A stretch of 64,000 nt of DNA from Glutamicibacter halophytocola (GTDB lineage: Bacteria > Actinomycetota > Actinomycetes > Actinomycetales > Micrococcaceae). Below the pieces are notes generated by a model. The model was not told the DNA's origin. It saw only the letters and a list, made by a program, of their open reading frames with translations, and did no database searches. Position numbers and translations under genes: made by a program. Below are positions 1 through 64,000 of this stretch, in pieces (the first letter of the stretch is position 1; every line of letters begins with the position of its first letter). The stretch spans positions 2,232,001 through 2,296,000 of the forward strand of contig NZ_CP012750.1 in assembly GCF_001302565.1 (NCBI RefSeq), in the 5' to 3' direction.

Positions 1-452
1 ACGTCTTCGGCCGTGAATCCGAGATCCTCGGGGTGCTCGTAGACCGCACCGGAGAGGTATCCGCGCCGGACCCCTTCCAGGCTCCCCCGGTAAACGTGTT
101 CGATTTTGCGAGCGACCCGCCGTGGCTTGCCCGGAACGTCGACGGGAGCCGAGAGCCGCAGTGCGCAGGCGTCGAACTCGGTGAGGAAGATGCACGGACC
201 AGGCTGGCTGGTATCTGCGTCCTTGACAAAGTGCAACCACAGCTTGCCTTCGCCATCGGTGACAACTTCACGAATCATGCTGTTGCCGATGCGCCGCTCT
301 TCGGGAGTCACCACGCGTCGGGCGAAGTATCCGGCGAGCGCTGATACGCTGGCCGCCAGCAACGAGCCGGCGCCAACGCCCAATCCCACGCCCAGCAATG
401 TTGCGGGGATGGTTTTTCGCGGTTGCAAGGTATCTACGATATTCCGAGCCAT
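1..452 (-). CDS. N-terminal part of a membrane-anchored protein, probably an alpha/beta hydrolase (runs off the left edge)
   Basis: An open frame on the minus strand starts at an ATG at 452 and continues through position 1, giving the first 150 residues. GGAAAG lies 8 nt before the ATG. Residues about 15-42 are a glycine/alanine-rich hydrophobic segment that should anchor the protein in the membrane, followed by a basic FARRVVTPEERR stretch. The rest is a soluble beta-rich region before any catalytic motif would appear. From memory, actinobacterial alpha/beta hydrolases of this type have a similar N-terminal anchor and pre-domain, but the catalytic triad lies outside the window, so the family call is inference. 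It is divergent from msrB, with 62 bp between the two starts. Confidence 0.5.
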   Translation of the reverse strand, partial: MARNIVDTLQPRKTIPATLLGVGLGVGAGSLLAASVSALAGYFARRVVTPEERRIGNSMIREVVTDGEGKLWLHFVKDADTSQPGPCIFLTEFDACALRLSAPVDVPGKPRRVARKIEHVYRGSLEGVRRGYLSGAVYEHPEDLGFTAED

Positions 453-514
453 GTTTTCATCTTTCCATGTTGTCGCACGGGAATCATCTGCCGGGTCCGA
501 ACGTTTCCATGTGT

Positions 515-958
515 ATGAGCAATGAATCCTTGAACGATAGAACTCCATCCGGCGAGAACACTTCGGCGCGTACCGAGGTGCAGTGGCAGGAAATCCTGAC
601 TCCCGAAGAATTCCATGTGCTGCGCCAGGCCGGAACGGAACGCCCGTTTACGGGCGAGTACTGGGATACGACGACCGAGGGCGTTTACTCGTGCCGCGCT
701 TGCGGTGCCGAGTTGTTCGCCAGCACGACAAAATTTGATGCGGGCTGCGGTTGGCCGTCCTTCTATGCGCCGTTGGCCGAAGACCGGGTGCGCTATATCA
801 CCGACGAATCGATGGGCATGAAGCGCGTGGAAGTGCGCTGTGCAAACTGCGATTCGCACATGGGGCACGTTTTTGAAGGCGAGGGATTTGGCACGCCTAC
901 CGATCTGCGCTTTTGCATGAACTCCTTGAGCTTGTCGCTGCGCAGCGCCTCTGAATAA
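515..958 (+). CDS. msrB: Peptide-methionine (R)-S-oxide reductase MsrB
   Basis: MsrB reduces methionine-R-sulfoxide in oxidised proteins using thioredoxin in the cytoplasm. The 147-residue product has the family core: WQEILTPEEF near residue 24, two CxxC zinc pairs (Cys60/Cys63 and Cys109/Cys112), the GCGWPSF motif and the catalytic RFCMNS with Cys134. Zinc binding and the single catalytic cysteine are established for the family. The start is uncertain: an ATG at 509 (two codons earlier) is equally possible and neither has a clear ribosome binding site. The frame is open further upstream, but that part overlaps the divergent gene and lacks family similarity. Confidence 0.95.
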   Translation: MSNESLNDRTPSGENTSARTEVQWQEILTPEEFHVLRQAGTERPFTGEYWDTTTEGVYSCRACGAELFASTTKFDAGCGWPSFYAPLAEDRVRYITDESMGMKRVEVRCANCDSHMGHVFEGEGFGTPTDLRFCMNSLSLSLRSASE

Positions 959-1107
959 AGTCTTTGCCTGCGAGGCGGTGGGGATCACACTTAGGGCTAG
1001 AGTTGCTTATTCATGAGTGACTTAGCATCAACTTTTCTATTGTTTGGGCGTAGCGTTCATATCAAGCACATGAGCGCTCCCCAAACATGAAAAGAAGGTG
1101 TACTGAA

Positions 1108-2493
1108 ATGACCCAGATTTCCGCAAAGCCAATGCCGGCCAGCGATGCTGAAGTACTGCAGATCGCGAACTCCGACGCATGGCTGTCCCTGAAGGCTGCC
1201 ACTGCAGAATTCCAGGGCCTGCAGGCCAAAGACGGGTCGCTCGCGGATTCGGCCGCCGCGCCACGGGCCACCGAGCTCATTGAAACCGCCATCGCCTCCA
1301 TCCAGAGCCTCAAAGCCCATTTCGAGCACGACGCTGAATACCTCGAACAGCTCGTTGCCGATTTGCAAAAGTGGTCGGATGCCGGGTTCGGTGTGCCTGA
1401 TTTCCTGGATTCGCTGGTCCAGTTCCAGCCACAGGCCCAGCGCATCGATGGCTTGATGCACCTGGTGCTCTTCCCGATGTACACGCAGAATGGTTCGACC
1501 AGCCGCCATTTGGAAGCCGTTCTGGTCCAGGTCATGTGGCCGGAGTTCATTGCGAACCTGGAGGGCACCGACTACACGAACGCGCTGTTCGTTCCACTGC
1601 GCTTTGTCGACTTCACCGAAGGCTACGACACCAATTCAGCGGTGCTGTTCCCGGAATCCGTAGCCATTCGAGAGACCCCCTCATTCACCTGGGGCGCAAT
1701 CTTCCAGGATCGCGAAGCAGCCCGGTTCCGCAAGGTGCTGCAGGAGGCCGCTTCCATCACCAATTTGCAGTTGCCTGACGACGCGGCCGAGCTACTGGCA
1801 GATCAGCACCTGACCGAAGAAACCTTCATCATGTGGGATCTGATCCACGACCGCACCCACATGCGCGGCGATCTTCCCTTCGACCCGTTCATGATCAAGC
1901 AGCGCATGCCGTTCTTCCTCTACTCGCTCGAAGAGCTGCGCTGCGATCTGACCGCCTTCCGCGAGTCCATGAAGATTGCGGGCAACCCGAAGACCGATGA
2001 GAAAACCGCCAAGATGGCCAAGCTGGTCCAGTACGCGGTGATCTTCGATCGGATCTTCCGTTTTGCCATCACCGGCTCGCGCGTTCGAAACTACGATGGA
2101 CTCGGTGGCCAGCTGCTCTTCGCGTGGATGCACCAGCACCACGTACTGCACTGGACCGACACCAAGTTGAGCATCGACTGGGACCAGGTTCCCGAGGTGG
2201 TTGCCTCCTTGGGAGATGCGATCGACGAACTGTACTGGAAGTCCATCGATCGCCCGAAGCTGGCCCACTGGCTGGCCGCCTACGAGCTGGTTTCGGCAAC
2301 AGTCACTCCCAACCCTGCTTCGCAGTGGGCCAAGGGCCCGGAAGCACTGCCGCTGACCGCGCCACTGCGGGAAATCACCGACCAGGTGATGGACGATGAA
2401 TTCCCGCTGTCGATGTTCTACGAAGCACTGAACAAGAAGATGTCCAGCGTTATCGAATCCACCAAGGGCATGACCGGCGCCACCGAAATCTAG
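1108..2493 (+). CDS. DUF6421 family protein of unknown function
   Basis: The 461-residue product matches what I remember of the actinobacterial DUF6421 family; no biochemical role is known to me. The ATG at 1108 is preceded by AGAAGG at 1093-1098 (9 nt spacing), so I prefer it to the ATG at 1087. The N-terminal 120 residues are helical and charged; the middle has a conserved-looking segment LIHDRTHMRGDLPFDPF with several His and Asp residues that could bind a metal, though it is not a standard HExxH motif. No signal peptide or membrane segment is seen, so it should be cytoplasmic. It is followed after 24 nt by an SDR gene on the same strand. Confidence 0.8.
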   Translation: MTQISAKPMPASDAEVLQIANSDAWLSLKAATAEFQGLQAKDGSLADSAAAPRATELIETAIASIQSLKAHFEHDAEYLEQLVADLQKWSDAGFGVPDFLDSLVQFQPQAQRIDGLMHLVLFPMYTQNGSTSRHLEAVLVQVMWPEFIANLEGTDYTNALFVPLRFVDFTEGYDTNSAVLFPESVAIRETPSFTWGAIFQDREAARFRKVLQEAASITNLQLPDDAAELLADQHLTEETFIMWDLIHDRTHMRGDLPFDPFMIKQRMPFFLYSLEELRCDLTAFRESMKIAGNPKTDEKTAKMAKLVQYAVIFDRIFRFAITGSRVRNYDGLGGQLLFAWMHQHHVLHWTDTKLSIDWDQVPEVVASLGDAIDELYWKSIDRPKLAHWLAAYELVSATVTPNPASQWAKGPEALPLTAPLREITDQVMDDEFPLSMFYEALNKKMSSVIESTKGMTGATEI

Positions 2494-2504
2494 CACTTCT
2501 GCCT

Positions 2505-2510
2505 TAGGCT
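2505..2510 (+). promoter_or_regulatory. Candidate -10 box of a leaderless transcript for the SDR gene
   Basis: TAGGCT ends 7 nt before the GTG at 2518, the distance at which transcription would start on the start codon itself. AGGA at 2511-2514 could instead act as a ribosome binding site. No good -35 box is visible. Confidence 0.35.
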
Positions 2511-2517
2511 AGGAAGC

Positions 2518-3222
2518 GTGAGCAAAGAAAGTTTCTTCTTGAACCAAACACCACGATTAGTGCTCATCGCCGGTGCCACCTCGGCCTCCGGCATCGCCTG
2601 CGCCCAAGCGCTGAGCGATGCCGGAGTACGGGTGCTTGCCGTCGGCAGCAATCAAGCCCGATTAAATGAACGCCTGCCCTTTGCCGAGGCCCGCTTCGCC
2701 TGCGACCTCGCGGATTTCGCGGCAGTGCGCGAACTGGCCGAAAGCATCCACGCGGCTTACGGGCCGATTGATGGGCTGATCCACCTGGTCGGCGGCTGGC
2801 GCGGCGGCAAGTCTATTGCCGGCCAAAGCGATGAGGACTGGGATTTCCTGCATCGCAGCATATTGACCACCCTGCGCAACACCACGCGAGTCTTTGTCGA
2901 CGATCTGCTCGCGTCGCCGTCCGGCCGCTTGGCGATCGTCAGCTCCGAAGCGGTGCAGAACCCGACTCCCTCCAATGCCAACTACGGGGCGGCCAAGGCC
3001 GCGGCTGAGCACTGGGTCAACGCGATCGCACGGCTGTTCAGCAAGAACGCCGAAAATGCCTCTGCGATCAGCTGGGTGGTCAAAGCGCTCAGCGACTCGG
3101 CGCCTGGAGAAGCTGCTGCGGGGCATACTCCGGTGGCGTGGCTCGCCGACGCGGCACTCGAATTGCTTACAGATCAGGCGGTAGCGCTCAACGGCACCCG
3201 GGTTGCCCTGCCCCAAGCCTGA
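2518..3222 (+). CDS. Short-chain dehydrogenase/reductase (SDR) family protein
   Basis: A 234-residue Rossmann-fold oxidoreductase of the classical SDR type. The cofactor loop reads GATSASGIA at residues 19-27, a variant of the usual TGxxxGIG; the serine of the active site is in IVSSEA (Ser142/143), and the YxxxK pair is Tyr156 and Lys160 in NYGAAK. The family uses NAD(H) or NADP(H); the substrate cannot be told from sequence. It starts with GTG just downstream of the DUF6421 gene. It is slightly short for the family (usually about 250), with a reduced C-terminal substrate region. Confidence 0.85.
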   Translation: MSKESFFLNQTPRLVLIAGATSASGIACAQALSDAGVRVLAVGSNQARLNERLPFAEARFACDLADFAAVRELAESIHAAYGPIDGLIHLVGGWRGGKSIAGQSDEDWDFLHRSILTTLRNTTRVFVDDLLASPSGRLAIVSSEAVQNPTPSNANYGAAKAAAEHWVNAIARLFSKNAENASAISWVVKALSDSAPGEAAAGHTPVAWLADAALELLTDQAVALNGTRVALPQA

Positions 3223-3296
3223 GTCTGCCGCGCCATGGCAGCCCGCAAACGCAGTGACCTAGTTTTTCTCTTTACCCTTTTAAGGACCACATAACG

Positions 3297-4358
3297 ATGA
3301 CCACACTTCATGACACCGCTGTGCGGGGTTTTGCTTCAGACAACTACTCTGGCGTTCATCCGCGAATCCTCGATGCGATCGCACGGGCTAATGGCGGGCA
3401 CCAGATTTCCTATGGCGAAGACCAGTACACCGAAGCATTGGGCCAGGTCGCGCACGATGTCTTTGGCGAGGATGCAGCGATCTTCCCGGTCTTCAATGGC
3501 ACCGGGGCGAACGTCACCGCACTGCAGTCGCTCCTGCCGCGCTGGGGCGCGGTCATCTGCGCCACCACGGCGCATATCAACGTCGATGAAAATGGCGCCC
3601 CCGAACGGGTCGGCGGATTCAAGCTGCTCCAGGTGGCAACTCCTGATGGCAAGCTCACCCCGGAACTGATCGACCAGGAAGCCTGGGGCTTCGGCGACGA
3701 GCACCGCGCCCAGCCGCTGGCGGTCTCCATCACCCAAGCCACCGAGCTCGGAACCCTGTACTCCCCCGAAGAGATCAAGGCTATCACCGAGCACGCGCAC
3801 AAGCTGGGCATGAAGGTCCACCTCGATGGTTCGCGCTTGTCCAATGCAGCAGCTTCCCTGGGTGTTCCCTTGCGCGCGCTGACCACCGATGCCGGCGTCG
3901 ACATCGTCTCGCTGGGCGGGACCAAGAACGGCATCCTGCTGGGCGAGGGAATCTTGACCCTGCGCAAGGAACTTGCGCAGGACATGAAGTACCTGCGCAA
4001 GATGAACATGCAGCTGGGCAGCAAAATGCGCTTCATCTCAGCCCAGCTGATCGAGCTTTACGGCACCGGGCTATGGCGCGAACTTGCCAGCCACTCGAAC
4101 CTGATGGCAGCCAAGCTCTCCGAGGCGGTGGAGCAGATCGACGGCGTTGAGCTGGTCTACCCGACACAGGCCAACGGCGTCTTCGCGCAGCTGCCAACCG
4201 AGGTCAGCGATGAACTGCGCAAGCATTTCCGCTTCTACGACTGGGATCGGGCAGCCGGCGAGGTGCGCTGGATGTGCTCCTTCGACACCACCGAACAGGA
4301 CGTGGCGGCATTCATCGCCAAGCTGCGCGAGCTGATGAACGCGCATCTGGCCGCGTAG
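3297..4358 (+). CDS. ltaE: Low-specificity L-threonine aldolase (PLP-dependent beta-eliminating lyase family)
   Basis: The enzyme cleaves L-threonine or L-allo-threonine to glycine and acetaldehyde with pyridoxal phosphate, in the cytoplasm. The 353-residue product has the fold-type I features: a YGED segment near residue 39, the aspartate contacting the PLP pyridine in HLDGSR (Asp177), and the Schiff-base lysine Lys210 in SLGGTKNG. AAGGA precedes the ATG with suitable spacing. A strong hairpin lies just past the stop, so it is probably transcribed alone. Exact stereospecificity (L versus L-allo) is not readable from sequence. Confidence 0.9.
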   Translation: MTTLHDTAVRGFASDNYSGVHPRILDAIARANGGHQISYGEDQYTEALGQVAHDVFGEDAAIFPVFNGTGANVTALQSLLPRWGAVICATTAHINVDENGAPERVGGFKLLQVATPDGKLTPELIDQEAWGFGDEHRAQPLAVSITQATELGTLYSPEEIKAITEHAHKLGMKVHLDGSRLSNAAASLGVPLRALTTDAGVDIVSLGGTKNGILLGEGILTLRKELAQDMKYLRKMNMQLGSKMRFISAQLIELYGTGLWRELASHSNLMAAKLSEAVEQIDGVELVYPTQANGVFAQLPTEVSDELRKHFRFYDWDRAAGEVRWMCSFDTTEQDVAAFIAKLRELMNAHLAA

Positions 4359-4375
4359 CTTGCAGGATGGGTCGG

Positions 4376-4409
4376 CGTGCCGTACCGCACCTCGGGTACG
4401 GCACGTTTA
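4376..4409 (+). terminator. Rho-independent terminator after ltaE
   Basis: Perfect 11-bp arms CGTGCCGTACC (4376-4386) and GGTACGGCACG (4395-4405) are followed by a short TTTA. The T-run is weak, and the right arm sits just before the -10-like box of the next gene. Confidence 0.65.
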
Positions 4410-4413
4410 GACT
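4408..4413 (+). promoter_or_regulatory. Candidate -10 box of a leaderless transcript for the DUF3000 gene
   Basis: TAGACT lies exactly 6 nt before the GTG start at 4420, and no ribosome binding site is visible. Confidence 0.4.
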
Positions 4414-4419
4414 CAAATT

Positions 4420-5058
4420 GTGACCTACGATCGCCCTGCTTCCGCCATCCCGAGCGCCTTTGCGAAGGCCCTCGATGAGTTGTCGCATGCCGAGGTGCGC
4501 AAGGAACTGAAGTTCACCGAAATTCCGGCGCCGGGCCGACTCGCTCCCTTCGCGCTGGCGCTCAGCGGAGATGTGATCGACGTTGTTCCTCCCGACCACG
4601 GTCCGCACGGGCAAGAGATTGGCCGCACGCCGTTCCTGCAGCCCCAGGAGCAATTGGCCACCGGGCGATTCATCCTCCTCTACGATCCGGCTGGCCAGGA
4701 ACTGTGGAATGGGCAGTTCCGCATTGTCACCTATATCCGGGCGCGCTTGGACCACGACATGGGCCAAGATGCCATGCTCGCCTCGGTGGCCTGGTCGTGG
4801 CTGGAAGATTCCCTGCGCGAACGCGAGGCGTTCCACCACTCGGCCGGGGGCACCGCCACGCGCGTGATCTCCGAGTCCTTTGGCGATCTTGCCGGGGAAC
4901 AAGACCATATCGACATCGAGCTGAGGGCATCCTGGTCCCCCGATTCGGAGCACCTCGGCCCCCATTTGAGCGCTTGGGCGGACTTGGTGTGCACCTTCGC
5001 AGGGTTGCCACCACTGCCCGAGGGCGTGCAGCAGCTGCCGCATCGCCGGCTGAGTTAA
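4420..5058 (+). CDS. DUF3000 domain protein
   Basis: The 212-residue product belongs to DUF3000, an actinobacterial family of unknown function. It has the hallmark segments GRFILLYDPAGQELWNGQFR and SVAWSWLEDSL. There is no signal peptide or membrane helix. The GTG at 4420 has no ribosome binding site but has a TAGACT box 6 nt upstream. It lies 49 nt before the RNase D gene on the same strand, the same pair order as in mycobacteria (Rv2680-Rv2681), which suggests a joint but unknown role near RNA processing. Confidence 0.85.
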   Translation: MTYDRPASAIPSAFAKALDELSHAEVRKELKFTEIPAPGRLAPFALALSGDVIDVVPPDHGPHGQEIGRTPFLQPQEQLATGRFILLYDPAGQELWNGQFRIVTYIRARLDHDMGQDAMLASVAWSWLEDSLREREAFHHSAGGTATRVISESFGDLAGEQDHIDIELRASWSPDSEHLGPHLSAWADLVCTFAGLPPLPEGVQQLPHRRLS

Positions 5059-5107
5059 CCGCCTGTTCCCCGCGGGAGATGCCGGTTGGACCTAGAATGG
5101 AAGCATC

Positions 5108-6358
5108 ATGCCGAATTCTGACTCCACCGCTTCCGCATCATCCGCCGCCGGCCTTGAGCCCAATCAACCGGCGCTGACCCCGCTCACCCATCCACGTGAT
5201 GGCATTCCCGAGGTCATCAATACCCAAGCGGCCCTGTCCCGCGCGGTGCGCGAACTGAGCGCTGGAACCGGCGATCTTGCTGTTGATACCGAGCGAGCCA
5301 GCGGTTTCCGCTACGGGCAGCGCGCTTTCCTGCTGCAGATTCGCCGCGAAGGCGCCGGCACCTGGCTCATCGACCCCGAGGTATTGGATGACCTGGGCGA
5401 GTTGCGCAGCTTTGTGAACCAGCAGCCATGGATTCTTCACGCCGCAACCCAGGATCTGCCCTGCCTCCATGAATTGGGCATGTCGCCTACCGCCTTGTTC
5501 GACACCGAGTTGGCGGGCCGTCTGGCTGGTTTCCCCCGGGTCTCCCTTGGAACGATGGTCGGCGAATTGCTGGGATTGCAGCTGGCCAAGGAGCATTCGG
5601 CGGTAGATTGGTCCACCCGCCCATTGCCCGAGTCCTGGTTGAACTACGCCGCGCTGGACGTCGAGGTCCTCGAAGAGCTGCGCCAGGAAATCACCAAGGT
5701 CCTCGAAGAGCAGGGCAAGATGGACTTTGCCCTCCAGGAATTCGAATACGAGCGGAACCTGCCTGATCCGCAGCCGGCCGAGGAACCATGGCGCAAGCTC
5801 TCCGGGATCCACAAGCTCAAGGGGCGGCGCAACCTGGCCATCGCCCGCGAGCTGTGGCTCTCGCGCGAAGCCCTGGCTCGCACCCAGGATGTCGCCCCCG
5901 GGCGGCTGCTGCCCGATCGCGCCATCATGGCGGCCATTGAACAGCGGGCGGCCAGCGTCCCGGCACTGCTGCAGATCCCCGGGTTCCACACCAGAAATGC
6001 CAAGCGCGATGCTCCGCGATGGATGGATGCGATTCAGCGTGGGCGCAATACCCGCGATTTGCCCGAACTGCGCTCGAGCAAAGCCGGCCTGCCCCATCCC
6101 CGGTCATGGGCGGAGAAGAACCCGGCGGCAGCGGCCCGGCTCGACGCCGCGAAGGCCGTGCTCGGCGAAGTGGGCGAACACTGGAACATCCCGGCGGAAA
6201 ATCTGCTGACGCCCAAATACCTGCGGGATCTGTGCTGGAACCCGCCAGCGCTGATCAGCGTCGAAACCGTAGCTGAAAAGCTGGATTCGATGGGCGCCCG
6301 GCCATGGCAGCAAGAGCTGCTCTCGGCAGCTTTGGCCCAGTCGTTCGCCAGCAGCTAG
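5108..6358 (+). CDS. rnd: Ribonuclease D-like 3'-5' exonuclease with HRDC domain
   Basis: A 416-residue DEDD-family exonuclease that trims RNA 3' ends. The first acidic motif is in AVDTERASGF (Asp60, Glu62), the second in FDTELAGRL, and the third region contains NYAALDVEVL with Tyr and Asp of the DEDDy type. Residues about 235-320 form an HRDC nucleic-acid-binding domain. The first 45 residues are a low-complexity leader. The ATG at 5108 has GGAAG a few nt upstream and also a TAGAAT box 9 nt upstream. Stable-RNA maturation is the established family role; the specific RNA targets here are unknown. Confidence 0.9.
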   Translation: MPNSDSTASASSAAGLEPNQPALTPLTHPRDGIPEVINTQAALSRAVRELSAGTGDLAVDTERASGFRYGQRAFLLQIRREGAGTWLIDPEVLDDLGELRSFVNQQPWILHAATQDLPCLHELGMSPTALFDTELAGRLAGFPRVSLGTMVGELLGLQLAKEHSAVDWSTRPLPESWLNYAALDVEVLEELRQEITKVLEEQGKMDFALQEFEYERNLPDPQPAEEPWRKLSGIHKLKGRRNLAIARELWLSREALARTQDVAPGRLLPDRAIMAAIEQRAASVPALLQIPGFHTRNAKRDAPRWMDAIQRGRNTRDLPELRSSKAGLPHPRSWAEKNPAAAARLDAAKAVLGEVGEHWNIPAENLLTPKYLRDLCWNPPALISVETVAEKLDSMGARPWQQELLSAALAQSFASS

Positions 6359-6413
6359 GGCCTCCTGGCCGCCTCCAGGCGCCCACGACATGGCGCCTTG
6401 TGATGTGCCGCAC

Positions 6414-6442
6414 TTGCACTTCAAGTTACTCCTGAGTAACCT
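6414..6442 (+). promoter_or_regulatory. fadAB promoter with an embedded palindromic operator
   Basis: A perfect inverted repeat GTTACTC-CT-GAGTAAC occupies 6425-6440. It sits between a TTGCAC (-35-like, 6414-6419) and a TAACCT (-10-like, 6437-6442) with a 17-bp spacer. This placement is typical of a repressor operator. A TetR-type fatty-acid repressor is the natural guess from the genes controlled, but no regulator gene is adjacent. Confidence 0.6.
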
Positions 6443-6515
6443 ATGGTTTAGGTCACAGTGATGCTGGCCGCTGCCCACGCCTGGGCAGCATGAATCAACC
6501 ACAAGGAGCCTTACG

Positions 6516-7766
6516 GTGAGTGCCAACGCTTCGACCGCGCCCCATACCGCGCATCCCTCCCTGGACGACCGCGACGTCGTGTTCATTGATGGAGTGCGCA
6601 CCCCTTTCGGCAAAGCAGGCGAAAAGGGCATCTACCATGGAACCCGTGCCGATGATCTGGCCGTCAAAGCGGTCCGGGGACTGCTTGAACGCAACCAAAA
6701 AGTTCCTGCCGAGAAGATCGACGAAATCTCCATCGCCGCCACCACGCAATCCGGGGACCAGGGACTGACCCTGGGCCGCACCGTGGGGCTGCTGTCCGGC
6801 ATCCCGAAGTCGGTTCCCGGCTTTGCCATCGACCGCATGTGCGCCGGCGCGATGACCGCTGTCACCGCAACCGCAGGCGGCATTGCCTTTGGCGCCTATG
6901 ACGTAGTTGTCGCCGGCGGCGTGGAACATATGGGAAACCACCCGATGGGCGCAGGGGCCGACCCCAACCCGCGTTTCCTCTCGGAAAGGATCGTGGACCC
7001 GCAGGCCCTGAACATGGGCAATACCGCGGAGAACCTGCACGACCGATTCCCCGCTATCACCAAGGAGCGCGCCGACCGCTACGCAGTGGCTTCGCAGTCC
7101 AAGCTTGCCAAGGCCTACGAGAACCAGCAGATCCAGCCGGACCTGATTCCCGTGGCTGCCAAGCGCCCGGGCGAAGGCTGGGCCGTGAATACCCGCGACG
7201 AGCCGCCTCGCCCTGGCACCACCATGGAATCGCTGGCCCAGCTGCGCACGCCGTTCCGTGCTCATGGACGAGTCAGCGCCGGCAACGCCGCGGGCCTCAA
7301 CGACGGTGCCACCGCAGCCCTGCTCGCCAGCGGCCAAGCAGTTCGGGAATTGGGGCTGGAGCCCAAGATGCGCATGGTCTCCTTCGCCTTTGCCGGTGTT
7401 GAACCAGATGTCATGGGCTACGGGCCGGTTCCCGCCACCGAAAAGGCGCTGGCCAAGGCCGGATTGGGCATAGCGGACATTGGCCTGTTCGAGATCAACG
7501 AGGCGTTCGCCGTCCAGGTGCTCTCCTTCCTGGACTACTACGGCATCGATCAGGATAACGATCGGGTCAACCGATACGGTGGCGCCATTGCGGTCGGCCA
7601 CCCGCTGGCTTCCTCGGGCGTTCGCCTGATGACCCAGCTGGCTCGCCAGTTTTCCGAAGACCACTCCGTGCGATACGGCATCACCACCATGTGCATTGGC
7701 CTGGGAATGGGTGGCACCGTCATTTGGGAAAACCCCAATCATCCAGATTTCGGCAGCAAGGCGTAA
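6516..7766 (+). CDS. fadA: Acetyl-CoA C-acyltransferase (3-ketoacyl-CoA thiolase, FadA)
   Basis: The enzyme cleaves 3-ketoacyl-CoA with CoA to acetyl-CoA and a shortened acyl-CoA, the last step of beta-oxidation. The 416-residue product has the thiolase landmarks: active-site Cys109 in DRMCAGAM, the VAGGVEHMG block, the NEAF motif in FEINEAFAVQ, the GHPLASSG histidine and the C-terminal MCIGLGMGG cysteine. The GTG start at 6516 has AAGGAG 7 nt upstream. fadB follows after 10 nt, so the two form an operon encoding both parts of the trifunctional complex. Chain-length preference cannot be told from sequence. Confidence 0.93.
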   Translation: MSANASTAPHTAHPSLDDRDVVFIDGVRTPFGKAGEKGIYHGTRADDLAVKAVRGLLERNQKVPAEKIDEISIAATTQSGDQGLTLGRTVGLLSGIPKSVPGFAIDRMCAGAMTAVTATAGGIAFGAYDVVVAGGVEHMGNHPMGAGADPNPRFLSERIVDPQALNMGNTAENLHDRFPAITKERADRYAVASQSKLAKAYENQQIQPDLIPVAAKRPGEGWAVNTRDEPPRPGTTMESLAQLRTPFRAHGRVSAGNAAGLNDGATAALLASGQAVRELGLEPKMRMVSFAFAGVEPDVMGYGPVPATEKALAKAGLGIADIGLFEINEAFAVQVLSFLDYYGIDQDNDRVNRYGGAIAVGHPLASSGVRLMTQLARQFSEDHSVRYGITTMCIGLGMGGTVIWENPNHPDFGSKA

Positions 7767-7776
7767 GGAAAAGACC

Positions 7777-9900
7777 ATGACTGCAACCACCACTTCCTAC
7801 TCGGCTGTCGCCGAGCTCATGCAGGACGAGACCGTAACCCACTCCTACGTCAGCGATGTGGCTTTGCCCGGAGGCAAAACCCTGGCCCTGTTGACCCTGG
7901 ACAACGGCCTGGACCACAAGAAGCCAACCACACTGGGACCTAACGGACTGCTGGAGCTGCGCTCCACCCTTGAAACCCAAGCAGCACGTGCCAAGGCCGG
8001 CGAGATCGACGCCCTTGCCATCACCGGCAAGCCATACTTCCTGATTGCCGGCGCAGACCTGTCGGCGGTCACCCGCCTCAGCGCCCCGGACCAGGCCACC
8101 GCTATGGCTTCGCTCGGCCATTACACCTATGAGCTGCTTGCCGATCTCGGAGTTCCCACCTTCGCCTTCATCAACGGGCTGGCGCTCGGTGGCGGGCTGG
8201 AAATCGCCCTGGCGTGCAACTACCGCACGGTGAGCACCGCGGCCGGGGCCCTCGGACTGCCTGAATCCTTCCTTGGCCTGATCCCCGGATGGGCCGGTGT
8301 CTACCGCCTGCCACGGCTGGTGGGCCCGGAGAACGCCTTGAAGGTGATGATCGAAAACCCGCTGAACAACAACCGGACCCTGTCCGGCCCAGCCGCCTTC
8401 AAGATGGGTGTTGCCGACGCGCTGTTCGAAGCCGCGGATTTCATCGAGCACTCCACCAAATTTGTTGGCGCCGTCTTGTCCGGCGAAACCGAGGTTCAAC
8501 GCCCCAACGCTGTTGATCCCAGCGATCCCGAGGTGGCTCGCCGCTGGCTCGACGCAGCTGACCAGGCCGAAAAATTTGTCGATGCCAAGCTCTCTGGTGC
8601 AGCGCCCGCGCCGTACAAGGTATTGGAGGTTTTCCGCAAGGGAACGGGCCTGACCCAGCCTGAATCGGCGCAACTTGAAGTTGACGCCCTGACCGGCCTG
8701 ATGAGCACCAATCAATTCCAGAACACCGTGTACGCCTTCTTGGACTTGGTGCAAAAGCGTGGCAAGCGTCCGGCCGGAGCACCGGATGCAAAACTCGCCC
8801 GCCCCGTCTCGAAGGTCGGCGTTGTCGGCGCCGGGCTGATGGCCAGCCAGCTGGCGTTGCTCTTTGTGCGCCGCTTGAGCGTGCCTGTGGTGATCACCGA
8901 TCTGGATCAGTCACGCGTGGATAAGGGCCTGGCCTACATCAGCGGTGAAATCGACAAGCTGCACAGCAAGGGCCGCATGAGCCAAGACGCGGTGAACCGC
9001 GCCAAGGCCCTGGTCACCGGTTCGATCACCAAGGATGCCTTTGCCGATGCCGATTTTGTCATCGAGGCAGTCTTCGAAGAGCTCAACGTCAAGAAGCAGG
9101 TCTTCGCCGAAGTCGAAGCCGTCGTCTCCCCCGAGTGCATTCTCGCAACAAATACCTCCTCGCTGTCGGTGACCGAGATGGGACGCGACCTCAAGCACCC
9201 GGAACGCCTCGTTGGCTTCCACTTCTTCAACCCGGTAGCCGTGATGCCGCTGCTGGAAATCGCTGCGACGCAATGGACCAATGAATCCTCGCTGTCCACC
9301 GCTTTTGTGCTTGGCAAGAAACTGAAGAAGACAACCGTCAAAACCCAGGACGCGGCGGCATTTGTCGTGAACCGCGTCTTGCTGCGCCTGATGAGTGAAG
9401 TGCAGGCAGCCTTCGATGAGGGCACTGACGCAGCTACTGCCGATTCTGCCTTGACTCCGATGGGGCTTCCGATGAGCCCATTCACGCTGCTGTCCATGGT
9501 CGGGCTGCCGGTGGCACAGCACGTCAACGAGTCCCTGAATGCCGCTTTCGGTGACCGCTTCGTGGTTTCCGAGAACCTTCAAAAGCTGATCGATGCAAAG
9601 ATCACCGCCCTGTGGGTTAAGGGCGAACAAGGCGCACAAGTGCTCAACCCCTTGGCCGAAGAGCTGCTGGTTCAGGGTTCGAACCCATCTACCAGCGAGG
9701 AAATTCTTCTTCGCGTGCAAGATGCGCTTGCGGAAGAAATCGGCTTGCTCCTTGCTGAAGGCGTCGTCGCCGAAGCAGCGGATGTCGACCTGTGCATGAT
9801 CACTGGTGCCGGCTGGCCCATGCACTTGGGCGGGATCACCCCGTACCTCGACCAGGTCGGCGCTTCCGAGCGCGTAAACGGCAAGAAATTCAACAGCTAG
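7777..9900 (+). CDS. fadB: Fatty-acid oxidation protein FadB: enoyl-CoA hydratase / 3-hydroxyacyl-CoA dehydrogenase
   Basis: A 707-residue bifunctional enzyme. Residues about 20-220 are a crotonase domain with the oxyanion-hole segments LIAGADLSAV and NGLALGGGLE and the catalytic glutamate region GLPESFLGLIPGW. From about residue 345 the NAD-binding dehydrogenase begins with VGVVGAGLMA, followed by ATNTSSLSV and the catalytic-histidine segment GFHFFNPV; the rest is the duplicated C-terminal dehydrogenase domain. I use the ATG at 7777 because AAGGAA precedes it by 6 nt; the frame is open further upstream but overlaps fadA. It should work with FadA to oxidise fatty acyl-CoA in the cytoplasm. 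A terminator follows. Confidence 0.93.
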   Translation: MTATTTSYSAVAELMQDETVTHSYVSDVALPGGKTLALLTLDNGLDHKKPTTLGPNGLLELRSTLETQAARAKAGEIDALAITGKPYFLIAGADLSAVTRLSAPDQATAMASLGHYTYELLADLGVPTFAFINGLALGGGLEIALACNYRTVSTAAGALGLPESFLGLIPGWAGVYRLPRLVGPENALKVMIENPLNNNRTLSGPAAFKMGVADALFEAADFIEHSTKFVGAVLSGETEVQRPNAVDPSDPEVARRWLDAADQAEKFVDAKLSGAAPAPYKVLEVFRKGTGLTQPESAQLEVDALTGLMSTNQFQNTVYAFLDLVQKRGKRPAGAPDAKLARPVSKVGVVGAGLMASQLALLFVRRLSVPVVITDLDQSRVDKGLAYISGEIDKLHSKGRMSQDAVNRAKALVTGSITKDAFADADFVIEAVFEELNVKKQVFAEVEAVVSPECILATNTSSLSVTEMGRDLKHPERLVGFHFFNPVAVMPLLEIAATQWTNESSLSTAFVLGKKLKKTTVKTQDAAAFVVNRVLLRLMSEVQAAFDEGTDAATADSALTPMGLPMSPFTLLSMVGLPVAQHVNESLNAAFGDRFVVSENLQKLIDAKITALWVKGEQGAQVLNPLAEELLVQGSNPSTSEEILLRVQDALAEEIGLLLAEGVVAEAADVDLCMITGAGWPMHLGGITPYLDQVGASERVNGKKFNS

Positions 9901-9912
9901 CATCCGGCTGAA

Positions 9913-9955
9913 CCTCTGGGCTCCATTCCTTGCGGGTTGAAGCCCAGAGGTTTCT
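9913..9955 (+). terminator. Rho-independent terminator of the fadAB operon
   Basis: Perfect arms CCTCTGGGCT (9913-9922) and AGCCCAGAGG (9941-9950) are followed by TTTCT. Confidence 0.75.
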
Positions 9956-10086
9956 GTCGCGCACGGCCGCCCACTGCTCAAACGAGACCGGGCCATTAGC
10001 GATAGCCGGTTCGCAAGGCTGAACTGCTAATGAAAGTTTGTCTTGGCTCTTAGCGCCGCCACAGGGTGTTCTGTCAGAATAACCCC

Positions 10087-10560
10087 ATGACTGACATCGC
10101 TCAACCAGCCCGCCGCACCGTCATGTGCGCCTCCGCCGCCCTCGGTTCCGCAGCTCTTTTGACTGCATGTGGCGACGGACATTCTGAAGCGCAAGTTCCT
10201 CAGGCCTCGCCAGTTCCGTCACCTACCGGTGAAGGCCAGGCGGTGATCGACCTGGCCGAATTGGCGGTTGGGGCGAGAGCCACTGTGCAAGCCAAGCATC
10301 CAACGGGGGCTGAAATTCCGGTGCTGCTCTTCCGGCCGGACGAGAAATCGGTCCTCGCCTATTCCAGTGTCTGCACGCACCAGGGCTGCGTGGTCACAAC
10401 AAAATCCACAAAAGACGACTTTTTCTGCGCCTGCCACGGATCACGCTTCCAACCATCGGACGGCACGGTGACCGATGGACCGGCGATCGCTCCCCTGGCG
10501 CGCTACGCGACGAAGATCAAGGACGACAAGGTCATCGTCTTCGTCACCGACACCAAATAA
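10087..10560 (+). CDS. Rieske [2Fe-2S] protein with Tat/lipoprotein signal
   Basis: A 157-residue small Rieske protein. The cluster ligands are in CTHQGC and CACHGSRF, the standard Cys-His...Cys-His arrangement. The N-terminus has a twin arginine (Arg9-Arg10), a hydrophobic run and a lipobox LTAC with the lipidated Cys28, so it is probably exported folded and anchored on the outer face of the membrane. An ATG at 10066 is also possible, but the signal peptide fits the ATG at 10087 better; CAGAAT lies 6 nt before it. Unlike QcrA it has no multiple transmembrane helices, so it is not the bc1 Rieske subunit. Its redox partner is unknown. Confidence 0.85.
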   Translation: MTDIAQPARRTVMCASAALGSAALLTACGDGHSEAQVPQASPVPSPTGEGQAVIDLAELAVGARATVQAKHPTGAEIPVLLFRPDEKSVLAYSSVCTHQGCVVTTKSTKDDFFCACHGSRFQPSDGTVTDGPAIAPLARYATKIKDDKVIVFVTDTK

Positions 10561-10578
10561 GTCGAGAAATCTTGCAGA

Positions 10579-10623
10579 AAAGCGGAATGCTGCGACCCTT
10601 GGCAGGTTGCAGCATTCCGCTTT
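10579..10623. terminator. Bidirectional terminator between the Rieske and aldo/keto reductase genes
   Basis: Perfect 15-bp arms AAAGCGGAATGCTGC (10579-10593) and GCAGCATTCCGCTTT (10609-10623), with A and T ends that allow termination in both directions between these convergent genes. Confidence 0.8.
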
Positions 10624-10638
10624 GTGCTCAACCGGCAA

Positions 10639-11613
10639 TTAGAAAAGTGCCACCTTCTGCGGAGCAGGGAAGATGGAATCAAGTTCGGCACGCTCGGCAT
10701 CCGATGGAACCCAGCGTACTGCCTTGGCATTCATCTGGATTTGCTCGGGGCGGGTCGCTCCAGCGATGACCGATGACACGGGTAGCTGCGCTGCCAGCCA
10801 GGAGAAAGCAAGCTCGATTGGCGCCAGATCGCGATCAGCGGCAAACCGCGCAAAACGATCAAGTTGCTCAAAATCAGAGGTTTCAACCAGCTGCTGACGA
10901 GCATGAGTCAGGCGGCTGCCTTCAGGGGCGTATCCCTTGGAATACTTTCCGGTCAGCAATCCGTTGGCTAGCGGGAAGTATGGAAGAACGCCGAGTCCAA
11001 ACTCGCGCGCAGCAGGCAGCACTTCCAGTTCTGCGCGACGATCGATGAGATTGTAATGGTTCTGTGCCGAGATGAATCGCTCGGTGCCCAGCTCACGGGC
11101 CACATACTCTGCCTGGGCGATCTGCCACCCAGCGCGGTTGGAATGGCCGATATAGCGGACCTTTCCGCTGGTGACCAGATCGTCCAAGGCGCGCAGCGTC
11201 TCGTCGATCGGGGTGTTAGCATCTGGCGTGTGGAATTGGTACAGATCGATATGATCCGTCCCAAGGCGCTTCAGGGAAGCTTCCACTGCCTTCATGATGT
11301 ACCGGCGGGAACCGCGGGCATTGAAGTCCGGCCCGTTGGCCCCACTGACATCCATGCCGAATTTGGTGGCCAGGACAATGTTCTCGCGGTTCTTGCCCAG
11401 GGCCTTGCCCAGGCGCTGCTCGGATAATCCTGCAGTTTTTCCGTAGTTGTCCGCGACGTCGAAGAACGTGATACCGGCGTCCAACGCGGCGTGAACTACT
11501 GCGTCCGAGCCTTCCTGGGACTCGGTAGCGGTACCGGTTCGGCCCAAATTGTTGCAGCCCAAACCCACGACGGAAACGCTCAAGCCACTGTGTCCTAGTT
11601 GACGGAATTCCAT
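10639..11613 (-). CDS. Aldo/keto reductase
   Basis: A 324-residue NADPH-type oxidoreductase with the (beta/alpha)8 fold of the AKR superfamily. The catalytic region is visible as FFDVADNYGKT (Asp and Tyr), the lysine in LATKFG and the histidine in YQFHTPD. The cofactor loop lies near AGATRPEQI close to the C-terminus. I start at the ATG at 11613, with GAGG a few nt upstream; a GTG at 11619 is too close to that site. It is divergent from argG. The substrate is unknown; the sequence resembles the general-aldehyde or Kv-beta-like AKR groups. Confidence 0.88.
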   Translation of the reverse strand: MEFRQLGHSGLSVSVVGLGCNNLGRTGTATESQEGSDAVVHAALDAGITFFDVADNYGKTAGLSEQRLGKALGKNRENIVLATKFGMDVSGANGPDFNARGSRRYIMKAVEASLKRLGTDHIDLYQFHTPDANTPIDETLRALDDLVTSGKVRYIGHSNRAGWQIAQAEYVARELGTERFISAQNHYNLIDRRAELEVLPAAREFGLGVLPYFPLANGLLTGKYSKGYAPEGSRLTHARQQLVETSDFEQLDRFARFAADRDLAPIELAFSWLAAQLPVSSVIAGATRPEQIQMNAKAVRWVPSDAERAELDSIFPAPQKVALF

Positions 11614-11718
11614 GCACACCTCGCTGTTTTTCCTTCGCCGCTTTTCTGCGCGACCTTATACCCATAGGCTATCGGGTAGGTGCTGTAACCGAAGAGTTCA
11701 CGACACAATTCACTGCAT

Positions 11719-13173
<1,455 letters not shown>

Positions 13174-13194
13174 AGGCTTGCCGCTAGTCAAAAG

Positions 13195-13242
13195 CGGATC
13201 AGGGCTTCTCTTGAAGAGAAGCCCTGATCCGTTTTTATTTTT
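13195..13242 (+). terminator. Rho-independent terminator of argG
   Basis: Perfect 16-bp arms CGGATCAGGGCTTCTC (13195-13210) and its complement (13216-13231) are followed by TTTTTATTTTT. Confidence 0.9.
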
Positions 13243-13525
13243 ACCTTGGTTCCCAGCAGAACAATCCATTGGCAGCTGCGAGGAACTGCAACTCCGTGAT
13301 GGAATCACCCAGGGCGAATAGCCGCAGAAATCCATGAATAATTGCCCTGGCCTTGGTGCACTACGGCATGATCATGAACGCTTCATAGCCCAAGCGGGCC
13401 CCGAGGCTGATTTAGGTACCGAGCAGGGCCGCTTGCTCGTTAGGCATGGCCATCGACTTGCCCGTTTCCAGCCCGATGACAAATCCAGCCGCCGTTTGCA
13501 CCGATGCTGCGAAGTCCACCCGAAC
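13241..13525 (-). pseudogene. Protein-like frame interrupted by stops; possible gene remnant or chance
   Basis: The 352 bp between argG and the next gene holds the argG terminator and this stretch. Read on the minus strand directly after, and in frame with, the stop of the small membrane-protein gene, it translates to protein-like pieces separated by stops at 13412-13414 and 13361-13363, ending at 13241. Pieces such as AAGFVIGLETGKSMAMPNEQ and LGARLGYEAFMIMP look like real protein but I do not recognise a family. High-GC DNA often gives such frames by chance, so this is a weak call. Confidence 0.2.
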
Positions 13526-13861
13526 TTAAGCTTCCAGCATTGCCAGCAGCGGGCTGACAGCCAGCGTGAAGCCAATGAGCGAGACCATCCGCAGGATCAA
13601 GCGCACGCGGGCACCTTGCTTGGAATTAGGTGCTGGAAGGTTGAACCCGTGCTCGATAATCCAGGCCACGATCGTCACCAAGACACCGGCCAGAGCCAAT
13701 TGCGCAGGAGCTACCTCGCTGAGAAGCGAAACAATCCCAATTCCAATAATGGCACCGACGAATGCTTGGAATACCAGATGAAGGGGCACGCGGGTAGCGC
13801 CCATCTGCGACGACTTACGAGGGGCACCGGGAGTCTCATCCCGATCTTCCTGAGGAATCAT
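13526..13861 (-). CDS. Small hypothetical membrane protein
   Basis: A 111-residue product with a polar, charged N-terminus (about 25 residues), then about three hydrophobic segments: residues 28-47, 53-70 and 85-108. I do not recognise the family. The layout resembles small actinobacterial inner-membrane proteins of unknown function. It lies 22 nt downstream of a GNAT gene on the same strand, so it may be the last gene of a small cluster (13526-14939). Confidence 0.6.
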   Translation of the reverse strand: MIPQEDRDETPGAPRKSSQMGATRVPLHLVFQAFVGAIIGIGIVSLLSEVAPAQLALAGVLVTIVAWIIEHGFNLPAPNSKQGARVRLILRMVSLIGFTLAVSPLLAMLEA

Positions 13862-13883
13862 ATCTCCTAATTTCCTATAACAA

Positions 13884-14363
13884 TCAAGCCCAGAGGATCA
13901 TGGCGTCTTCGCTGAGTTCTTTGCGAAGCAATAGACCACAGCCTCCGCTGAACGACACCGCCCCGAAGTGGGAAGCTCTCGCTATTTCTTTGAAGCCGAA
14001 AGATGCCTGCAAGGCAAGCGAGCCGGTATTCCGTGCATTGACGATGCACCATGCTGTAGTGTCCCGCTCGGCGACCCACTTCAGCCGCGCAGCGGTCAGT
14101 ATCGAGGCGAATCCACGATGCTGATGCTCTCGCGAAATTTCGACACCAGAGAGGTAGTAGCCAGCCGGAGCTAGCTGATCGCTTGGACCCCACCAGCCAG
14201 CTCTCGCCCACCCGACAAGCTGGCCTTGCGGATCTTTCAGCACCAATTGGCATTCATTATCGCCAAAGCGGGAGGGTTCTGAAGAACGCCCCAGGGACCG
14301 CGACAGTTTCCGTATGGCTTCGTGGTCAGAAGCCTGCATGGCTTCGGGCTGAAGGGCAGGCAT
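13884..14363 (-). CDS. GNAT family N-acetyltransferase
   Basis: A 159-residue single-domain acetyltransferase. The acetyl-CoA binding motif A lies in VEISREHQHRGFASILT (usual Q/R-x-x-G-x-G/A pattern), followed by a motif B-like segment ARNTGSLALQASFGFKEI. The substrate is unknown. It starts 6 nt after the stop of the 189-residue gene upstream, so the two are probably co-transcribed. An ATG at 14339 is an alternative start. Confidence 0.8.
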   Translation of the reverse strand: MPALQPEAMQASDHEAIRKLSRSLGRSSEPSRFGDNECQLVLKDPQGQLVGWARAGWWGPSDQLAPAGYYLSGVEISREHQHRGFASILTAARLKWVAERDTTAWCIVNARNTGSLALQASFGFKEIARASHFGAVSFSGGCGLLLRKELSEDAMILWA

Positions 14364-14369
14364 GGTTCT

Positions 14370-14939
14370 CTAGTCGAGGGTCATTGGCTTCGGCGGCATT
14401 GGGTGCACGCTCTTGAGCTTCTCGGGCGTTGCGTATTCCGCGGTGCCAATGCTCATTTTGGTGAAGTCCAGCTTCGCTTCACGGATGCACGTCTTGATCG
14501 CTGCGACTGCCTGTTTAGGCGCCGGGGTGAGAATACGGATGTTGATCTTCCGAGGTGCAAAGTCGCTGGACTCCACGGTGCCCAATCCACGCCATGCCAG
14601 GTGCCCGGTCAAAGCTTCCTTGGCCTTCTTTTCCAAGTAGTGGTCACGCTCGGTGCCGGTGGCCGACTTCAACGCGTATTGCACGATGACCCAGGACTGA
14701 TCTTCCTCGCTGATTTCGGCGTAGCCTTCATCGGCGCAAGCCTGCAAGAATCCAGCGAACAGCTCATCGGCACGATCGTTATCCACGTCCTGGACATTGC
14801 TGGTGGTGGACATGTGGCCCACGCTGCCATGGTTAATGACGAACTGGCCTACTTCTTCGTCCTCGAATTGCTGGAACCACGCTTCGCGGAAGTGCAGTAC
14901 GTTTTTCTCGTCCAAACGATAGGTGCGAATAATCGCCAT
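14370..14939 (-). CDS. Conserved-looking hypothetical protein, 189 residues
   Basis: I do not recognise a named family. The ATG at 14939 has a good AAGGG ribosome binding site. The product is acidic in its N-terminal half and mixed alpha/beta, with no signal peptide or membrane segment. Residues about 1-60 contain paired aromatic and His positions (VLHFREAWFQQFEDEE, then FVINHGSVGHMSTTSN). The C-terminal half is Lys/Pro rich. The tight spacing with the GNAT gene suggests a shared operon. Confidence 0.6.
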   Translation of the reverse strand: MAIIRTYRLDEKNVLHFREAWFQQFEDEEVGQFVINHGSVGHMSTTSNVQDVDNDRADELFAGFLQACADEGYAEISEEDQSWVIVQYALKSATGTERDHYLEKKAKEALTGHLAWRGLGTVESSDFAPRKINIRILTPAPKQAVAAIKTCIREAKLDFTKMSIGTAEYATPEKLKSVHPMPPKPMTLD

Positions 14940-14983
14940 TGGTTTCCCTTTACAAGGTCAGTAGATCAATGAAGTGCATGTGG

Positions 14984-15574
14984 TTATAAGTTGTGAAGCT
15001 GGTCGGCCTTTTCAAGCCAGCCTTGGCGGTGCGAGTGGTTGAAGGGAGCTTCATCCCGTTGAACCGCATCGAGGAGTTTCGTGCTGGCTGCGCGTATCTC
15101 GTTCTTGAGTACCTCGGGGTAGTCCATTGACCGCCCATGTTCCTCGAATTCGTCTTCGTCGTCGAGGAAAGTACCGCGGCTTCGCGACCGGATGACGTCG
15201 AGGTCAAGGTCCACCGAATTCACTTCCCAGCCGCCATGCTGCAACGGACGCCATCCGATGGCATGGGAGAGATCGATGTAGACATCAAAATCCTCGGCAG
15301 AATCCGCATACAGCGTGGCGATCCATGAGCCCGCGTGAGGAATCAGGCACAGAGCATTTGTTTGGGCCAAGTGGGCTGCGCCAGGCCTTGCGACCAGTGA
15401 GCCAGCGGGTTGGAACAACCAGTGCCCGTGCGCATCTTTCCCGAGGTAGAACCCCGGAACCACCCAATGCGGCAGGCCGTTGTATTTCCAGGCGCGGGCT
15501 ACCACCAAGGCCCCGAAATCGATGCTTTCAGGGTTGCGCGGCAAATCAACGGGGAAGCTGTGCAGTGCACTCAT
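14984..15574 (-). CDS. DUF402 domain protein
   Basis: A 196-residue protein with the DUF402 fold; the signature acidic cluster is in [12 protein letters not shown] and [10 protein letters not shown], and some characterised DUF402 members are metal-dependent nucleoside di/triphosphate phosphatases. Whether this one is enzymatic is inference. Its ATG overlaps the stop of dxs (ATGA at 15571-15574), indicating translational coupling to the isoprenoid enzyme. No membrane segment is seen. Confidence 0.8.
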
Positions 15575-17538
15575 AGCTTGGGAATCTGTCCCGTGGGCAG
15601 ATCCTGGCCTGGCAGTGGACGGGCAAACGGAACCTTGGTGCCAAGCACTTGGGCGAGCGTGTCCCTTGCCACCTGCTGGGCGGTCAAGCCGACGCGATCA
15701 AGAACTTCGGCTCGTGAACCGTGGGCAAGGAATTCGGTAGGCAGGCCGACTTCGTTCAGTGCAGTGTCGACACCAGCTGCACGCATTTCGGTACGCAGGC
15801 GGGAGCCAACGCCGCCAGCCCGGACTCCATCTTCGATGCACACCACGATGCGGTGGCGCGCAGCCAATGAAATCACCGATTTCGGCATCGGCAAGACCCA
15901 ACGAGGATCCACCACGGTAACCGAAACACCTTGGCTATTGAGCCGCTGGGCAACGTCAAGTGACAACTCGCTCATGGCGCCGACCGAAACGATCAGGACG
16001 TCCGGCGCAGCCCTGTCACCCAGGCGCGCCAATACATCTACGCCATCTGGCAAGCGGTCGATTGCATCAATGGGTTCGCCCACAGAGCCCTTGGAGAAGC
16101 GAACAACGCTCGGCGCATCATTGATATCCAATGCTTCACGCAGCTCTTCACGCAGACGTGCTGCGTCGCGTGGTGCCGCCAAATGCAGGTTCGGGACAAT
16201 TTGGGTCAGCGCCATGTCCCACATGCCATGGTGGCTTGCACCATCCGGGCCTGTAACGCCGGCACGGTCGAGAACGATGGTAACCCCGGCCTTGTGCAAG
16301 GCGACGTCCATGAGCAATTGATCGAAGGCACGGTTCAGGAAGGTCGCATAAACGCAGACCACTGGGTGCAGTCCGCCGAAAGCCAATCCGGCTGCGGTGG
16401 TCATGGCATGCTGTTCGGCGATGCCGACATCGATCACGCGCTCGGGATGCTCCTGGGCCATTTTCTTGAGGCCCACCGGTTGCAGCATGGCGCCGGTGAT
16501 CGCGACAATATCGTCGCGTTCCTTGGCCACCTTGGCGATTTCTTCGCCAAAGACGCTGGTCCAGCTTTGCGCGCTGGACTTGGATACGGGCAGGCCGGTC
16601 ACCGGGTCGATAATGCCCACCGCATGGAACTGGTCAGCTTCATCGGCTCGGGCAGGCGCGTAGCCGTGTCCCTTTTCGGTCAGGGCATGGACAAGCACCG
16701 GACCGGAATATTGCTTGGCCTGCTGCAGGGCTTCTTCGACTGCGCGCTGGTTGTGCCCATCAATCGGGCCAATGTATTTCAGCCCGAGATCTTCGAAAAG
16801 CCCCTGCGGAGCCCACCAGTCCTTGATTCCCTTTTTGGTTGCATGAAGGGACTTGTAGGTGAAACCACCAATGGGTCCTGAGCCCTTGAGCTTGTCCTTG
16901 AGCTTTTCCATCGCGGTTTCGTACGCAGGATGGGTGCGGAACTTATCCAGTTGCTGCCGAAGTCCCGAGAGCTGATTAGCCAAGCCGCCAATAGTCGGGG
17001 CGTACGAACGGCCGTTATCGTTGACCACAATCACGGCCTTGCGGTCCTTATCGGCCGCGATGTTGTTTACAGCTTCCCAGGCCATGCCGCCGGTCAAGGC
17101 ACCGTCGCCGACGAGGGCCACGGCATAGCGCTCATTGTTGCGCATCAGCTTATTGGCACGGGAAATGCCATCAATCCACGAAAGCGAGGAGGAAGCGTGG
17201 GAGGACTCGACCACGTCGTGTTCTGATTCGGCACGGTCGGGGTAGCCCGACAAGCCACCCTGCTGGCGCAAGGTCTCAAAGTTCTGGCGCCCGGTCACGA
17301 GCTTATGGACATACGACTGGTGTCCGGTGTCAAAGACGATGGAGTCCTGTGGCGAGTCAAAGACTCGGTGGATGCCCAGAGTCAATTCGACGACGCCGAG
17401 GTTAGGGCCCAGGTGGCCGCCGGTGCGAGCAACGTTATCAATGAGAAAAGTACGAATTTCATCCGCGAGCTCGTGAAGTTGTTCCAGGGTCAGCGCCCGC
17501 AGATCGCTTGGTTTCTTGATGGTCTTCAGCAAAGACAC
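15571..17538 (-). CDS. dxs: 1-deoxy-D-xylulose-5-phosphate synthase
   Basis: Dxs condenses pyruvate and glyceraldehyde 3-phosphate with thiamine diphosphate, the entry step of the MEP isoprenoid pathway. The 655-residue product has the TPP-binding [13 protein letters not shown]...NDN motif, the GHQSYVHK histidine region, the [10 protein letters not shown] segment and the C-terminal transketolase domain. The frame is open upstream, but the GTG at 17538 has AAGGGGA 7 nt before it and gives the family length. It is the first gene of a pair with DUF402. In mycobacteria dxs1 also lies close to the RNase D gene. Confidence 0.95.
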
Positions 17539-17702
17539 GCTCGTCCCCTTTACAAATTCGCCCGTGGTGGCCGTGAGCCCATGCGAAATACTTAGTCTAC
17601 CGCGTTGGAAGCTTCTCCTATTATCCGCCACTGCTCCGGATAGCGCGAATTTCCAGGCAATGACGTTCAATACCTCGTCCTGCATTGGCGAACAGCTGAC
17701 AC

Positions 17703-18560
17703 TTATTCGAACCTCGCCAGCGCGTCCTGAATCATCCGGTGTCCTTGCGCCTCGAATTCGGCATCGCCCACTTGATATGCCCAAATGGCCGTTCCGATGG
17801 CTTCTCGCAGGAGCATGAGCCGCCATGACGGCTCGTGGCGAGGATCCTCACCGTAGCCTTCGATGAAGGCGGACTCCAGCTCCGGGTGCCCTTTGAATTG
17901 CTGGCTGCCCAATCTGGCCAGGTCGCTGGCAGCTGGTCGAAACTCGAATCTGCCAAAATCTATGGCTCGCAATTGGCCTTGATCCACCAGCCAATTGCGT
18001 GGCTGCCAGTCACCATGAGTTGGAACAAGCACCGCATCTTGGGGCTCTTGCGCGGCAAAGATCCGTTCGATCTCCTTGCATTGGCTCACGCTGATTCGAT
18101 GTTCCGAGGACAATAGCCGACGGAACTTTACGAGCAATCGGGATTCGTAGTCCGGGTCCAGCCGGTAAGCCTGGGAATGGAAGATCTTTAGCGCGGCACC
18201 GGCCTGACGGTGGATATCTGGACTCAATTCGTCTCCCGTACCCGCGCAGAGCGTGCCTGGCAAGTAGTCCAAAACCATTAGGCGCAGTTCCTCGCTATAA
18301 AACAGCATTTCCGCAGCGAGACCGCGCGTTTTCAGTTCCCTGGTGTAACTTTGATGCGCGATAAGCTCACGAGAAATATGGTGGTTGCCTTCTCCCCCGG
18401 TTTTGAGAATGCAATCCTGCTGGCTCGTGCGAAGGTGCAGCACTCTTGTGTCGGTAAGATTCCATGAAAGGTCGCGAACTACCTCAACGTTGCCAAGCCA
18501 GGCACGCAGTTGAGCTGCTTGTTCAGCGGCCAGGAACTGCGCAGGATCATTTCCAGTCAT
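17703..18560 (-). CDS. APH-type phosphotransferase family protein
   Basis: A 285-residue protein kinase-like small-molecule phosphotransferase. The catalytic loop is THGDWQPRN (Asp184, Asn189) and the metal-binding AIDFGR contains Asp201; a nucleotide-binding lysine may be in CILKTGG. Members phosphorylate aminoglycosides, choline, fructosamines or other hydroxyl or amino compounds. Nothing in the context indicates antibiotic resistance. Its ATG overlaps the stop of the upstream GNAT gene (ATGA at 18557-18560), so they are translationally coupled. Confidence 0.8.
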
Positions 18561-19123
18561 CGCAATCCCACGGGCTGCCTTCTGGCCGAAGGGGCCACAT
18601 AGACCAGGTGTTCAGCACTGGCGTATCCGCGGGTGCGGCCGAAACGCTGCAGCCCCAAACGATCGCAAATTTTCTGCGATGCCTCGTTGCGCGGATCTAC
18701 AATGGCGAAAACCGGCTGATCCACGTTCGCCTGGTTGGCGTAGCCAAGCACTGCACGAGCAGCTTCCGTGGCGCACCCTTGGCCTTGAGCCGCGGGGTGC
18801 AAATGCCACCCTATTTCGCTGGGTTGCTGTTCGAAGCCGATGCCGATGGCGCGCTGCATTTCTTCGCTCATGGGCTTGCACAATAGGTTTCCGATGAGCC
18901 TGCCGGTGTCGTGGCGCGCTACTGCCCAAATCCCTTGCCCGGCTCCGCGCACAGCGCGTCGACGGCCAATGGAGGCCAATGCTTCCTCCATCGTCGTCAT
19001 GAGCGTTGCACCGGGCCCCAAGTACCGCATGGTTTCCGTGCGTGATTCCAAATCCAGCAGGAATGAAGCGTCCGAGGGCTCCCACGCACGCAGGATCAAT
19101 CGATGGGTGCGAAGCTCTTTCAC
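18557..19123 (-). CDS. GNAT family acetyltransferase (RimJ/RimL-like)
   Basis: A 188-residue acetyltransferase beginning with the typical ELRTHRLILRAW of the RimJ/RimL-like GNAT group. The acetyl-CoA site is the HPAAQGQGCATEAARA segment, followed by VDPRNEASQKICDRLG. The GTG at 19123 has AAGGAGG upstream and gives a family-sized protein, although the frame is open further upstream. It is coupled to the APH-like gene and divergent from a methyltransferase gene. The substrate is unknown. Confidence 0.85.
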   Translation of the reverse strand: MKELRTHRLILRAWEPSDASFLLDLESRTETMRYLGPGATLMTTMEEALASIGRRRAVRGAGQGIWAVARHDTGRLIGNLLCKPMSEEMQRAIGIGFEQQPSEIGWHLHPAAQGQGCATEAARAVLGYANQANVDQPVFAIVDPRNEASQKICDRLGLQRFGRTRGYASAEHLVYVAPSARRQPVGLR

Positions 19124-19192
19124 AGGCCCTCCTTCCACGCCACGTTTGCGCCTCTTGGGCAAGGTTCCACCGGGGTTGGCCGTGCAGCTCGC

Positions 19193-19198
19193 TAGGCT
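19193..19198 (+). promoter_or_regulatory. Candidate -10 box for the methyltransferase gene
   Basis: TAGGCT lies 6 nt before the ATG at 19205 and directly abuts an in-frame GTG at 19199; no ribosome binding site is seen. Confidence 0.35.
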
Positions 19199-19204
19199 GT
19201 GAGC

Positions 19205-19840
19205 ATGCCACAGATTTACTCCGCAATTCCCACGGCCCAGTGCTACGCTTCCTTGTCCGAAGCCTATATTGAGTTGTTCGGCCGAGTCGAGCAGGCGGAG
19301 CCGGAAGACCGGGAACTGATCGCCCGATGGGCCCAGGACTTGGCAGGCCCTGTGCTGGATGCGGGTTGCGGCCCCGGGCAGTGGACGCATGCCGTTGCAA
19401 GCGCTGAACGCCCGGCCATCGGTGTGGACATGGTGCCCGAATTCATAGAACATGCCGCAGCAAACTATTCAGAGTGCACTTTTCAGCTAGCTGACATGAG
19501 TGCGTTGCCCTTCCCCGATGGCAGTTTTTCAGGGGTTCTCGCATGGTATTCAATCATCCACACGCAGCCGGAGCAGCTGCCTGAAGTTCTGAATTCATTG
19601 GCCAGAGTGCTGCAACCGGGCGGGGCATTGCTCCTGGGCTTTTTCGCTGCCCAGAAGGTTCATCCATTCGAGCACAAGGTCGCACCCGCGTGGTACTGGC
19701 CGGTTGGGGAGCTATCGAAGCTGGTTGAGGCTGCAGGTTTCGAGATCATGGATCGGGGTACCAGGGACCGAAGCGGGGCCAGGTGCCATGGGCAGATCGT
19801 GGCCCAGCGCAAACACGCAGATGGCTCGGGGATTAAATAG
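19205..19840 (+). CDS. Class I SAM-dependent methyltransferase
   Basis: A 211-residue methyltransferase with motif I VLDAGCGPGQWT, an acidic end of strand 2 in IGVDMVPEF, and motif FPDGSFSGVLAWYSIIH typical of the UbiE/Methyltransf_11 group. The substrate is unknown. The ATG at 19205 is chosen because of the TAGGCT box 6 nt upstream; a GTG at 19199 would add two residues. It is convergent with acn and shares a terminator with it. Confidence 0.82.
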   Translation: MPQIYSAIPTAQCYASLSEAYIELFGRVEQAEPEDRELIARWAQDLAGPVLDAGCGPGQWTHAVASAERPAIGVDMVPEFIEHAAANYSECTFQLADMSALPFPDGSFSGVLAWYSIIHTQPEQLPEVLNSLARVLQPGGALLLGFFAAQKVHPFEHKVAPAWYWPVGELSKLVEAAGFEIMDRGTRDRSGARCHGQIVAQRKHADGSGIK

Positions 19841-19884
19841 ATTTGAGGCCCAAGGCAAATGCCTTGGGCCTCAAATCTTTGTGT
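19839..19884. terminator. Bidirectional terminator between the methyltransferase and acn genes
   Basis: Perfect 18-bp arms (19839-19856 and 19861-19878) with a 4-nt loop; T/A-rich ends on both sides serve the two convergent genes. Confidence 0.85.
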
Positions 19885-19933
19885 GTTGCGTAACTACTTG
19901 AGAATCACCCCGGCGTGTGCCGGGACGGATCTG

Positions 19934-22642
<2,709 letters not shown>

Positions 22643-22696
22643 GTGGGACTCCTCTCGCCAGACACTCATTCTGTTGCACGCGCACACTGTAATTCC

Positions 22697-22714
22697 AGTT
22701 AGGAGTTCCTAACT
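22697..22714. promoter_or_regulatory. Palindromic operator candidate upstream of acn
   Basis: AGTTAGGA-GT-TCCTAACT is a perfect 8-2-8 inverted repeat centred 63 bp from the acn start, near where a -35 region would lie. Actinobacterial acn genes are often repressed by a TetR protein (AcnR); no such gene is adjacent, and the sequence does not fit a DtxR box (half-site spacing is wrong). Confidence 0.45.
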
Positions 22715-22833
22715 GAGATAGTCAGGTTCCTAGCGCGGCAGAGCTAAAAACAGTCTATCGCCAACTGTGGGAAAAAGACTCCTCGGAATAAACTTTCATC
22801 GAAATTCGTGTCAGAATGTACGATTTCAGCTCG

Positions 22834-24156
22834 TTACTGGCGGACAAAGAGCCCGATGGACTCCATATGGTGGGTATGCGGGTATAAATCGTGAATCTCG
22901 ACGTGCTCTAATTCATAGCCGCGTGACGTCAATCTGGCGATATCCCGGGCAAAAGACGCCGGGTCGCAGGAGACGTAACAAATGCGCGATACAGCGCTGG
23001 AGCCCAGTTCCGTGGCGACTTGCTTGTCGATTCCTGCACGCGGCGGATCAAGCACCACCGCGTCCAGCTGGGCATCGCGGGACACCTGGCGCAAAACCCG
23101 CTCAACGCGGCCGCGAATCACGGTAGCTTGCCCGAACGCCTTCAGATTTTTCTTCGCATCGGCGTGGGTTCCCGGGGCACCCTCGATCGAAAAAATCCGT
23201 CCTTGCTGTCCCACCGACTTAGCCAAAGGCAACGAGAACAATCCTGCTCCGGCATAAAGATCGGCGATGTGCTCACCGCGCGACGGCTCGATCAAGTCGA
23301 GAACGCGTTCGCTGAGCAAGCTGGCTGCTGAACGGTGCACCTGCCAGAAACCTTCGCCGGTAATGCGATACTTCTCCCCCAGGACTTTTTCGCCCAGCCA
23401 TGGGTTGCCGGCCAAAACCTGCAACGATCCCTTGCCATCTGCCGCCGACCCGCCATGCTGGCTGAAAGAGGCAACATTCACCCCTTCGGGGAATTGCTTG
23501 GCTACCTTGGCGGCTGCACCTTGCTTGGCTTCAGAAAGCAGCACCAGGATCGTTTGATCATCCGCGCTGGACACCGCAACTTCCACGCGGTCAATGCCCG
23601 TGTAGTCCACTGCGTAGATCCCGCTGCTCTCGATGGCGGAATGCGCCAAGGGCATCGACTCGATGCTCGTGAGCTTATTGCTGCGAAAAGCGCTCATCGC
23701 CAAGTGGCCCGAGCCATCCACCGAGTACGACATGCGGGTACGCCACCCCAGGCCATCGGCTGCTCCAGCGACCGCTTGAACCGGCGGGAAGTTGTAGTCC
23801 TCTGCCTTCAGCCCGGCCAGGCGAGTGAACTGTTCGGCGGCCACCCGCGCCTTGAGCTCGCGCTGATGCTCCAGCGAAATATGGCCGAATTCTGCGCCAC
23901 CCACCGGGTCGCGGTGCTTCAGCGCGTCAGCTGCATCCCAGAAATGCGGTACCCGGTGCTCGCTGGCCTCGTGCACCTCAACGACGTCGGCGCGCCAGAA
24001 TTTTGCATCGGGCGCCGAATCGGTCAGCCGAACCGATACCAATTCGCCGGGAATGCCGTGGCGCACAAAAATCACGCGACCCTCGTGGCGGGCCACCGTG
24101 TGCCCTCCATGGGCGATATTGCCCAAGCGAACCTGCAGCAGTGGTGATTCAGTCAT
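22834..24156 (-). CDS. TrmA/RlmD-family RNA (uracil-5) methyltransferase
   Basis: A 440-residue SAM-dependent RNA methyltransferase. An N-terminal TRAM-like domain (residues about 1-60) precedes the Rossmann domain with DLYAGAGLFSLPLA, the DPPRAG motif and the catalytic cysteine in YVSCDPASF. Members form 5-methyluridine in tRNA or 23S rRNA. The target cannot be fixed here, and the N-terminal Fe-S cysteines of RlmD are not obvious. I choose the ATG at 24156, with GAAAG upstream; an ATG at 24180 is possible. It directly follows the permease gene, as in mycobacteria (Rv2689c-Rv2690c). Confidence 0.88.
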   Translation of the reverse strand: MTESPLLQVRLGNIAHGGHTVARHEGRVIFVRHGIPGELVSVRLTDSAPDAKFWRADVVEVHEASEHRVPHFWDAADALKHRDPVGGAEFGHISLEHQRELKARVAAEQFTRLAGLKAEDYNFPPVQAVAGAADGLGWRTRMSYSVDGSGHLAMSAFRSNKLTSIESMPLAHSAIESSGIYAVDYTGIDRVEVAVSSADDQTILVLLSEAKQGAAAKVAKQFPEGVNVASFSQHGGSAADGKGSLQVLAGNPWLGEKVLGEKYRITGEGFWQVHRSAASLLSERVLDLIEPSRGEHIADLYAGAGLFSLPLAKSVGQQGRIFSIEGAPGTHADAKKNLKAFGQATVIRGRVERVLRQVSRDAQLDAVVLDPPRAGIDKQVATELGSSAVSRICYVSCDPASFARDIARLTSRGYELEHVEIHDLYPHTHHMESIGLFVRQ

Positions 24157-24182
24157 GTTTTCGTCTTTCGTCAGAAGCATTG

Positions 24183-26177
24183 TTAGCGGTGTGCCGAGTA
24201 TTCTTCGGTGGCCCCGCCACCGACAGCGCGCGAAGCGCTAAGCAAGCGCCAGGGCACCGAGGCGATGAGCACCCCTGGTTCATAGTGCAGGCGATTTTTC
24301 ACTCTCAGCGCGGTCTGGTTGTGGACCAGTTGCTCCCACCAATGCCCGACCACGTATTCGGGGATGTACACCACGATCAGTTCGCGTGGCGACTCGCGCT
24401 TGATGGAACGAATATGTTCGATCAGCGCACCGGGGATGTCGCGGTAGGGCGAAGCCAAGGCCGTAATCGGCACGGGAATGCCCAAACGCTCCCAGTCCTC
24501 AAGGGTCTTTTCAGTTTTCGCGCGCTCGACGTCAACGATGATTGCCTCCAGCTTCGAAGGCCGGGAAGCGCGGGCGAACGCCAGTGCGCGAAGCACGGGC
24601 TTGCGCACCGTGGAGACCAGAACCAGGGCATGCACTCGCGAAGGCAAGGCGGTGGCCGCATAATCCTCGTCGACTGCCAATTCCGCATCGACCTTCTGAT
24701 AGTGACGCTGCAGGGAATCCATGATCAGCATCAGCACCACGATGCCCAGCAGCGCCAGCCACGCGCCGTGCACGAACCTGGTAGCCAGGACGACCACCAG
24801 CACCAGGGCCGAGAGGATCAAGCCGACCAGATTCAGCATGCGCTTGCGCTGTTTCGCAGCGCGAATCCTCCGGTCCGCGACAGGAACCAGAACACGCTTC
24901 CAGTGCTTGAGCATGCCCAGCTGGCTGAGTGTAAAGGAGACGAAAACGCCGACAACGTAGAGCTGCACCAGCAATGTCACGTCGCCTTGGAAGAGCAGCA
25001 CCAGGGCAATGGCGGCCACGCCCAAGGACAGGATGCCGTTGGAGAACCCCAGCCGGTCTCCGCGGGTTCGCAATTGGCGCGGCAGGAAACCGTCGGTGGC
25101 CAAGTGGCTGGCCAGCGACGGGAATGAATTAAAGGCCTGGTTTCCAGCCAGGAGCAGCACCGCGATAGTCAACACCGACACGAGGATGAGGCCCAGCGTG
25201 TAGTCGCCGAAGACCGCCTGGGCCAATTGCCCCAATACCGGCACCTGGACGAAGCCCTCGGGGATCGGTCCGCCGTGGAGCAGGAATGATTCGTGCGGGT
25301 CGGCGACCACTTTAATGCCGGTGGCGCGTGCAAGCATCAGGGTGCCAAGGGTGAGTACGCCGGAAAGCAAGCCCAGTACCAGCAGGATCCGGCCCGCGTT
25401 TTTGGCCCGGGGCTTGGCCAGTGTCTGGACATTGGAAATCGGCACTTCGATACCGGTCAAGGCGGCCGATCCGGTGCTAAAGGCACGGAGGATCAGAAGT
25501 GCGCCCACCATCCCCTGCAAACCGGTAGAAAATTCCGCTTCGGGGACGATCGTGAATTCTGCGCTAGGCGCCAGGCCGAGGTTTCCGGTGAGAGCCATGA
25601 CGCCGCCAATGGCAATGAGCAACAGCATCCCGGCAACAAAGAGATACACCGGAATGGCCAGGGTCCACCGCCCCTGGCCGGTGCCACGGAGGTTTCCCAC
25701 CACCAGCAAGGCCACCAGAGCGGCCGCAACCCAGGCCTTGTGCTCGCCCAGGAACGGGAATATTGCGCTGAGATACGCGGCCGCCGAAGAGCTGGAGACC
25801 GCAACTGTCAGCACAAAGTCGACGAGCAAGGCGGCAGCTACGGCAGTGCCCGAGCGTGCGCCAAGATTCTTTTTGACGATCTCGTAATCGCCGCCGCCAG
25901 AAGGATACTCAACCACCGATTGACGGTAGGAAAGCACCAATACCACCAGTACGGCCAAAACGGCGACGCCCACCGCCGGGGAGAGCATCGTTGCAGCAAT
26001 GCCGGCCATGGCCAGGGTCAGCAGAATTTCATCTGGCGCATAGGCCAATGACGACAAGGCGCTGGAGGAGAAAATCGGCAACGCAACATTCGGTGGCAAC
26101 GGCTTCTTTTTCAGCTGTTCGGTGCTGAAGGGCCGTCCCACCAAAATCCTCTTGAGACCATCAAATAATGCAGGCAC
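24183..26177 (-). CDS. APC-superfamily permease with cytoplasmic C-terminal domain, probably a KimA-like potassium importer
   Basis: A 664-residue membrane protein with about 12 hydrophobic helices (residues about 35-505) followed by a roughly 150-residue soluble domain with a USP-like alpha/beta pattern. The helix 1 region FSSSALSSLAYAPDEIL and the segment VVEYPSGGGDYEIVKKNLG are typical of the family. Members include amino-acid permeases and KimA-type high-affinity K+ importers. The divergent neighbours are two TrkA-type K+-regulatory proteins, which favours potassium, but the substrate is inference. The start is an ATG at 26177 next to a palindromic ATAACGTTAT. Confidence 0.85.
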   Translation of the reverse strand: MPALFDGLKRILVGRPFSTEQLKKKPLPPNVALPIFSSSALSSLAYAPDEILLTLAMAGIAATMLSPAVGVAVLAVLVVLVLSYRQSVVEYPSGGGDYEIVKKNLGARSGTAVAAALLVDFVLTVAVSSSSAAAYLSAIFPFLGEHKAWVAAALVALLVVGNLRGTGQGRWTLAIPVYLFVAGMLLLIAIGGVMALTGNLGLAPSAEFTIVPEAEFSTGLQGMVGALLILRAFSTGSAALTGIEVPISNVQTLAKPRAKNAGRILLVLGLLSGVLTLGTLMLARATGIKVVADPHESFLLHGGPIPEGFVQVPVLGQLAQAVFGDYTLGLILVSVLTIAVLLLAGNQAFNSFPSLASHLATDGFLPRQLRTRGDRLGFSNGILSLGVAAIALVLLFQGDVTLLVQLYVVGVFVSFTLSQLGMLKHWKRVLVPVADRRIRAAKQRKRMLNLVGLILSALVLVVVLATRFVHGAWLALLGIVVLMLIMDSLQRHYQKVDAELAVDEDYAATALPSRVHALVLVSTVRKPVLRALAFARASRPSKLEAIIVDVERAKTEKTLEDWERLGIPVPITALASPYRDIPGALIEHIRSIKRESPRELIVVYIPEYVVGHWWEQLVHNQTALRVKNRLHYEPGVLIASVPWRLLSASRAVGGGATEEYSAHR

Positions 26178-26260
26178 GTCATAACGTTATCGCAGGTGCG
26201 CAAGGCACACGGGCGGTTCGCCGCCAATAATCTTGGACCGAACAGCGCTATTGTTGCATT

Positions 26261-26285
26261 CGGAGCACCGTTAGGCGGTGCTCCG
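26261..26285 (+). promoter_or_regulatory. Stable hairpin in the leader of the trkA pair
   Basis: Perfect 10-bp arms CGGAGCACCG (26261-26270) and CGGTGCTCCG (26276-26285), with a 5-nt loop, lie 37 nt before the first trkA start. It has no T-run, so it is more likely a leader structure or an operator than a terminator. It does not resemble the c-di-AMP riboswitch consensus I know. Confidence 0.35.
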
Positions 26286-26322
26286 GACTAATCATCGCAA
26301 GCAGCAATCCAAGGAGTTCTCG

Positions 26323-27000
26323 GTGGCACATTTTGTGATCATGGGGTGCGGCCGCGTCGGCGTTTCGCTAGCCCATACACTGGATTCAGCGGGACATTCG
26401 GTGGCAATCATCGATCAAGACCCCCATGCTTTCCGCCGTCTGGGCAAGGACTTCGCCGGTCTTACGGTGACCGGACGAGGATTTGACCGCGACACCTTGG
26501 AAGCGGCCAAGATTGATGGCGCCTATGCGTTTGCTGCCGTATCCAGCGGTGATAATTCCAACATTCTCGCTACTCGCGTAGCCCGCGAAACCTATAACGT
26601 TCCCCATGTGGTGGCCCGTATTTATGATCCGGGACGCGCCGAAATCTACCAGCGCCTGGGCATACCCACGGTAGCTGCGGTGCGTTGGAGCACCGACCAG
26701 GTATTGCGCCGAATTCTGCCCGACTATTCGATGCGCGGGGACTTCCGGGAACCGTCGGGACGTTTGGTTCTCACTGAAGTAGCACTGAACCGGGACTGGT
26801 ACGGCCGCCTGGTCAAGGATCTGGAAGCCGCCGCTGGCGTGCGCGTTGCCTACCTCACTCGATTTGGCGAAGGCACTATTCCGCAGAACCGCACCCGCCT
26901 GCAAGGCGGGGATCTGGTCCATGTCATGATGCGCATAGATCAGCTCAAGGACGTTGAAAAGATCCTTGCCAGCCCTCCCGCTCCCCTGCCCAACGACTGA
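26323..27000 (+). CDS. trkA: TrkA family potassium-uptake regulatory protein (CeoB type)
   Basis: A 225-residue RCK protein that binds NAD(H) or a nucleotide and gates K+ transport at the inner face of the membrane. The Rossmann loop reads VIMGCGRVGVSLA, with the acidic strand-2 end in AIIDQDPHAF; residues about 140-220 form the TrkA-C (RCK_C) domain. The GTG at 26323 has AAGGAG 6 nt upstream. The next gene is a second TrkA protein 13 nt away; the pair order (ceoB-ceoC) and its divergence from an APC permease are the same as in mycobacteria. Confidence 0.92.
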   Translation: MAHFVIMGCGRVGVSLAHTLDSAGHSVAIIDQDPHAFRRLGKDFAGLTVTGRGFDRDTLEAAKIDGAYAFAAVSSGDNSNILATRVARETYNVPHVVARIYDPGRAEIYQRLGIPTVAAVRWSTDQVLRRILPDYSMRGDFREPSGRLVLTEVALNRDWYGRLVKDLEAAAGVRVAYLTRFGEGTIPQNRTRLQGGDLVHVMMRIDQLKDVEKILASPPAPLPND

Positions 27001-27013
27001 CTGAGAGGACCCC

Positions 27014-27679
27014 ATGAAGGTCATGATTGCCGGAGCCGGTTCGGTCGGTTCCTCCATCGCCCGCGAACTGCTAATCAACGACCACGAGGTCTTGCTCATC
27101 GATATCCAACCCGAGATGGCGCAGCGCGAAGATCTCCAAGGAGTGAAATGGCTGATCGGCGACGCCTGCGAGCTTGCGGTTCTGCAGCAAGCGCATCTAG
27201 AGGATTACGATGTGGTGGTCTCCGCCAGCGGTGATGACAAGGTCAATCTTGTTGTCTCGCTGTTGGCAAAGAGCGAATTTGGCATCCGTCGCACCGTAGG
27301 CCGGGTGAATAATCCAAAAAATGAGTGGATGTTCGACGATGCTTGGGGAGTCGACGTTGCGGTCAGCACCCCGCGCTTGATGACTGCCCTGGTCGAGGAA
27401 GCCGTGGAAGTCGGCGACCTGGTGCGCCTGCTGACATTGAAAACCGGCGAGGTCTACATGGTGGAATTTACCGTTCCCCACGACTCCGCGCTCATTGGAC
27501 GCACCATCGGGCGAATTCCCTGGCCGCAGGACACCACGCTCATGGCAGTGGTCCGCGACAAGACGCCCTTCCCGCCAAGTGCAGATGACGTAGTTGAGGG
27601 TGGCGATGAAATCTTCTTCATCACCACCCCCCAAGCAGAACCGCTGTTGCGCCGGACCTTGCGCGAAGCCACCCGCTAG
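27014..27679 (+). CDS. trkA: TrkA family potassium-uptake regulatory protein (CeoC type)
   Basis: A 221-residue RCK protein with MIAGAGSVGSSIAREL at the N-terminus, the aspartate in LLIDIQPEM, and a C-terminal RCK_C domain (residues about 135-220). It should pair with CeoB as a heteromeric ring on a K+ transporter; the only transporter visible is the divergent APC permease. GAGAGGA precedes the ATG. Its TAG stop lies in a CTAG that also supplies the stop of the convergent DUF3159 gene. Confidence 0.92.
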   Translation: MKVMIAGAGSVGSSIARELLINDHEVLLIDIQPEMAQREDLQGVKWLIGDACELAVLQQAHLEDYDVVVSASGDDKVNLVVSLLAKSEFGIRRTVGRVNNPKNEWMFDDAWGVDVAVSTPRLMTALVEEAVEVGDLVRLLTLKTGEVYMVEFTVPHDSALIGRTIGRIPWPQDTTLMAVVRDKTPFPPSADDVVEGGDEIFFITTPQAEPLLRRTLREATR

Positions 27680-28404
27680 TTCGCCACTGCCCCCGAGGAG
27701 TCGCCGGTTGCGGTTTCAGCTGGCTTGGACAAGAGCCAGGCAAACCACAGCCCGGCGGCGTACAGCGGAACGCCCATCAAGGCCCGGGCAACGCCCAACG
27801 CCACCACATGATCGGTGTAGTACATCGGCAGTTGCACCGCCAGGCGCAAGGCAAAGACCCCGATGATGATCCACGTCGCGATCTGGTAGCGGCGCAGCCG
27901 ATCGGCCTTATTGCGCCATTCGACGCCTTCATTGCGGATGAATCCGAACAGCAGGCCAATCAACGGCCAGCGGAGAACTACGGAGACAACCAGTGCGAGC
28001 AGGTAGGCGCCGGAAGTATAGAACCCGGGGATGTAGTAGTCTTTCGCGTTGCCCGTATGACGGGCGGCGAAGGCACAAATCAAGATGCCGATCAGGCCAG
28101 AAGCGGACTGAATCAATGTAGAGCGCTTGGCCAGTCGGATGACCATGAAAATCACTCCAAGGCCGATCGAGGCAAACAGTGCCCAGGTCAGGTTGCTGCT
28201 CAAGGCAAAAACCATGATGAAGATAAAGCCGGGCAGCACCGTTTCAAGGATTCCGCGTACGCCGCCGACGGTCGACAGCAGATCGATCCCGCCATCCGCG
28301 TTCTGGGCGATATTGGAATTCGCGCCAATCATCGACGCAAAAGACGGTTTGGCCTCTGGCTCAGGTTGCTGGTCGCCGTCGCGCCCGGATTCCTCGTCGT
28401 GCAT
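27676..28404 (-). CDS. DUF3159 family membrane protein
   Basis: A 242-residue integral membrane protein of DUF3159, an actinobacterial family of unknown function usually next to ceoBC. About 30 polar residues are followed by a conserved GGVRGILETVLPGFIFI and five to six hydrophobic helices. I prefer the ATG at 28404, with GGAAG 8 nt upstream, over the ATG at 28419, which has its purine run too close. The stop overlaps the convergent trkA stop by four bases. A role in ion transport is only guessed from neighbours. Confidence 0.85.
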   Translation of the reverse strand: MHDEESGRDGDQQPEPEAKPSFASMIGANSNIAQNADGGIDLLSTVGGVRGILETVLPGFIFIMVFALSSNLTWALFASIGLGVIFMVIRLAKRSTLIQSASGLIGILICAFAARHTGNAKDYYIPGFYTSGAYLLALVVSVVLRWPLIGLLFGFIRNEGVEWRNKADRLRRYQIATWIIIGVFALRLAVQLPMYYTDHVVALGVARALMGVPLYAAGLWFAWLLSKPAETATGDSSGAVAN

Positions 28405-28469
28405 GATGCCCACTTCCATATTTCCAACAGCACACAGGCTGCCCCGCCACTGCGGAAATTAGTCTCCAG

Positions 28470-28844
28470 CTACCCGCGGGGTACCGGGACAATTACATAA
28501 CGCGGATTAAAGATCGTTGGGATCTGTTCCACCGGAGCGACCATCCCAGAATAGGTAACTTTCACCCCGGGCTTGATACCCGGTACCGACTTTTGCCCCA
28601 TGAAGATCAAACGCACATGGGCCACCGTGCCACGTCGAGCCGCAACGCTGCCAAGCTTGTCGACTACCACAGCTTTGAGCAATGGCGCCTCGTTGGGCGC
28701 GGAGTAGCTGACAGATTGGACGTACCCGGTGTGCTTGACCCTGCCTTTGACGGGCAACTGGTCCAGCGAGTCCAGGCACTGATAGTTCAATGTCGGATCC
28801 GATGGGCCCAGATGCGCCGCGACCGGCTTATCCTTCAACGACAT
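28470..28844 (-). CDS. OB-fold nucleic acid binding domain protein
   Basis: A 124-residue protein with a predicted beta-barrel (VKHTGYVQSVSYS, LKAVVVDKLGSV, HVRLIFMGQKSVPGI, KVTYSGMVAP) fitting the OB-fold type found at this position in actinobacteria (Rv2694c in M. tuberculosis). Family members are assumed to bind nucleic acid; no function is proven. It begins 2 nt after the stop of the DUF3710 gene, so they are co-transcribed. No signal or membrane segment is seen. Confidence 0.8.
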   Translation of the reverse strand: MSLKDKPVAAHLGPSDPTLNYQCLDSLDQLPVKGRVKHTGYVQSVSYSAPNEAPLLKAVVVDKLGSVAARRGTVAHVRLIFMGQKSVPGIKPGVKVTYSGMVAPVEQIPTIFNPRYVIVPVPRG

Positions 28845-28846
28845 GA

Positions 28847-29536
28847 TTAGCCGATCTGGGTAATCTCTGGTCCGCGCTCGGGCCGCTTGATCTCAGGCTG
28901 AGCGTCTTCCTGAACTGGACGGGTCTGAGCATTTGCCGGCACATTCAAGGGCAGCAATTCTGCGGGAGGCAATGGCTTGTCGCCGCGGTTGACGATGACA
29001 TCGCGCAAGATCCCATCCACGGTTGCCGCTGCTTCTTCATTGGCAATTGCATTGCCGCCGATGACTGCACGAAGGAACCAGCGAGGTCCGTCGATTCCCA
29101 CGAAACGCAGTGCGACGTGGCCGGCACGGCCATCTGGCAACTGCTGTGGAACTTTGGCCAGCAGCTCTTCTCCATAGTCGCCATCGCGCTTGAATATCTC
29201 GCCGTTTTGCGCGGTGATATCGCTCTTGATCTTGTCCTTGATGCCAGGCCATAGCGACTCGGACTTCGAAGAGGAGAAGGCCATGAGCTGTACTCGCGAC
29301 TCCGCAATTTCCAGCGAAACCGCGATCACTCGCTTATTGGATTCTTCGACGTCCATTCGAACCTTGAGCCCGCTCACCGGCTTGATCAGGATCGAACCGA
29401 AGTCGAGGTACTCATTAGTGTCCGCCACATCGTTGATGTCGTACGGACCAGTTTTTGGTTCTTCAGAACTGGCGGAAACCTCGTTCGATTCAACCGGGGC
29501 TTCCTGCTCTTTGGTTTTCTTGCGCTTAAAAATCAT
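28847..29536 (-). CDS. DUF3710 family protein
   Basis: A 229-residue actinobacterial DUF3710 member, function unknown. A Lys/Glu-rich N-terminus (residues 1-35) precedes a folded core with DFGSILI, LMAFSSSKSESLWPGI and VALRFVGIDGPRWFLRAVI. The C-terminal 30 residues are Pro/Arg/Glu rich and probably disordered. AAGGAAACC precedes the ATG. It sits between dut and the OB-fold gene in the conserved order. Confidence 0.88.
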   Translation of the reverse strand: MIFKRKKTKEQEAPVESNEVSASSEEPKTGPYDINDVADTNEYLDFGSILIKPVSGLKVRMDVEESNKRVIAVSLEIAESRVQLMAFSSSKSESLWPGIKDKIKSDITAQNGEIFKRDGDYGEELLAKVPQQLPDGRAGHVALRFVGIDGPRWFLRAVIGGNAIANEEAAATVDGILRDVIVNRGDKPLPPAELLPLNVPANAQTRPVQEDAQPEIKRPERGPEITQIG

Positions 29537-29574
29537 GGTTTCCTTAGAAAACTTGGCTGATTGTCAATCAGTGC

Positions 29575-30033
29575 TTAATTGGCGCTGAATCCACCAGTGG
29601 ATCCGAAGCCACCGGCGCCACGGGCCGTCTCCTCGAGGGAATCGACTTGGGTGAACACCGCCTGTTCGACCTTCTGGATCACAAGCTGGGCAATGCGGTC
29701 GCCGCGGTTGATCGAAAAGGCTTCCTTCTTGTCAGTATTCAACAGCGTGACCATGATCTCACCGCGGTACCCCGCGTCAACAGTGCCCGGGGCATTAACA
29801 ACCGTTATCCCATGCTTGGTAGCCAGCCCGCTGCGCGGGTGCACCAGCCCGACATACCCGTGGGGAATAGCCAACGCGATGCCTGTACGAACCAGTGCGC
29901 GTTCACCTGGCTGAAGCACCAGTCCTTCGCGTGCGTGCAAGTCAGCGCCAGCGTCCGAAGGGTGAGCATAACCAGGCACTGGCAATTCGCTGTCTAGCAT
30001 CTTGATGGCGATCGAGATTGTTGGCTCACTCAT
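29575..30033 (-). CDS. dut: dUTP diphosphatase (dUTPase)
   Basis: The enzyme hydrolyses dUTP to dUMP and pyrophosphate, keeping uracil out of DNA and feeding dTMP synthesis. The 152-residue product is the trimeric type: motif 1 AGADLHA, motif 2 PRSGLA, motif 3 [14 protein letters not shown] and the C-terminal motif 5 [11 protein letters not shown]. All five motifs are intact. It is the first gene of a minus-strand run (dut, DUF3710, OB-fold). Confidence 0.95.
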
Positions 30034-30160
30034 CAGTTTGGTTATCCCCCGGGAGTTTTGTGAAGTGGTCGTTCGACAGTTTTGTTGAGTTAACTCTATC
30101 GTGCGCGGCTAGGAATGGGCTGTCACATGCGCCCCGTTCTTGGCTCAAAGAATTATTGCC

Positions 30161-30166
30161 TAGACT
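30161..30166 (+). promoter_or_regulatory. Candidate -10 box of a leaderless transcript for the DUF3093 gene
   Basis: TAGACT lies 7 nt before the ATG at 30174. TTGGCT (30140-30145) is a possible -35, though its 15-bp spacing is short. Confidence 0.4.
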
Positions 30167-30173
30167 TGGAATC

Positions 30174-30707
30174 ATGAGTAACACCAGCCCTGCGGCATCG
30201 AGCGTCCTGTACAGCGAAAAACTTTGGCCTTCGGCCAGCACCTGGATTTGGCCAATCATTATCGCATTGACCGCCGGTATCGCTGTTGCGCCGATCAGCG
30301 CCCCGCTCGGCTGGGGCATCGGAGCGGCAATGCTCGTTGCCCTCGTGGTCATTTTCCTCGTGCGCGTGCCGAGCATCGAAGTCACCGATTCGACGGTAAC
30401 TGTCGGCCGTGCCAGCATCGAACGACAGTTTGTCGGTGAAGTAGTGGGCTACCGCGGCGAAGAAGCCTTCAAGCAGCGTGGGCAGAAATTGCACGGCCTG
30501 GCTTACATGTTGTTGCGTGGATGGCTAGATGGCGTGGTCAAAATGGAAGTTACCGATGAGCGGGATACCACTCCGTACTGGCTTACTTCCACCCGCCGCC
30601 CCGAAGAATTGGCAGCTTCCCTAGGCGGAGTCATGTATGAGTTCACCGAAGAAGGCAAGGCAGAAGCCGAAGCCGGGGAAGACTCTCCGCTGACTCCTGA
30701 AGACTGA
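30174..30707 (+). CDS. DUF3093 family membrane protein
   Basis: A 177-residue protein with two close hydrophobic helices (residues about 22-60), then a soluble domain with IEVTDSTVTVGRASIERQFVG and YWLTSTRRPEELAASL. This matches DUF3093, an actinobacterial family of unknown function located beside dut. The frame is open upstream, but the ATG at 30174 sits directly behind a -10-like box and gives the family start. The C-terminus is acidic. It converges on DUF4193. Confidence 0.85.
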   Translation: MSNTSPAASSVLYSEKLWPSASTWIWPIIIALTAGIAVAPISAPLGWGIGAAMLVALVVIFLVRVPSIEVTDSTVTVGRASIERQFVGEVVGYRGEEAFKQRGQKLHGLAYMLLRGWLDGVVKMEVTDERDTTPYWLTSTRRPEELAASLGGVMYEFTEEGKAEAEAGEDSPLTPED

Positions 30708-30744
30708 TTTCGAGGCTGCCAGAGCAGGAATATCCGCATAGAAG

Positions 30745-30780
30745 ATCCCCAATACTGAACGATCAGTGTTGGGGATTTAT
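30745..30780. terminator. Terminator between DUF3093 and DUF4193 genes
   Basis: Arms ATCCCCAATACTGA (30745-30758) and TCAGTGTTGGGGAT (30763-30776), with one G-T pair and a 4-nt loop. A short T stretch follows on the plus strand. Confidence 0.65.
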
Positions 30781-31076
30781 CCTTCGCACTCGCTGCAGAA
30801 CTTCTGGCCGTTCTCTTCGCGCACCAGCTGCGTACGGTGCCGGACCATGAAGCAGGACGCGCATGTGAATTCATCAGCTTGTTCGCTAAGAATCTCTACG
30901 CTGGCTTCCTCCTGGGCTGCCTCTCCGCCCGGCAACACATATTCTTCGGCCAACGATGCTTCAGACTCATCGATCAGGTTTGCCATTTCAGCGGTCTTGC
31001 CCGCTTTAAGCTCAGCGATCTCCTTGGCGCGATCCTCTTCCGAGATAACGGCTGGTGCAGCAGATTCAATTGCCAT
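30777..31076 (-). CDS. DUF4193 family small zinc-binding protein
   Basis: A 99-residue acidic protein. The C-terminal 35 residues hold two CxxC pairs (CASC and CSEC) that should bind zinc; the N-terminal two thirds are helical and Glu-rich. DUF4193 is actinobacterial and of unknown function; the position next to dut and DUF3093 matches mycobacteria (Rv2699c). The ATG at 31076 gives the family start. A TATACT (-10-like) lies at 31155-31160 on the minus strand. Confidence 0.9.
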   Translation of the reverse strand: MAIESAAPAVISEEDRAKEIAELKAGKTAEMANLIDESEASLAEEYVLPGGEAAQEEASVEILSEQADEFTCASCFMVRHRTQLVREENGQKFCSECEG

Positions 31077-31337
31077 GATCGTTTTTCGCTCTTTCCTGCA
31101 GGTATTCAATCGAGCCGGTAGGTCCACAACGTGAAAAATTCACACCGGCCTAAAAGTATAACGTTCTTCCGGGCAATCCATTCCCATGGGGCAGGACATC
31201 AGCCACCGGCTGAAGTTATCGGGAAATAAGGCGTGAAGTTGATGACTATTCTTGCGCCACACCCGGGGCGGTGGTAGGAATTCAGCCTTCGAGGTGGCAG
31301 AGTTTTACTCAGGAAATAGAGCGTGTGGAGGGTATTA

Positions 31338-32399
31338 ATGCGTCAGCTGAGACTGGTAGGAATTCATGAAAATGGTTCCAGCCTGCAGGTCAGCAGCGAC
31401 GACGGGATGAGCTACGAGCTCCCCGTTGACGATGCACTGCGCAGTGCAATGGCAGAAATAGCTCGCTCGCGGGCTCCGAGAAATCGCGAAGAGTCCTCGG
31501 TCCACTCGCCACGTGAAATTCAGGCCCGCGTGCGTGCCGGTGCTTCTGCCTACGATCTGTCCCTTGAATGGGATATTCCCGTTGAGGACATCGTGAAGTA
31601 CGAAGGTCCGGTGCTTGCCGAGCGCGAACACATAGCCGAGCTGGCTCGCCGTGTGGAGGTCTCCGGTCCTCAGACCGATGCTGAATATCGCGAAGTCTTT
31701 GGAGAAGAACCTGCCGATCTGGGCTCCATGGTCGTGCACCGCTTCAACCAGTTGCACATCGATAGCGAAACCGCTCGGTGGAACTCGTGGAAGGATCCAG
31801 AAGGCCAGTGGATCATTACCGTTGAATTCGATTCGCCGTTGCCAACCGAAAATGTTGAATCCTTGGGAGCTGACTCCTCTGAGGTTTCCGGGAACGTCGC
31901 CCGCTGGGCCTTTGCCCCGGCACGCAAAACGTTGAAGAACCTGAATCGCTGGGCCCAGACGCTCAGCGAACAGGTCGCGCCGGAATACTTTCGCCCGATC
32001 TCGGCAGTAAGCCAGCCGGAACCAGAGCAGCCTGCGACCAACACCCCTGAAGCTGATGAAACTGAAGAGCTGGTAACACTGCTCAATGCTCGTCGAGGCC
32101 AGCGGCCAAAGGATCAGGATCCAGAACGCGAATCCCGTTTCAATGACATCATTGAACGCGGCATGAGCAAGTACGACACTGATGAAGAGGATTCGCTGCC
32201 TCACCTTCCGCAGGGAATTTCGCCGCGGACTTCGCAGTTGGTTGTCGTCACCGGTTCCGATCAAGGTGACTCCGACGCCGAGGACAAGCAAGGCGAGCAG
32301 AACAACGATGATTCCTCGCCGCGCAAGGCGAAGCGCTCATCGGTACCGAGCTGGGACGACATCATGTTCGGCAAGCGCAAAAAGGATACGGATTCCTAA
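31338..32399 (+). CDS. sepH: Cell-division regulator SepH (DUF3071)
   Basis: A 353-residue SepH protein. It starts with the typical MRQLRLVGIHENGSSL; residues about 60-105 form the helix-turn-helix part (SPREIQARVRAGASAYDLS), and the long middle is acidic and disordered. It ends in the conserved VPSWDDIMFGKRKK. In Streptomyces and mycobacteria SepH binds FtsZ and stimulates its assembly; the same role is inferred. The ATG at 31338 has GGAGGG 5 nt upstream. The 261-bp gap upstream, shared with the divergent DUF4193 gene, holds their promoters; I see nothing else there. Confidence 0.92.
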   Translation: MRQLRLVGIHENGSSLQVSSDDGMSYELPVDDALRSAMAEIARSRAPRNREESSVHSPREIQARVRAGASAYDLSLEWDIPVEDIVKYEGPVLAEREHIAELARRVEVSGPQTDAEYREVFGEEPADLGSMVVHRFNQLHIDSETARWNSWKDPEGQWIITVEFDSPLPTENVESLGADSSEVSGNVARWAFAPARKTLKNLNRWAQTLSEQVAPEYFRPISAVSQPEPEQPATNTPEADETEELVTLLNARRGQRPKDQDPERESRFNDIIERGMSKYDTDEEDSLPHLPQGISPRTSQLVVVTGSDQGDSDAEDKQGEQNNDDSSPRKAKRSSVPSWDDIMFGKRKKDTDS

Positions 32400-32419
32400 T
32401 CCGGAACCAGCCGTGCTTG

Positions 32420-32465
32420 AATGCGATCGGGCAACACCTGAAGGTGTTGCCCGATCGCATTTTCT
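32420..32465. terminator. Bidirectional terminator between sepH and the phosphodiesterase gene
   Basis: Perfect 20-bp arms (32420-32439 and 32442-32461) with a 2-nt loop, followed by TTTCT. It serves both convergent genes. Confidence 0.88.
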
Positions 32466-33648
32466 ATTTGGTTCGATGCACCAGCAGCGGAACGTATCGC
32501 TCCCCCGATGTGAGAGAGCCATGCTGCCCAACCATTTCAAAAGCCATGGGAGCGACCCTGCGGCCATCGTAAAAAGCAATGGATTCCGCAGCCAGGATCA
32601 TCAGATCCCCGAGCCTGGCTTCATGTTCTGGGGTGATCGGCCCAAAATAGCCACGATCTATGGCCTCTTGGCGGGTCAAGATCCACGCTTTGGAACCAAA
32701 TTCCTTATGCCATGCGTGCTTGACTTTGAGCCTGCTGGTTTCGTCTGTCCCCGGTGCGAAGGTCAGCTGGACTCCACGCGGTTCCCCGCTCGTCAGCTCG
32801 ACGCCATCAACCAGTTCCGGATACCTGCTGTAGTCGATCCGCTGCGATTCGGGAACATCCACCATCCCGTGGTCGCCCGTAATCAGCACCGTGGTTTCTT
32901 CCGGCAACCGTGACACGAGGCTCTTGATGACGTAGTCAAGCTCTTCCAAAGTGTCGCGCCACTGGCTGGAATCGACACCGAATTTGTGGCCAGTCTTGTC
33001 CAGCTCATTAAAGTACGTGTACACCAGCGCATTGCGCTGGGATTCAAAGACGGTGTGCGTAGCTCGTGCCCGTGCCAACGGCTGATTCGCCGCCACAAAT
33101 TTAGGCCCGCGCAGCGATGCCCTGGTTAATGCGGACTTCGCAAACATTGGGATGGACACCGTTGCGACATGTATGCCGTGCTCCGCCACCTTTTCGAAAA
33201 CCGTAGGACGGGTTTGCCAGGCTTCCGGGTTGAGGTCGCTAGGCCAGCCGCCAAGCTGGTTGACAACGCGACGCCGGGCCGGATCCACCACGTCATAGCC
33301 GAGCATTCCGTGTTCGCCCGGGGTAACGCCGGTGGCAAGACTGCTCAGAGAGGTTGCCGTGGTCGAGGGGAATCCTGTTCCAAGCTTGCGGCCTTCGGCA
33401 AATAGTGAACGCAAAAACGGTGCATGCCCAACGTGGCTTTTGAGCTGGTTCCAGCCCAGGCCATCAACCATGATCACCACAACGCGCCTAGTCGGTTGGA
33501 GCCCCAGGGCGTTGCTGAATCCAGGAACCCCCAAGGCAGTTGCAGCCGAAGGAAGAATTTCAGATAGCGTCGCTTGGCCATACTGCGGCGCATCCGGGAT
33601 TTTTTGTGCTGGCACCGAAAGTTCAGCTGCGTTCAGCGACTCGTGCAT
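32464..33648 (-). CDS. Alkaline-phosphatase-superfamily phosphodiesterase / nucleotide pyrophosphatase
   Basis: A 394-residue metal-dependent hydrolase. The metal-binding aspartate is in VVVIMVDGLGWNQL, the nucleophilic threonine in GFPSTTATSLSSLATG, further metal ligands in YFNELDKTGHKFG and TGDHGM, and the last histidine in EMVGQHGSLT. This is the nucleotide pyrophosphatase/phosphodiesterase (NPP) arrangement. No signal peptide is seen, so a cytoplasmic substrate is likely but unknown. The ATG at 33648 is 2 nt after the stop of DUF5998, so they are co-transcribed. Confidence 0.88.
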   Translation of the reverse strand: MHESLNAAELSVPAQKIPDAPQYGQATLSEILPSAATALGVPGFSNALGLQPTRRVVVIMVDGLGWNQLKSHVGHAPFLRSLFAEGRKLGTGFPSTTATSLSSLATGVTPGEHGMLGYDVVDPARRRVVNQLGGWPSDLNPEAWQTRPTVFEKVAEHGIHVATVSIPMFAKSALTRASLRGPKFVAANQPLARARATHTVFESQRNALVYTYFNELDKTGHKFGVDSSQWRDTLEELDYVIKSLVSRLPEETTVLITGDHGMVDVPESQRIDYSRYPELVDGVELTSGEPRGVQLTFAPGTDETSRLKVKHAWHKEFGSKAWILTRQEAIDRGYFGPITPEHEARLGDLMILAAESIAFYDGRRVAPMAFEMVGQHGSLTSGERYVPLLVHRTK

Positions 33649-33650
33649 GC

Positions 33651-34238
33651 TCAAGCGATCGTAGCCAATCGCAGTCGCACCGCAAATTCGCGTGCTTTAT
33701 TGACAGCACGCTGTCCATCAGCCTCGGCGCTGACACGGATAACCAGGTCTTCGGGCTGGGACGTGCCGTTGAGCCCGTGGTCGGCATCGCATTGGGGATC
33801 GCCACAGGCAGCCGGAGCCAGGTCAATGCGCTTGGTGCCGCCCCAGGACATGCCGAAGGTCAATTCCTTCACTGGATCCCCGGATGAATAGTGCTGTGGC
33901 TGGTGGTACACATAGCTCGTTGCTACCGACGAGATACGTGATAGTGCAATCATTTCAACGGAAACCTGAGCCATAACGTCCTTGCCATGGTCATCAAGCT
34001 GCTGGTCATCGACGTGCAAAATGAAAAGCACCTTTTCGCTCTTCACCATGACCGTAATATGGCGGTGCACTTCGGTGTGGTCGAAATGAGTTTCCAGATG
34101 TACATAGTGGTCGAGTACTGGCTGCCCGGTCATTGCTTCGGCAAGGACATCCTGAACCATCTGCGGGTAGAAGCCCGCCCGTACCAGATCGTCGAGAAGC
34201 TCAGCGCCCGGAGCAGTCGAATATGTTGGAGAACTCAT
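33651..34238 (-). CDS. DUF5998 family protein
   Basis: A 195-residue protein of the actinobacterial DUF5998 family, function unknown. It has a helical N-terminus, a central beta-rich part (HYVHLETHFDHTEVHRHITV) and two cysteines in AACGDPQCDAD that might bind metal. TAGAAT lies 6 nt before the ATG and there is no ribosome binding site, so it is probably a leaderless transcript. It is the first gene of a pair with the phosphodiesterase. Confidence 0.82.
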   Translation of the reverse strand: MSSPTYSTAPGAELLDDLVRAGFYPQMVQDVLAEAMTGQPVLDHYVHLETHFDHTEVHRHITVMVKSEKVLFILHVDDQQLDDHGKDVMAQVSVEMIALSRISSVATSYVYHQPQHYSSGDPVKELTFGMSWGGTKRIDLAPAACGDPQCDADHGLNGTSQPEDLVIRVSAEADGQRAVNKAREFAVRLRLATIA

Positions 34239-34244
34239 AAGCCA

Positions 34245-34250
34245 ATTCTA
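34245..34250 (-). promoter_or_regulatory. Candidate -10 box of a leaderless transcript for DUF5998
   Basis: On the minus strand TAGAAT ends 6 nt before the ATG at 34238. Confidence 0.45.
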
Positions 34251-34288
34251 CTCAGTAGCTACGCCCAATTCACGTTTTGCCCAACTGC

Positions 34289-36949
34289 TCAGCTTCGCAA
34301 TGCTCGGCGCACGCTGTCAGTCCGTTGCTCAGCGTTGCTGATCTGGATATTAACTGACAAGACACTCAGCGAATTGGCCGAGACCGAGATTGGAGCGAAC
34401 TTTGCGACAGTGACCTCAGGATGATTGTCCTTGAAGAGCGATACGCGGGTAACAAAGTCTTTTAATGCCTCCAGATCCACCGCGGCAAGCCCTTGATATC
34501 CCAGTAGCCTGACGCTGCTTCGGGGACGACGAATCAGTTGCTCCAGATCATGTGTTGAGAGGGGTGCCACGCCGTGGGCCCAATCGTCCAAGAGGTTCAC
34601 GGGATCGCCGCTGAGCCCAAAGGAGATCACGGGGCCAAGCAATGGGTCCTCGACCGCTTTCACTACACAGGCTTGCCCGGCCGGCGCCATGCTTTGAACC
34701 TCGAGAGCATCGACGCCGTAGTTGCGCATCAGCAGCTTCATATGGGTGAAGTTTGCCTCCAGGCTCTGCTTATCTGGAATGCTCAAGCGGACCCCTCCGA
34801 GGTCCAGTCTTTGGCGCAGGTCTGGATCGTTGGCTTTCAGGGCGACCGGCCAGCCAAGTTCATCCGCCGCATCTATGGCTTCTGAAACCGTGTTGACTAC
34901 CCGGGAACCGTAGATCTGAATTCCGTAGAACCCCAGCAGCTTTTGCGCTTGGGCTTCGGAAAGTTCAAGCAGGTTGGTGCCTGAAACCGTGGCCACTAGT
35001 TCTGCGAGGTATTCGCCTGCCCCTTCGGCGTCTATTCCGTCCGGGTCCTCGATGGGTTCGTAGGGAACATCCACCCATTGCTGATAGCCGTACGCTTTCG
35101 CCAAGGCGCCAATGGCCGTAGTGGGCGACGTGTATAGCGGAACTCCTTGCTTCACGCCGCCGGTAATTTCAGAGCTTGACAGGCCTGGCACCAAAGCCAC
35201 AATCGGCTTCGGCTGGTCAAGGAATTCGCGGGCAACTTCTAAAACCGCTGAGGTTTCAAGTCCGGAATAGGGCAGGTGCGCCAGAAGCACAGTATGCACG
35301 TCCGAGTCCTCAACGAGCTCTTTGAGCCGCCGCCGGAGCATGGGAATGGCCCGTGATTGCCCGATGCTGTAATCAAGTTCTTCGCCGTGAATGGCGGCGT
35401 TGAGGTTCCGGTCCTCGGCGACATCGCAAATGACTTCGGCGATGGTCAAAGAATTCGAGATGATTGCGACATTTGGCCCCTGGGGTGGCGGGAATACCGA
35501 CAGCAAGGACGTCACATCCAATAATTCTTCCGATGAGCGAACGCGAATGACACCGGATTGGCGCAAGATGGCGTTCATCGCTCCTGCTGGCGCTTGCCCG
35601 ACGCGTACCGAGTGGCCTGGCGGGAGCCGGCGGCCCATGACATCAGTTTTCGCCACGACCACTGGCTTGCGACGCGCTAGCCTGCGCGCAATGCGGGCAA
35701 ATTTTCGTGGGTTGCCGAAGGATTCCAAGTACATGGCAACAACGTCCGTGCGCGGATCATCCTCGAAAAACTGCATGGCGTCATTGCCGGACACGTCGGC
35801 GCGCAAGCCAGCAGAAATTGCGCTGCTGACGCCGACGCCTTGTTGAATGCCCACGCCCTGGAGGATCATCCCCATCGCAGCCGATTGGCTGAAAAAACCC
35901 ACATTGCCCCGGCTCGGAACTCCGGGACTACCCGAAACATGCAGATTGACCGAGGGATCGGTATTGATGAGTCCAAGGGATGCCGGCCCCACCACACGCA
36001 TGCCGTTGGCCCGGGCCAAAGCGACCAATTCGCGTTGGGCCGAGAGCCCTTGAGCAGATTCATACCCAGCGGACATGATGATCAGTGCCTTCACCCCATG
36101 TTTGGCGCAGTCCTGGATGGCTTCCAGGACTCGCTCTCTTGGGATGCATAGGACCGCCACGTCAACGGCGCCGGGAAGTTCGGTGACCCTGCCATAAGCG
36201 ACCATACCTCCAACTTCAAGGGCAGCATCGTTCACCGCATAGACGGTGCCTGTGTAACCGGACTCGACGATCCTCTCCAAAACGTCATGGCCTAATTTTC
36301 CCCAGGTGCGGCTTGCACCGATCACCGCTATCGACTGTGGTGATAATAGGCCTGCAACACTGCTCGCTTCCGCTCGGTGCTCCCGGGACTCGGTGACTTC
36401 ACGAGACTTCTCGGTGGGGCTGATGGAAAATTCCAGCATCACCACCCCGTCTTCAAAGTGCCTGGCCACCGCGTAACCTGCATCCGAGAAGACCGTCAGC
36501 ATCTTGCGGTTTTCCGGAAGTACCTCGGCCGAGAATTTCTCGATGCCGTTTTCGCGGGCTGCTGCTGCCAAGTGCTCCAGCAAGATCGAGCCAATGCCAG
36601 TCCCCTGATATTCGTCGGAGACGTTGAAGGCAACTTCGGCCTCTTTTGGATCATCGAGCCGGTCATAACGGCCAACACCAATAATCCTTGATCCGCGCAC
36701 CACTGTGAAGGCGACTCGATTCACATGGTCGACGTTGGTGAACCGTTCGAGCTCTTTAGGGGTCAGGGAGGACTTGTACGTAAAATAGCGTAGGTAGACC
36801 GAGGTTTCGGATTGATGCTTGTGCATCTCTTGCAGGGCCTGCGCATCCATTGGGGTGATGGGCCGCAGATGTGCCGTTGTTCCGTCGCGAAGCACAACAT
36901 CTGCTTCCCAATGCGCTGGATATGCCGCCGAAAGTTTACGATCCACCAT
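34289..36949 (-). CDS. Bifunctional GNAT acetyltransferase / acyl-CoA synthetase (NDP-forming) fusion, Pat-type
   Basis: An 886-residue fusion. Residues about 20-175 are a GNAT domain (acetyl-CoA site DEYQGTGIGSILLEHLA). From about residue 195 comes a CoA-binding domain (SIAVIGASRTWGKLGHDVL) and a succinyl-CoA-ligase-like region (FFSQSAAMGM). The C-terminal 220 residues form an ATP-grasp domain. Proteins of this layout in Streptomyces are protein-lysine acetyltransferases that can inactivate acetyl-CoA synthetase. At the position of the SHTG phospho-histidine motif of active NDP-forming enzymes I read GHSV, so ligase activity is doubtful. The ATG at 36949 has TATTCT 6 nt upstream. It is divergent from parC. 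Confidence 0.88.
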   Translation of the reverse strand: MVDRKLSAAYPAHWEADVVLRDGTTAHLRPITPMDAQALQEMHKHQSETSVYLRYFTYKSSLTPKELERFTNVDHVNRVAFTVVRGSRIIGVGRYDRLDDPKEAEVAFNVSDEYQGTGIGSILLEHLAAAARENGIEKFSAEVLPENRKMLTVFSDAGYAVARHFEDGVVMLEFSISPTEKSREVTESREHRAEASSVAGLLSPQSIAVIGASRTWGKLGHDVLERIVESGYTGTVYAVNDAALEVGGMVAYGRVTELPGAVDVAVLCIPRERVLEAIQDCAKHGVKALIIMSAGYESAQGLSAQRELVALARANGMRVVGPASLGLINTDPSVNLHVSGSPGVPSRGNVGFFSQSAAMGMILQGVGIQQGVGVSSAISAGLRADVSGNDAMQFFEDDPRTDVVAMYLESFGNPRKFARIARRLARRKPVVVAKTDVMGRRLPPGHSVRVGQAPAGAMNAILRQSGVIRVRSSEELLDVTSLLSVFPPPQGPNVAIISNSLTIAEVICDVAEDRNLNAAIHGEELDYSIGQSRAIPMLRRRLKELVEDSDVHTVLLAHLPYSGLETSAVLEVAREFLDQPKPIVALVPGLSSSEITGGVKQGVPLYTSPTTAIGALAKAYGYQQWVDVPYEPIEDPDGIDAEGAGEYLAELVATVSGTNLLELSEAQAQKLLGFYGIQIYGSRVVNTVSEAIDAADELGWPVALKANDPDLRQRLDLGGVRLSIPDKQSLEANFTHMKLLMRNYGVDALEVQSMAPAGQACVVKAVEDPLLGPVISFGLSGDPVNLLDDWAHGVAPLSTHDLEQLIRRPRSSVRLLGYQGLAAVDLEALKDFVTRVSLFKDNHPEVTVAKFAPISVSANSLSVLSVNIQISNAEQRTDSVRRALRS

Positions 36950-36955
36950 AGGCTT

Positions 36956-36961
36956 AGAATA
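36956..36961 (-). promoter_or_regulatory. Candidate -10 box of a leaderless transcript for the Pat-type fusion
   Basis: On the minus strand TATTCT ends 6 nt before the ATG at 36949, with no ribosome binding site. Confidence 0.45.
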
Positions 36962-37047
36962 GTCGCGACCTTGGTGATGTGCCCAGACGCAACACGAAGT
37001 ATCGACGGCCCCGGCCGCACCACAGCAGATGAAGGACAAATAGAGTA

Positions 37048-39672
37048 ATGGCTCGTAAGAAGTCTGAAGAGATTCCAGAGGATTTCGTTGAAAATATCGT
37101 CGATATCGACGTCACCAATGAAATGGAATCCTCCTTCTTGGAGTACGCCTATTCCGTCATCTATTCACGTGCCCTTCCCGACGCCCGTGACGGACTGAAA
37201 CCAGTACAGCGTCGAATTCTTTTTCAGATGTCCCAAATGGGGCTGCGCCCCGAAAAGGGCCATGTCAAGTCCGCCCGCGTGGTGGGCGAAGTCATGGGAA
37301 AGCTGCACCCGCATGGCGACGCCGCCATTTATGATGCGATGGTTCGACTGGCCCAGGACTTCTCGCTGCGCTTGCCGCTCATTGATGGGCACGGCAACTT
37401 CGGCTCGCTGGATGATGGACCTGCGGCGCCACGCTATACCGAGGCGCGACTGGCCGCATCCGCTGTGGCGATGACGGCGAACCTGGATGAAGACGTCGTG
37501 AACTTCATTCCGAACTACGACAACCAGTTCATGCAGCCCGAGGTGCTCCCGGCGGCTTTCCCCAACCTCTTGGTTAACGGAACCACCGGCATCGCCGTGG
37601 GCATGGCAACGAACATGGCACCGCATAACCTGGGCGAAGTGATCGCGGCCGCGCGGCATCTGCTCATTGAGCCCGAAGCCACGGTCGAAGAACTGATGAA
37701 GTTCATCCCGGGTCCTGACTTGCCGTCAGGCGGAAGCATCATCGGCCTCGACGGCGTTAAAGATGCGTACCGCACCGGGCGGGGCCTGTTCCGCACCCGA
37801 GCTACGGTAGAGCTGGAAAAGGTCTCGGCACGCAAGTCGGCGCTGGTGGTCACCGAGCTGCCGTACGGCGTAGGGCCTGAAAAGGTGATCGAAAAGATCA
37901 AGGACGGCGTCAACAACAAGAAGATCGTCGGCATCTCTGATGTTGTTGATCTGACTGATCGCCACCACGGCCTGAAGCTGGTCATTGAGCTGAAGAATGG
38001 CTTCAACGCCAATGCGGTGCTGGCTAGCCTGTTCAAGTACACCCCCATGGAGGATTCCTTCGGCATCAATAACGTTGCCCTGGTCAATGGGCAACCGCGG
38101 ACCATGGGATTGCGTGAACTGCTCACGGTCTATGTCGACCACCGGCTTGATGTCGTGCGCCGACGCACCGTTTACCGTTTGGCCAAGCGTGAAGACCGCC
38201 TGCATCTGGTCGAGGGCTTGCTGATCGCCATCGTAGATATTGATGACGTTATCGCCATCATCCGTTCGTCGGAACAGACCAATGAAGCACGCCAGAGGCT
38301 GATGACGGTCTTTGACCTCAGCGAGCCACAGGCAAACCATATTCTGGAACTGCGCCTGCGCCAGCTGACCAAATATTCCAAGCTTGAGCTGGAAACCGAA
38401 GCAGAGCAGCTGCGCGAGGAAATCGAGAAGCTGCGAGCCATCCTGGAATCCGACCAATTGCTGCGTTCTGTGGTCTCCGAGGAGTTGGAAGCCATGGCGG
38501 AGACCTTCGGCACGCCTCGTCGGACAAAACTCCTCAAGTCCGCGCAGCTCGCTCCGCTCAAGGGCACCGCCTTGCCGGAAGCGGTCGGCAGCGGCAAGCA
38601 GGTGAAGCTGACTATGGAGATTTCCGATAGCGCGTGCTGGGCGCTGCTCTCAGCCACCGGCCAGATCGCTCGCACCCACGATCGCGCCCAGCTGGACTTC
38701 GCCTCAGCCCGGATTAAGCACGATGTGCTGATCTCCCAGGTGGCCTCCAGTGCCCGCGGCGAAATCGGCGCACTAACCAGCACCGGCAGGATCATGCGCA
38801 TTTCCCTGATTGACGTGCCCGTGCTGCCTGAGTCCCACGGGTTCCCGCAGCTGGCACAGGGTGTTCCGGTGGCCGAGTTCCTGAAACTTCCCAAGAATGA
38901 AACGGTCATCGCGCTCGTTCCATTAAATGAGGTCCTGGCCATTGGTACCCGTCAGGGCGTCGTGAAGCGAGTGACCCCGGAGTACCCGTTGAACCGTGAC
39001 GAGTTCGAGGCCATTACGCTCAAGGACGGCGATGCGGTGGTTGCCGCTGCGGTGGCTGGAGAAGACGACGAATTGGTCTTCCTCACCCGCGGTGCGCAAC
39101 TGCTGCGATTCCCTGCCTCTGCTGTGCGCCCGCAGGGGCGCACCGGCCGCGGCATGGCCGGAATCAAGCTCAGCGCCGATGACCACGTCATCTTCTTTGG
39201 TGTCGTCCCCCCGTCGGCACAGAATGCCGTAGTGGCGACCATTGCTGCGGGTTCGCAAACCTTGCCTGGAACTTCTGGCCAGTCGGTGAAGCTCACCGAG
39301 TTTGCCGAGTTCCCCGCCAAGGGGCGTGCCACGGCCGGTGTTCGCGCCCACCGTTTCATCAAGGGTGAAGACCACCTGCAGCTTGCCTTTGCCGGGCAGG
39401 GACCAGCGCGAGCTAGTTCAAGTGCCGGTGTGGTTCGGGCCTTGCCGACAGAGTTCGGAAAGCGTGATGGATCCGGGGCACCGCTTGCACAGACCGTCAA
39501 CATCCTCGGCGGTTCTTTGAGCGCTGCCGAATCATCCGCTGCCCAGGCACCGGACTCACCTGCCGACGCACCAGTGGGCAACGCAGTTCAAGACGAGCAT
39601 CCGAAGGCAGCCCCGGCGTTCAACCCGGGCGAAGATACCTTGCCCTTTGACGACGGCGGAGTAATTCTCTAG
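37048..39672 (+). CDS. parC: DNA topoisomerase IV subunit A (type IIA topoisomerase, ParC)
   Basis: An 874-residue type IIA topoisomerase A subunit that breaks and rejoins DNA. The catalytic tyrosine is Tyr130 in PRYTEARLA; the quinolone region reads [17 protein letters not shown], with Ala92 where E. coli GyrA has Ser83 and Asp96 at the Asp87 position. The C-terminal beta-pinwheel contains QGRTGRG, a degenerate GyrA box, so decatenation rather than supercoiling is expected. The parE gene 8 kb away and the Streptomyces hrdB-parE-parC order support topoisomerase IV over gyrase. GAAGGA lies 11 nt before the ATG. The last 60 residues are low-complexity. Confidence 0.9.
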
Positions 39673-39692
39673 GCAGCTGGGTTCGACACGGA

Positions 39693-39734
39693 AAAGGTGC
39701 TGCAACGGATTCGCGATCTGTTGCAGCACTTTTC
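39693..39734. terminator. Bidirectional terminator between parC and cydDC
   Basis: Arms GTGCTGCAAC (39697-39706) and GTTGCAGCAC (39720-39729), with A-rich and T-rich flanks on the two sides. Confidence 0.75.
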
Positions 39735-39742
39735 TAGTTGGA

Positions 39743-42700
39743 TCAAGCAGCAACCTTGGCTTCCAGCTGGATGCGTTCATGGCACTGTTCGGCCAATCGC
39801 TCATCGTGGGTAATGAGCACGACCGTGCGATCTTGCAGAGCACGGCGCAGCGTATCCATCAGTTCAGCGGCCTCGTCTGCTCCCAAGTGCGCTGTGGGCT
39901 CATCGAGCAGAACCACTTGATGTCCGCCAAGCAGGGCACGGGCAACGGCCATCTTGCAGCGCTGGCCTCCTGAAAGATGATGTCCGCCAGAACCAATCCT
40001 TGTTTCCAGCCCCTCGGCTTGCTGCTGATACCAGGAGTGCAATCCTACGTGCTGTAGCACCTCGACAAGTTGCGCATCCTCGCGTTGCTCCCCTTCGGCT
40101 ACGCCGAGCATCAGGTTGCGACGTATCGAGGAATCAAACAGGTGGGCTTCCTGCGGGCACCACGCCACGGAGTTCAGCTTGGCCCCGTGAACCGGACTGC
40201 GCATGCCGCGTTCGTCAATGAGGCTCAAGGTGCCGGCGCGCACCGGCAAGGCCCCAAGCAATGCGGTCATAAGAGTGGACTTCCCGGAACCGGAAGGACC
40301 AACGATTGCGGTCCATCGGCGTTGCGGAATGGTCGCGGTCAGCTTGTCGAGCACATTTGGTCCATGGCCGTACCCCAGGCTGACTTCGTCCAGCTCGAAT
40401 CCTGCAACCTCCGGGGTGAGACTGGCAGCGTGATCGTTTTCGCGGCTTTGCTGGTCCTGGGTGGATAGCCCGTGTTGCTCCAGAAGCCCGGTCAATTGTT
40501 TCAAGGCTTGCCCTTGCTGGACCGCCAGCAGGGCGCTGGTGGCGCTATCACCCAAGGCCAGGCTGAGCAGCACGGCCAACGCAGTCAACGATGCCGAGCT
40601 TTGGGAAACCGCGGCCACCACAATCGCCATCAGCACGCTGAGCAATACGGCGAGCGCAGGAGCACTCCCCTGGCCAAGCGCGTGGCGTTGCGCGTCCTTG
40701 GTATTTTCCTGTTCAGCGCTATTGACTGAAGCGAGAGCCGCGTTGAGGGAACCGTTAATCCGCAATGCTGATTTATGCCGCAAGATTCCCAGAACGGATT
40801 CGTTCATGGCCATTCGATGGGTCATTTGGCGTACCAGATGCTGTCCTTCAATTCTCTGGACCAGCCATCTAACGGGGAAAGCCAGGAGAATGCCAGCGAT
40901 GACCGCTGTCCATCCGAATTCCGGCTGGATGAGGAACAAGGCTACGGTTGCGACGCCCCAGAGGGATATTGCTGAGATTGGCGGGAAAACCACTCGCGCA
41001 AGCTGGTCACGCAGTTCATCCACTTCCGCCAGGAAGAAACGCAATACGACAGACGACCGGCTAAAAAGTCCCCAGCGGGCAGGGTCGGCCACCATGGCGT
41101 TCCAAATTTTTTCGCGAAGCTTCCCGGCGTATTCGAGGACTGCATCGTGAATGGCCAGCTGTTCCAAGTAGCGGAAAGCTGCTCTGCCGATTCCCAGGGC
41201 GCGGACCATGACAAAAGCGACGCTCAAGTGGAGGATCGGTGGCTGATAGCTGGCTTCAACAATCAGCCATCCGCTCAATGCCGCCAAGGCGACGGCACAC
41301 AAGACACTGATCGTTCCCCACGCCACGGCTTTGGGCGCGCTCCTGTAGCCTCTGAGCAGTTCTCGACGAGGGTTAAACCGCTGTCGGCTCTGATCCAATG
41401 CCGTGGAGGGCACTGCATCTTGAATGCCGCTAGCCCGATGATCGGATTCCTGGCCCGACCATGCTGGTTTCGGCGTGATACTGGCTCCACGTCCCTGCGA
41501 GTTGTCGATCAATGGATCATGGCTTGCAATGAGAACTGCGCAGCGTGCAGGGATTTCGCTGAGCAATTGGCGTACCACCGACGCGTTATCGTCATCAAGG
41601 TGAGCCGTCGGCTCATCAGCCAGGAGCAAGGTGCATTGGGGGTCGCTGTGCAGGCGTGCCACGGCCCGCAGTACTTCTAATCGGCGTAGTTCGCCGGGCG
41701 AGTATTCGGCGATTTTGCGCCCAAGCATGTGATCCATCGACAGGCGTTCTGCCAGCTCACTGACAAGTCCGGGCCTTGGTGTGTGAATGTCTTGAGCTAG
41801 TTGCTCTTCCCCGGTCTCCGCATCAAAACGCGGATGCTGATTGATCAAGGCTATGGAACCCGAAGTTCGAATGGTGCCTTGAACCAATTCTGGATCAAAA
41901 GCATTGTCGCTGCAGCTTGCTTCCGCGATTAGCGTGATCAGAGTTGTCTTGCCCGTACCGCTAGACGTAGCGATGATCTTCCGCTCCCCCGCACCCAGGC
42001 TGAGGTTCAGGTTTTTGCATATTTGTTCATTGCCTTCGTATCGCACACTGAGATTCTCAATTTCCAGAACCTTGGATGCCCGCGCTGGCGAGGCACCGAT
42101 AGTGGCAGTGCTTGGAGCAGCCGCAGTCATATTCTGGTACCGCTGATAGGCTGCCAGGCCGTCGTCGGCCGCGTGATAGGCAGACCCGACTTCACGAAGG
42201 GCCGAAAAGAGCTCCGGCGCCAGAATCAGGATGGTAAATCCTGCGGACAGTTCCATCGAACCGTTGACGAGTCTCACGCCGATGAAAACCGCTAGCACTG
42301 CTACAGAGAGCGTTGAAATAAGTTCCAGCCAGAAGCTGGACATAAACACGGTCCTGAGATTGGCCATGGTGGCAATACGGTACTTCTCGCCGACCTGCGC
42401 GATGGCGTTGCCTTGTTGACGTGCCCGGCCCAGGCCTAGGAGCGCAGGTAGCCCTTGGGCTAGTTCATAGAGCTGGCTCGCCAACCTGTCGAGGGATGAT
42501 TGCGATTCTTTGAGCGTGTCTTGCGTATGCATTCCAATGAGCGCCATGAACACCGGAATCAAGGGAACCGTCAGTAGCAGTATCACCGCGCTGATCCAGT
42601 CGAGTCGCAGAATGTAGATGCCGAGCAAAAGCGGAACAGCAGCGGCACCAATGAGAGCTGGAATGAACTTTGTGAAGTAATCGTCCAGCTTCTCAATTCC

Positions 42701-43057
42701 ATGGCTGGCCAGTGTGGCTACCACAGGGATTGAGTTTTGCGTTGCCGGAACAATCACAGGGTGCGAGGCCTCGGAGCTTAGCAGCTGCATCCGCATCCGT
42801 TCCTTGGCTCCCATCCCCATACGCCTCGCGCCCGCGTTTAATCCCCACGCGGCGAGTGCGCGCAGTATGGCGCCAGCGCCTGCAACGAGCAAAAGTTGGG
42901 GATCGCTCTTTGCACCGGAGGCCATGGTCGCAATCCACGTTCCCAACGAGTAGGCGACAAGCACCAGCCCCAAGACCTTGAAGACTGAAAAACACGTCAA
43001 CACAGCGAATTGGCGTGGTGAAATCAGTTCTTTTGGAAGGAATCTTGGGGCTGGCAT
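39743..43057 (-). CDS. cydDC: Fused CydD-CydC thiol reductant ABC exporter
   Basis: A 1104-residue fusion of both halves of the CydDC exporter, needed in E. coli for cytochrome bd assembly by exporting glutathione/cysteine or handling heme. Each half has about six transmembrane helices (residues 15-290 and 575-845) and an ATPase domain. The second ATPase is canonical: GPSGSGKST (Lys926), LSGGQ, LLDEPTAH. The first is not: its Walker A is TSSGTGKT (Lys370) with the first glycine lost, and its signature is SPGEL (453-457), although the catalytic DEPTAH (481-486) is kept. It is 25 nt after cydB. Fused CydDC is common in actinobacteria. Confidence 0.92.
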   Translation of the reverse strand: MPAPRFLPKELISPRQFAVLTCFSVFKVLGLVLVAYSLGTWIATMASGAKSDPQLLLVAGAGAILRALAAWGLNAGARRMGMGAKERMRMQLLSSEASHPVIVPATQNSIPVVATLASHGIEKLDDYFTKFIPALIGAAAVPLLLGIYILRLDWISAVILLLTVPLIPVFMALIGMHTQDTLKESQSSLDRLASQLYELAQGLPALLGLGRARQQGNAIAQVGEKYRIATMANLRTVFMSSFWLELISTLSVAVLAVFIGVRLVNGSMELSAGFTILILAPELFSALREVGSAYHAADDGLAAYQRYQNMTAAAPSTATIGASPARASKVLEIENLSVRYEGNEQICKNLNLSLGAGERKIIATSSGTGKTTLITLIAEASCSDNAFDPELVQGTIRTSGSIALINQHPRFDAETGEEQLAQDIHTPRPGLVSELAERLSMDHMLGRKIAEYSPGELRRLEVLRAVARLHSDPQCTLLLADEPTAHLDDDNASVVRQLLSEIPARCAVLIASHDPLIDNSQGRGASITPKPAWSGQESDHRASGIQDAVPSTALDQSRQRFNPRRELLRGYRSAPKAVAWGTISVLCAVALAALSGWLIVEASYQPPILHLSVAFVMVRALGIGRAAFRYLEQLAIHDAVLEYAGKLREKIWNAMVADPARWGLFSRSSVVLRFFLAEVDELRDQLARVVFPPISAISLWGVATVALFLIQPEFGWTAVIAGILLAFPVRWLVQRIEGQHLVRQMTHRMAMNESVLGILRHKSALRINGSLNAALASVNSAEQENTKDAQRHALGQGSAPALAVLLSVLMAIVVAAVSQSSASLTALAVLLSLALGDSATSALLAVQQGQALKQLTGLLEQHGLSTQDQQSRENDHAASLTPEVAGFELDEVSLGYGHGPNVLDKLTATIPQRRWTAIVGPSGSGKSTLMTALLGALPVRAGTLSLIDERGMRSPVHGAKLNSVAWCPQEAHLFDSSIRRNLMLGVAEGEQREDAQLVEVLQHVGLHSWYQQQAEGLETRIGSGGHHLSGGQRCKMAVARALLGGHQVVLLDEPTAHLGADEAAELMDTLRRALQDRTVVLITHDERLAEQCHERIQLEAKVAA

Positions 43058-43082
43058 AGCTCGACTTTCAGGTCCGGTTCAA

Positions 43083-44108
43083 TTATTTAACGATTGAAGT
43101 CACGTGGTGGGTTTCAGGAATATGTTCCTCACGCAGCCGTTTGCGGAATACCCAGTAGCTCCACGCCTGATAGGCCAAAACCAATGGCACGCCAAAAGCA
43201 GCCACGATGCTCATCAGCTTGAGCGTGTAGGGAGTGCTGGATGCGTTGTCAACGGTTAGATCAAACGCCGAGTCCAGCGTTGAAGGCAGTACCACTGGAT
43301 AGGCCGCGACAAATATCGCTGCAACTGCTGCCAGGAGCATGACTCCGAGCGCGATGAAGGATTTTCCTTCTTTTCCAGACCGGCCCATGACACCTGCGGC
43401 GATCAGCGCCACAACTGACAGCGCTAGGCATACCCAGGCGATTGTTGAATTGTTGTTGGCGAGCACCCAGACAGCCCAAAGCAGCATTGGAAGTGCAGCT
43501 ACCGGCAGCCAGCGTCCCACAAGCTTTCCGGCTTCCTCCCGTACTGGTCCATCGGTTTTCAACCGCAGGAAAGCCAGTGCATGAATCCAGCAGAACGCCA
43601 CCACGGCGACTCCACCGAGCACCGCATGCCACGTGAGCCAAGCGAAAGCGCCACCGATGCGGTCCCCATTTTGGTTCAGCGGCAGGCCCAGCGTGGTGGA
43701 CGCGAGCAAAGCGCCGACGCCAAATGCTGCAACTAGGGAGCCCAGGCCCAATGCGAGATCCCATGCCCTGCGGGTCAGCGCAGTGATTGCCTTGCCTCGA
43801 TATTCGATTGCAACCGCACGGAAGATCAAGGCGATCAGCACTATGGTGAGCGGAATGTAGAGCGCAGAGAAGAGCGAAGCGTACCAATGCGGGAAGGCGG
43901 CGAAAGTGGCACCACCGGCAGTAAGCAGCCATACTTCGTTGCCGTCCCATACCGGGCCGATGGTATTGAGCAGCAAACGCTTTCGTTTTTCGGTGCTCTT
44001 ACCGAGGCCGATAAGCATGCCTACGCCGAGGTCGAAGCCCTCAAGAAAGAGGTAGCCACACCAAAGTATCGCAATGACAATGAACCAGAGTGTTGGTAGC
44101 CATTCCAT
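43083..44108 (-). CDS. cydB: Cytochrome bd oxidase subunit II
   Basis: A 341-residue membrane protein with eight to nine hydrophobic helices. It has the family features WYGCYLFLEGFDLG-like segment near residue 20 (here WCGYLFLEGFDLGVG), GPVWDGNEVWL, and the C-terminal YQAWSYWVFRKRL. With CydA it forms the quinol:O2 oxidase of high oxygen affinity. It begins 23 nt after cydA, in one operon with it and cydDC. Confidence 0.95.
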   Translation of the reverse strand: MEWLPTLWFIVIAILWCGYLFLEGFDLGVGMLIGLGKSTEKRKRLLLNTIGPVWDGNEVWLLTAGGATFAAFPHWYASLFSALYIPLTIVLIALIFRAVAIEYRGKAITALTRRAWDLALGLGSLVAAFGVGALLASTTLGLPLNQNGDRIGGAFAWLTWHAVLGGVAVVAFCWIHALAFLRLKTDGPVREEAGKLVGRWLPVAALPMLLWAVWVLANNNSTIAWVCLALSVVALIAAGVMGRSGKEGKSFIALGVMLLAAVAAIFVAAYPVVLPSTLDSAFDLTVDNASSTPYTLKLMSIVAAFGVPLVLAYQAWSYWVFRKRLREEHIPETHHVTSIVK

Positions 44109-44131
44109 GGTTTTCTCCTTCGTCCGTAAGG

Positions 44132-45733
44132 CTAGTAGGCGAATGCCAAGACGTCATCGTCGTCATTGCCATCGTGTGGTGTTGCGCCGGTATCATCGTG
44201 TTTTTCTGCTGATTCGAGTTCCGGCATGGCAGAAGCTACTCCGCCGCGAATATAACGGGTCAAAAGCACCAGTTCCACAACGAGCAGGACGGCGTAGATC
44301 GAAGTCAGGGAGATCAGCGAGAACAAAAGTTCTCCAGCGCTTACCGTGGGCGAGACAGAGGCCGCCGTGTACATGAAGACCTGGTCAACCCCTCCCATTT
44401 GAGGGTTGGGTGCCACGGTGAATGGCTGACGGCCCATTTCGGTGAAGATCCACCCGGTGGCGTTGGCTCCGAAGGGAGCCGCAATTCCCAATACTGCGAG
44501 TCGGGAGATCCATTTATTATCTGGAACGGTTCCCTTGCGCGTGATCCATAACGCGATAGCGGCAGCAACTGCGGAGAGCCCGCCGAAGGTGATCATCAAG
44601 CGGAAACCCCAGTAGGTAACTTCCATGACTGGCAGGTAGTCGATTTCTTGCCCTGCATACTGGCCGAAGGATTCATCCTCGGGGTAGTATTTTCCGTATT
44701 TTTCCTGGTATTCCGGAATCAGTGAGTTGACGCCTTTAATTTCGGTGGTGAAATCTCCGTTGGCAAGGAAGGAAAGAATTCCAGGGATTTCAAATACTGC
44801 CACGACATCGTCGCAGTCGGTTGAGCCATGAGCAGTGATATCGCCCAGTGACAGGACCGAGAAACCCGTCCCGTCGTGGCATGCAGCTTCGGCAGAGGCC
44901 ATTTTCATCGGTTGCTGCTCGAACATGAGCTTGGCCTGTTCGTGCCCGGTCAACGCGACGCCGAGGAATGCGACCACGGCAACGCTTGCACCGATCCGCA
45001 AGGATTTGATCCATACTTGATAGTCGGTCTTGTCGCGGTTCTTCCCCCGGCTCAGATCCTCGCCAATGATCACTCGGCCGTTTGCATCAACTGTGTCGAT
45101 TCCAGCTTTGCGACGCCGGTAAAGGTGGAACCAGGAGATCCCAAGCAAGAATCCGCCTGCGACGGCGAACGCCCCGAAAAGTGTGTGCGGGAAGGTGACC
45201 AGCGCTGTGTTGTTGGTGAATACTGCCCAGGCATCGGTCATTACGGCGCGACCATCGATAATCTGGGTGCCGACCGGATGTTGCATCCACGAATTCGCGA
45301 CGAGAATGAAATACGCCGAGACCATGGTAGCCAGCGACGCGCACCAGATAGTTGCCAGATGCAGGCGCTTCGGCAATTTTTTCCAGCCAAAAATCCAGAG
45401 CCCGAGGAAGGTGGATTCTACGAAGAATGCGAGGAGCGCCTCCATGGCCAGTGGCGCACCGAATACGTCGCCGACATAACGGCTGTATTCGCTCCAAGCC
45501 ATCCCGAACTGGAATTCCTGCACGATGCCGGTGGCCACGCCCATGATGAAGTTGATCAGAAACAACTTGCCCCAGAATTTTGTCATCCGCAGCCAGTGTT
45601 CGTTACCGGTGCGATGCCACATAGTTTGCAAGACGGCGACTGTTAGTCCCAGCCCGATGGTCAGCGGAACCATCAGGAAGTGGTAGACCGTGGTTATGCC
45701 AAACTGCCAGCGGGCAATTTCTAGTGCATCCAT
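44132..45733 (-). CDS. cydA: Cytochrome bd oxidase subunit I
   Basis: A 533-residue subunit carrying hemes b558, b595 and d; it oxidises (mena)quinol and reduces O2 to water at the cytoplasmic membrane. Heme ligands correspond to His18 in TVYHFLMVP and His183 in FPHTLFGAFA; the quinol-site GRQPF motif is present. The periplasmic Q-loop holds two cysteines, Cys285 and Cys307, a pair like the disulfide reported in mycobacterial bd oxidase. GAGGA lies 4 nt before the ATG. An inverted repeat (45775-45791) lies 41 bp upstream. Confidence 0.95.
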   Translation of the reverse strand: MDALEIARWQFGITTVYHFLMVPLTIGLGLTVAVLQTMWHRTGNEHWLRMTKFWGKLFLINFIMGVATGIVQEFQFGMAWSEYSRYVGDVFGAPLAMEALLAFFVESTFLGLWIFGWKKLPKRLHLATIWCASLATMVSAYFILVANSWMQHPVGTQIIDGRAVMTDAWAVFTNNTALVTFPHTLFGAFAVAGGFLLGISWFHLYRRRKAGIDTVDANGRVIIGEDLSRGKNRDKTDYQVWIKSLRIGASVAVVAFLGVALTGHEQAKLMFEQQPMKMASAEAACHDGTGFSVLSLGDITAHGSTDCDDVVAVFEIPGILSFLANGDFTTEIKGVNSLIPEYQEKYGKYYPEDESFGQYAGQEIDYLPVMEVTYWGFRLMITFGGLSAVAAAIALWITRKGTVPDNKWISRLAVLGIAAPFGANATGWIFTEMGRQPFTVAPNPQMGGVDQVFMYTAASVSPTVSAGELLFSLISLTSIYAVLLVVELVLLTRYIRGGVASAMPELESAEKHDDTGATPHDGNDDDDVLAFAY

Positions 45734-45774
45734 TGAATCCTCAATTTATTGCGTGTTGGGATCTTCCAAGACTT

Positions 45775-45791
45775 TTCTACGTTCCGTAGAA
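45775..45791. promoter_or_regulatory. Operator candidate 1 (cydA side), BlaI-type inverted repeat
   Basis: TTCTACG-TTC-CGTAGAA is a perfect 7-3-7 inverted repeat 41 bp upstream of the cydA start. A second near-copy lies upstream of blaI, so both are probably bound by the same protein. Confidence 0.65.
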
Positions 45792-45998
45792 ATGCCTTCA
45801 AGTATCACCATAGACCATTTCGACAGCTTGTAGAAGTCGCGGGAGATTGATCCCAGCCACATCGCGAAGACTCGGTCCCACCAGAAGAAAGCAAGCACCA
45901 GCCCGAAGGGCCCTTACGGGTTCGGCATCCGTTCGCACTGCAGGTAGAAGCCGGCCATTGGCCCGGCGACGGCAAGCGGAAAGCCGAATCTGTCACTC

Positions 45999-46015
45999 TT
46001 TTACGTGTCGTAGAA
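45999..46015. promoter_or_regulatory. Operator candidate 2 (blaI side), BlaI-type inverted repeat
   Basis: TTTTACG-TGT-CGTAGAA matches copy 1 at 13 of 14 arm positions and lies 101 bp upstream of blaI, overlapping the -35 position of the TACAAT (46034-46039) promoter. This fits autorepression. Confidence 0.62.
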
Positions 46016-46116
46016 ATCTCGAACAAAAATCGCTACAATAGGTGTTTCAAGCAGTGTGCCGAGGGCTAGTCCTGGAGCATGCGGCGAAAGTACTAATGCA
46101 AGTGAGGTAAGACCTA

Positions 46117-46488
46117 GTGGCCAGCCTTGGCGATCTAGAACGTTCCGTCATGGATTTGCTGTGGGATTCCACAGAACCGCTCACCGCGAACGACCTTCGC
46201 GATGAGCTCGCGGCACTTGGCGCCGATGCGAAAGAACTCGCAGTTACAACGGTGCTCACTGTGCTTGCGCGCCTTGAAAAGAAGGGCTTGGTTGAGCGCG
46301 AGCGCTCTAGCCGCCCACACCGCTACGCTGCTTCATCCTCACGAGAAGACCACACCGTTGGCCTTCTTAACGAAGCACTGGGCACAGCCCAGGATCGCGA
46401 AGCAGTTCTTGCTCGATTCATCGGTGGAATCTCCGCAGATGAGGCAGCTTCATTGCGTGCTATCTTGGACTCAGTAAAGTCCGCATAA
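46117..46488 (+). CDS. blaI: BlaI/MecI/CopY family transcriptional repressor
   Basis: A 123-residue winged-helix repressor. Residues 1-75 hold the DNA-binding domain (LGDLERSVMDLLW, then TTVLTVLARLEKKGLVERE) and residues 80-123 the dimerisation helices. Such repressors bind palindromes and are removed by cleavage through a partner M56 protease, which is the next gene, 23 nt downstream. The GTG start has GAGG about 10 nt upstream. The adjacent cyd operon and the two matching inverted repeats suggest it controls cytochrome bd as well as itself; there is no beta-lactamase gene nearby. In M. tuberculosis the homologous BlaI is reported to affect respiration-linked genes. Confidence 0.9.
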   Translation: MASLGDLERSVMDLLWDSTEPLTANDLRDELAALGADAKELAVTTVLTVLARLEKKGLVERERSSRPHRYAASSSREDHTVGLLNEALGTAQDREAVLARFIGGISADEAASLRAILDSVKSA

Positions 46489-46511
46489 TTTATTCACACT
46501 TCGGGGACTGA

Positions 46512-47474
46512 GTGCTTCTCACCTCATATTTCCTAGCGGCGTTGGCCATCGCATTAGCCTGGCCGACGCCGTTGGCCTTATCAAAGGCTAAATGGACCAC
46601 TCGTGCGCCTGTCCAGGCTGTACTCCTATGGCAAGCCATCGCTTTGGGCGGTGGCCTGTCCATGATCGGCTCGATGCTGGTCTGGGGACTGACTCCATTG
46701 GGCGACGATCTCATCTCGGCCTTGCACGGCAGCTGGCGGCTTCTCACAGGCGATCCGACCGTACGCTACCCCGGTGTCGTCCATCTTTTTGCGCTGAGCA
46801 CGGCGCTTCTATTCGGGTTGCATTTGGTGTTGACCCTGATTCGCGCCGCCTGGAGAACTTCTAGGCAGCGGGCAAAACACCGGCACCTCCTGCGATTGCT
46901 CAGCAACCCGTCGGAAACTCGCCCCAACACCTTGGTCATTGATCACGATATGCCTGTAGCCTACTGTGTTCCGGGCATCTCGCAATCCGTGACTGTTCTC
47001 TCCCGTGGACTGATCACGCAACTCACTGCCGAAGAACAACAGGCAGTCATCTCCCACGAGCGCTCGCATCTGGATCAACGGCATGACTTGCTAATTCTGG
47101 CTTTCACAGCATGGAACGAAGCCCTGCCTTGGCTGCCAACGTCTAAGCTCTCGCTGGAGGCAGTGCGCCAGCTAATTGAAATGCTGGCCGATGATAAGGC
47201 CCTGGAAAAGGTAAACCGCCAAACCCTCCTGAAGGCCATCATTGCGGTAGCCACCGCCGCAGCAGACGCTGATGGAGTATCCGGCCAGCGAAACGCATCG
47301 AACGCAGAGATGGTGGGGATGCCCGGCGGTGAAGTTTCGTCACGACGCTTGCAACGCTTGCTGACTCCAGTTGCTCCGCTAGGACGGGCCTCACGCTATC
47401 TCGTATTAGCTTGCACGATTCTCTTGCTGGTCTGCCCGACCGTCCTGCTCGTGGCGCCGCGGCTGCTTGCGTAA
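46512..47474 (+). CDS. M56 family (BlaR1-like) membrane metallopeptidase without sensor domain
   Basis: A 320-residue membrane zinc protease. Helices lie at about residues 2-18, 36-58, 90-112 and 298-317; the zinc motif is HERSH (182-186) on the cytoplasmic loop between helices 3 and 4. BlaR1/MecR1 proteins are about 600 residues with a C-terminal penicillin-binding sensor; that domain is absent here, so the signal is something else. It should inactivate BlaI when triggered. The GTG start has GGGGA 5 nt upstream. It ends 34 nt before a terminator. Confidence 0.88.
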   Translation: MLLTSYFLAALAIALAWPTPLALSKAKWTTRAPVQAVLLWQAIALGGGLSMIGSMLVWGLTPLGDDLISALHGSWRLLTGDPTVRYPGVVHLFALSTALLFGLHLVLTLIRAAWRTSRQRAKHRHLLRLLSNPSETRPNTLVIDHDMPVAYCVPGISQSVTVLSRGLITQLTAEEQQAVISHERSHLDQRHDLLILAFTAWNEALPWLPTSKLSLEAVRQLIEMLADDKALEKVNRQTLLKAIIAVATAAADADGVSGQRNASNAEMVGMPGGEVSSRRLQRLLTPVAPLGRASRYLVLACTILLLVCPTVLLVAPRLLA

Positions 47475-47507
47475 TGAAGCGGTCTTGTCGTTTTCGCGTT
47501 AATGCAT

Positions 47508-47555
47508 GAAGCCGCTGGCTTGAGCAGAATTGCCCAAGCCAACGGCTTCGACTTT
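47508..47555. terminator. Terminator between the M56 and parE genes
   Basis: 15-bp arms (47508-47522 and 47535-47549) with one mismatch, followed by ACTTTT; serves the convergent pair. Confidence 0.7.
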
Positions 47556-47561
47556 TAATGC

Positions 47562-49670
47562 CTAGACATCGATTCGTTCGCGTTCCAGATCGTCCGCACC
47601 GTCAATAATGAATTTCTTGCGCGGCGCAACATCAGATCCCATAAGCAAATCAAAAACTTCTTCAGCAGCCTGGGCGTGTTCGATTCCCACTCGGCGCAGC
47701 ATTCGATGACGCTGGTCCATGGTAGTCTCTGCCAGCTGATCGGCATCCATTTCGCCAAGGCCCTTGTAGCGCTGAATCGGCTCCTTGTATCGCTTGCCGT
47801 CCTTTTCCAACTGAGCAAGCAGCTTGTTCATCTCTGCTTCTGAATAGGTGTACACCACTTCATTTTGTTTCGATCCAGGATTGATCACTTCGATGCGATG
47901 CAATGGCGGCACAGCAGCATAGACACGACCATGCTCAATCATCGGTCGCATGTAGCGGTAGAAGAGAGTGAGCAACAGCGTGCGGATATGTGCACCGTCC
48001 ACGTCGGCATCGGTCATGAGAATAATTTTTCCGTACCGGGCTTGCTCGATATCGAAGCTTCGGCCCGAGCCAGCACCAATGACCTGGATCATCGCGGCAC
48101 ATTCCGCATTGGAGAGCATATCCGAGATGGAGGCCTTCTGGACGTTCAGGATCTTACCTCGGATGGGCAACAACGCCTGGTACTCGCTGGAACGAGCTAG
48201 GCGTGCCGTGCCCAGGGCGCTGTCACCTTCGACGATGAACAGTTCAGACTTGCCGACTTCCTTGCTCCGGCAGTCCAACAATTTTGTGGGAAGCGTTGAG
48301 GATTCCAAAGCGGTTTTCCGCCGCTGAGTTTCCTTGTGCATCCGGGCGGAGACACGAGATTTCATCTCGTTAACCACCTTTTCCAACAAAGTGGAAGCTT
48401 CAGCCTTTTCCGCACGCTTGCTGGAGCCCAGCCGGTCGTTAAGCGCCTTCTCGACTACTTTGGAGACGATCTGGCGTACCTGCGGAGTGCCCAGAATTTC
48501 TTTCGTCTGCCCCTCGAACTGCGGCTCGGCGAGACGGACCGTAAGAACTGCAGTCAACCCGGCTAGAACATCGTCCTTTTCTAGCTTGTCCTTCTGCCCG
48601 AACTTGAGCTTTCGGGCATTTGCCTCGACGTTTTTGCGGAATGACTTGAGCAGCGCCTGCTCAAATCCGGCGCTATGTGTACCGCCCTTGGGCGTGGCGA
48701 TAATGTTGACGAAACTGCGGATCGAAGTGTCATAGCCGATCCCCCACCGTAGCGCGACGTCGACCTCGCACACGCGCTGGACGTCTTCGATGTGGCTGCG
48801 ACCCTTGTCGTCAATGACAGGGACCTTCTCATGGAAAGAGCCGCTTCCCTGAAAACGCCAAATATCAGTTACTGGCGAGTCGCTGCTGAGATATTCCGCA
48901 AACTCGCTGATGCCACCGTCGTGCTGGAAAATCTCTTCATGCGGTCCATCAGCACCGGGTGTATCCGGCAGGCCCCGTTCGTCACGAAGCGTGATGCGCA
49001 GGCCGGGAACCAAGAACGAGGTCTGCCGTGCCCGGTCTTGCAGGTCCTTGTACGAGAACTTCGCATCGGGGGTGAAGATATGATTATCCGCCCAGTACCG
49101 AATGCGTGTACCGGTTACTCCACGCTTAGCTTTGCCAATGACTTCTGGGGACGTTGCTGCCTCGTAGGGAGTGAATGCTGCTTCAGCCTTCTTCCGCCCC
49201 TTGTCGGCAAAATTTCCTGGCTCGCCACGACGGAACTGCATGCCGTATGTTTTTCCACCGCGGTCCACTTCCACATCTAGACGTGCGGAAAGTGCGTTAA
49301 CGACCGAAGCACCGACGCCGTGAAGGCCTCCGGAGGCGCTATACGATCCCCCACCAAATTTTCCACCAGCGTGAAGCTTGGTGAATACGACTTCCAGGCC
49401 ACTCAGTCCAGTTTTAGGTTCGATATCCACGGGAATACCGCGGCCATCATCTCGGACTTCAACGGAGCCATCGGCATGCAGGACTACGCCAATCGCCTGG
49501 CCGAAACCGCCCAATGCTTCGTCAACCGAGTTATCGATGATCTCCCAGAGGCAATGCATCAAGCCTCGCGAGTCCGTGGATCCGATGTACATGCCGGGAC
49601 GTTTGCGGACCGCTTCCAATCCTTCAAGGACTGAAAGGTGTCGAGCGTTGTAATTGTCGGATGAAGCCAC
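47562..49670 (-). CDS. parE: DNA topoisomerase IV subunit B (type IIA topoisomerase, ParE)
   Basis: A 702-residue ATPase subunit. The GHKL domain has EGLEAVRKRPGMYIG, DDGRGIPVD and GLHGVGASVVNAL; the TOPRIM domain has VEGDSALGTA and DADVDGAHIRTLL. EGDSALGTA, in place of the EGDSAGGSA of GyrB, is what I recall for actinobacterial ParE. It partners ParC (37048-39672). The GTG start has AAAGG 5 nt upstream. It is near sigA, as in Streptomyces, supporting topoisomerase IV rather than gyrase. Confidence 0.92.
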   Translation of the reverse strand: MASSDNYNARHLSVLEGLEAVRKRPGMYIGSTDSRGLMHCLWEIIDNSVDEALGGFGQAIGVVLHADGSVEVRDDGRGIPVDIEPKTGLSGLEVVFTKLHAGGKFGGGSYSASGGLHGVGASVVNALSARLDVEVDRGGKTYGMQFRRGEPGNFADKGRKKAEAAFTPYEAATSPEVIGKAKRGVTGTRIRYWADNHIFTPDAKFSYKDLQDRARQTSFLVPGLRITLRDERGLPDTPGADGPHEEIFQHDGGISEFAEYLSSDSPVTDIWRFQGSGSFHEKVPVIDDKGRSHIEDVQRVCEVDVALRWGIGYDTSIRSFVNIIATPKGGTHSAGFEQALLKSFRKNVEANARKLKFGQKDKLEKDDVLAGLTAVLTVRLAEPQFEGQTKEILGTPQVRQIVSKVVEKALNDRLGSSKRAEKAEASTLLEKVVNEMKSRVSARMHKETQRRKTALESSTLPTKLLDCRSKEVGKSELFIVEGDSALGTARLARSSEYQALLPIRGKILNVQKASISDMLSNAECAAMIQVIGAGSGRSFDIEQARYGKIILMTDADVDGAHIRTLLLTLFYRYMRPMIEHGRVYAAVPPLHRIEVINPGSKQNEVVYTYSEAEMNKLLAQLEKDGKRYKEPIQRYKGLGEMDADQLAETTMDQRHRMLRRVGIEHAQAAEEVFDLLMGSDVAPRKKFIIDGADDLERERIDV

Positions 49671-49891
49671 TGGGCCTTTGTCTCCTACCTACATAAGAAA
49701 GGACGTCGTGAGTCCTATTCTAATCGTTAATGTGTTCGAATATCCGCCATTTTCCGCTGTCTTCGCGTGCTTTCGATAGCTATGACCTTATCCACATCTA
49801 CTACGCGGTGAGCGAAAGACACCGGTTTTCGGGATAAAGTCAGGGCTCGAACTGGTTCTATTGAGTAACCATCAACTTTAGGAGGCTGGCA

Positions 49892-50116
49892 ATGACTACT
49901 ACGACCGCTAGTCGTGAATTGAACGCACTCGACCGGTGCGACCGTTGCGGCGCACAGGCCTATGTGCGAGCCGTGCTGGCTTCAACCGGCGGTGAACTGC
50001 TGTTTTGCGCTCACCACGCCCGCGATGTGGAACCAAAGCTGCGCCCGCAGTCCTCAGTTTGGCAGGACGAATCTTCGCGACTCTACGAAAAGCCGAAGGT
50101 CGAAGCCAACGACTGA
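49892..50116 (+). CDS. DUF7455 small zinc-ribbon-like protein
   Basis: A 74-residue protein with CDRC (Cys16, Cys19) and CAHH (Cys39, His41, His42), which together could bind one zinc ion. DUF7455 members occur next to the principal sigma factor gene in actinobacteria; function is unknown. AGGAGG gives a strong ribosome binding site. The 221-bp gap shared with the divergent parE gene must hold both promoters; I see no clear boxes. Confidence 0.85.
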   Translation: MTTTTASRELNALDRCDRCGAQAYVRAVLASTGGELLFCAHHARDVEPKLRPQSSVWQDESSRLYEKPKVEAND

Positions 50117-50137
50117 TTCCGTTCGAGACTAATTGCA

Positions 50138-50177
50138 AACTGGTGGCCCAACAAGCGTTGAGCCACCAGTTCTTTTT
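50138..50177 (+). terminator. Terminator of the DUF7455 gene
   Basis: Arms AACTGGTGGC (50138-50147) and GCCACCAGTT (50162-50171) followed by CTTTTT. Confidence 0.8.
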
Positions 50178-50193
50178 AAACGGCGAACAAAAA

Positions 50194-50230
50194 ATATGGC
50201 CAGCGGAACAGTCTGTTCCGCTGGCCATAT
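50194..50230 (-). terminator. Terminator of sigA
   Basis: Perfect 18-bp arms (50194-50211 and 50213-50230). The A-run just before the left arm is a U-run on the minus strand. Confidence 0.75.
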
Positions 50231-50242
50231 GATCATGTTGGC

Positions 50243-51445
50243 TTAGTCGAGGTAGTCGCGCAGCACCTGGGAGCGCGACGGATGGCGAAGCTTGGACATG
50301 GTCTTGGATTCGATCTGGCGGATACGCTCACGCGTAACACCATAGACCTTGCCAATTTCGTCTAAAGTCTTAGGCTGGCCATCGGTCAAGCCGAAGCGCA
50401 TTGCAACAACGCCCGCTTCACGCTCTGAGAGCGTGTCCAGAACGGAGTGAAGCTGCTCCTGCAACAGCGTGAACGAGACTGCGTCAGCGGGAACGACAGC
50501 TTCGGAGTCTTCAATGAGGTCACCGAATTCGGAGTCGCCATCTTCACCCAGTGGCGTGTGCAGGGAAATAGGCTCGCGACCGTACTTCTGAACTTCAACA
50601 ACCTTTTCAGGGGTCATGTCCAGTTCCTTGGCCAGCTCTTCAGGGGTTGGTTCACGACCAAGATCCTGCAACATCTGGCGCTGTACGCGAGCCAGCTTGT
50701 TGATGACTTCCACCATGTGAACCGGAATACGGATGGTGCGAGCCTGGTCAGCCATTGCACGGGTAATTGCCTGTCGGATCCACCAAGTTGCGTACGTCGA
50801 GAACTTGAAGCCCTTGGTGTAATCGAATTTTTCAACCGCGCGGATCAGGCCCAGGTTGCCTTCCTGGATCAGGTCCAAGAAGAGCATGCCGCGACCGGTG
50901 TAGCGCTTTGCCAGCGATACAACCAAGCGGAGGTTGGCTTCGAGCAAGTGGTTCTTGGCGATCTTGCCGTCGTGAATGATCTGCTCGTAGTCCCAGCGCA
51001 AACGCTGATCCATTGAGCCGTCGTCTTTTTCCAGCTTGTCTGCTGCAAACAGGCCAGCTTCGATGCGCAGCGCCAAGTCGACTTCCTGCTCTGCGTTCAG
51101 CAGGGCGACTTTACCGATCTGCTTCAGGTAGTCCTTGACGGGGTCCGCGGTTGCGCCGGCAACCATGACCTGCTGCTGCGGGGCATCGTCATCTCCGGTG
51201 GAAAGCGTGAAGCCCTTGGAATCGTCTTCAGGCTTGGAATCCGCTCCAGCCTCGGCTTCCTCGTCGCCTTCTGCCACCGCTGCGGTTGATTCGTCCTGCG
51301 CTGCACTGTCTGCAGCTACCTTTTTGGTCCGAGGCTTGGCCTTGGTAGCACGCTTCTTCGCCGCAGGAGTTTCTGCCGATGCTTCAGCCTCGTTGACCTC
51401 GGCTTCAGTTGCTTGACGATTAGCGTTCGTCTCAGAAGATGACAC
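50243..51445 (-). CDS. sigA: Principal RNA polymerase sigma factor (RpoD/SigA/HrdB type)
   Basis: A 400-residue group 1 sigma factor. An Ala/Glu/Lys-rich N-terminus (1-95) is followed by region 1.2 ([16 protein letters not shown]), region 2 ([19 protein letters not shown] and the -10-melting [13 protein letters not shown]), region 3 ([11 protein letters not shown]) and region 4 ([20 protein letters not shown]). All regions are intact. The GTG start has AAAGG 6-7 nt upstream. An inverted repeat lies 74 bp upstream. This marks the conserved sigA end of the segment. Confidence 0.96.
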
Positions 51446-51518
51446 GAATAACCTTTCTAACGATGCGTTCCGGATGCACCTGCCGGTAACACCACTATGA
51501 CCCTGTCAAGTCCGATGA

Positions 51519-51539
51519 CGTTTAATCACTGACTAAACG
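51519..51539. promoter_or_regulatory. Inverted repeat upstream of sigA
   Basis: CGTTTAATCA-C-TGACTAAACG is a 10-1-10 repeat with one mismatch, 73 bp from the sigA start; a TTGACA lies nearer sigA at 51502-51507 on the minus strand. The rest of the 254-bp gap to the DUF4192 gene shows nothing else I can name. Confidence 0.4.
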
Positions 51540-51699
51540 CCGCAGGGCTGGCACATTGTTATCAACGCTTCAAGCCCGCCTTATGTTCCCAAAATCCATA
51601 GATTTCAGGCGAAGGCAATTCGAACCTAACCGGGTCTGTTATCTCATTATCCATGAATTACCACCCAGACACCACTTGAGACACCCCAAGGACCGAGTT

Positions 51700-52803
51700 T
51701 CAGGAAAAGTTCGCGCGCCACGCCCGCAGTTGATCAGTTGCCCACGAGGGCATCACGCCGTGTTCCATAAGCTTTTGGAGAAGCATGGCTAGTTCATACT
51801 TTTCGTTCTCCAGCACTGCCTGTTCCAATAGCACCAGCGCCATCGAACCGCGACCTCGCGCCCATTCAATCCAGGCCAATATGCACAGCAGCGCCTGTCG
51901 TGGTTCATCTTGGGCTACACCCAATAGATCACGGGACAGTTCCCACAACCGGTCAACTCTCTCCCAATCCGGCGCGTACCATCCGCGGCCCAATAGGTAG
52001 TCTGCCAACGGGGCGACCGCGCCCTCTCGCTCGTCGACCGAAATCCCGAAAATAATGTCCAGCGCGCTTTCCAAACCCTCGCCCGCCAAAAACGGCAACA
52101 GGTCCCTGACTAATTTTGTTTGCAGCGATCCCAAGTGGATGGCCGCCCGCTGCGGATCTGAATGAAGCTCGGCTGTTGATACGGTGGCTGGCTGTGACAA
52201 TGATTCGTGCCACGCATCGAGAGACACCATGATGTTGGCATCTTGGTTACCCACCAATTGGAGCACGTCGTCAGCGTTCGACCATTCCGGTACGCCACTG
52301 CCATCCCACGGCTGGTCCAACGGCGCCGAGCCTGCCAGGACCATGGACAGATTAGTTTCATTTGTATCGAGCGCCGGCACATCTTGCACATCTAGCCCGT
52401 CCTCGGTGCCGTAGGTCCAGATTCTGGAATCCTGCCGGCACCAAGCATGTCGCAAACGAATCGATTGATGCGTCAGAGCGGTCTCTAGTTTGGCAACTAG
52501 ACTCGATAGCGGCACAACCTGCGAGCCACCGGCATTGCCTGCAACATAGATGACTACAGCGATATCATCGATGTTCGGAATACGGTGCAGCAAACGGCAG
52601 ACCTGGTCGATCCAGATTTCAAGATCGGGCGCATGTTCCGTAGGCGGTAGATCGACCCGGAGAGTCGCTTCGAGACGATCGTCGTCGATTAGCAGCAATA
52701 CCGCTGAATTGCGTGGATGAAATCCCAAAGCATGCGGCACATAGGCCAAGATGTCCTTGTAGCTGGACAGTGAAATTGGCTGGCGTTCTGGAGTAGTTGT
52801 CAT
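51700..52803 (-). CDS. DUF4192 family protein
   Basis: A 367-residue protein of the actinobacterial DUF4192 family, function unknown. The N-terminus has the typical SYKDILAYVPHALGFHP and SAVLLLIDDDRLEATLRVDLP. The C-terminal third is helical with a repeat-like pattern (LLCILAWIEWARGRGSMALV). The ATG at 52803 gives the family start; no ribosome binding site is obvious. It is on the same strand as the MFS gene 82 nt upstream. Confidence 0.85.
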   Translation of the reverse strand: MTTTPERQPISLSSYKDILAYVPHALGFHPRNSAVLLLIDDDRLEATLRVDLPPTEHAPDLEIWIDQVCRLLHRIPNIDDIAVVIYVAGNAGGSQVVPLSSLVAKLETALTHQSIRLRHAWCRQDSRIWTYGTEDGLDVQDVPALDTNETNLSMVLAGSAPLDQPWDGSGVPEWSNADDVLQLVGNQDANIMVSLDAWHESLSQPATVSTAELHSDPQRAAIHLGSLQTKLVRDLLPFLAGEGLESALDIIFGISVDEREGAVAPLADYLLGRGWYAPDWERVDRLWELSRDLLGVAQDEPRQALLCILAWIEWARGRGSMALVLLEQAVLENEKYELAMLLQKLMEHGVMPSWATDQLRAWRANFS

Positions 52804-52885
52804 GCATCCACGGTGCACGAGCATGAATCATCAGGTGCTGCACTCGCCACTACTTGTGGAGAACTTCGAAGCCCTGAAACAGGTT

Positions 52886-54148
52886 TTACTGCTCCGCCAG
52901 GTAGCGCCGTGCCTTCCGGCGTTCGATCAGCATGAAGGTTATGCCCAGCGCTGCCATGACGAACTGGAACGAGAGCGCAATTCTGAACGACCCCAGGTTG
53001 TACAGCTCACCTGAAGAACCATTGGCTTTGTTCAGCATGTCGAGGATGAATCCAATGACATAAATAGTGATGAATGCGCCAATGAAACCGCCGGTGTTTA
53101 CTAGCCCTGTTGCCGTCCCCAATACACGTGGGGGATTAAAAGTTCGGGCGAAATCGAATCCGATGACCGATGCGGGACCGCCTGCTGCCACGCTAATCAT
53201 CAATACGATGAGCACCCAGAGCGGAGCCTGCCCTGGCCAGCACAGGACTACTGCCCACATGGCGAGCATCAATCCAATGATGCCCAGAGCATAGTTCGAA
53301 CGGTGGTCGGCACGTCGCGCGGTAAGGGCGCCAAGTACAGGTCCTAGCACAACAGCTACGACGACGAAGATCGACATCATTCCCGACGCTAGCGCGCTAT
53401 CCAGGCCTTGGCCCTCAACTAGGAAGGGGTATCCCCAAGTCATCATGAACGTGTTAATCATGAACGCGGTGGTGAAGTGCGTCCAGAAACCAAGTCGGGT
53501 GCCAGGCTGCTTGAGCGCTTGCGCAATGCGCGACCTGGAAGAGTGTGTTCCGTGTGAAGGACCAGCCCAGCCGTTGCCGTTGCGCACGAAGGCGATCGTG
53601 GTAATAAATGTGGCGAAAGCAAAACCCGACATGACCGAGAATGAGGTAGACCATCCGGCGTTCAGCAACATCATGTGGAACGGGAAAATGCTGATCAGCT
53701 GGCCGAGCTGGCCAAATGTTCCGGTGAGCTGGGTGAGGACCGGAATTTTCGATCCAGAGAACCATAGCGGCAGGAGCTTGAGGACTGAGACGAAGACCAT
53801 CGCGTCGCCCATGCCTACCATCACGCGGCCGATCAATCCCATAGGGACGTTCACTGAGATGGCAAGGAAAGCTTGCCCGGCAGCCATCAGCAACGCACCG
53901 CAGGTAATCAGGATCCTCGGGCCGAATTTATCCAGAAGCAATCCGACTGGCACTTGCGCGCCCGCATAAACGACTAGCTGGACGACGGAGAAGGTCGCGA
54001 GAATTTGAGCACTGGCGTGAAAGCGTTCTGTTGCTTCAATGCCTGCCACGCCGAAACTAGTGCGCTGGGATATTGCAGATATGTAGGCAACGATGGCAAA
54101 GCCATAAACCAACCATGCTTTGGTCGAATTCAAATGCGGTTGGCTCAC
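52886..54148 (-). CDS. Major facilitator superfamily (MFS) transporter
   Basis: A 420-residue transporter with about 12 hydrophobic helices. The loop 2-3 motif is GLLLDKFGPRILI (the usual G-x-x-x-D-R/K-x-G-R/K-R) and the family repeats it weakly in GALTARRADHRSNYAL. The substrate is unknown. Its GTG start overlaps the stop of the PAC2 gene (GTGA at 54145-54148), so the two are translationally coupled, a pairing seen in other actinobacteria. Confidence 0.85.
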   Translation of the reverse strand: MSQPHLNSTKAWLVYGFAIVAYISAISQRTSFGVAGIEATERFHASAQILATFSVVQLVVYAGAQVPVGLLLDKFGPRILITCGALLMAAGQAFLAISVNVPMGLIGRVMVGMGDAMVFVSVLKLLPLWFSGSKIPVLTQLTGTFGQLGQLISIFPFHMMLLNAGWSTSFSVMSGFAFATFITTIAFVRNGNGWAGPSHGTHSSRSRIAQALKQPGTRLGFWTHFTTAFMINTFMMTWGYPFLVEGQGLDSALASGMMSIFVVVAVVLGPVLGALTARRADHRSNYALGIIGLMLAMWAVVLCWPGQAPLWVLIVLMISVAAGGPASVIGFDFARTFNPPRVLGTATGLVNTGGFIGAFITIYVIGFILDMLNKANGSSGELYNLGSFRIALSFQFVMAALGITFMLIERRKARRYLAEQ

Positions 54149-55107
54149 TGGTCTTGATCACCTGACGACGAATCGTCTTGTCCGTTTCTTAACCAGTCAT
54201 CGGTATTTTCGATGGCCGCCAGGAAGTGCTCAGCGCTGGCTCCCAGTTCTTCTGCGTCCGGCATTTGCTTGTCTTCGTCAAGCAATAGTGAACGGGGCTC
54301 ATGTTCCTGAACATGCGCATCAAAGCGTTCTTCAAATCCGTCGACCATCTGGCGCACGTCATTATTTGCCTCGAGCTGCTCAGCCAGCTGCTGATCGACC
54401 AGGCGGCCAGCTTCACGAAGCTTGTCCGTTGGAAGTGCGAGTTTCAGTGCTGCTCCAACATATTCCAAAGTTGCCACGGCAACTGCCGGATATTCGGATT
54501 CAGCAAGGTAGTGAGGCGTATGAAGTGAGTATCCTACGATGTCTCTGCCAATTTCAGCCATCCGGATCTCCAACAGGGATGTGATCCCGGCTGGCGATTC
54601 CACCGTGGGGCTCCAAGTGGAAATGTTCTCAATCAAATCCTTGCGGTTTCCGTGAGCGGTCACGCCCACAGGCCGAGTGTGCGGAACCGGCATTGGAAGC
54701 GATGCTGATCCAACAACGAGAGAGACATTGAAGGCTTCGATGAAGCCCAGGAGTTCGGCGATAACCCGCTCCCATTTGAGGTCAGGTTCCACTCCGGTTA
54801 AGAACCAGAAGTTGCGGTCCATCTCATCGGTCATCAAGTAGATCTCGATGCGAGGTGCCTGGTATCCGGCAAAGTGGTCACCGAGGAAAGTCAGCCGAGG
54901 TCGCTGAGAGGTGTAGGCAACCAATTCATCGGCGTCGAACGTGGCAAAGAGCATGGAATCGAGGCGCCCGAAAAGTTCATTTGTCACTTGGGAATGCGTC
55001 TGCCCGGCATCGCTCATGCTCTTGAGCAGGACGTACATGCCAAGTCCTTGGAGGCGTGAATCATCCAAGTCGTTTGCGACCATCGTCATCAACGATTCCT
55101 TGGACAT
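54145..55107 (-). CDS. PAC2 family protein (proteasome-assembly-chaperone-like)
   Basis: A 320-residue PAC2 (ATP-grasp-like) protein. The core has LTFLGDHFAGYQAPRIE, VVGSASLPMPVPHTRPVGVT and a SLHTPHYLAESEYPAVA segment typical of the family. The C-terminal 70 residues are acidic and charged. Archaeal relatives assist proteasome assembly; the actinobacterial role is unproven. AGGAG precedes the ATG. It is translationally coupled to the MFS gene. The 260-bp gap to pepA holds the divergent promoters and nothing else I can name. Confidence 0.85.
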   Translation of the reverse strand: MSKESLMTMVANDLDDSRLQGLGMYVLLKSMSDAGQTHSQVTNELFGRLDSMLFATFDADELVAYTSQRPRLTFLGDHFAGYQAPRIEIYLMTDEMDRNFWFLTGVEPDLKWERVIAELLGFIEAFNVSLVVGSASLPMPVPHTRPVGVTAHGNRKDLIENISTWSPTVESPAGITSLLEIRMAEIGRDIVGYSLHTPHYLAESEYPAVAVATLEYVGAALKLALPTDKLREAGRLVDQQLAEQLEANNDVRQMVDGFEERFDAHVQEHEPRSLLLDEDKQMPDAEELGASAEHFLAAIENTDDWLRNGQDDSSSGDQDQ

Positions 55108-55367
55108 TTTCTCCTCGATTCGATGTCGAACTCCCTAAAACCCGAGTTCAGCACCACTAGACACTGCTTGGCACCCCATATTCAGAGCGATATTACATAC
55201 TATCGCTTCTGCGCTTACGCTCGCTGTGAAGTGACGCACGATGAACTGATTCCTCGGATAACATCGGAGATAGCAGATGCGTTGCCCGCGAGCATGCACT
55301 ACCTTCCGGATTACCATTCCGGAATTCTTGACCTTAGACCCTACAAAGGCACAGAAGGAATGATTTT

Positions 55368-56879
55368 GTGATCAACTCAAGTGACCTCACTTTGAGCGCC
55401 ATTGGCACTGACATTAAACGCAAGAGCGCCGACACCTTGGTATTGGGCGTGCTGAAGAACGATGGAAAAGCAACCATCGCAGCTTCACCGTTCACCTCGG
55501 AAACCACATCGTCGCTAGAGCAGTCACTGACTGCCTTGGGGATGTCAGGGAAAGCCGATGAAGTTACCCTGCTTCCAGGAGTAGAGGGTTCTAAGGCAAA
55601 GGTCCTGTTGTTCATTGGCCTGGGCATCGCGAAATTGTCCGACCTGACCGATGAACAGCTTCGCCGTGCGGCCGGATCAGCTGCCCGTCAGCTCAGCAAT
55701 GCCAAAACAGCCATCTTCGCGCTGCCTTCCGAAAGCGTCGAGCGCGTGGCGGCTATTGCCGAAGGCATTGCCCTGGGCAGCTACCGCTACGAGAACCAGC
55801 GCTCGAAGAAGAGCGACAAGCCGGTGCTGGCCGAGGCGCAGATCGCCACCGCCGTCGCGACTTCCAAGGACGTCCCCGCAGCGCTCAAGCGCGCTGCCAT
55901 TCTCGGCCGCGCAGTGCGCGGCACGCGGGACTTGATCAATGCCCCGGCAAACTTGCTGTACCCGGAATCCTTCGCAACCGCAGTCAAGGACTACTCAAAG
56001 CCACTGCCGTTGAAGGTCACGGTCTTCGATGAGAAGCGCTTGGCCAAGGACGGTTTTGGCGGTTTGCTTGGCGTCGGTGGCGGTTCGGTGCGCCAGCCTC
56101 GCATGGTCAAGGTCGAGTACTCCCCCGCCAAGGCCGCTAAGCATATTGCGCTGATCGGCAAGGGCATCACGTTTGATACCGGTGGCACCTCGCTGAAGCC
56201 AGCTGCCGGCATGCACGCCATGAAGTCGGACATGTCCGGCGCCGCTGCGGCTTTCCAGGCCGTCGCTGCCATCTCGGAGTTGGGGTTGAACGTCAAGGTC
56301 ACTGCATGGCTGTGCCTGGCCGAGAATATGCCCGGTGGCGCGTCGACCCGTCCGGGGGACGTGCTGACCATGTTCGGCGGCAAGACTGTTGAGGTATTGA
56401 ATACGGACGCAGAAGGCCGCCTGGTCATGGCCGATGGGTTGGCTGCCGCCAGCTTGGAAAAGCCGGATGTCATGATCGACATCGCTACCCTGACCGGCGC
56501 CCAGATGCTTGCTTTGGGTCTGCGCACCGCGGGAATCATGGGCAATGAGCAGGTGCGGGACGATCTCGTGTCCGTTTCGGACAAGGTTGGCGAATTGGCC
56601 TGGGGCATGCCGCTGCCCGAGGAACTGCGTCCAAGCATTGAGTCCCAGGTAGCCGACTTGGCAAATATTGGTGAGCGCATGGGTGGCATGATGACCGCCG
56701 CCGTATTCCTGGAAGAATTTGTTGGCGAGGTCGACGGCAAGAAGATTCCGTGGGCTCACATTGACTTCGCTGGTCCAGCATTCAATGAAGGCAGTGCCTG
56801 GGGCTACACGCCGAAGAACGGCACCGGCTCGCAGGTGCGCACTCTCGTAGCCTACGCAGAGCAGCTGGCCTCAAATTAA
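55368..56879 (+). CDS. pepA: Leucyl aminopeptidase (M17)
   Basis: A 503-residue cytosolic aminopeptidase with two metal ions. The metal-binding motif NTDAEGRL is intact; the catalytic lysine and other ligands lie in IGKGITFDTGG and MHAMKSDMSG. The N-terminal 160 residues form the non-catalytic domain. The GTG at 55368 has AAGGA 8 nt upstream. A hairpin follows. In this order (pepA-lpdA-sucB) it precedes the 2-oxoglutarate dehydrogenase genes. Confidence 0.95.
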   Translation: MINSSDLTLSAIGTDIKRKSADTLVLGVLKNDGKATIAASPFTSETTSSLEQSLTALGMSGKADEVTLLPGVEGSKAKVLLFIGLGIAKLSDLTDEQLRRAAGSAARQLSNAKTAIFALPSESVERVAAIAEGIALGSYRYENQRSKKSDKPVLAEAQIATAVATSKDVPAALKRAAILGRAVRGTRDLINAPANLLYPESFATAVKDYSKPLPLKVTVFDEKRLAKDGFGGLLGVGGGSVRQPRMVKVEYSPAKAAKHIALIGKGITFDTGGTSLKPAAGMHAMKSDMSGAAAAFQAVAAISELGLNVKVTAWLCLAENMPGGASTRPGDVLTMFGGKTVEVLNTDAEGRLVMADGLAAASLEKPDVMIDIATLTGAQMLALGLRTAGIMGNEQVRDDLVSVSDKVGELAWGMPLPEELRPSIESQVADLANIGERMGGMMTAAVFLEEFVGEVDGKKIPWAHIDFAGPAFNEGSAWGYTPKNGTGSQVRTLVAYAEQLASN

Positions 56880-56923
56880 TGACCGCCTGACAGCTCACTG
56901 ATTGGGCTGCGCTGAAACAAAAG

Positions 56924-56966
56924 TGTTCCCGGCATCAACGCGCACCTGCGATTGCTGCCGGGAACA
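56924..56966 (+). terminator. Hairpin after pepA, possible terminator
   Basis: Perfect 11-bp arms TGTTCCCGGCA and TGCCGGGAACA with a 21-nt loop; no T-run follows, so strength is doubtful. The remaining gap to lpdA (about 200 bp) should hold the lpdA promoter (TAAGGT at 57035-57040 is -10-like). Confidence 0.5.
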
Positions 56967-57163
56967 GATTAAAAATAAGAGACATGCCTGACTTTTACGC
57001 CCGCGAAGGTGACTCTTTCCGGTTAGCGGTACTAAGGTAAGTTTTGAAACATCACCGTGGATCAATGGTGCGCGCTAACAGGCGTCATGCTCCCAATGAT
57101 CTGCGACCGATCCCCTGGTCGGCCAAAGCCGGCCACACTTAGCGAATACGAGGGAGCGTTCAC

Positions 57164-58543
57164 GTGGCCGATTCGGCAGCAACGCAAGAATTTGATGTCC
57201 TCATCCTCGGCGGTGGATCCGCTGGATACTCGGCAGCATTGCGTGCCATCCAGCTGGGCTACACCGTTGGATTGATTGAAAAAGAAAAGCTGGGCGGCAC
57301 CTGCCTGCACACCGGCTGCATCCCAACCAAGGCCTACCTGCACGCTGCAGAGCTGGCCGAAAACGCTCGCGAGGGTGCCAAGTACGGCATCAACACCTCG
57401 CTGGAGTCGATCGACTTGGCTGGCGTGCGCAAGTACAAGGAAGGCATTGTTGCTGGAAAGCACAAGGGCCTGCAGGGTTTGCTCAAGATGAAGAAGGTCA
57501 ACGTTATCACTGGTAACGGCCGTCTTGTCTCCCAGGATTCCATCGACGTTGATGGCACCGTTTACAAGGGCAAGTACATCATCCTGGCTACCGGCTCCAC
57601 CTCCAAGACCTTCGGTCTGGAAATCGGCGGTCGCGTGCTGACCAGCACCGAAGCGCTGAACATGGAAGACCTGCCAAAGAGCGCCATCGTGCTCGGTGGC
57701 GGTGTCATCGGCGTTGAATTCGCATCGGTATGGAACTCCTTCGGTGTCGATGTCACCATCGTTGAAGGCCTGCCTTCGCTCGTGCCGAACGAAGACCCAG
57801 CCATCATCAAGACCTTGGAGCGCGCTTTCAAGAAGCGCGGCATCAAGTTCAACACCGGCGTCTTCTTCGAAAAGGTCGAGCAGGATGCCAACGGCGTCAA
57901 GGTCTCGCTGGCTGACGGCAACGTACTGGAAGCAGACATCGTTCTGGTTGCAGTCGGCCGTGGCCCAGTCACCGAAGGCTTGGGCTTCGAGGAGCAGGGC
58001 GTCACCATCGATCGCGGCTTCGTGATCACCGACGAGCGCCTGCACACCGGCGTCGGCAACATCTACGCAATTGGCGACATCGTCCCAGGCGTACAGCTGG
58101 CACACCGCGGCTACCAGCATGGCCGCTTCGTTGCCGAGGAAATCCACGGCATGAAGCCAACCATCATCGAGGACATCAACATCCCGAAGGTGACCTTCTG
58201 CGAGCCGGAGATCGCTTCGGTCGGTTACTCCGAGCCAAAGGCCAAGGAGAAGTTCGGCGCCGACCAGATCGAAACCACCGAATACAACCTGGCTGGCAAC
58301 GGCAAGTCTTCGATCCTGGGCACCAGCGGCCTGATCAAGATGGTTCGCGTCAAGAACGGCCCAATCGTGGGCGTTCACGGCATCGGCGGCCGTATCGGCG
58401 AGCAGATCGGCGAAGCCCAGCTGATCGTCAACTGGGAAGCTTACCCAGAGGATGTTTCGCAGCTGATTCACGCACACCCAACTCAGAACGAGTCCCTTGG
58501 CGAAGCCGCAATGGCTCTCGCCGGTGCTCCACTGCACGGCTAA
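57164..58543 (+). CDS. lpdA: Dihydrolipoyl dehydrogenase (E3)
   Basis: A 459-residue FAD flavoprotein that re-oxidises dihydrolipoyl groups with NAD+. The FAD loop is LGGGSAGYSAALRA, the redox disulfide is Cys47/Cys52 in GGTCLHTGCIPTK, the NAD site is VLGGGVIGVEFASVW, and the C-terminal catalytic histidine is in HAHPTQNE. The GTG has GGGAG 8 nt upstream. sucB (E2) follows after 116 nt, so it serves the 2-oxoglutarate and probably pyruvate dehydrogenase complexes. Confidence 0.95.
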   Translation: MADSAATQEFDVLILGGGSAGYSAALRAIQLGYTVGLIEKEKLGGTCLHTGCIPTKAYLHAAELAENAREGAKYGINTSLESIDLAGVRKYKEGIVAGKHKGLQGLLKMKKVNVITGNGRLVSQDSIDVDGTVYKGKYIILATGSTSKTFGLEIGGRVLTSTEALNMEDLPKSAIVLGGGVIGVEFASVWNSFGVDVTIVEGLPSLVPNEDPAIIKTLERAFKKRGIKFNTGVFFEKVEQDANGVKVSLADGNVLEADIVLVAVGRGPVTEGLGFEEQGVTIDRGFVITDERLHTGVGNIYAIGDIVPGVQLAHRGYQHGRFVAEEIHGMKPTIIEDINIPKVTFCEPEIASVGYSEPKAKEKFGADQIETTEYNLAGNGKSSILGTSGLIKMVRVKNGPIVGVHGIGGRIGEQIGEAQLIVNWEAYPEDVSQLIHAHPTQNESLGEAAMALAGAPLHG

Positions 58544-58558
58544 TAGCTTTTGGCTCAC

Positions 58559-58591
58559 CTAGGCAGCGCGTTTTTGCAACGCGCTGCCTAG
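58559..58591 (+). terminator. Hairpin between lpdA and sucB (attenuator or weak terminator)
   Basis: Perfect 14-bp arms CTAGGCAGCGCGTT (58559-58572) and its complement (58578-58591), but no T-run. It may reduce read-through from lpdA into sucB or stabilise the lpdA mRNA. Confidence 0.5.
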
Positions 58592-58659
58592 TCCGCAAAG
58601 CTCGGAGGCTTAGCCTCCACCCACAATTCAAGTTTTAAAAACCAAGGAGATACGGGACG

Positions 58660-60381
58660 ATGTCTGAAACCGTAAACCTACCCGCACTGGGTGAAAGCGT
58701 TACCGAAGGTACGGTAACCCGCTGGCTGAAGCAAGTTGGCGACCGTGTAGAGGTAGACGAGCCGTTGGTGGAAGTTTCCACCGACAAGGTAGACACTGAA
58801 GTTCCTTCGCCAGTAGCTGGCGTCATCGAGGAAATTTTTGTCGCAGAGGACGAGGACGCTGAAGTTGGCGCGCCTCTGGTCCGCATTGGCGATGGTTCCG
58901 GTTCGGGCGAATCAGCTCCAGCTGCACCAGCTGCCGAAGCAGCACCAGCGAAGGAAGAAGCTCCAGCTGCACCCGCTGCACAGGAAGCACCAGCCAAGGA
59001 AGAAGCACCTGCTGCACCAGCTGCAGCCGGCTCCGCTTCCGGCACCGAGGTCACTTTGCCTGCACTGGGCGAATCGGTGACCGAAGGTACCGTTACCCGC
59101 TGGTTGAAGGAAGTTGGCGAGGAAGTCGCCGTTGACGAGCCGCTGCTCGAAGTTTCCACCGACAAGGTTGACACCGAAGTTCCTTCGCCAGTAGCCGGTA
59201 CTCTGCTGGAAATTCGCGTTCCAGAAGACGAGACCGCTGAAGTTGGCGCCGTGCTCGCAGTGATCGGTGCCGCTGGCGCTGCACCTGCCGCTGCCCCAGC
59301 CAAGGAAGAAGCACCAGCTGCTGCTCCAGCGCCTGCAAAGGAAGAGGCCCCGGCCGCTCCTGCAGCACCGGCACCAGCTGCTCCGGCTCCGGCCGCTCCA
59401 GCTGCTCCAGCTGCTCCAGCTGCTCCAGCTGCCGAGTCGAACAACGAGTCGGGTTATGTAACCCCGCTGGTTCGCCGCCTTGCCAACCAGCACGACATCG
59501 ACATCGCCTCGGTCAAGGGCACCGGCGTTGGCGGTCGCATCCGCAAGCAGGACGTGCTTGACGCAGTTGCTGCCAAGGAAGCAGCTGCACCGGCCGCTCC
59601 TGTTGCCGCTGCACCAGCTGCTGCAAAGCCAGCTGCGCCAGCAGTTGAGGTTTCCTCGCTGCGTGGCACCACCGAGAAGGCTCCACGCATCCGTCAGGTC
59701 ATCGCCCGTCGCATGCGCGAGTCCCTGGACGTATCGACTCAGCTGACCCAGGTCCACGAGATCGATATGACCCGCATCGTCAAGCTGCGCGGTTCGGCCA
59801 AGGCCAGCTTCAAGGCCACCAACGGCGTGAACCTGACCTACCTGCCATTCATCGCCAAGGCTGTTGCCGAAGGCCTGAAGGCTCACCCGAAGCTGAACGC
59901 TGAGTACAACGAAGAGACCCAGCAAATCACCTACCACAATGCCGAGCACCTGGCATTCGCAGTCGATACCGACAAGGGCCTGTTGGTTCCAGTGGTTTCG
60001 AACGCTGGTGACCTGAACCTGGCTGGCCTGGCTTCGCGCATCGCCGACGTTGCTGCACGTACCCGCAGCAACAAGATCGGTCCAGATGAGCTGTCCGGCG
60101 GCACCTTCTCGATCACCAACATCGGTTCGGTTGGCGCACTGTTCGACACCCCGATCATCAACCAGCCGCAGGTAGCTATCCTGGGCACCGGTGCGATCGT
60201 CAAGCGTCCAATGGTCATCACCGATGCAGATGGCAACGATTCGATTGCCATCCGCCACATGATGTACCTGTGCCTGACCTACGATCACCGCCTGGTTGAC
60301 GGCGCTGACGCAGGCCGCTTCCTGCAGACCGTCAAGGCTCGCCTTGAGGGTGGCGCTTTCGAGGGAGACTTGGGACTCTAA
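58660..60381 (+). CDS. sucB: 2-oxoglutarate dehydrogenase E2, dihydrolipoamide succinyltransferase
   Basis: A 573-residue E2 with two lipoyl domains (lysines 43 and 169, both in [12 protein letters not shown]), Ala/Pro/Glu-rich linkers (about 85-125 and 205-262), an E3-binding domain ([20 protein letters not shown], about 266-305) and the catalytic acyltransferase domain with His543 and Asp547 in [13 protein letters not shown]. Its lysines are lipoylated by the products of lipB and lipA at 62.5-64 kb. AAGGAGA precedes the ATG by about 10 nt. Alternatively it may serve as the E2 for pyruvate dehydrogenase, as in some actinobacteria. Confidence 0.92.
58666..59262 (+). repeat. Tandem duplication encoding the two SucB lipoyl domains
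   Basis: Two units of about 215 bp (58666-58890 and 59044-59262), 378 bp apart, are highly alike in DNA as well as protein; stretches such as GAAGTTTCCACCGACAAGGT are identical. This implies a recent or gene-converted duplication. Linkers between them are imperfect Ala-Pro-Glu repeats. Confidence 0.75.
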
Positions 60382-60405
60382 GCTCCCAATAGGGCTTCTA
60401 GCCGT

Positions 60406-60458
60406 AGCGACGATCGCCCCCTGCTGAGGAATCAGCAGGGGCGATCGTCGCTTTTCTA
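60406..60458 (+). terminator. Rho-independent terminator of sucB
   Basis: A long stem of about 20 bp (60406-60427 with 60432-60452, one bulged C) is followed by TTTTCT. Confidence 0.88.
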
Positions 60459-60477
60459 CGTTCAGTCGAATTTAGAT

Positions 60478-60483
60478 TAGGCT
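60478..60483 (+). promoter_or_regulatory. Candidate -10 box of a leaderless transcript for the small membrane protein
   Basis: TAGGCT lies 6 nt before the ATG at 60490 (an overlapping TAGATT ends at 60478). CTTTTCTACGTTC at 60451-60463 upstream is identical to 13 bases of operator candidate 1 of cydA. Confidence 0.4.
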
Positions 60484-60489
60484 AGGACT

Positions 60490-60840
60490 ATGGAATTCCT
60501 GAAACTCATTTTGGTATTTGTGCATGTACTTGGTGCAGCCGCGATTTTCGGTGGCTGGCTAGCTAACTTCAAGACCCCTACCGTCAGTGTCTGGCAGTGG
60601 TACGGTGCCCTCGTTCAGCTGGTGACCGGATTGGCACTCGTGGGTATTGCTGAAGCCGGCACTGACCCAGTCAACCACGCAAAGATTGGCGTGAAGCTGG
60701 TCATCGCCATCGTGATCGCTGTAGCTGCGTTTATCGGCCGCAAGAAGATCAAGGCTGGCGAAGAAGTATCGACGGGCATTGCTCACGCTGTTGGAGGCAT
60801 GGCCTTCATCAATATCGCGGTGGCGACCCTCTGGTCCTAA
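60490..60840 (+). CDS. Small hypothetical membrane protein, four helices
   Basis: A 116-residue protein with hydrophobic helices at about residues 5-24, 37-55, 66-84 and 98-114. His12 in helix 1 and His66-region/His99 residues in or near membranes resemble heme-binding positions of small cytochrome-like proteins, but no known motif is complete. I do not recognise a named family. It is flanked by two terminators, so it is a single-gene unit. Confidence 0.7.
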   Translation: MEFLKLILVFVHVLGAAAIFGGWLANFKTPTVSVWQWYGALVQLVTGLALVGIAEAGTDPVNHAKIGVKLVIAIVIAVAAFIGRKKIKAGEEVSTGIAHAVGGMAFINIAVATLWS

Positions 60841-60857
60841 TCCTTATTGGGATCCGC

Positions 60858-60914
60858 TGCAGGAACCGTAATCCGATGCACTGAGCATGCATTGGATTGC
60901 GGTTCCTGCATTTA
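60858..60914. terminator. Bidirectional terminator between the small membrane protein and kinase genes
   Basis: A 23-bp stem with a few mismatches (60858-60880 with 60888-60910), TGCAGGAACCG at its base, and a TTTA tail; serves both convergent genes. Confidence 0.8.
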
Positions 60915-62420
60915 ATGGCGAAGAACCTTGCCGATTTTCCAGCCGTGCTCTGAAAGCACCAGTTCAATTTCGATCCGCTGAGTCTGGGCAGCCTTGACCG
61001 TGTGGATTTGTTTTCCCTTGCGATCCACATAATGGTATTCGCCTTGGGTTGAATCCGCAGCCAGAATCACGGCATCGCCTTGGCCACGGGCAACAACGGA
61101 AACATTCCGAAGCTGCGTCGCCAACCCCTTAAAACTCAGATCCATTTCCCGCAGCGTTCTGATCGTTTCCAGATCCCGCTGCAGCTGCTCAGAGCCAGGT
61201 GCATAAATGGCTTTCAAGTCTCCAGCCGCCAATTTGCTCATGGCCTGATCACGCCGTTGCGTCAGGCTCAGGAAGGCCGAGACAATGGTGTCCTGGTTCA
61301 AAGCGCACGCTGGAACTTGGGCGACATCATTGATGCGGCACGAGGATTCAACCGGTGCCGACGGTGCAGATCCCGCATCAGAGGCTGTCGCCGCGCGGAG
61401 ATGGTTGACGCCCACAAGGCTTCCGACCAATACCGCAATACCCAGCACGCCGGCACCAACAATTTTCATGGCTCCAGGGGTCCGCCGCAGCGGATGAACA
61501 GCCCAATTTTCAGGCTGTCCCTGGTCTTGTGGTGTCAATGATGCTTGTTTCCTCCCCCTCCGTCGTCCTGCCCTATGATGCGTCGGGATATCTGGATGAA
61601 TGGTTTCCATCAGATGGGTAGCTTCCGGCGAAACGTGGCCTTCCCACCTGATAGGTTCAGCCTGGGCGCTGGAGAACAGCGTCCTGGCGAATTGTTCGGC
61701 GCTTGGTCGTTCATTTGGATCCGGGTTGAGGCAATCAATCAATAGCTCTTGGATGATCTGCGGAATACTTGGAAACTTGACCTGCACCGGTGGCCGAATG
61801 TTTTGCGCATCCGGTGGCTTGCCTGCCAAGAGGAACCATAAGCAGGCGCCCAGGGAGTAGACGTCCTGCTCCCCCACCAATAGTTCTCGTCCGCCAGGAA
61901 CTATTTCTGGAGCCATAAATCCTGGCGTGCCAGCGCCCGACAACGATTGGGCATCTGAGGCGGACTCCTGAAAGTCAATAATCTTTGGCATGCCGCTAGC
62001 AGTCAGCAAAACGTTTGCCGGTGATATGTCCCCATGGCGGATACCTTCTGCGTGCATCATCGATAGCGTCTGCGCCACGGGAGCCAACGCAGTGATGCAT
62101 TCGCCCAGGCTGAAAACACCTCGGCTGTTCACGAGGTCGCCGATGCTTCCGCCCGGGCAATATTCCATGATCAAACCATCACCCAGCTGGGTCGAGAGCG
62201 TGCCGTAAAAATCAACGACATATTTCCGCGTCCGAGTGACCGAATTCTGCCTCAAGGACGAGACATCTTCCATAGTCAAACTAAGTTTTAGCACCATGTA
62301 AGTTTGGTCACTCTCCCTGCGGATTAGCCAAACTTTACATGGTGACTTGGTACTTAATGGTCTAACTGTGACATGTCCAGAGCTCAAGGGCCATGCAAGG
62401 ACATTTGTTGATTCATTCAT
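60912..62420 (-). CDS. Membrane-anchored Ser/Thr kinase-like protein with divergent active site
   Basis: A 502-residue protein: kinase-like domain (about 10-255), basic linker (about 280-312), one transmembrane helix (320-341) and a C-terminal extracellular domain of about 155 residues with an NTF2-like alpha/beta pattern. Lys45, the catalytic-loop HGDISPAN (Asp131, Asn136) and APE are present, but the glycine-rich loop is not recognisable, HRD reads HGD and DFG reads DFQ (149-151). It may be a weak kinase or a pseudokinase. The ATG at 62420 has GGAG just upstream. It is divergent from lipB. Confidence 0.85.
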   Translation of the reverse strand: MNESTNVLAWPLSSGHVTVRPLSTKSPCKVWLIRRESDQTYMVLKLSLTMEDVSSLRQNSVTRTRKYVVDFYGTLSTQLGDGLIMEYCPGGSIGDLVNSRGVFSLGECITALAPVAQTLSMMHAEGIRHGDISPANVLLTASGMPKIIDFQESASDAQSLSGAGTPGFMAPEIVPGGRELLVGEQDVYSLGACLWFLLAGKPPDAQNIRPPVQVKFPSIPQIIQELLIDCLNPDPNERPSAEQFARTLFSSAQAEPIRWEGHVSPEATHLMETIHPDIPTHHRAGRRRGRKQASLTPQDQGQPENWAVHPLRRTPGAMKIVGAGVLGIAVLVGSLVGVNHLRAATASDAGSAPSAPVESSCRINDVAQVPACALNQDTIVSAFLSLTQRRDQAMSKLAAGDLKAIYAPGSEQLQRDLETIRTLREMDLSFKGLATQLRNVSVVARGQGDAVILAADSTQGEYHYVDRKGKQIHTVKAAQTQRIEIELVLSEHGWKIGKVLRH

Positions 62421-62512
62421 AGCTCCGTTGTAGTTCAAAAACGGAAAACACAAGTTCGTTATCCACAAGTTTGCCGTCATCTATCGAATTAGCGACCAGC
62501 GGGACAACGGCG

Positions 62513-62518
62513 TAGGGT
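62513..62518 (+). promoter_or_regulatory. Candidate -10 box of a leaderless transcript for lipB
   Basis: TAGGGT lies 7 nt before the ATG at 62526, with no ribosome binding site. Confidence 0.4.
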
Positions 62519-62525
62519 AACCTTC

Positions 62526-63173
62526 ATGGCGATCGAATTCGAACGAGTCGGACTTGGCTCAAAATTTGTGCCCTACATGGAAGCCTGGGACTACCAAATC
62601 CAGTTACATGATGCGGTAGCCGCGGACGAACAGTCCCCGAGAGTCCTGTTCCTGGAGCATGAAGCGGTATACACCGCAGGCAAAAGAACTGAACCCGAAG
62701 ATCTCCCGTTAGACGGAACCCCTGTCGTAGACGTGGATCGAGGCGGCAAGCTCACCTGGCACGGGCCAGGACAACTTATTGGCTACCCCATCGTCAAACT
62801 TCGCAAAATGAGTGCGATTCGACTTTATGTGGAAACCATCGAAGAAGCGCTGATCAATGTCGTGAGCGACATGGGCATTGCCACGGCGCAGATCAAGGGC
62901 CGCTCAGGTGTCTGGGTTCCCGGCAAAAACGGCGAACAAGACCGAAAAATCGCAGCCATCGGACTTCGTATCAGCCACGGAGTAACCATGCACGGTTTTG
63001 CATTGAACTGCTCCAACGAGCTAGCAGCCTACGAACAAATCATTCCTTGCGGTATCACCGATGCAGGAGTCACTTCCATCTCGGAAGAGCTCGGCCGAAC
63101 CGTAACCCCGGAAGACGTTGTCGACCGAGTCCAGACCGAACTCGAACGTCTCCTCACCCCACAAGTCGTCTAG
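62526..63173 (+). CDS. lipB: Lipoyl(octanoyl) transferase
   Basis: LipB moves the octanoyl group from acyl carrier protein to the lipoyl domains of E2 and GcvH proteins. The 215-residue product has [18 protein letters not shown], the catalytic Lys141 in KIAAIG and Cys162 in ALNCSNEL. lipA starts 32 nt downstream, so they form an operon. It serves SucB, encoded 2 kb away. Confidence 0.95.
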
Positions 63174-63205
63174 ACAATCATTCCCTCCAAAAGAAAGAGC
63201 CGATA

Positions 63206-64000
63206 ATGAGCGTCGCACCTGAAGGCCGCCGCATGCTTCGCGTTGAAAAGCGCAACGCTGCCGTACCAGTGGAGCGTAAGCCCGAGTGGATCAAAGCCAA
63301 ACTAAACATTGGTCCCGAATACGTAGGCCTAAAGAATCTCGTACAGTCCGAAGGACTGCACACCGTCTGCGAAGAAGCAGGCTGCCCAAACATCTTTGAA
63401 TGCTGGGAAGACCGTGAAGCGTCTTTCCTCATCGGCGGTTCCGAGTGCACCCGCCGCTGCGATTTCTGCCAAATCGCTACCGGTAAACCATCACCTATCG
63501 ATCGCTCCGAACCATTCAAGGTTGCGATGAGCGTGAAGAAGATGGATCTTCGCTACGCGACCGTTACTGGTGTGGCCCGCGATGACCTCGAAGATGAGGG
63601 CGTGTGGCTGTATGCGGAGACGGTTCGCCAGATCCACAAGATGAACCCAACCACCGGTGTCGAATTGCTGATCCCGGACTTCAGCGGAAAACCAGAGAAC
63701 CTGGACGCCATCTGCGATTCGGCCCCGGAAGTCTACGCCCACAACGTCGAGACCGTTCCTCGTATTTTCAAGCGCATCCGTCCCGCTTTCCGCTATGACC
63801 GTTCCATGGACGTCATTTCGCACGGACGCAAGCGTGGACTGATCACCAAGTCGAACCTGATCCTCGGTATGGGCGAAACCCGCGAAGAAATTTCCGAGGC
63901 CATGCGCGACCTGCACGAAGCCGGTTGCGACCTGTTGACCCTGACCCAATACCTTCGCCCCACCGATCTCCACCTTCCAGTGGACCGCTGGGTCACCCCA
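63206..64000 (+). CDS. lipA: Lipoyl synthase (partial, runs off the right edge)
   Basis: The first 265 residues of the radical-SAM enzyme that inserts two sulfurs into the octanoyl chain. The auxiliary cluster cysteines are Cys55, Cys60 and Cys66 ([12 protein letters not shown]); the radical-SAM cluster is CTRRCDFC (Cys81, Cys85, Cys88). AAAGAG lies 7 nt before the ATG at 63206. The family is about 300-340 residues long, so some 40-70 residues are missing at the right end. Confidence 0.96.

What the first reader, a model, noticed from the sequence alone, without database searches (positions are those of the whole stretch)
45734..46488. Matching inverted repeats suggest a BlaI repressor controls cytochrome bd
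TTCTACG-TTC-CGTAGAA (45775-45791) sits 41 bp upstream of cydA and TTTTACG-TGT-CGTAGAA (45999-46015) sits 101 bp upstream of blaI, the arms matching at 13 of 14 positions. Both overlap plausible promoter boxes. BlaI-family repressors bind such CTAC...GTAG palindromes, and no beta-lactamase gene is nearby. The simplest reading is a BlaI/M56 switch that autoregulates and also gates cydAB-cydDC, that is, a proteolysis-released respiratory repressor.
Basis: partly seen in the sequence, partly recalled or inferred. Interest (0 to 1): 0.75.

Follow-up and report, generated by a model that had tools for sequence, protein, structure and literature searches.

The report
BlaI switch controlling bacterial respiration genes
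A repressor family best known for controlling penicillin resistance sits beside the cytochrome bd oxidase genes in this soil bacterium and most of its relatives examined, and shared DNA target sites suggest that it controls respiration genes instead.

Summary
The two inverted repeats are real and exactly placed. The window is from Glutamicibacter or a close relative. Of 124 family genomes with both genes, 114 have cydA and blaI divergent and adjacent. Their gaps hold CTAC-N5-GTAG 252 times in 113 of 114, against 0.4 in shuffles, mostly as TTCTAC-N5-GTAGAA. The site goes with the regulator: before cydA it is in 121 of 122 BlaI+ genomes and 0 of 11 BlaI- genomes, with contrasts inside two genera. 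Further sites lie before hmp, hemQ, ctaE, ctaB, suf/ABC and the ATP synthase operon; the last is a gel-shift-shown BlaI target in mycobacteria. Best reading: a BlaI/M56 respiratory regulator that controls itself and cydABDC. Binding by BlaI is inferred from co-evolution; release by M56 proteolysis, and its signal, only from family knowledge. A link of BlaI to cytochrome bd and ATP synthase is already in print for M. tuberculosis. The conserved divergon, the operator and the wider predicted regulon were not found in print in the searches made.

The parts
44132..45733 (-). cydA, cytochrome bd subunit I
   Evidence: PF01654, 502 bits
43083..44108 (-). cydB, cytochrome bd subunit II
   Evidence: PF02322, TIGR00203 above cut-off
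39743..43057 (-). cydDC as one ORF of 1104 aa
   Evidence: CydD and CydC NCBIfam models both above cut-off
45775..45791 (.). operator 1, TTCTACGTTCCGTAGAA, cydA-proximal, exact
   Evidence: counterparts in relatives
   Evidence: kept in 8 of 8 genus genomes
45999..46015 (.). operator 3, TTTTACGTGTCGTAGAA, blaI-proximal, one mismatch
   Evidence: kept in 8 of 8 genus genomes
46034..46039 (+). TACAAT, likely -10 box of the blaI promoter, 18 bp after operator 3 (inference)
   Evidence: sequence; TA.a.T box recurs at this distance in the family logo
46117..46488 (+). blaI, Penicillinase_R repressor, 123 aa
   Evidence: PF03965, 74.6 bits; the only protein over the cut-off in the genome
46512..47474 (+). 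M56 membrane protease, 320 aa, no penicillin-binding domain
   Evidence: PF05569; HERSH motif
60454..60470 (.). TTCTACGTTCAGTCGAA, one-mismatch site before a small membrane protein gene
   Evidence: exact sites at the same place in G047 and G058
60490..60840 (+). 116-aa membrane protein, candidate further target
   Evidence: relatives recognised by eye in L349 and L341; no Pfam match for the L349 relative

Best explanation
The BlaI protein of this genome (46117-46488) binds as a dimer to TTCTAC-N5-GTAGAA operators. Three of them lie between the divergent cydA and blaI genes, where they would block both promoters, so BlaI represses cydABDC and its own blaI-M56 operon. The M56 membrane protease (46512-47474), which lacks the penicillin-binding sensor, would cut BlaI when respiration fails or is poisoned; BlaI then leaves and cytochrome bd is made. 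Single, often weaker copies of the operator would extend the control to flavohemoglobin (hmp), heme supply (hemQ, ctaB, suf/ABC) and the main respiratory chain (ctaE, ATP synthase). Shown by computation: the operators, their conservation, co-loss with BlaI before cydA, gene order, and recurrence at these targets. Inferred: direct BlaI binding, repression, M56 cleavage and the signal. The confidence given is for BlaI as the cognate factor of the cydA-blaI sites; for M56 cleavage I would say 0.6, for the respiratory signal 0.45.
For: cydA and blaI divergent and adjacent in 114 of 124 family genomes with both. CTACN5GTAG 252 times in 113 of 114 gaps against 0.4; 243 of 252 with the outer TT/AA. 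Before cydA: 8 of 8 genomes with a non-adjacent BlaI hit have the site, 0 of 11 without BlaI do; the blaI of G004, which lies on another contig, has a site of its own. Contrasts within genera: g6, G061 and G103 BlaI+ with site, G036 and G120 BlaI- without; g15, G044 BlaI+ with site, G108, G124, G139 BlaI- without. Exact sites genome-wide: mean 5.1 in 55 BlaI+ genomes (control 0.44), 1 in all in 6 BlaI- genomes. blaI of two genomes without a CydA hit (G012, G057) has the site. One protein over the Penicillinase_R cut-off in the own genome. ATP synthase operon: site in 11 of 18 BlaI+ and 0 of 12 BlaI- genomes, the same operon that BlaI binds and represses in mycobacteria (PMC12565901, passages). 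HExxH in M56 in the rows printed.
Against: No binding, expression or cleavage data exist for this organism. The 11 BlaI-less cydA genomes come from 3 genera (g3 six, g6 two, g15 three), so the Fisher p overstates independence. BlaI hits in genus g12 (4 genomes) are only 39-43% identical and may not be orthologues, yet cydA keeps a site there; in G109 and G145 'not adjacent' may be a contig break. G090 has BlaI but only a 1-mismatch site. ATP synthase: the BlaI+ members of g6 and g15 tested (G061, G103, G044) lack the site too, so its absence in BlaI- genomes there may follow the clade, not the regulator. ctaE, ctaB and ATP synthase sites mostly carry one mismatch and are missing in 12 of 30, 16 of 30 and 7 of 18 loci; loss with BlaI was not tested at ctaE, ctaB or hmp. 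The ctaE sites all have a GWWWY centre, so another constraint may act there. Of 18 own-genome sites 8 have no such target, equal to the control count of 8. Outside the family 7 of 21 loci with the same gene order lack CTACN5GTAG. No cleavage site was examined.
Confidence: 0.85

Rival explanations
1. Another DNA-binding protein, not BlaI, binds the palindromes, and blaI is only a neighbour under the same control.
For: No binding data. Cytochrome bd genes have other regulators in other bacteria (Rex in Streptomyces, listing of PMC5355995). The hmp sites lie beside an Rrf2-family regulator gene.
Against: Before cydA the site is absent in 0 of 11 BlaI-less genomes' favour (none has it) and present in 8 of 8 with BlaI elsewhere. 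Exact sites are almost gone genome-wide where BlaI is gone. blaI keeps its site where there is no CydA hit. Sites at hmp, hemQ and others are in genomes with unrelated neighbouring regulators.
Confidence: 0.08
2. BlaI binds the sites, but M56 does not cut it here; BlaI itself senses the signal, or M56 acts by binding or on another substrate.
For: No cleavage data. The BlaR1 sensor domain is absent. PMC5473688 (passages) reports control of the M. tuberculosis blaR-blaI locus by WhiB4, a redox regulator.
Against: M56 follows blaI in all of the loci checked: 8 of 8 family loci and 21 of 21 order loci, 20 of 20 class loci, with HExxH in the rows printed.
Confidence: 0.35
3. It is a classical beta-lactam resistance switch whose operators happen to lie near cydA.
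For: BlaI/M56 family names; the operator core TAC-N5-GTA resembles those recalled for BlaI, MecI and CopY.
Against: No beta-lactamase domain in the 19 nearby ORFs scanned; none of the 40 sites annotated lies at a gene recognised as a beta-lactamase (8 unassigned); no penicillin-binding sensor.
Confidence: 0.03
4. The repeats are RNA hairpins, terminators or a conserved promoter box without a repressor.
For: They are palindromes, and they overlap likely promoter boxes.
Against: Tandem copies 21-26 bp apart in 91 of 139 neighbouring pairs, symmetric arms with free centres, and co-loss with BlaI.
Confidence: 0.02

Closest known systems
BlaI (Rv1846c) / BlaR (Rv1845c) of Mycobacterium tuberculosis
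   Same: BlaI is the only sequence relative with a solved structure found (2g9w, E 8e-22; that 2g9w is Rv1846c is recalled). BlaR there lacks the beta-lactam sensor, and BlaI is reported to bind the cytochrome bd and ATP synthase promoters (PMC5473688, passages, citing Sala 2009, which was not read). BlaI binds and represses Rv1303, co-transcribed with the atp genes (PMC12565901, passages).
   Different: There it also controls the beta-lactamase blaC. Here blaI-M56 is divergent from cydA with three operators between, and sites extend to hmp, hemQ, ctaE, ctaB and suf/ABC.
BlaI/BlaR1 and MecI/MecR1 of staphylococci
   Same: A small winged-helix repressor with an M56 protease gene beside it; the protease activates cleavage of BlaI (PMC5473688 introduction, passage).
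   Different: No penicillin-binding sensor domain here, no beta-lactamase target found, and a respiratory target set.
CopY copper repressor
   Same: CopY_TcrY model matches weakly (26.9 bits against a cut-off of 122); a TAC...GTA palindrome (recalled).
   Different: Far below the family cut-off; operators at respiratory genes.

Membership tests
BlaI/MecI (Penicillinase_R) repressors | Penicillinase_R domain | tested here: met
   PF03965, 74.6 bits, cut-off 22.6
BlaI/MecI (Penicillinase_R) repressors | palindromic operator at its own promoter | tested here: met
   113 of 114 gaps; also in G012 and G057, which have no CydA hit. Binding itself not tested
BlaI/MecI (Penicillinase_R) repressors | neighbouring M56 protease with HExxH | tested here: met
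   PF05569; HERSH
BlaI/MecI (Penicillinase_R) repressors | cleavage by M56 on induction | not testable with these tools
   needs protein experiments
BlaR1 beta-lactam sensors | extracellular penicillin-binding domain | tested here: not met
   only M56 and M48 matches in 320 aa
beta-lactamase regulators | beta-lactamase gene as target | tested here: inconclusive
   none in 19 nearby ORFs scanned; the whole genome was not searched for beta-lactamases
mycobacterial BlaI respiratory regulon | operator at the ATP synthase operon | tested here: met
   one-mismatch site about 1 kb before atpB in the own genome and in 11 of 18 BlaI+ genomes
mycobacterial BlaI respiratory regulon | operator at cytochrome bd | tested here: met
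CopY/TcrY copper repressors | match over the family cut-off | tested here: not met
   26.9 bits against 121.95

The most novel reading that the evidence does not exclude
BlaI/M56 is an old actinobacterial switch for oxidative phosphorylation: one repressor, released when respiration or heme supply fails, jointly controls both terminal oxidase branches, ATP synthase, heme and Fe-S supply and NO defence. Control of beta-lactamase would then be a later use of the same parts.
Probability: 0.4. Interest if true: 0.82.

Novelty: new variant of a known kind. Interest (0 to 1): 0.68.

Why it matters
BlaI/BlaR1-type pairs are commonly annotated as beta-lactam resistance switches. Here, across a family and in the loci examined from its order, such a pair is tied to cytochrome bd and to a conserved operator, and further sites point to ATP synthase, bcc-aa3, heme and NO-defence genes. 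That gives a precise, testable operator and predicted regulon in soil bacteria for a question left open in mycobacteria: what a BlaR protease without a penicillin sensor responds to.

Tried and rejected
Hairpin or terminator: rejected, because the sites come in tandem 21-26 bp apart (91 of 139 neighbouring pairs), lie before starts and vanish before cydA where BlaI is missing. Mere conservation of a non-coding block: rejected, because the arms stay while centre, position and spacing vary. Core promoter element: an overlap is likely, but a promoter box alone explains neither the palindrome nor the co-loss. The first motif tried, TCTACGNNNCGTAGA with 2 mismatches, was too loose (126 matches, control 303) and was dropped. 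An exact palindrome near HU-like genes (own L358; L322, L353) stays unexplained; in the own genome it directly follows a stop codon. ORFs that look like truncated haemoglobins (L343, L347) matched no Pfam or NCBIfam model, so that name is recalled and not used. HU and the small membrane proteins were recognised by eye.

Literature: Sala et al. 2009 is not in the held library and was not read. Passages were seen of PMC5473688, PMC5874750, PMC8265638, PMC12565901, PMC10581053, PMC7924339 and PMC8765290, PMC11561320, PMC9618640. In PMC10581053, PMC8765290 and PMC9618640 the term matched other words; PMC11561320 names blaI only as induced in a katG mutant. No cydA-blaI divergon appeared in the listings of searches (titles and abstract starts; open-access papers only).

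Selection in counts: the 40 non-cyd sites annotated (L318-L357) were picked by me from 10 genomes among the places listed; one search listed only part of its places. Of the 40: hmp 7, hemQ region 7 (hemQ by profile in L318 and L330, the others by clustering), small membrane protein beside MatE 5 (MatE by profile in L352), Pyridox_ox_2 4 (profile in L332), YceI 2 (profile in L331), sufR-like/ABC 2 (profile in L321), sucB-side membrane protein 2, HU neighbourhood 2, COX3-qcrC 1, unassigned 8. Of the 18 own-genome sites with up to one mismatch: 3 in the cydA-blaI gap, 1 each at hmp, ctaE, ctaB, suf/ABC, ATP synthase and 60454, 1 by HU, and 8 with no such target. Dropped before the cydA test: G042 and G066 (partial, distant CydA hits). 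The loci are the 30 best-scoring, hence biased to near relatives; the 20 class-level loci were hand-picked from the BlaI rows.

Full report
What is there. The window lies in Glutamicibacter or a close relative: its CydA is 95% identical to that of Arthrobacter sp. NIO-1057 and 91% to that of Glutamicibacter nicotianae. On the minus strand run cydA (44132-45733), cydB (43083-44108) and one ORF of 1104 aa with CydD and CydC parts (39743-43057). Divergently run blaI (46117-46488, Penicillinase_R 74.6 bits) and an M56 protease of 320 aa without a penicillin-binding domain (46512-47474). BlaI is the only protein over the Penicillinase_R cut-off in the genome; one more place scores just below it (21.8 against 22.6 bits).

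The observation. A genome scan with TTCTACN5GTAGAA, one mismatch allowed, adds a third site in the same gap, 45819-45835. All three are present in all 8 genus genomes examined, with changed centres. In the own genome 3 exact and 15 one-mismatch sites stand against 8 control matches.

Conservation. In 149 family genomes BlaI was found in 131 (E up to 1e-8) and CydA in 135 (E up to 1e-30). 124 have both, and 114 of these have them divergent with a gap between hits of 134-450 bp. The 114 gaps were fetched. CTACN5GTAG occurs 252 times in 113 of them against a mean of 0.4 in 20 shuffles. Counting [CT]TACN5GTA[AG], 65 gaps have two sites, 42 three, 6 one and 1 none; the last, G090, has a one-mismatch site. 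Of the 252, 243 read TTCTACN5GTAGAA, where 0.3% would be expected from base composition. The first and last centre bases are R in 77% and Y in 95%. Neighbouring sites are 21-26 bp apart in 91 of 139 pairs, about two helical turns.

Who binds. This was tested by absence of the regulator. About 400 bp before cydA were fetched from 19 further genomes and scanned. Of 8 with a BlaI hit that is not adjacent, 8 have the site; of 11 without a BlaI hit, 0 have it. With the adjacent set this makes 121 of 122 against 0 of 11. The 11 belong to three genera (g3 six, g6 two, g15 three). In g6 and g15 other species have BlaI and the site (G061, G103, G044), so two contrasts are within a genus. In G109 and G145 'not adjacent' may be a contig break, and in genus g12 (4 genomes) the BlaI hits are only 39-43% identical. 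The blaI of G004, on another contig than cydA, has a site before it. blaI of two genomes without a CydA hit (G012, G057) also has one, which speaks for autoregulation independent of cyd. Genome-wide, 55 BlaI+ genomes have a mean of 5.1 exact sites (minimum 1, control 0.44), and 6 BlaI- genomes have 1 in total.

Wider regulon. In three genus genomes, the own one included, an exact site precedes hmp, a flavohemoprotein gene beside an Rrf2 regulator gene (L003, L222, L228). Of 40 further exact sites picked from 10 other genomes, 7 are at hmp and 7 at hemQ with protoporphyrinogen oxidase or ferrochelatase nearby; Pyridox_ox_2, YceI and a small membrane protein beside MatE recur; 8 are unassigned. 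ctaE (cytochrome c oxidase subunit III) has a one-mismatch site 135-147 bp before the match in 18 of 30 loci; the centre is always GWWWY, so another constraint may act there. ctaB has a site with up to one mismatch in 14 of 30 loci, with varying centre and position. The ATP synthase operon has a one-mismatch site about 1 kb before atpB in 11 of 18 BlaI+ genomes (G012 has one elsewhere) and in 0 of 12 BlaI- genomes even at two mismatches. But the BlaI+ members of g6 and g15 in that test (G061, G103, G044) lack it as well, so this absence may follow the clade. In the own genome the hmp site is exact; ctaE, ctaB, suf/ABC and ATP synthase have one-mismatch sites; no hemQ site was found among the 18 listed. 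8 of the 18 own sites have no such target, the same number as the control. A fourth site inside the window (60454-60470) lies 19 bp before a 116-aa membrane protein gene (60490-60840), whose relatives in G047 and G058 have exact sites at the same place.

Depth. In the order, 21 of 21 loci outside the family (the best-scoring, of 54 such genomes with a hit) have cydA divergent from blaI and M56; 14 of 21 contain CTACN5GTAG in the gap. In loci of families f7 and f14 the site reads TACTAC...GTAGTA, sometimes with another spacing. Of 20 hand-picked loci of the class outside the order, 9 have cydA within 3 kb of blaI (three of them distant CydA relatives, 27-28% identical), and 20 have M56 beside blaI. 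The recognition-helix region differs between groups with TTCTAC (RLE, after TTVL or similar) and those with TACTAC (mostly RLA or RLG, after TTVM); this is suggestive only, from few families.

Mechanism. The cydA-proximal site is followed by a T that makes a TAGAA.T box; the blaI-proximal operator ends 18 bp before TACAAT (46034-46039), the place of a -35 box. Both placements suit repression. M56 keeps HExxH in the rows printed. That BlaR1 activates cleavage of BlaI is known for S. aureus (PMC5473688, introduction passage) and is inferred here. The signal is unknown; since the predicted targets are oxidases, heme genes, NO defence and ATP synthase, failure of respiration or heme supply is my guess.

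Known work. PMC5473688 (passages) states, citing Sala 2009, that BlaI of M. tuberculosis binds promoters of cytochrome bd and ATP synthase genes, and that mycobacterial BlaR lacks the sensor domain. PMC12565901 (passages) reports gel-shift binding and repression at Rv1303, co-transcribed with the ATP synthase genes. PMC5874750 and PMC8265638 (passages) also put atp genes in the BlaI regulon. So the kind is known. The divergon, its three-operator layout, the co-loss test and the hmp, heme and bcc-aa3 sites were not found in print in the searches listed under Tried and rejected.

Noticed in passing
window 60454-60840: One-mismatch BlaI-type site 19 bp before a 116-aa membrane protein gene downstream of a 2-oxoacid dehydrogenase E2 gene; relatives in G047 and G058 have exact sites there.
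   Followed up: partly
window 39743-43057: cydD and cydC are one ORF of 1104 aa.
   Followed up: no
window 37048-39672 and 47562-49670: A GyrA/ParC-like and a GyrB/ParE-like topoisomerase gene flank the cyd-blaI region on either side.
   Followed up: no
L358 (G000:C1, around 2874018): The exact palindrome TTCTACGCGAAGTAGAA recurs unchanged, centre included, in 5 of the 7 genus genomes; HU-like ORFs lie beside it in the own genome and it follows a stop codon.
   Followed up: partly
G012 and G042 (genus g13): These genomes have the most exact sites of the 61 (15 and 13) although they lack a full-length CydA hit.
   Followed up: partly
L343 and L347: Exact sites directly before small ORFs that look by eye like group III truncated haemoglobins, but match no Pfam or NCBIfam model.
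   Followed up: partly
L224, L230, L233, L235 (genus genomes): Exact sites before a Pyridox_ox_2-like gene in four genus genomes other than the own one.
   Followed up: partly
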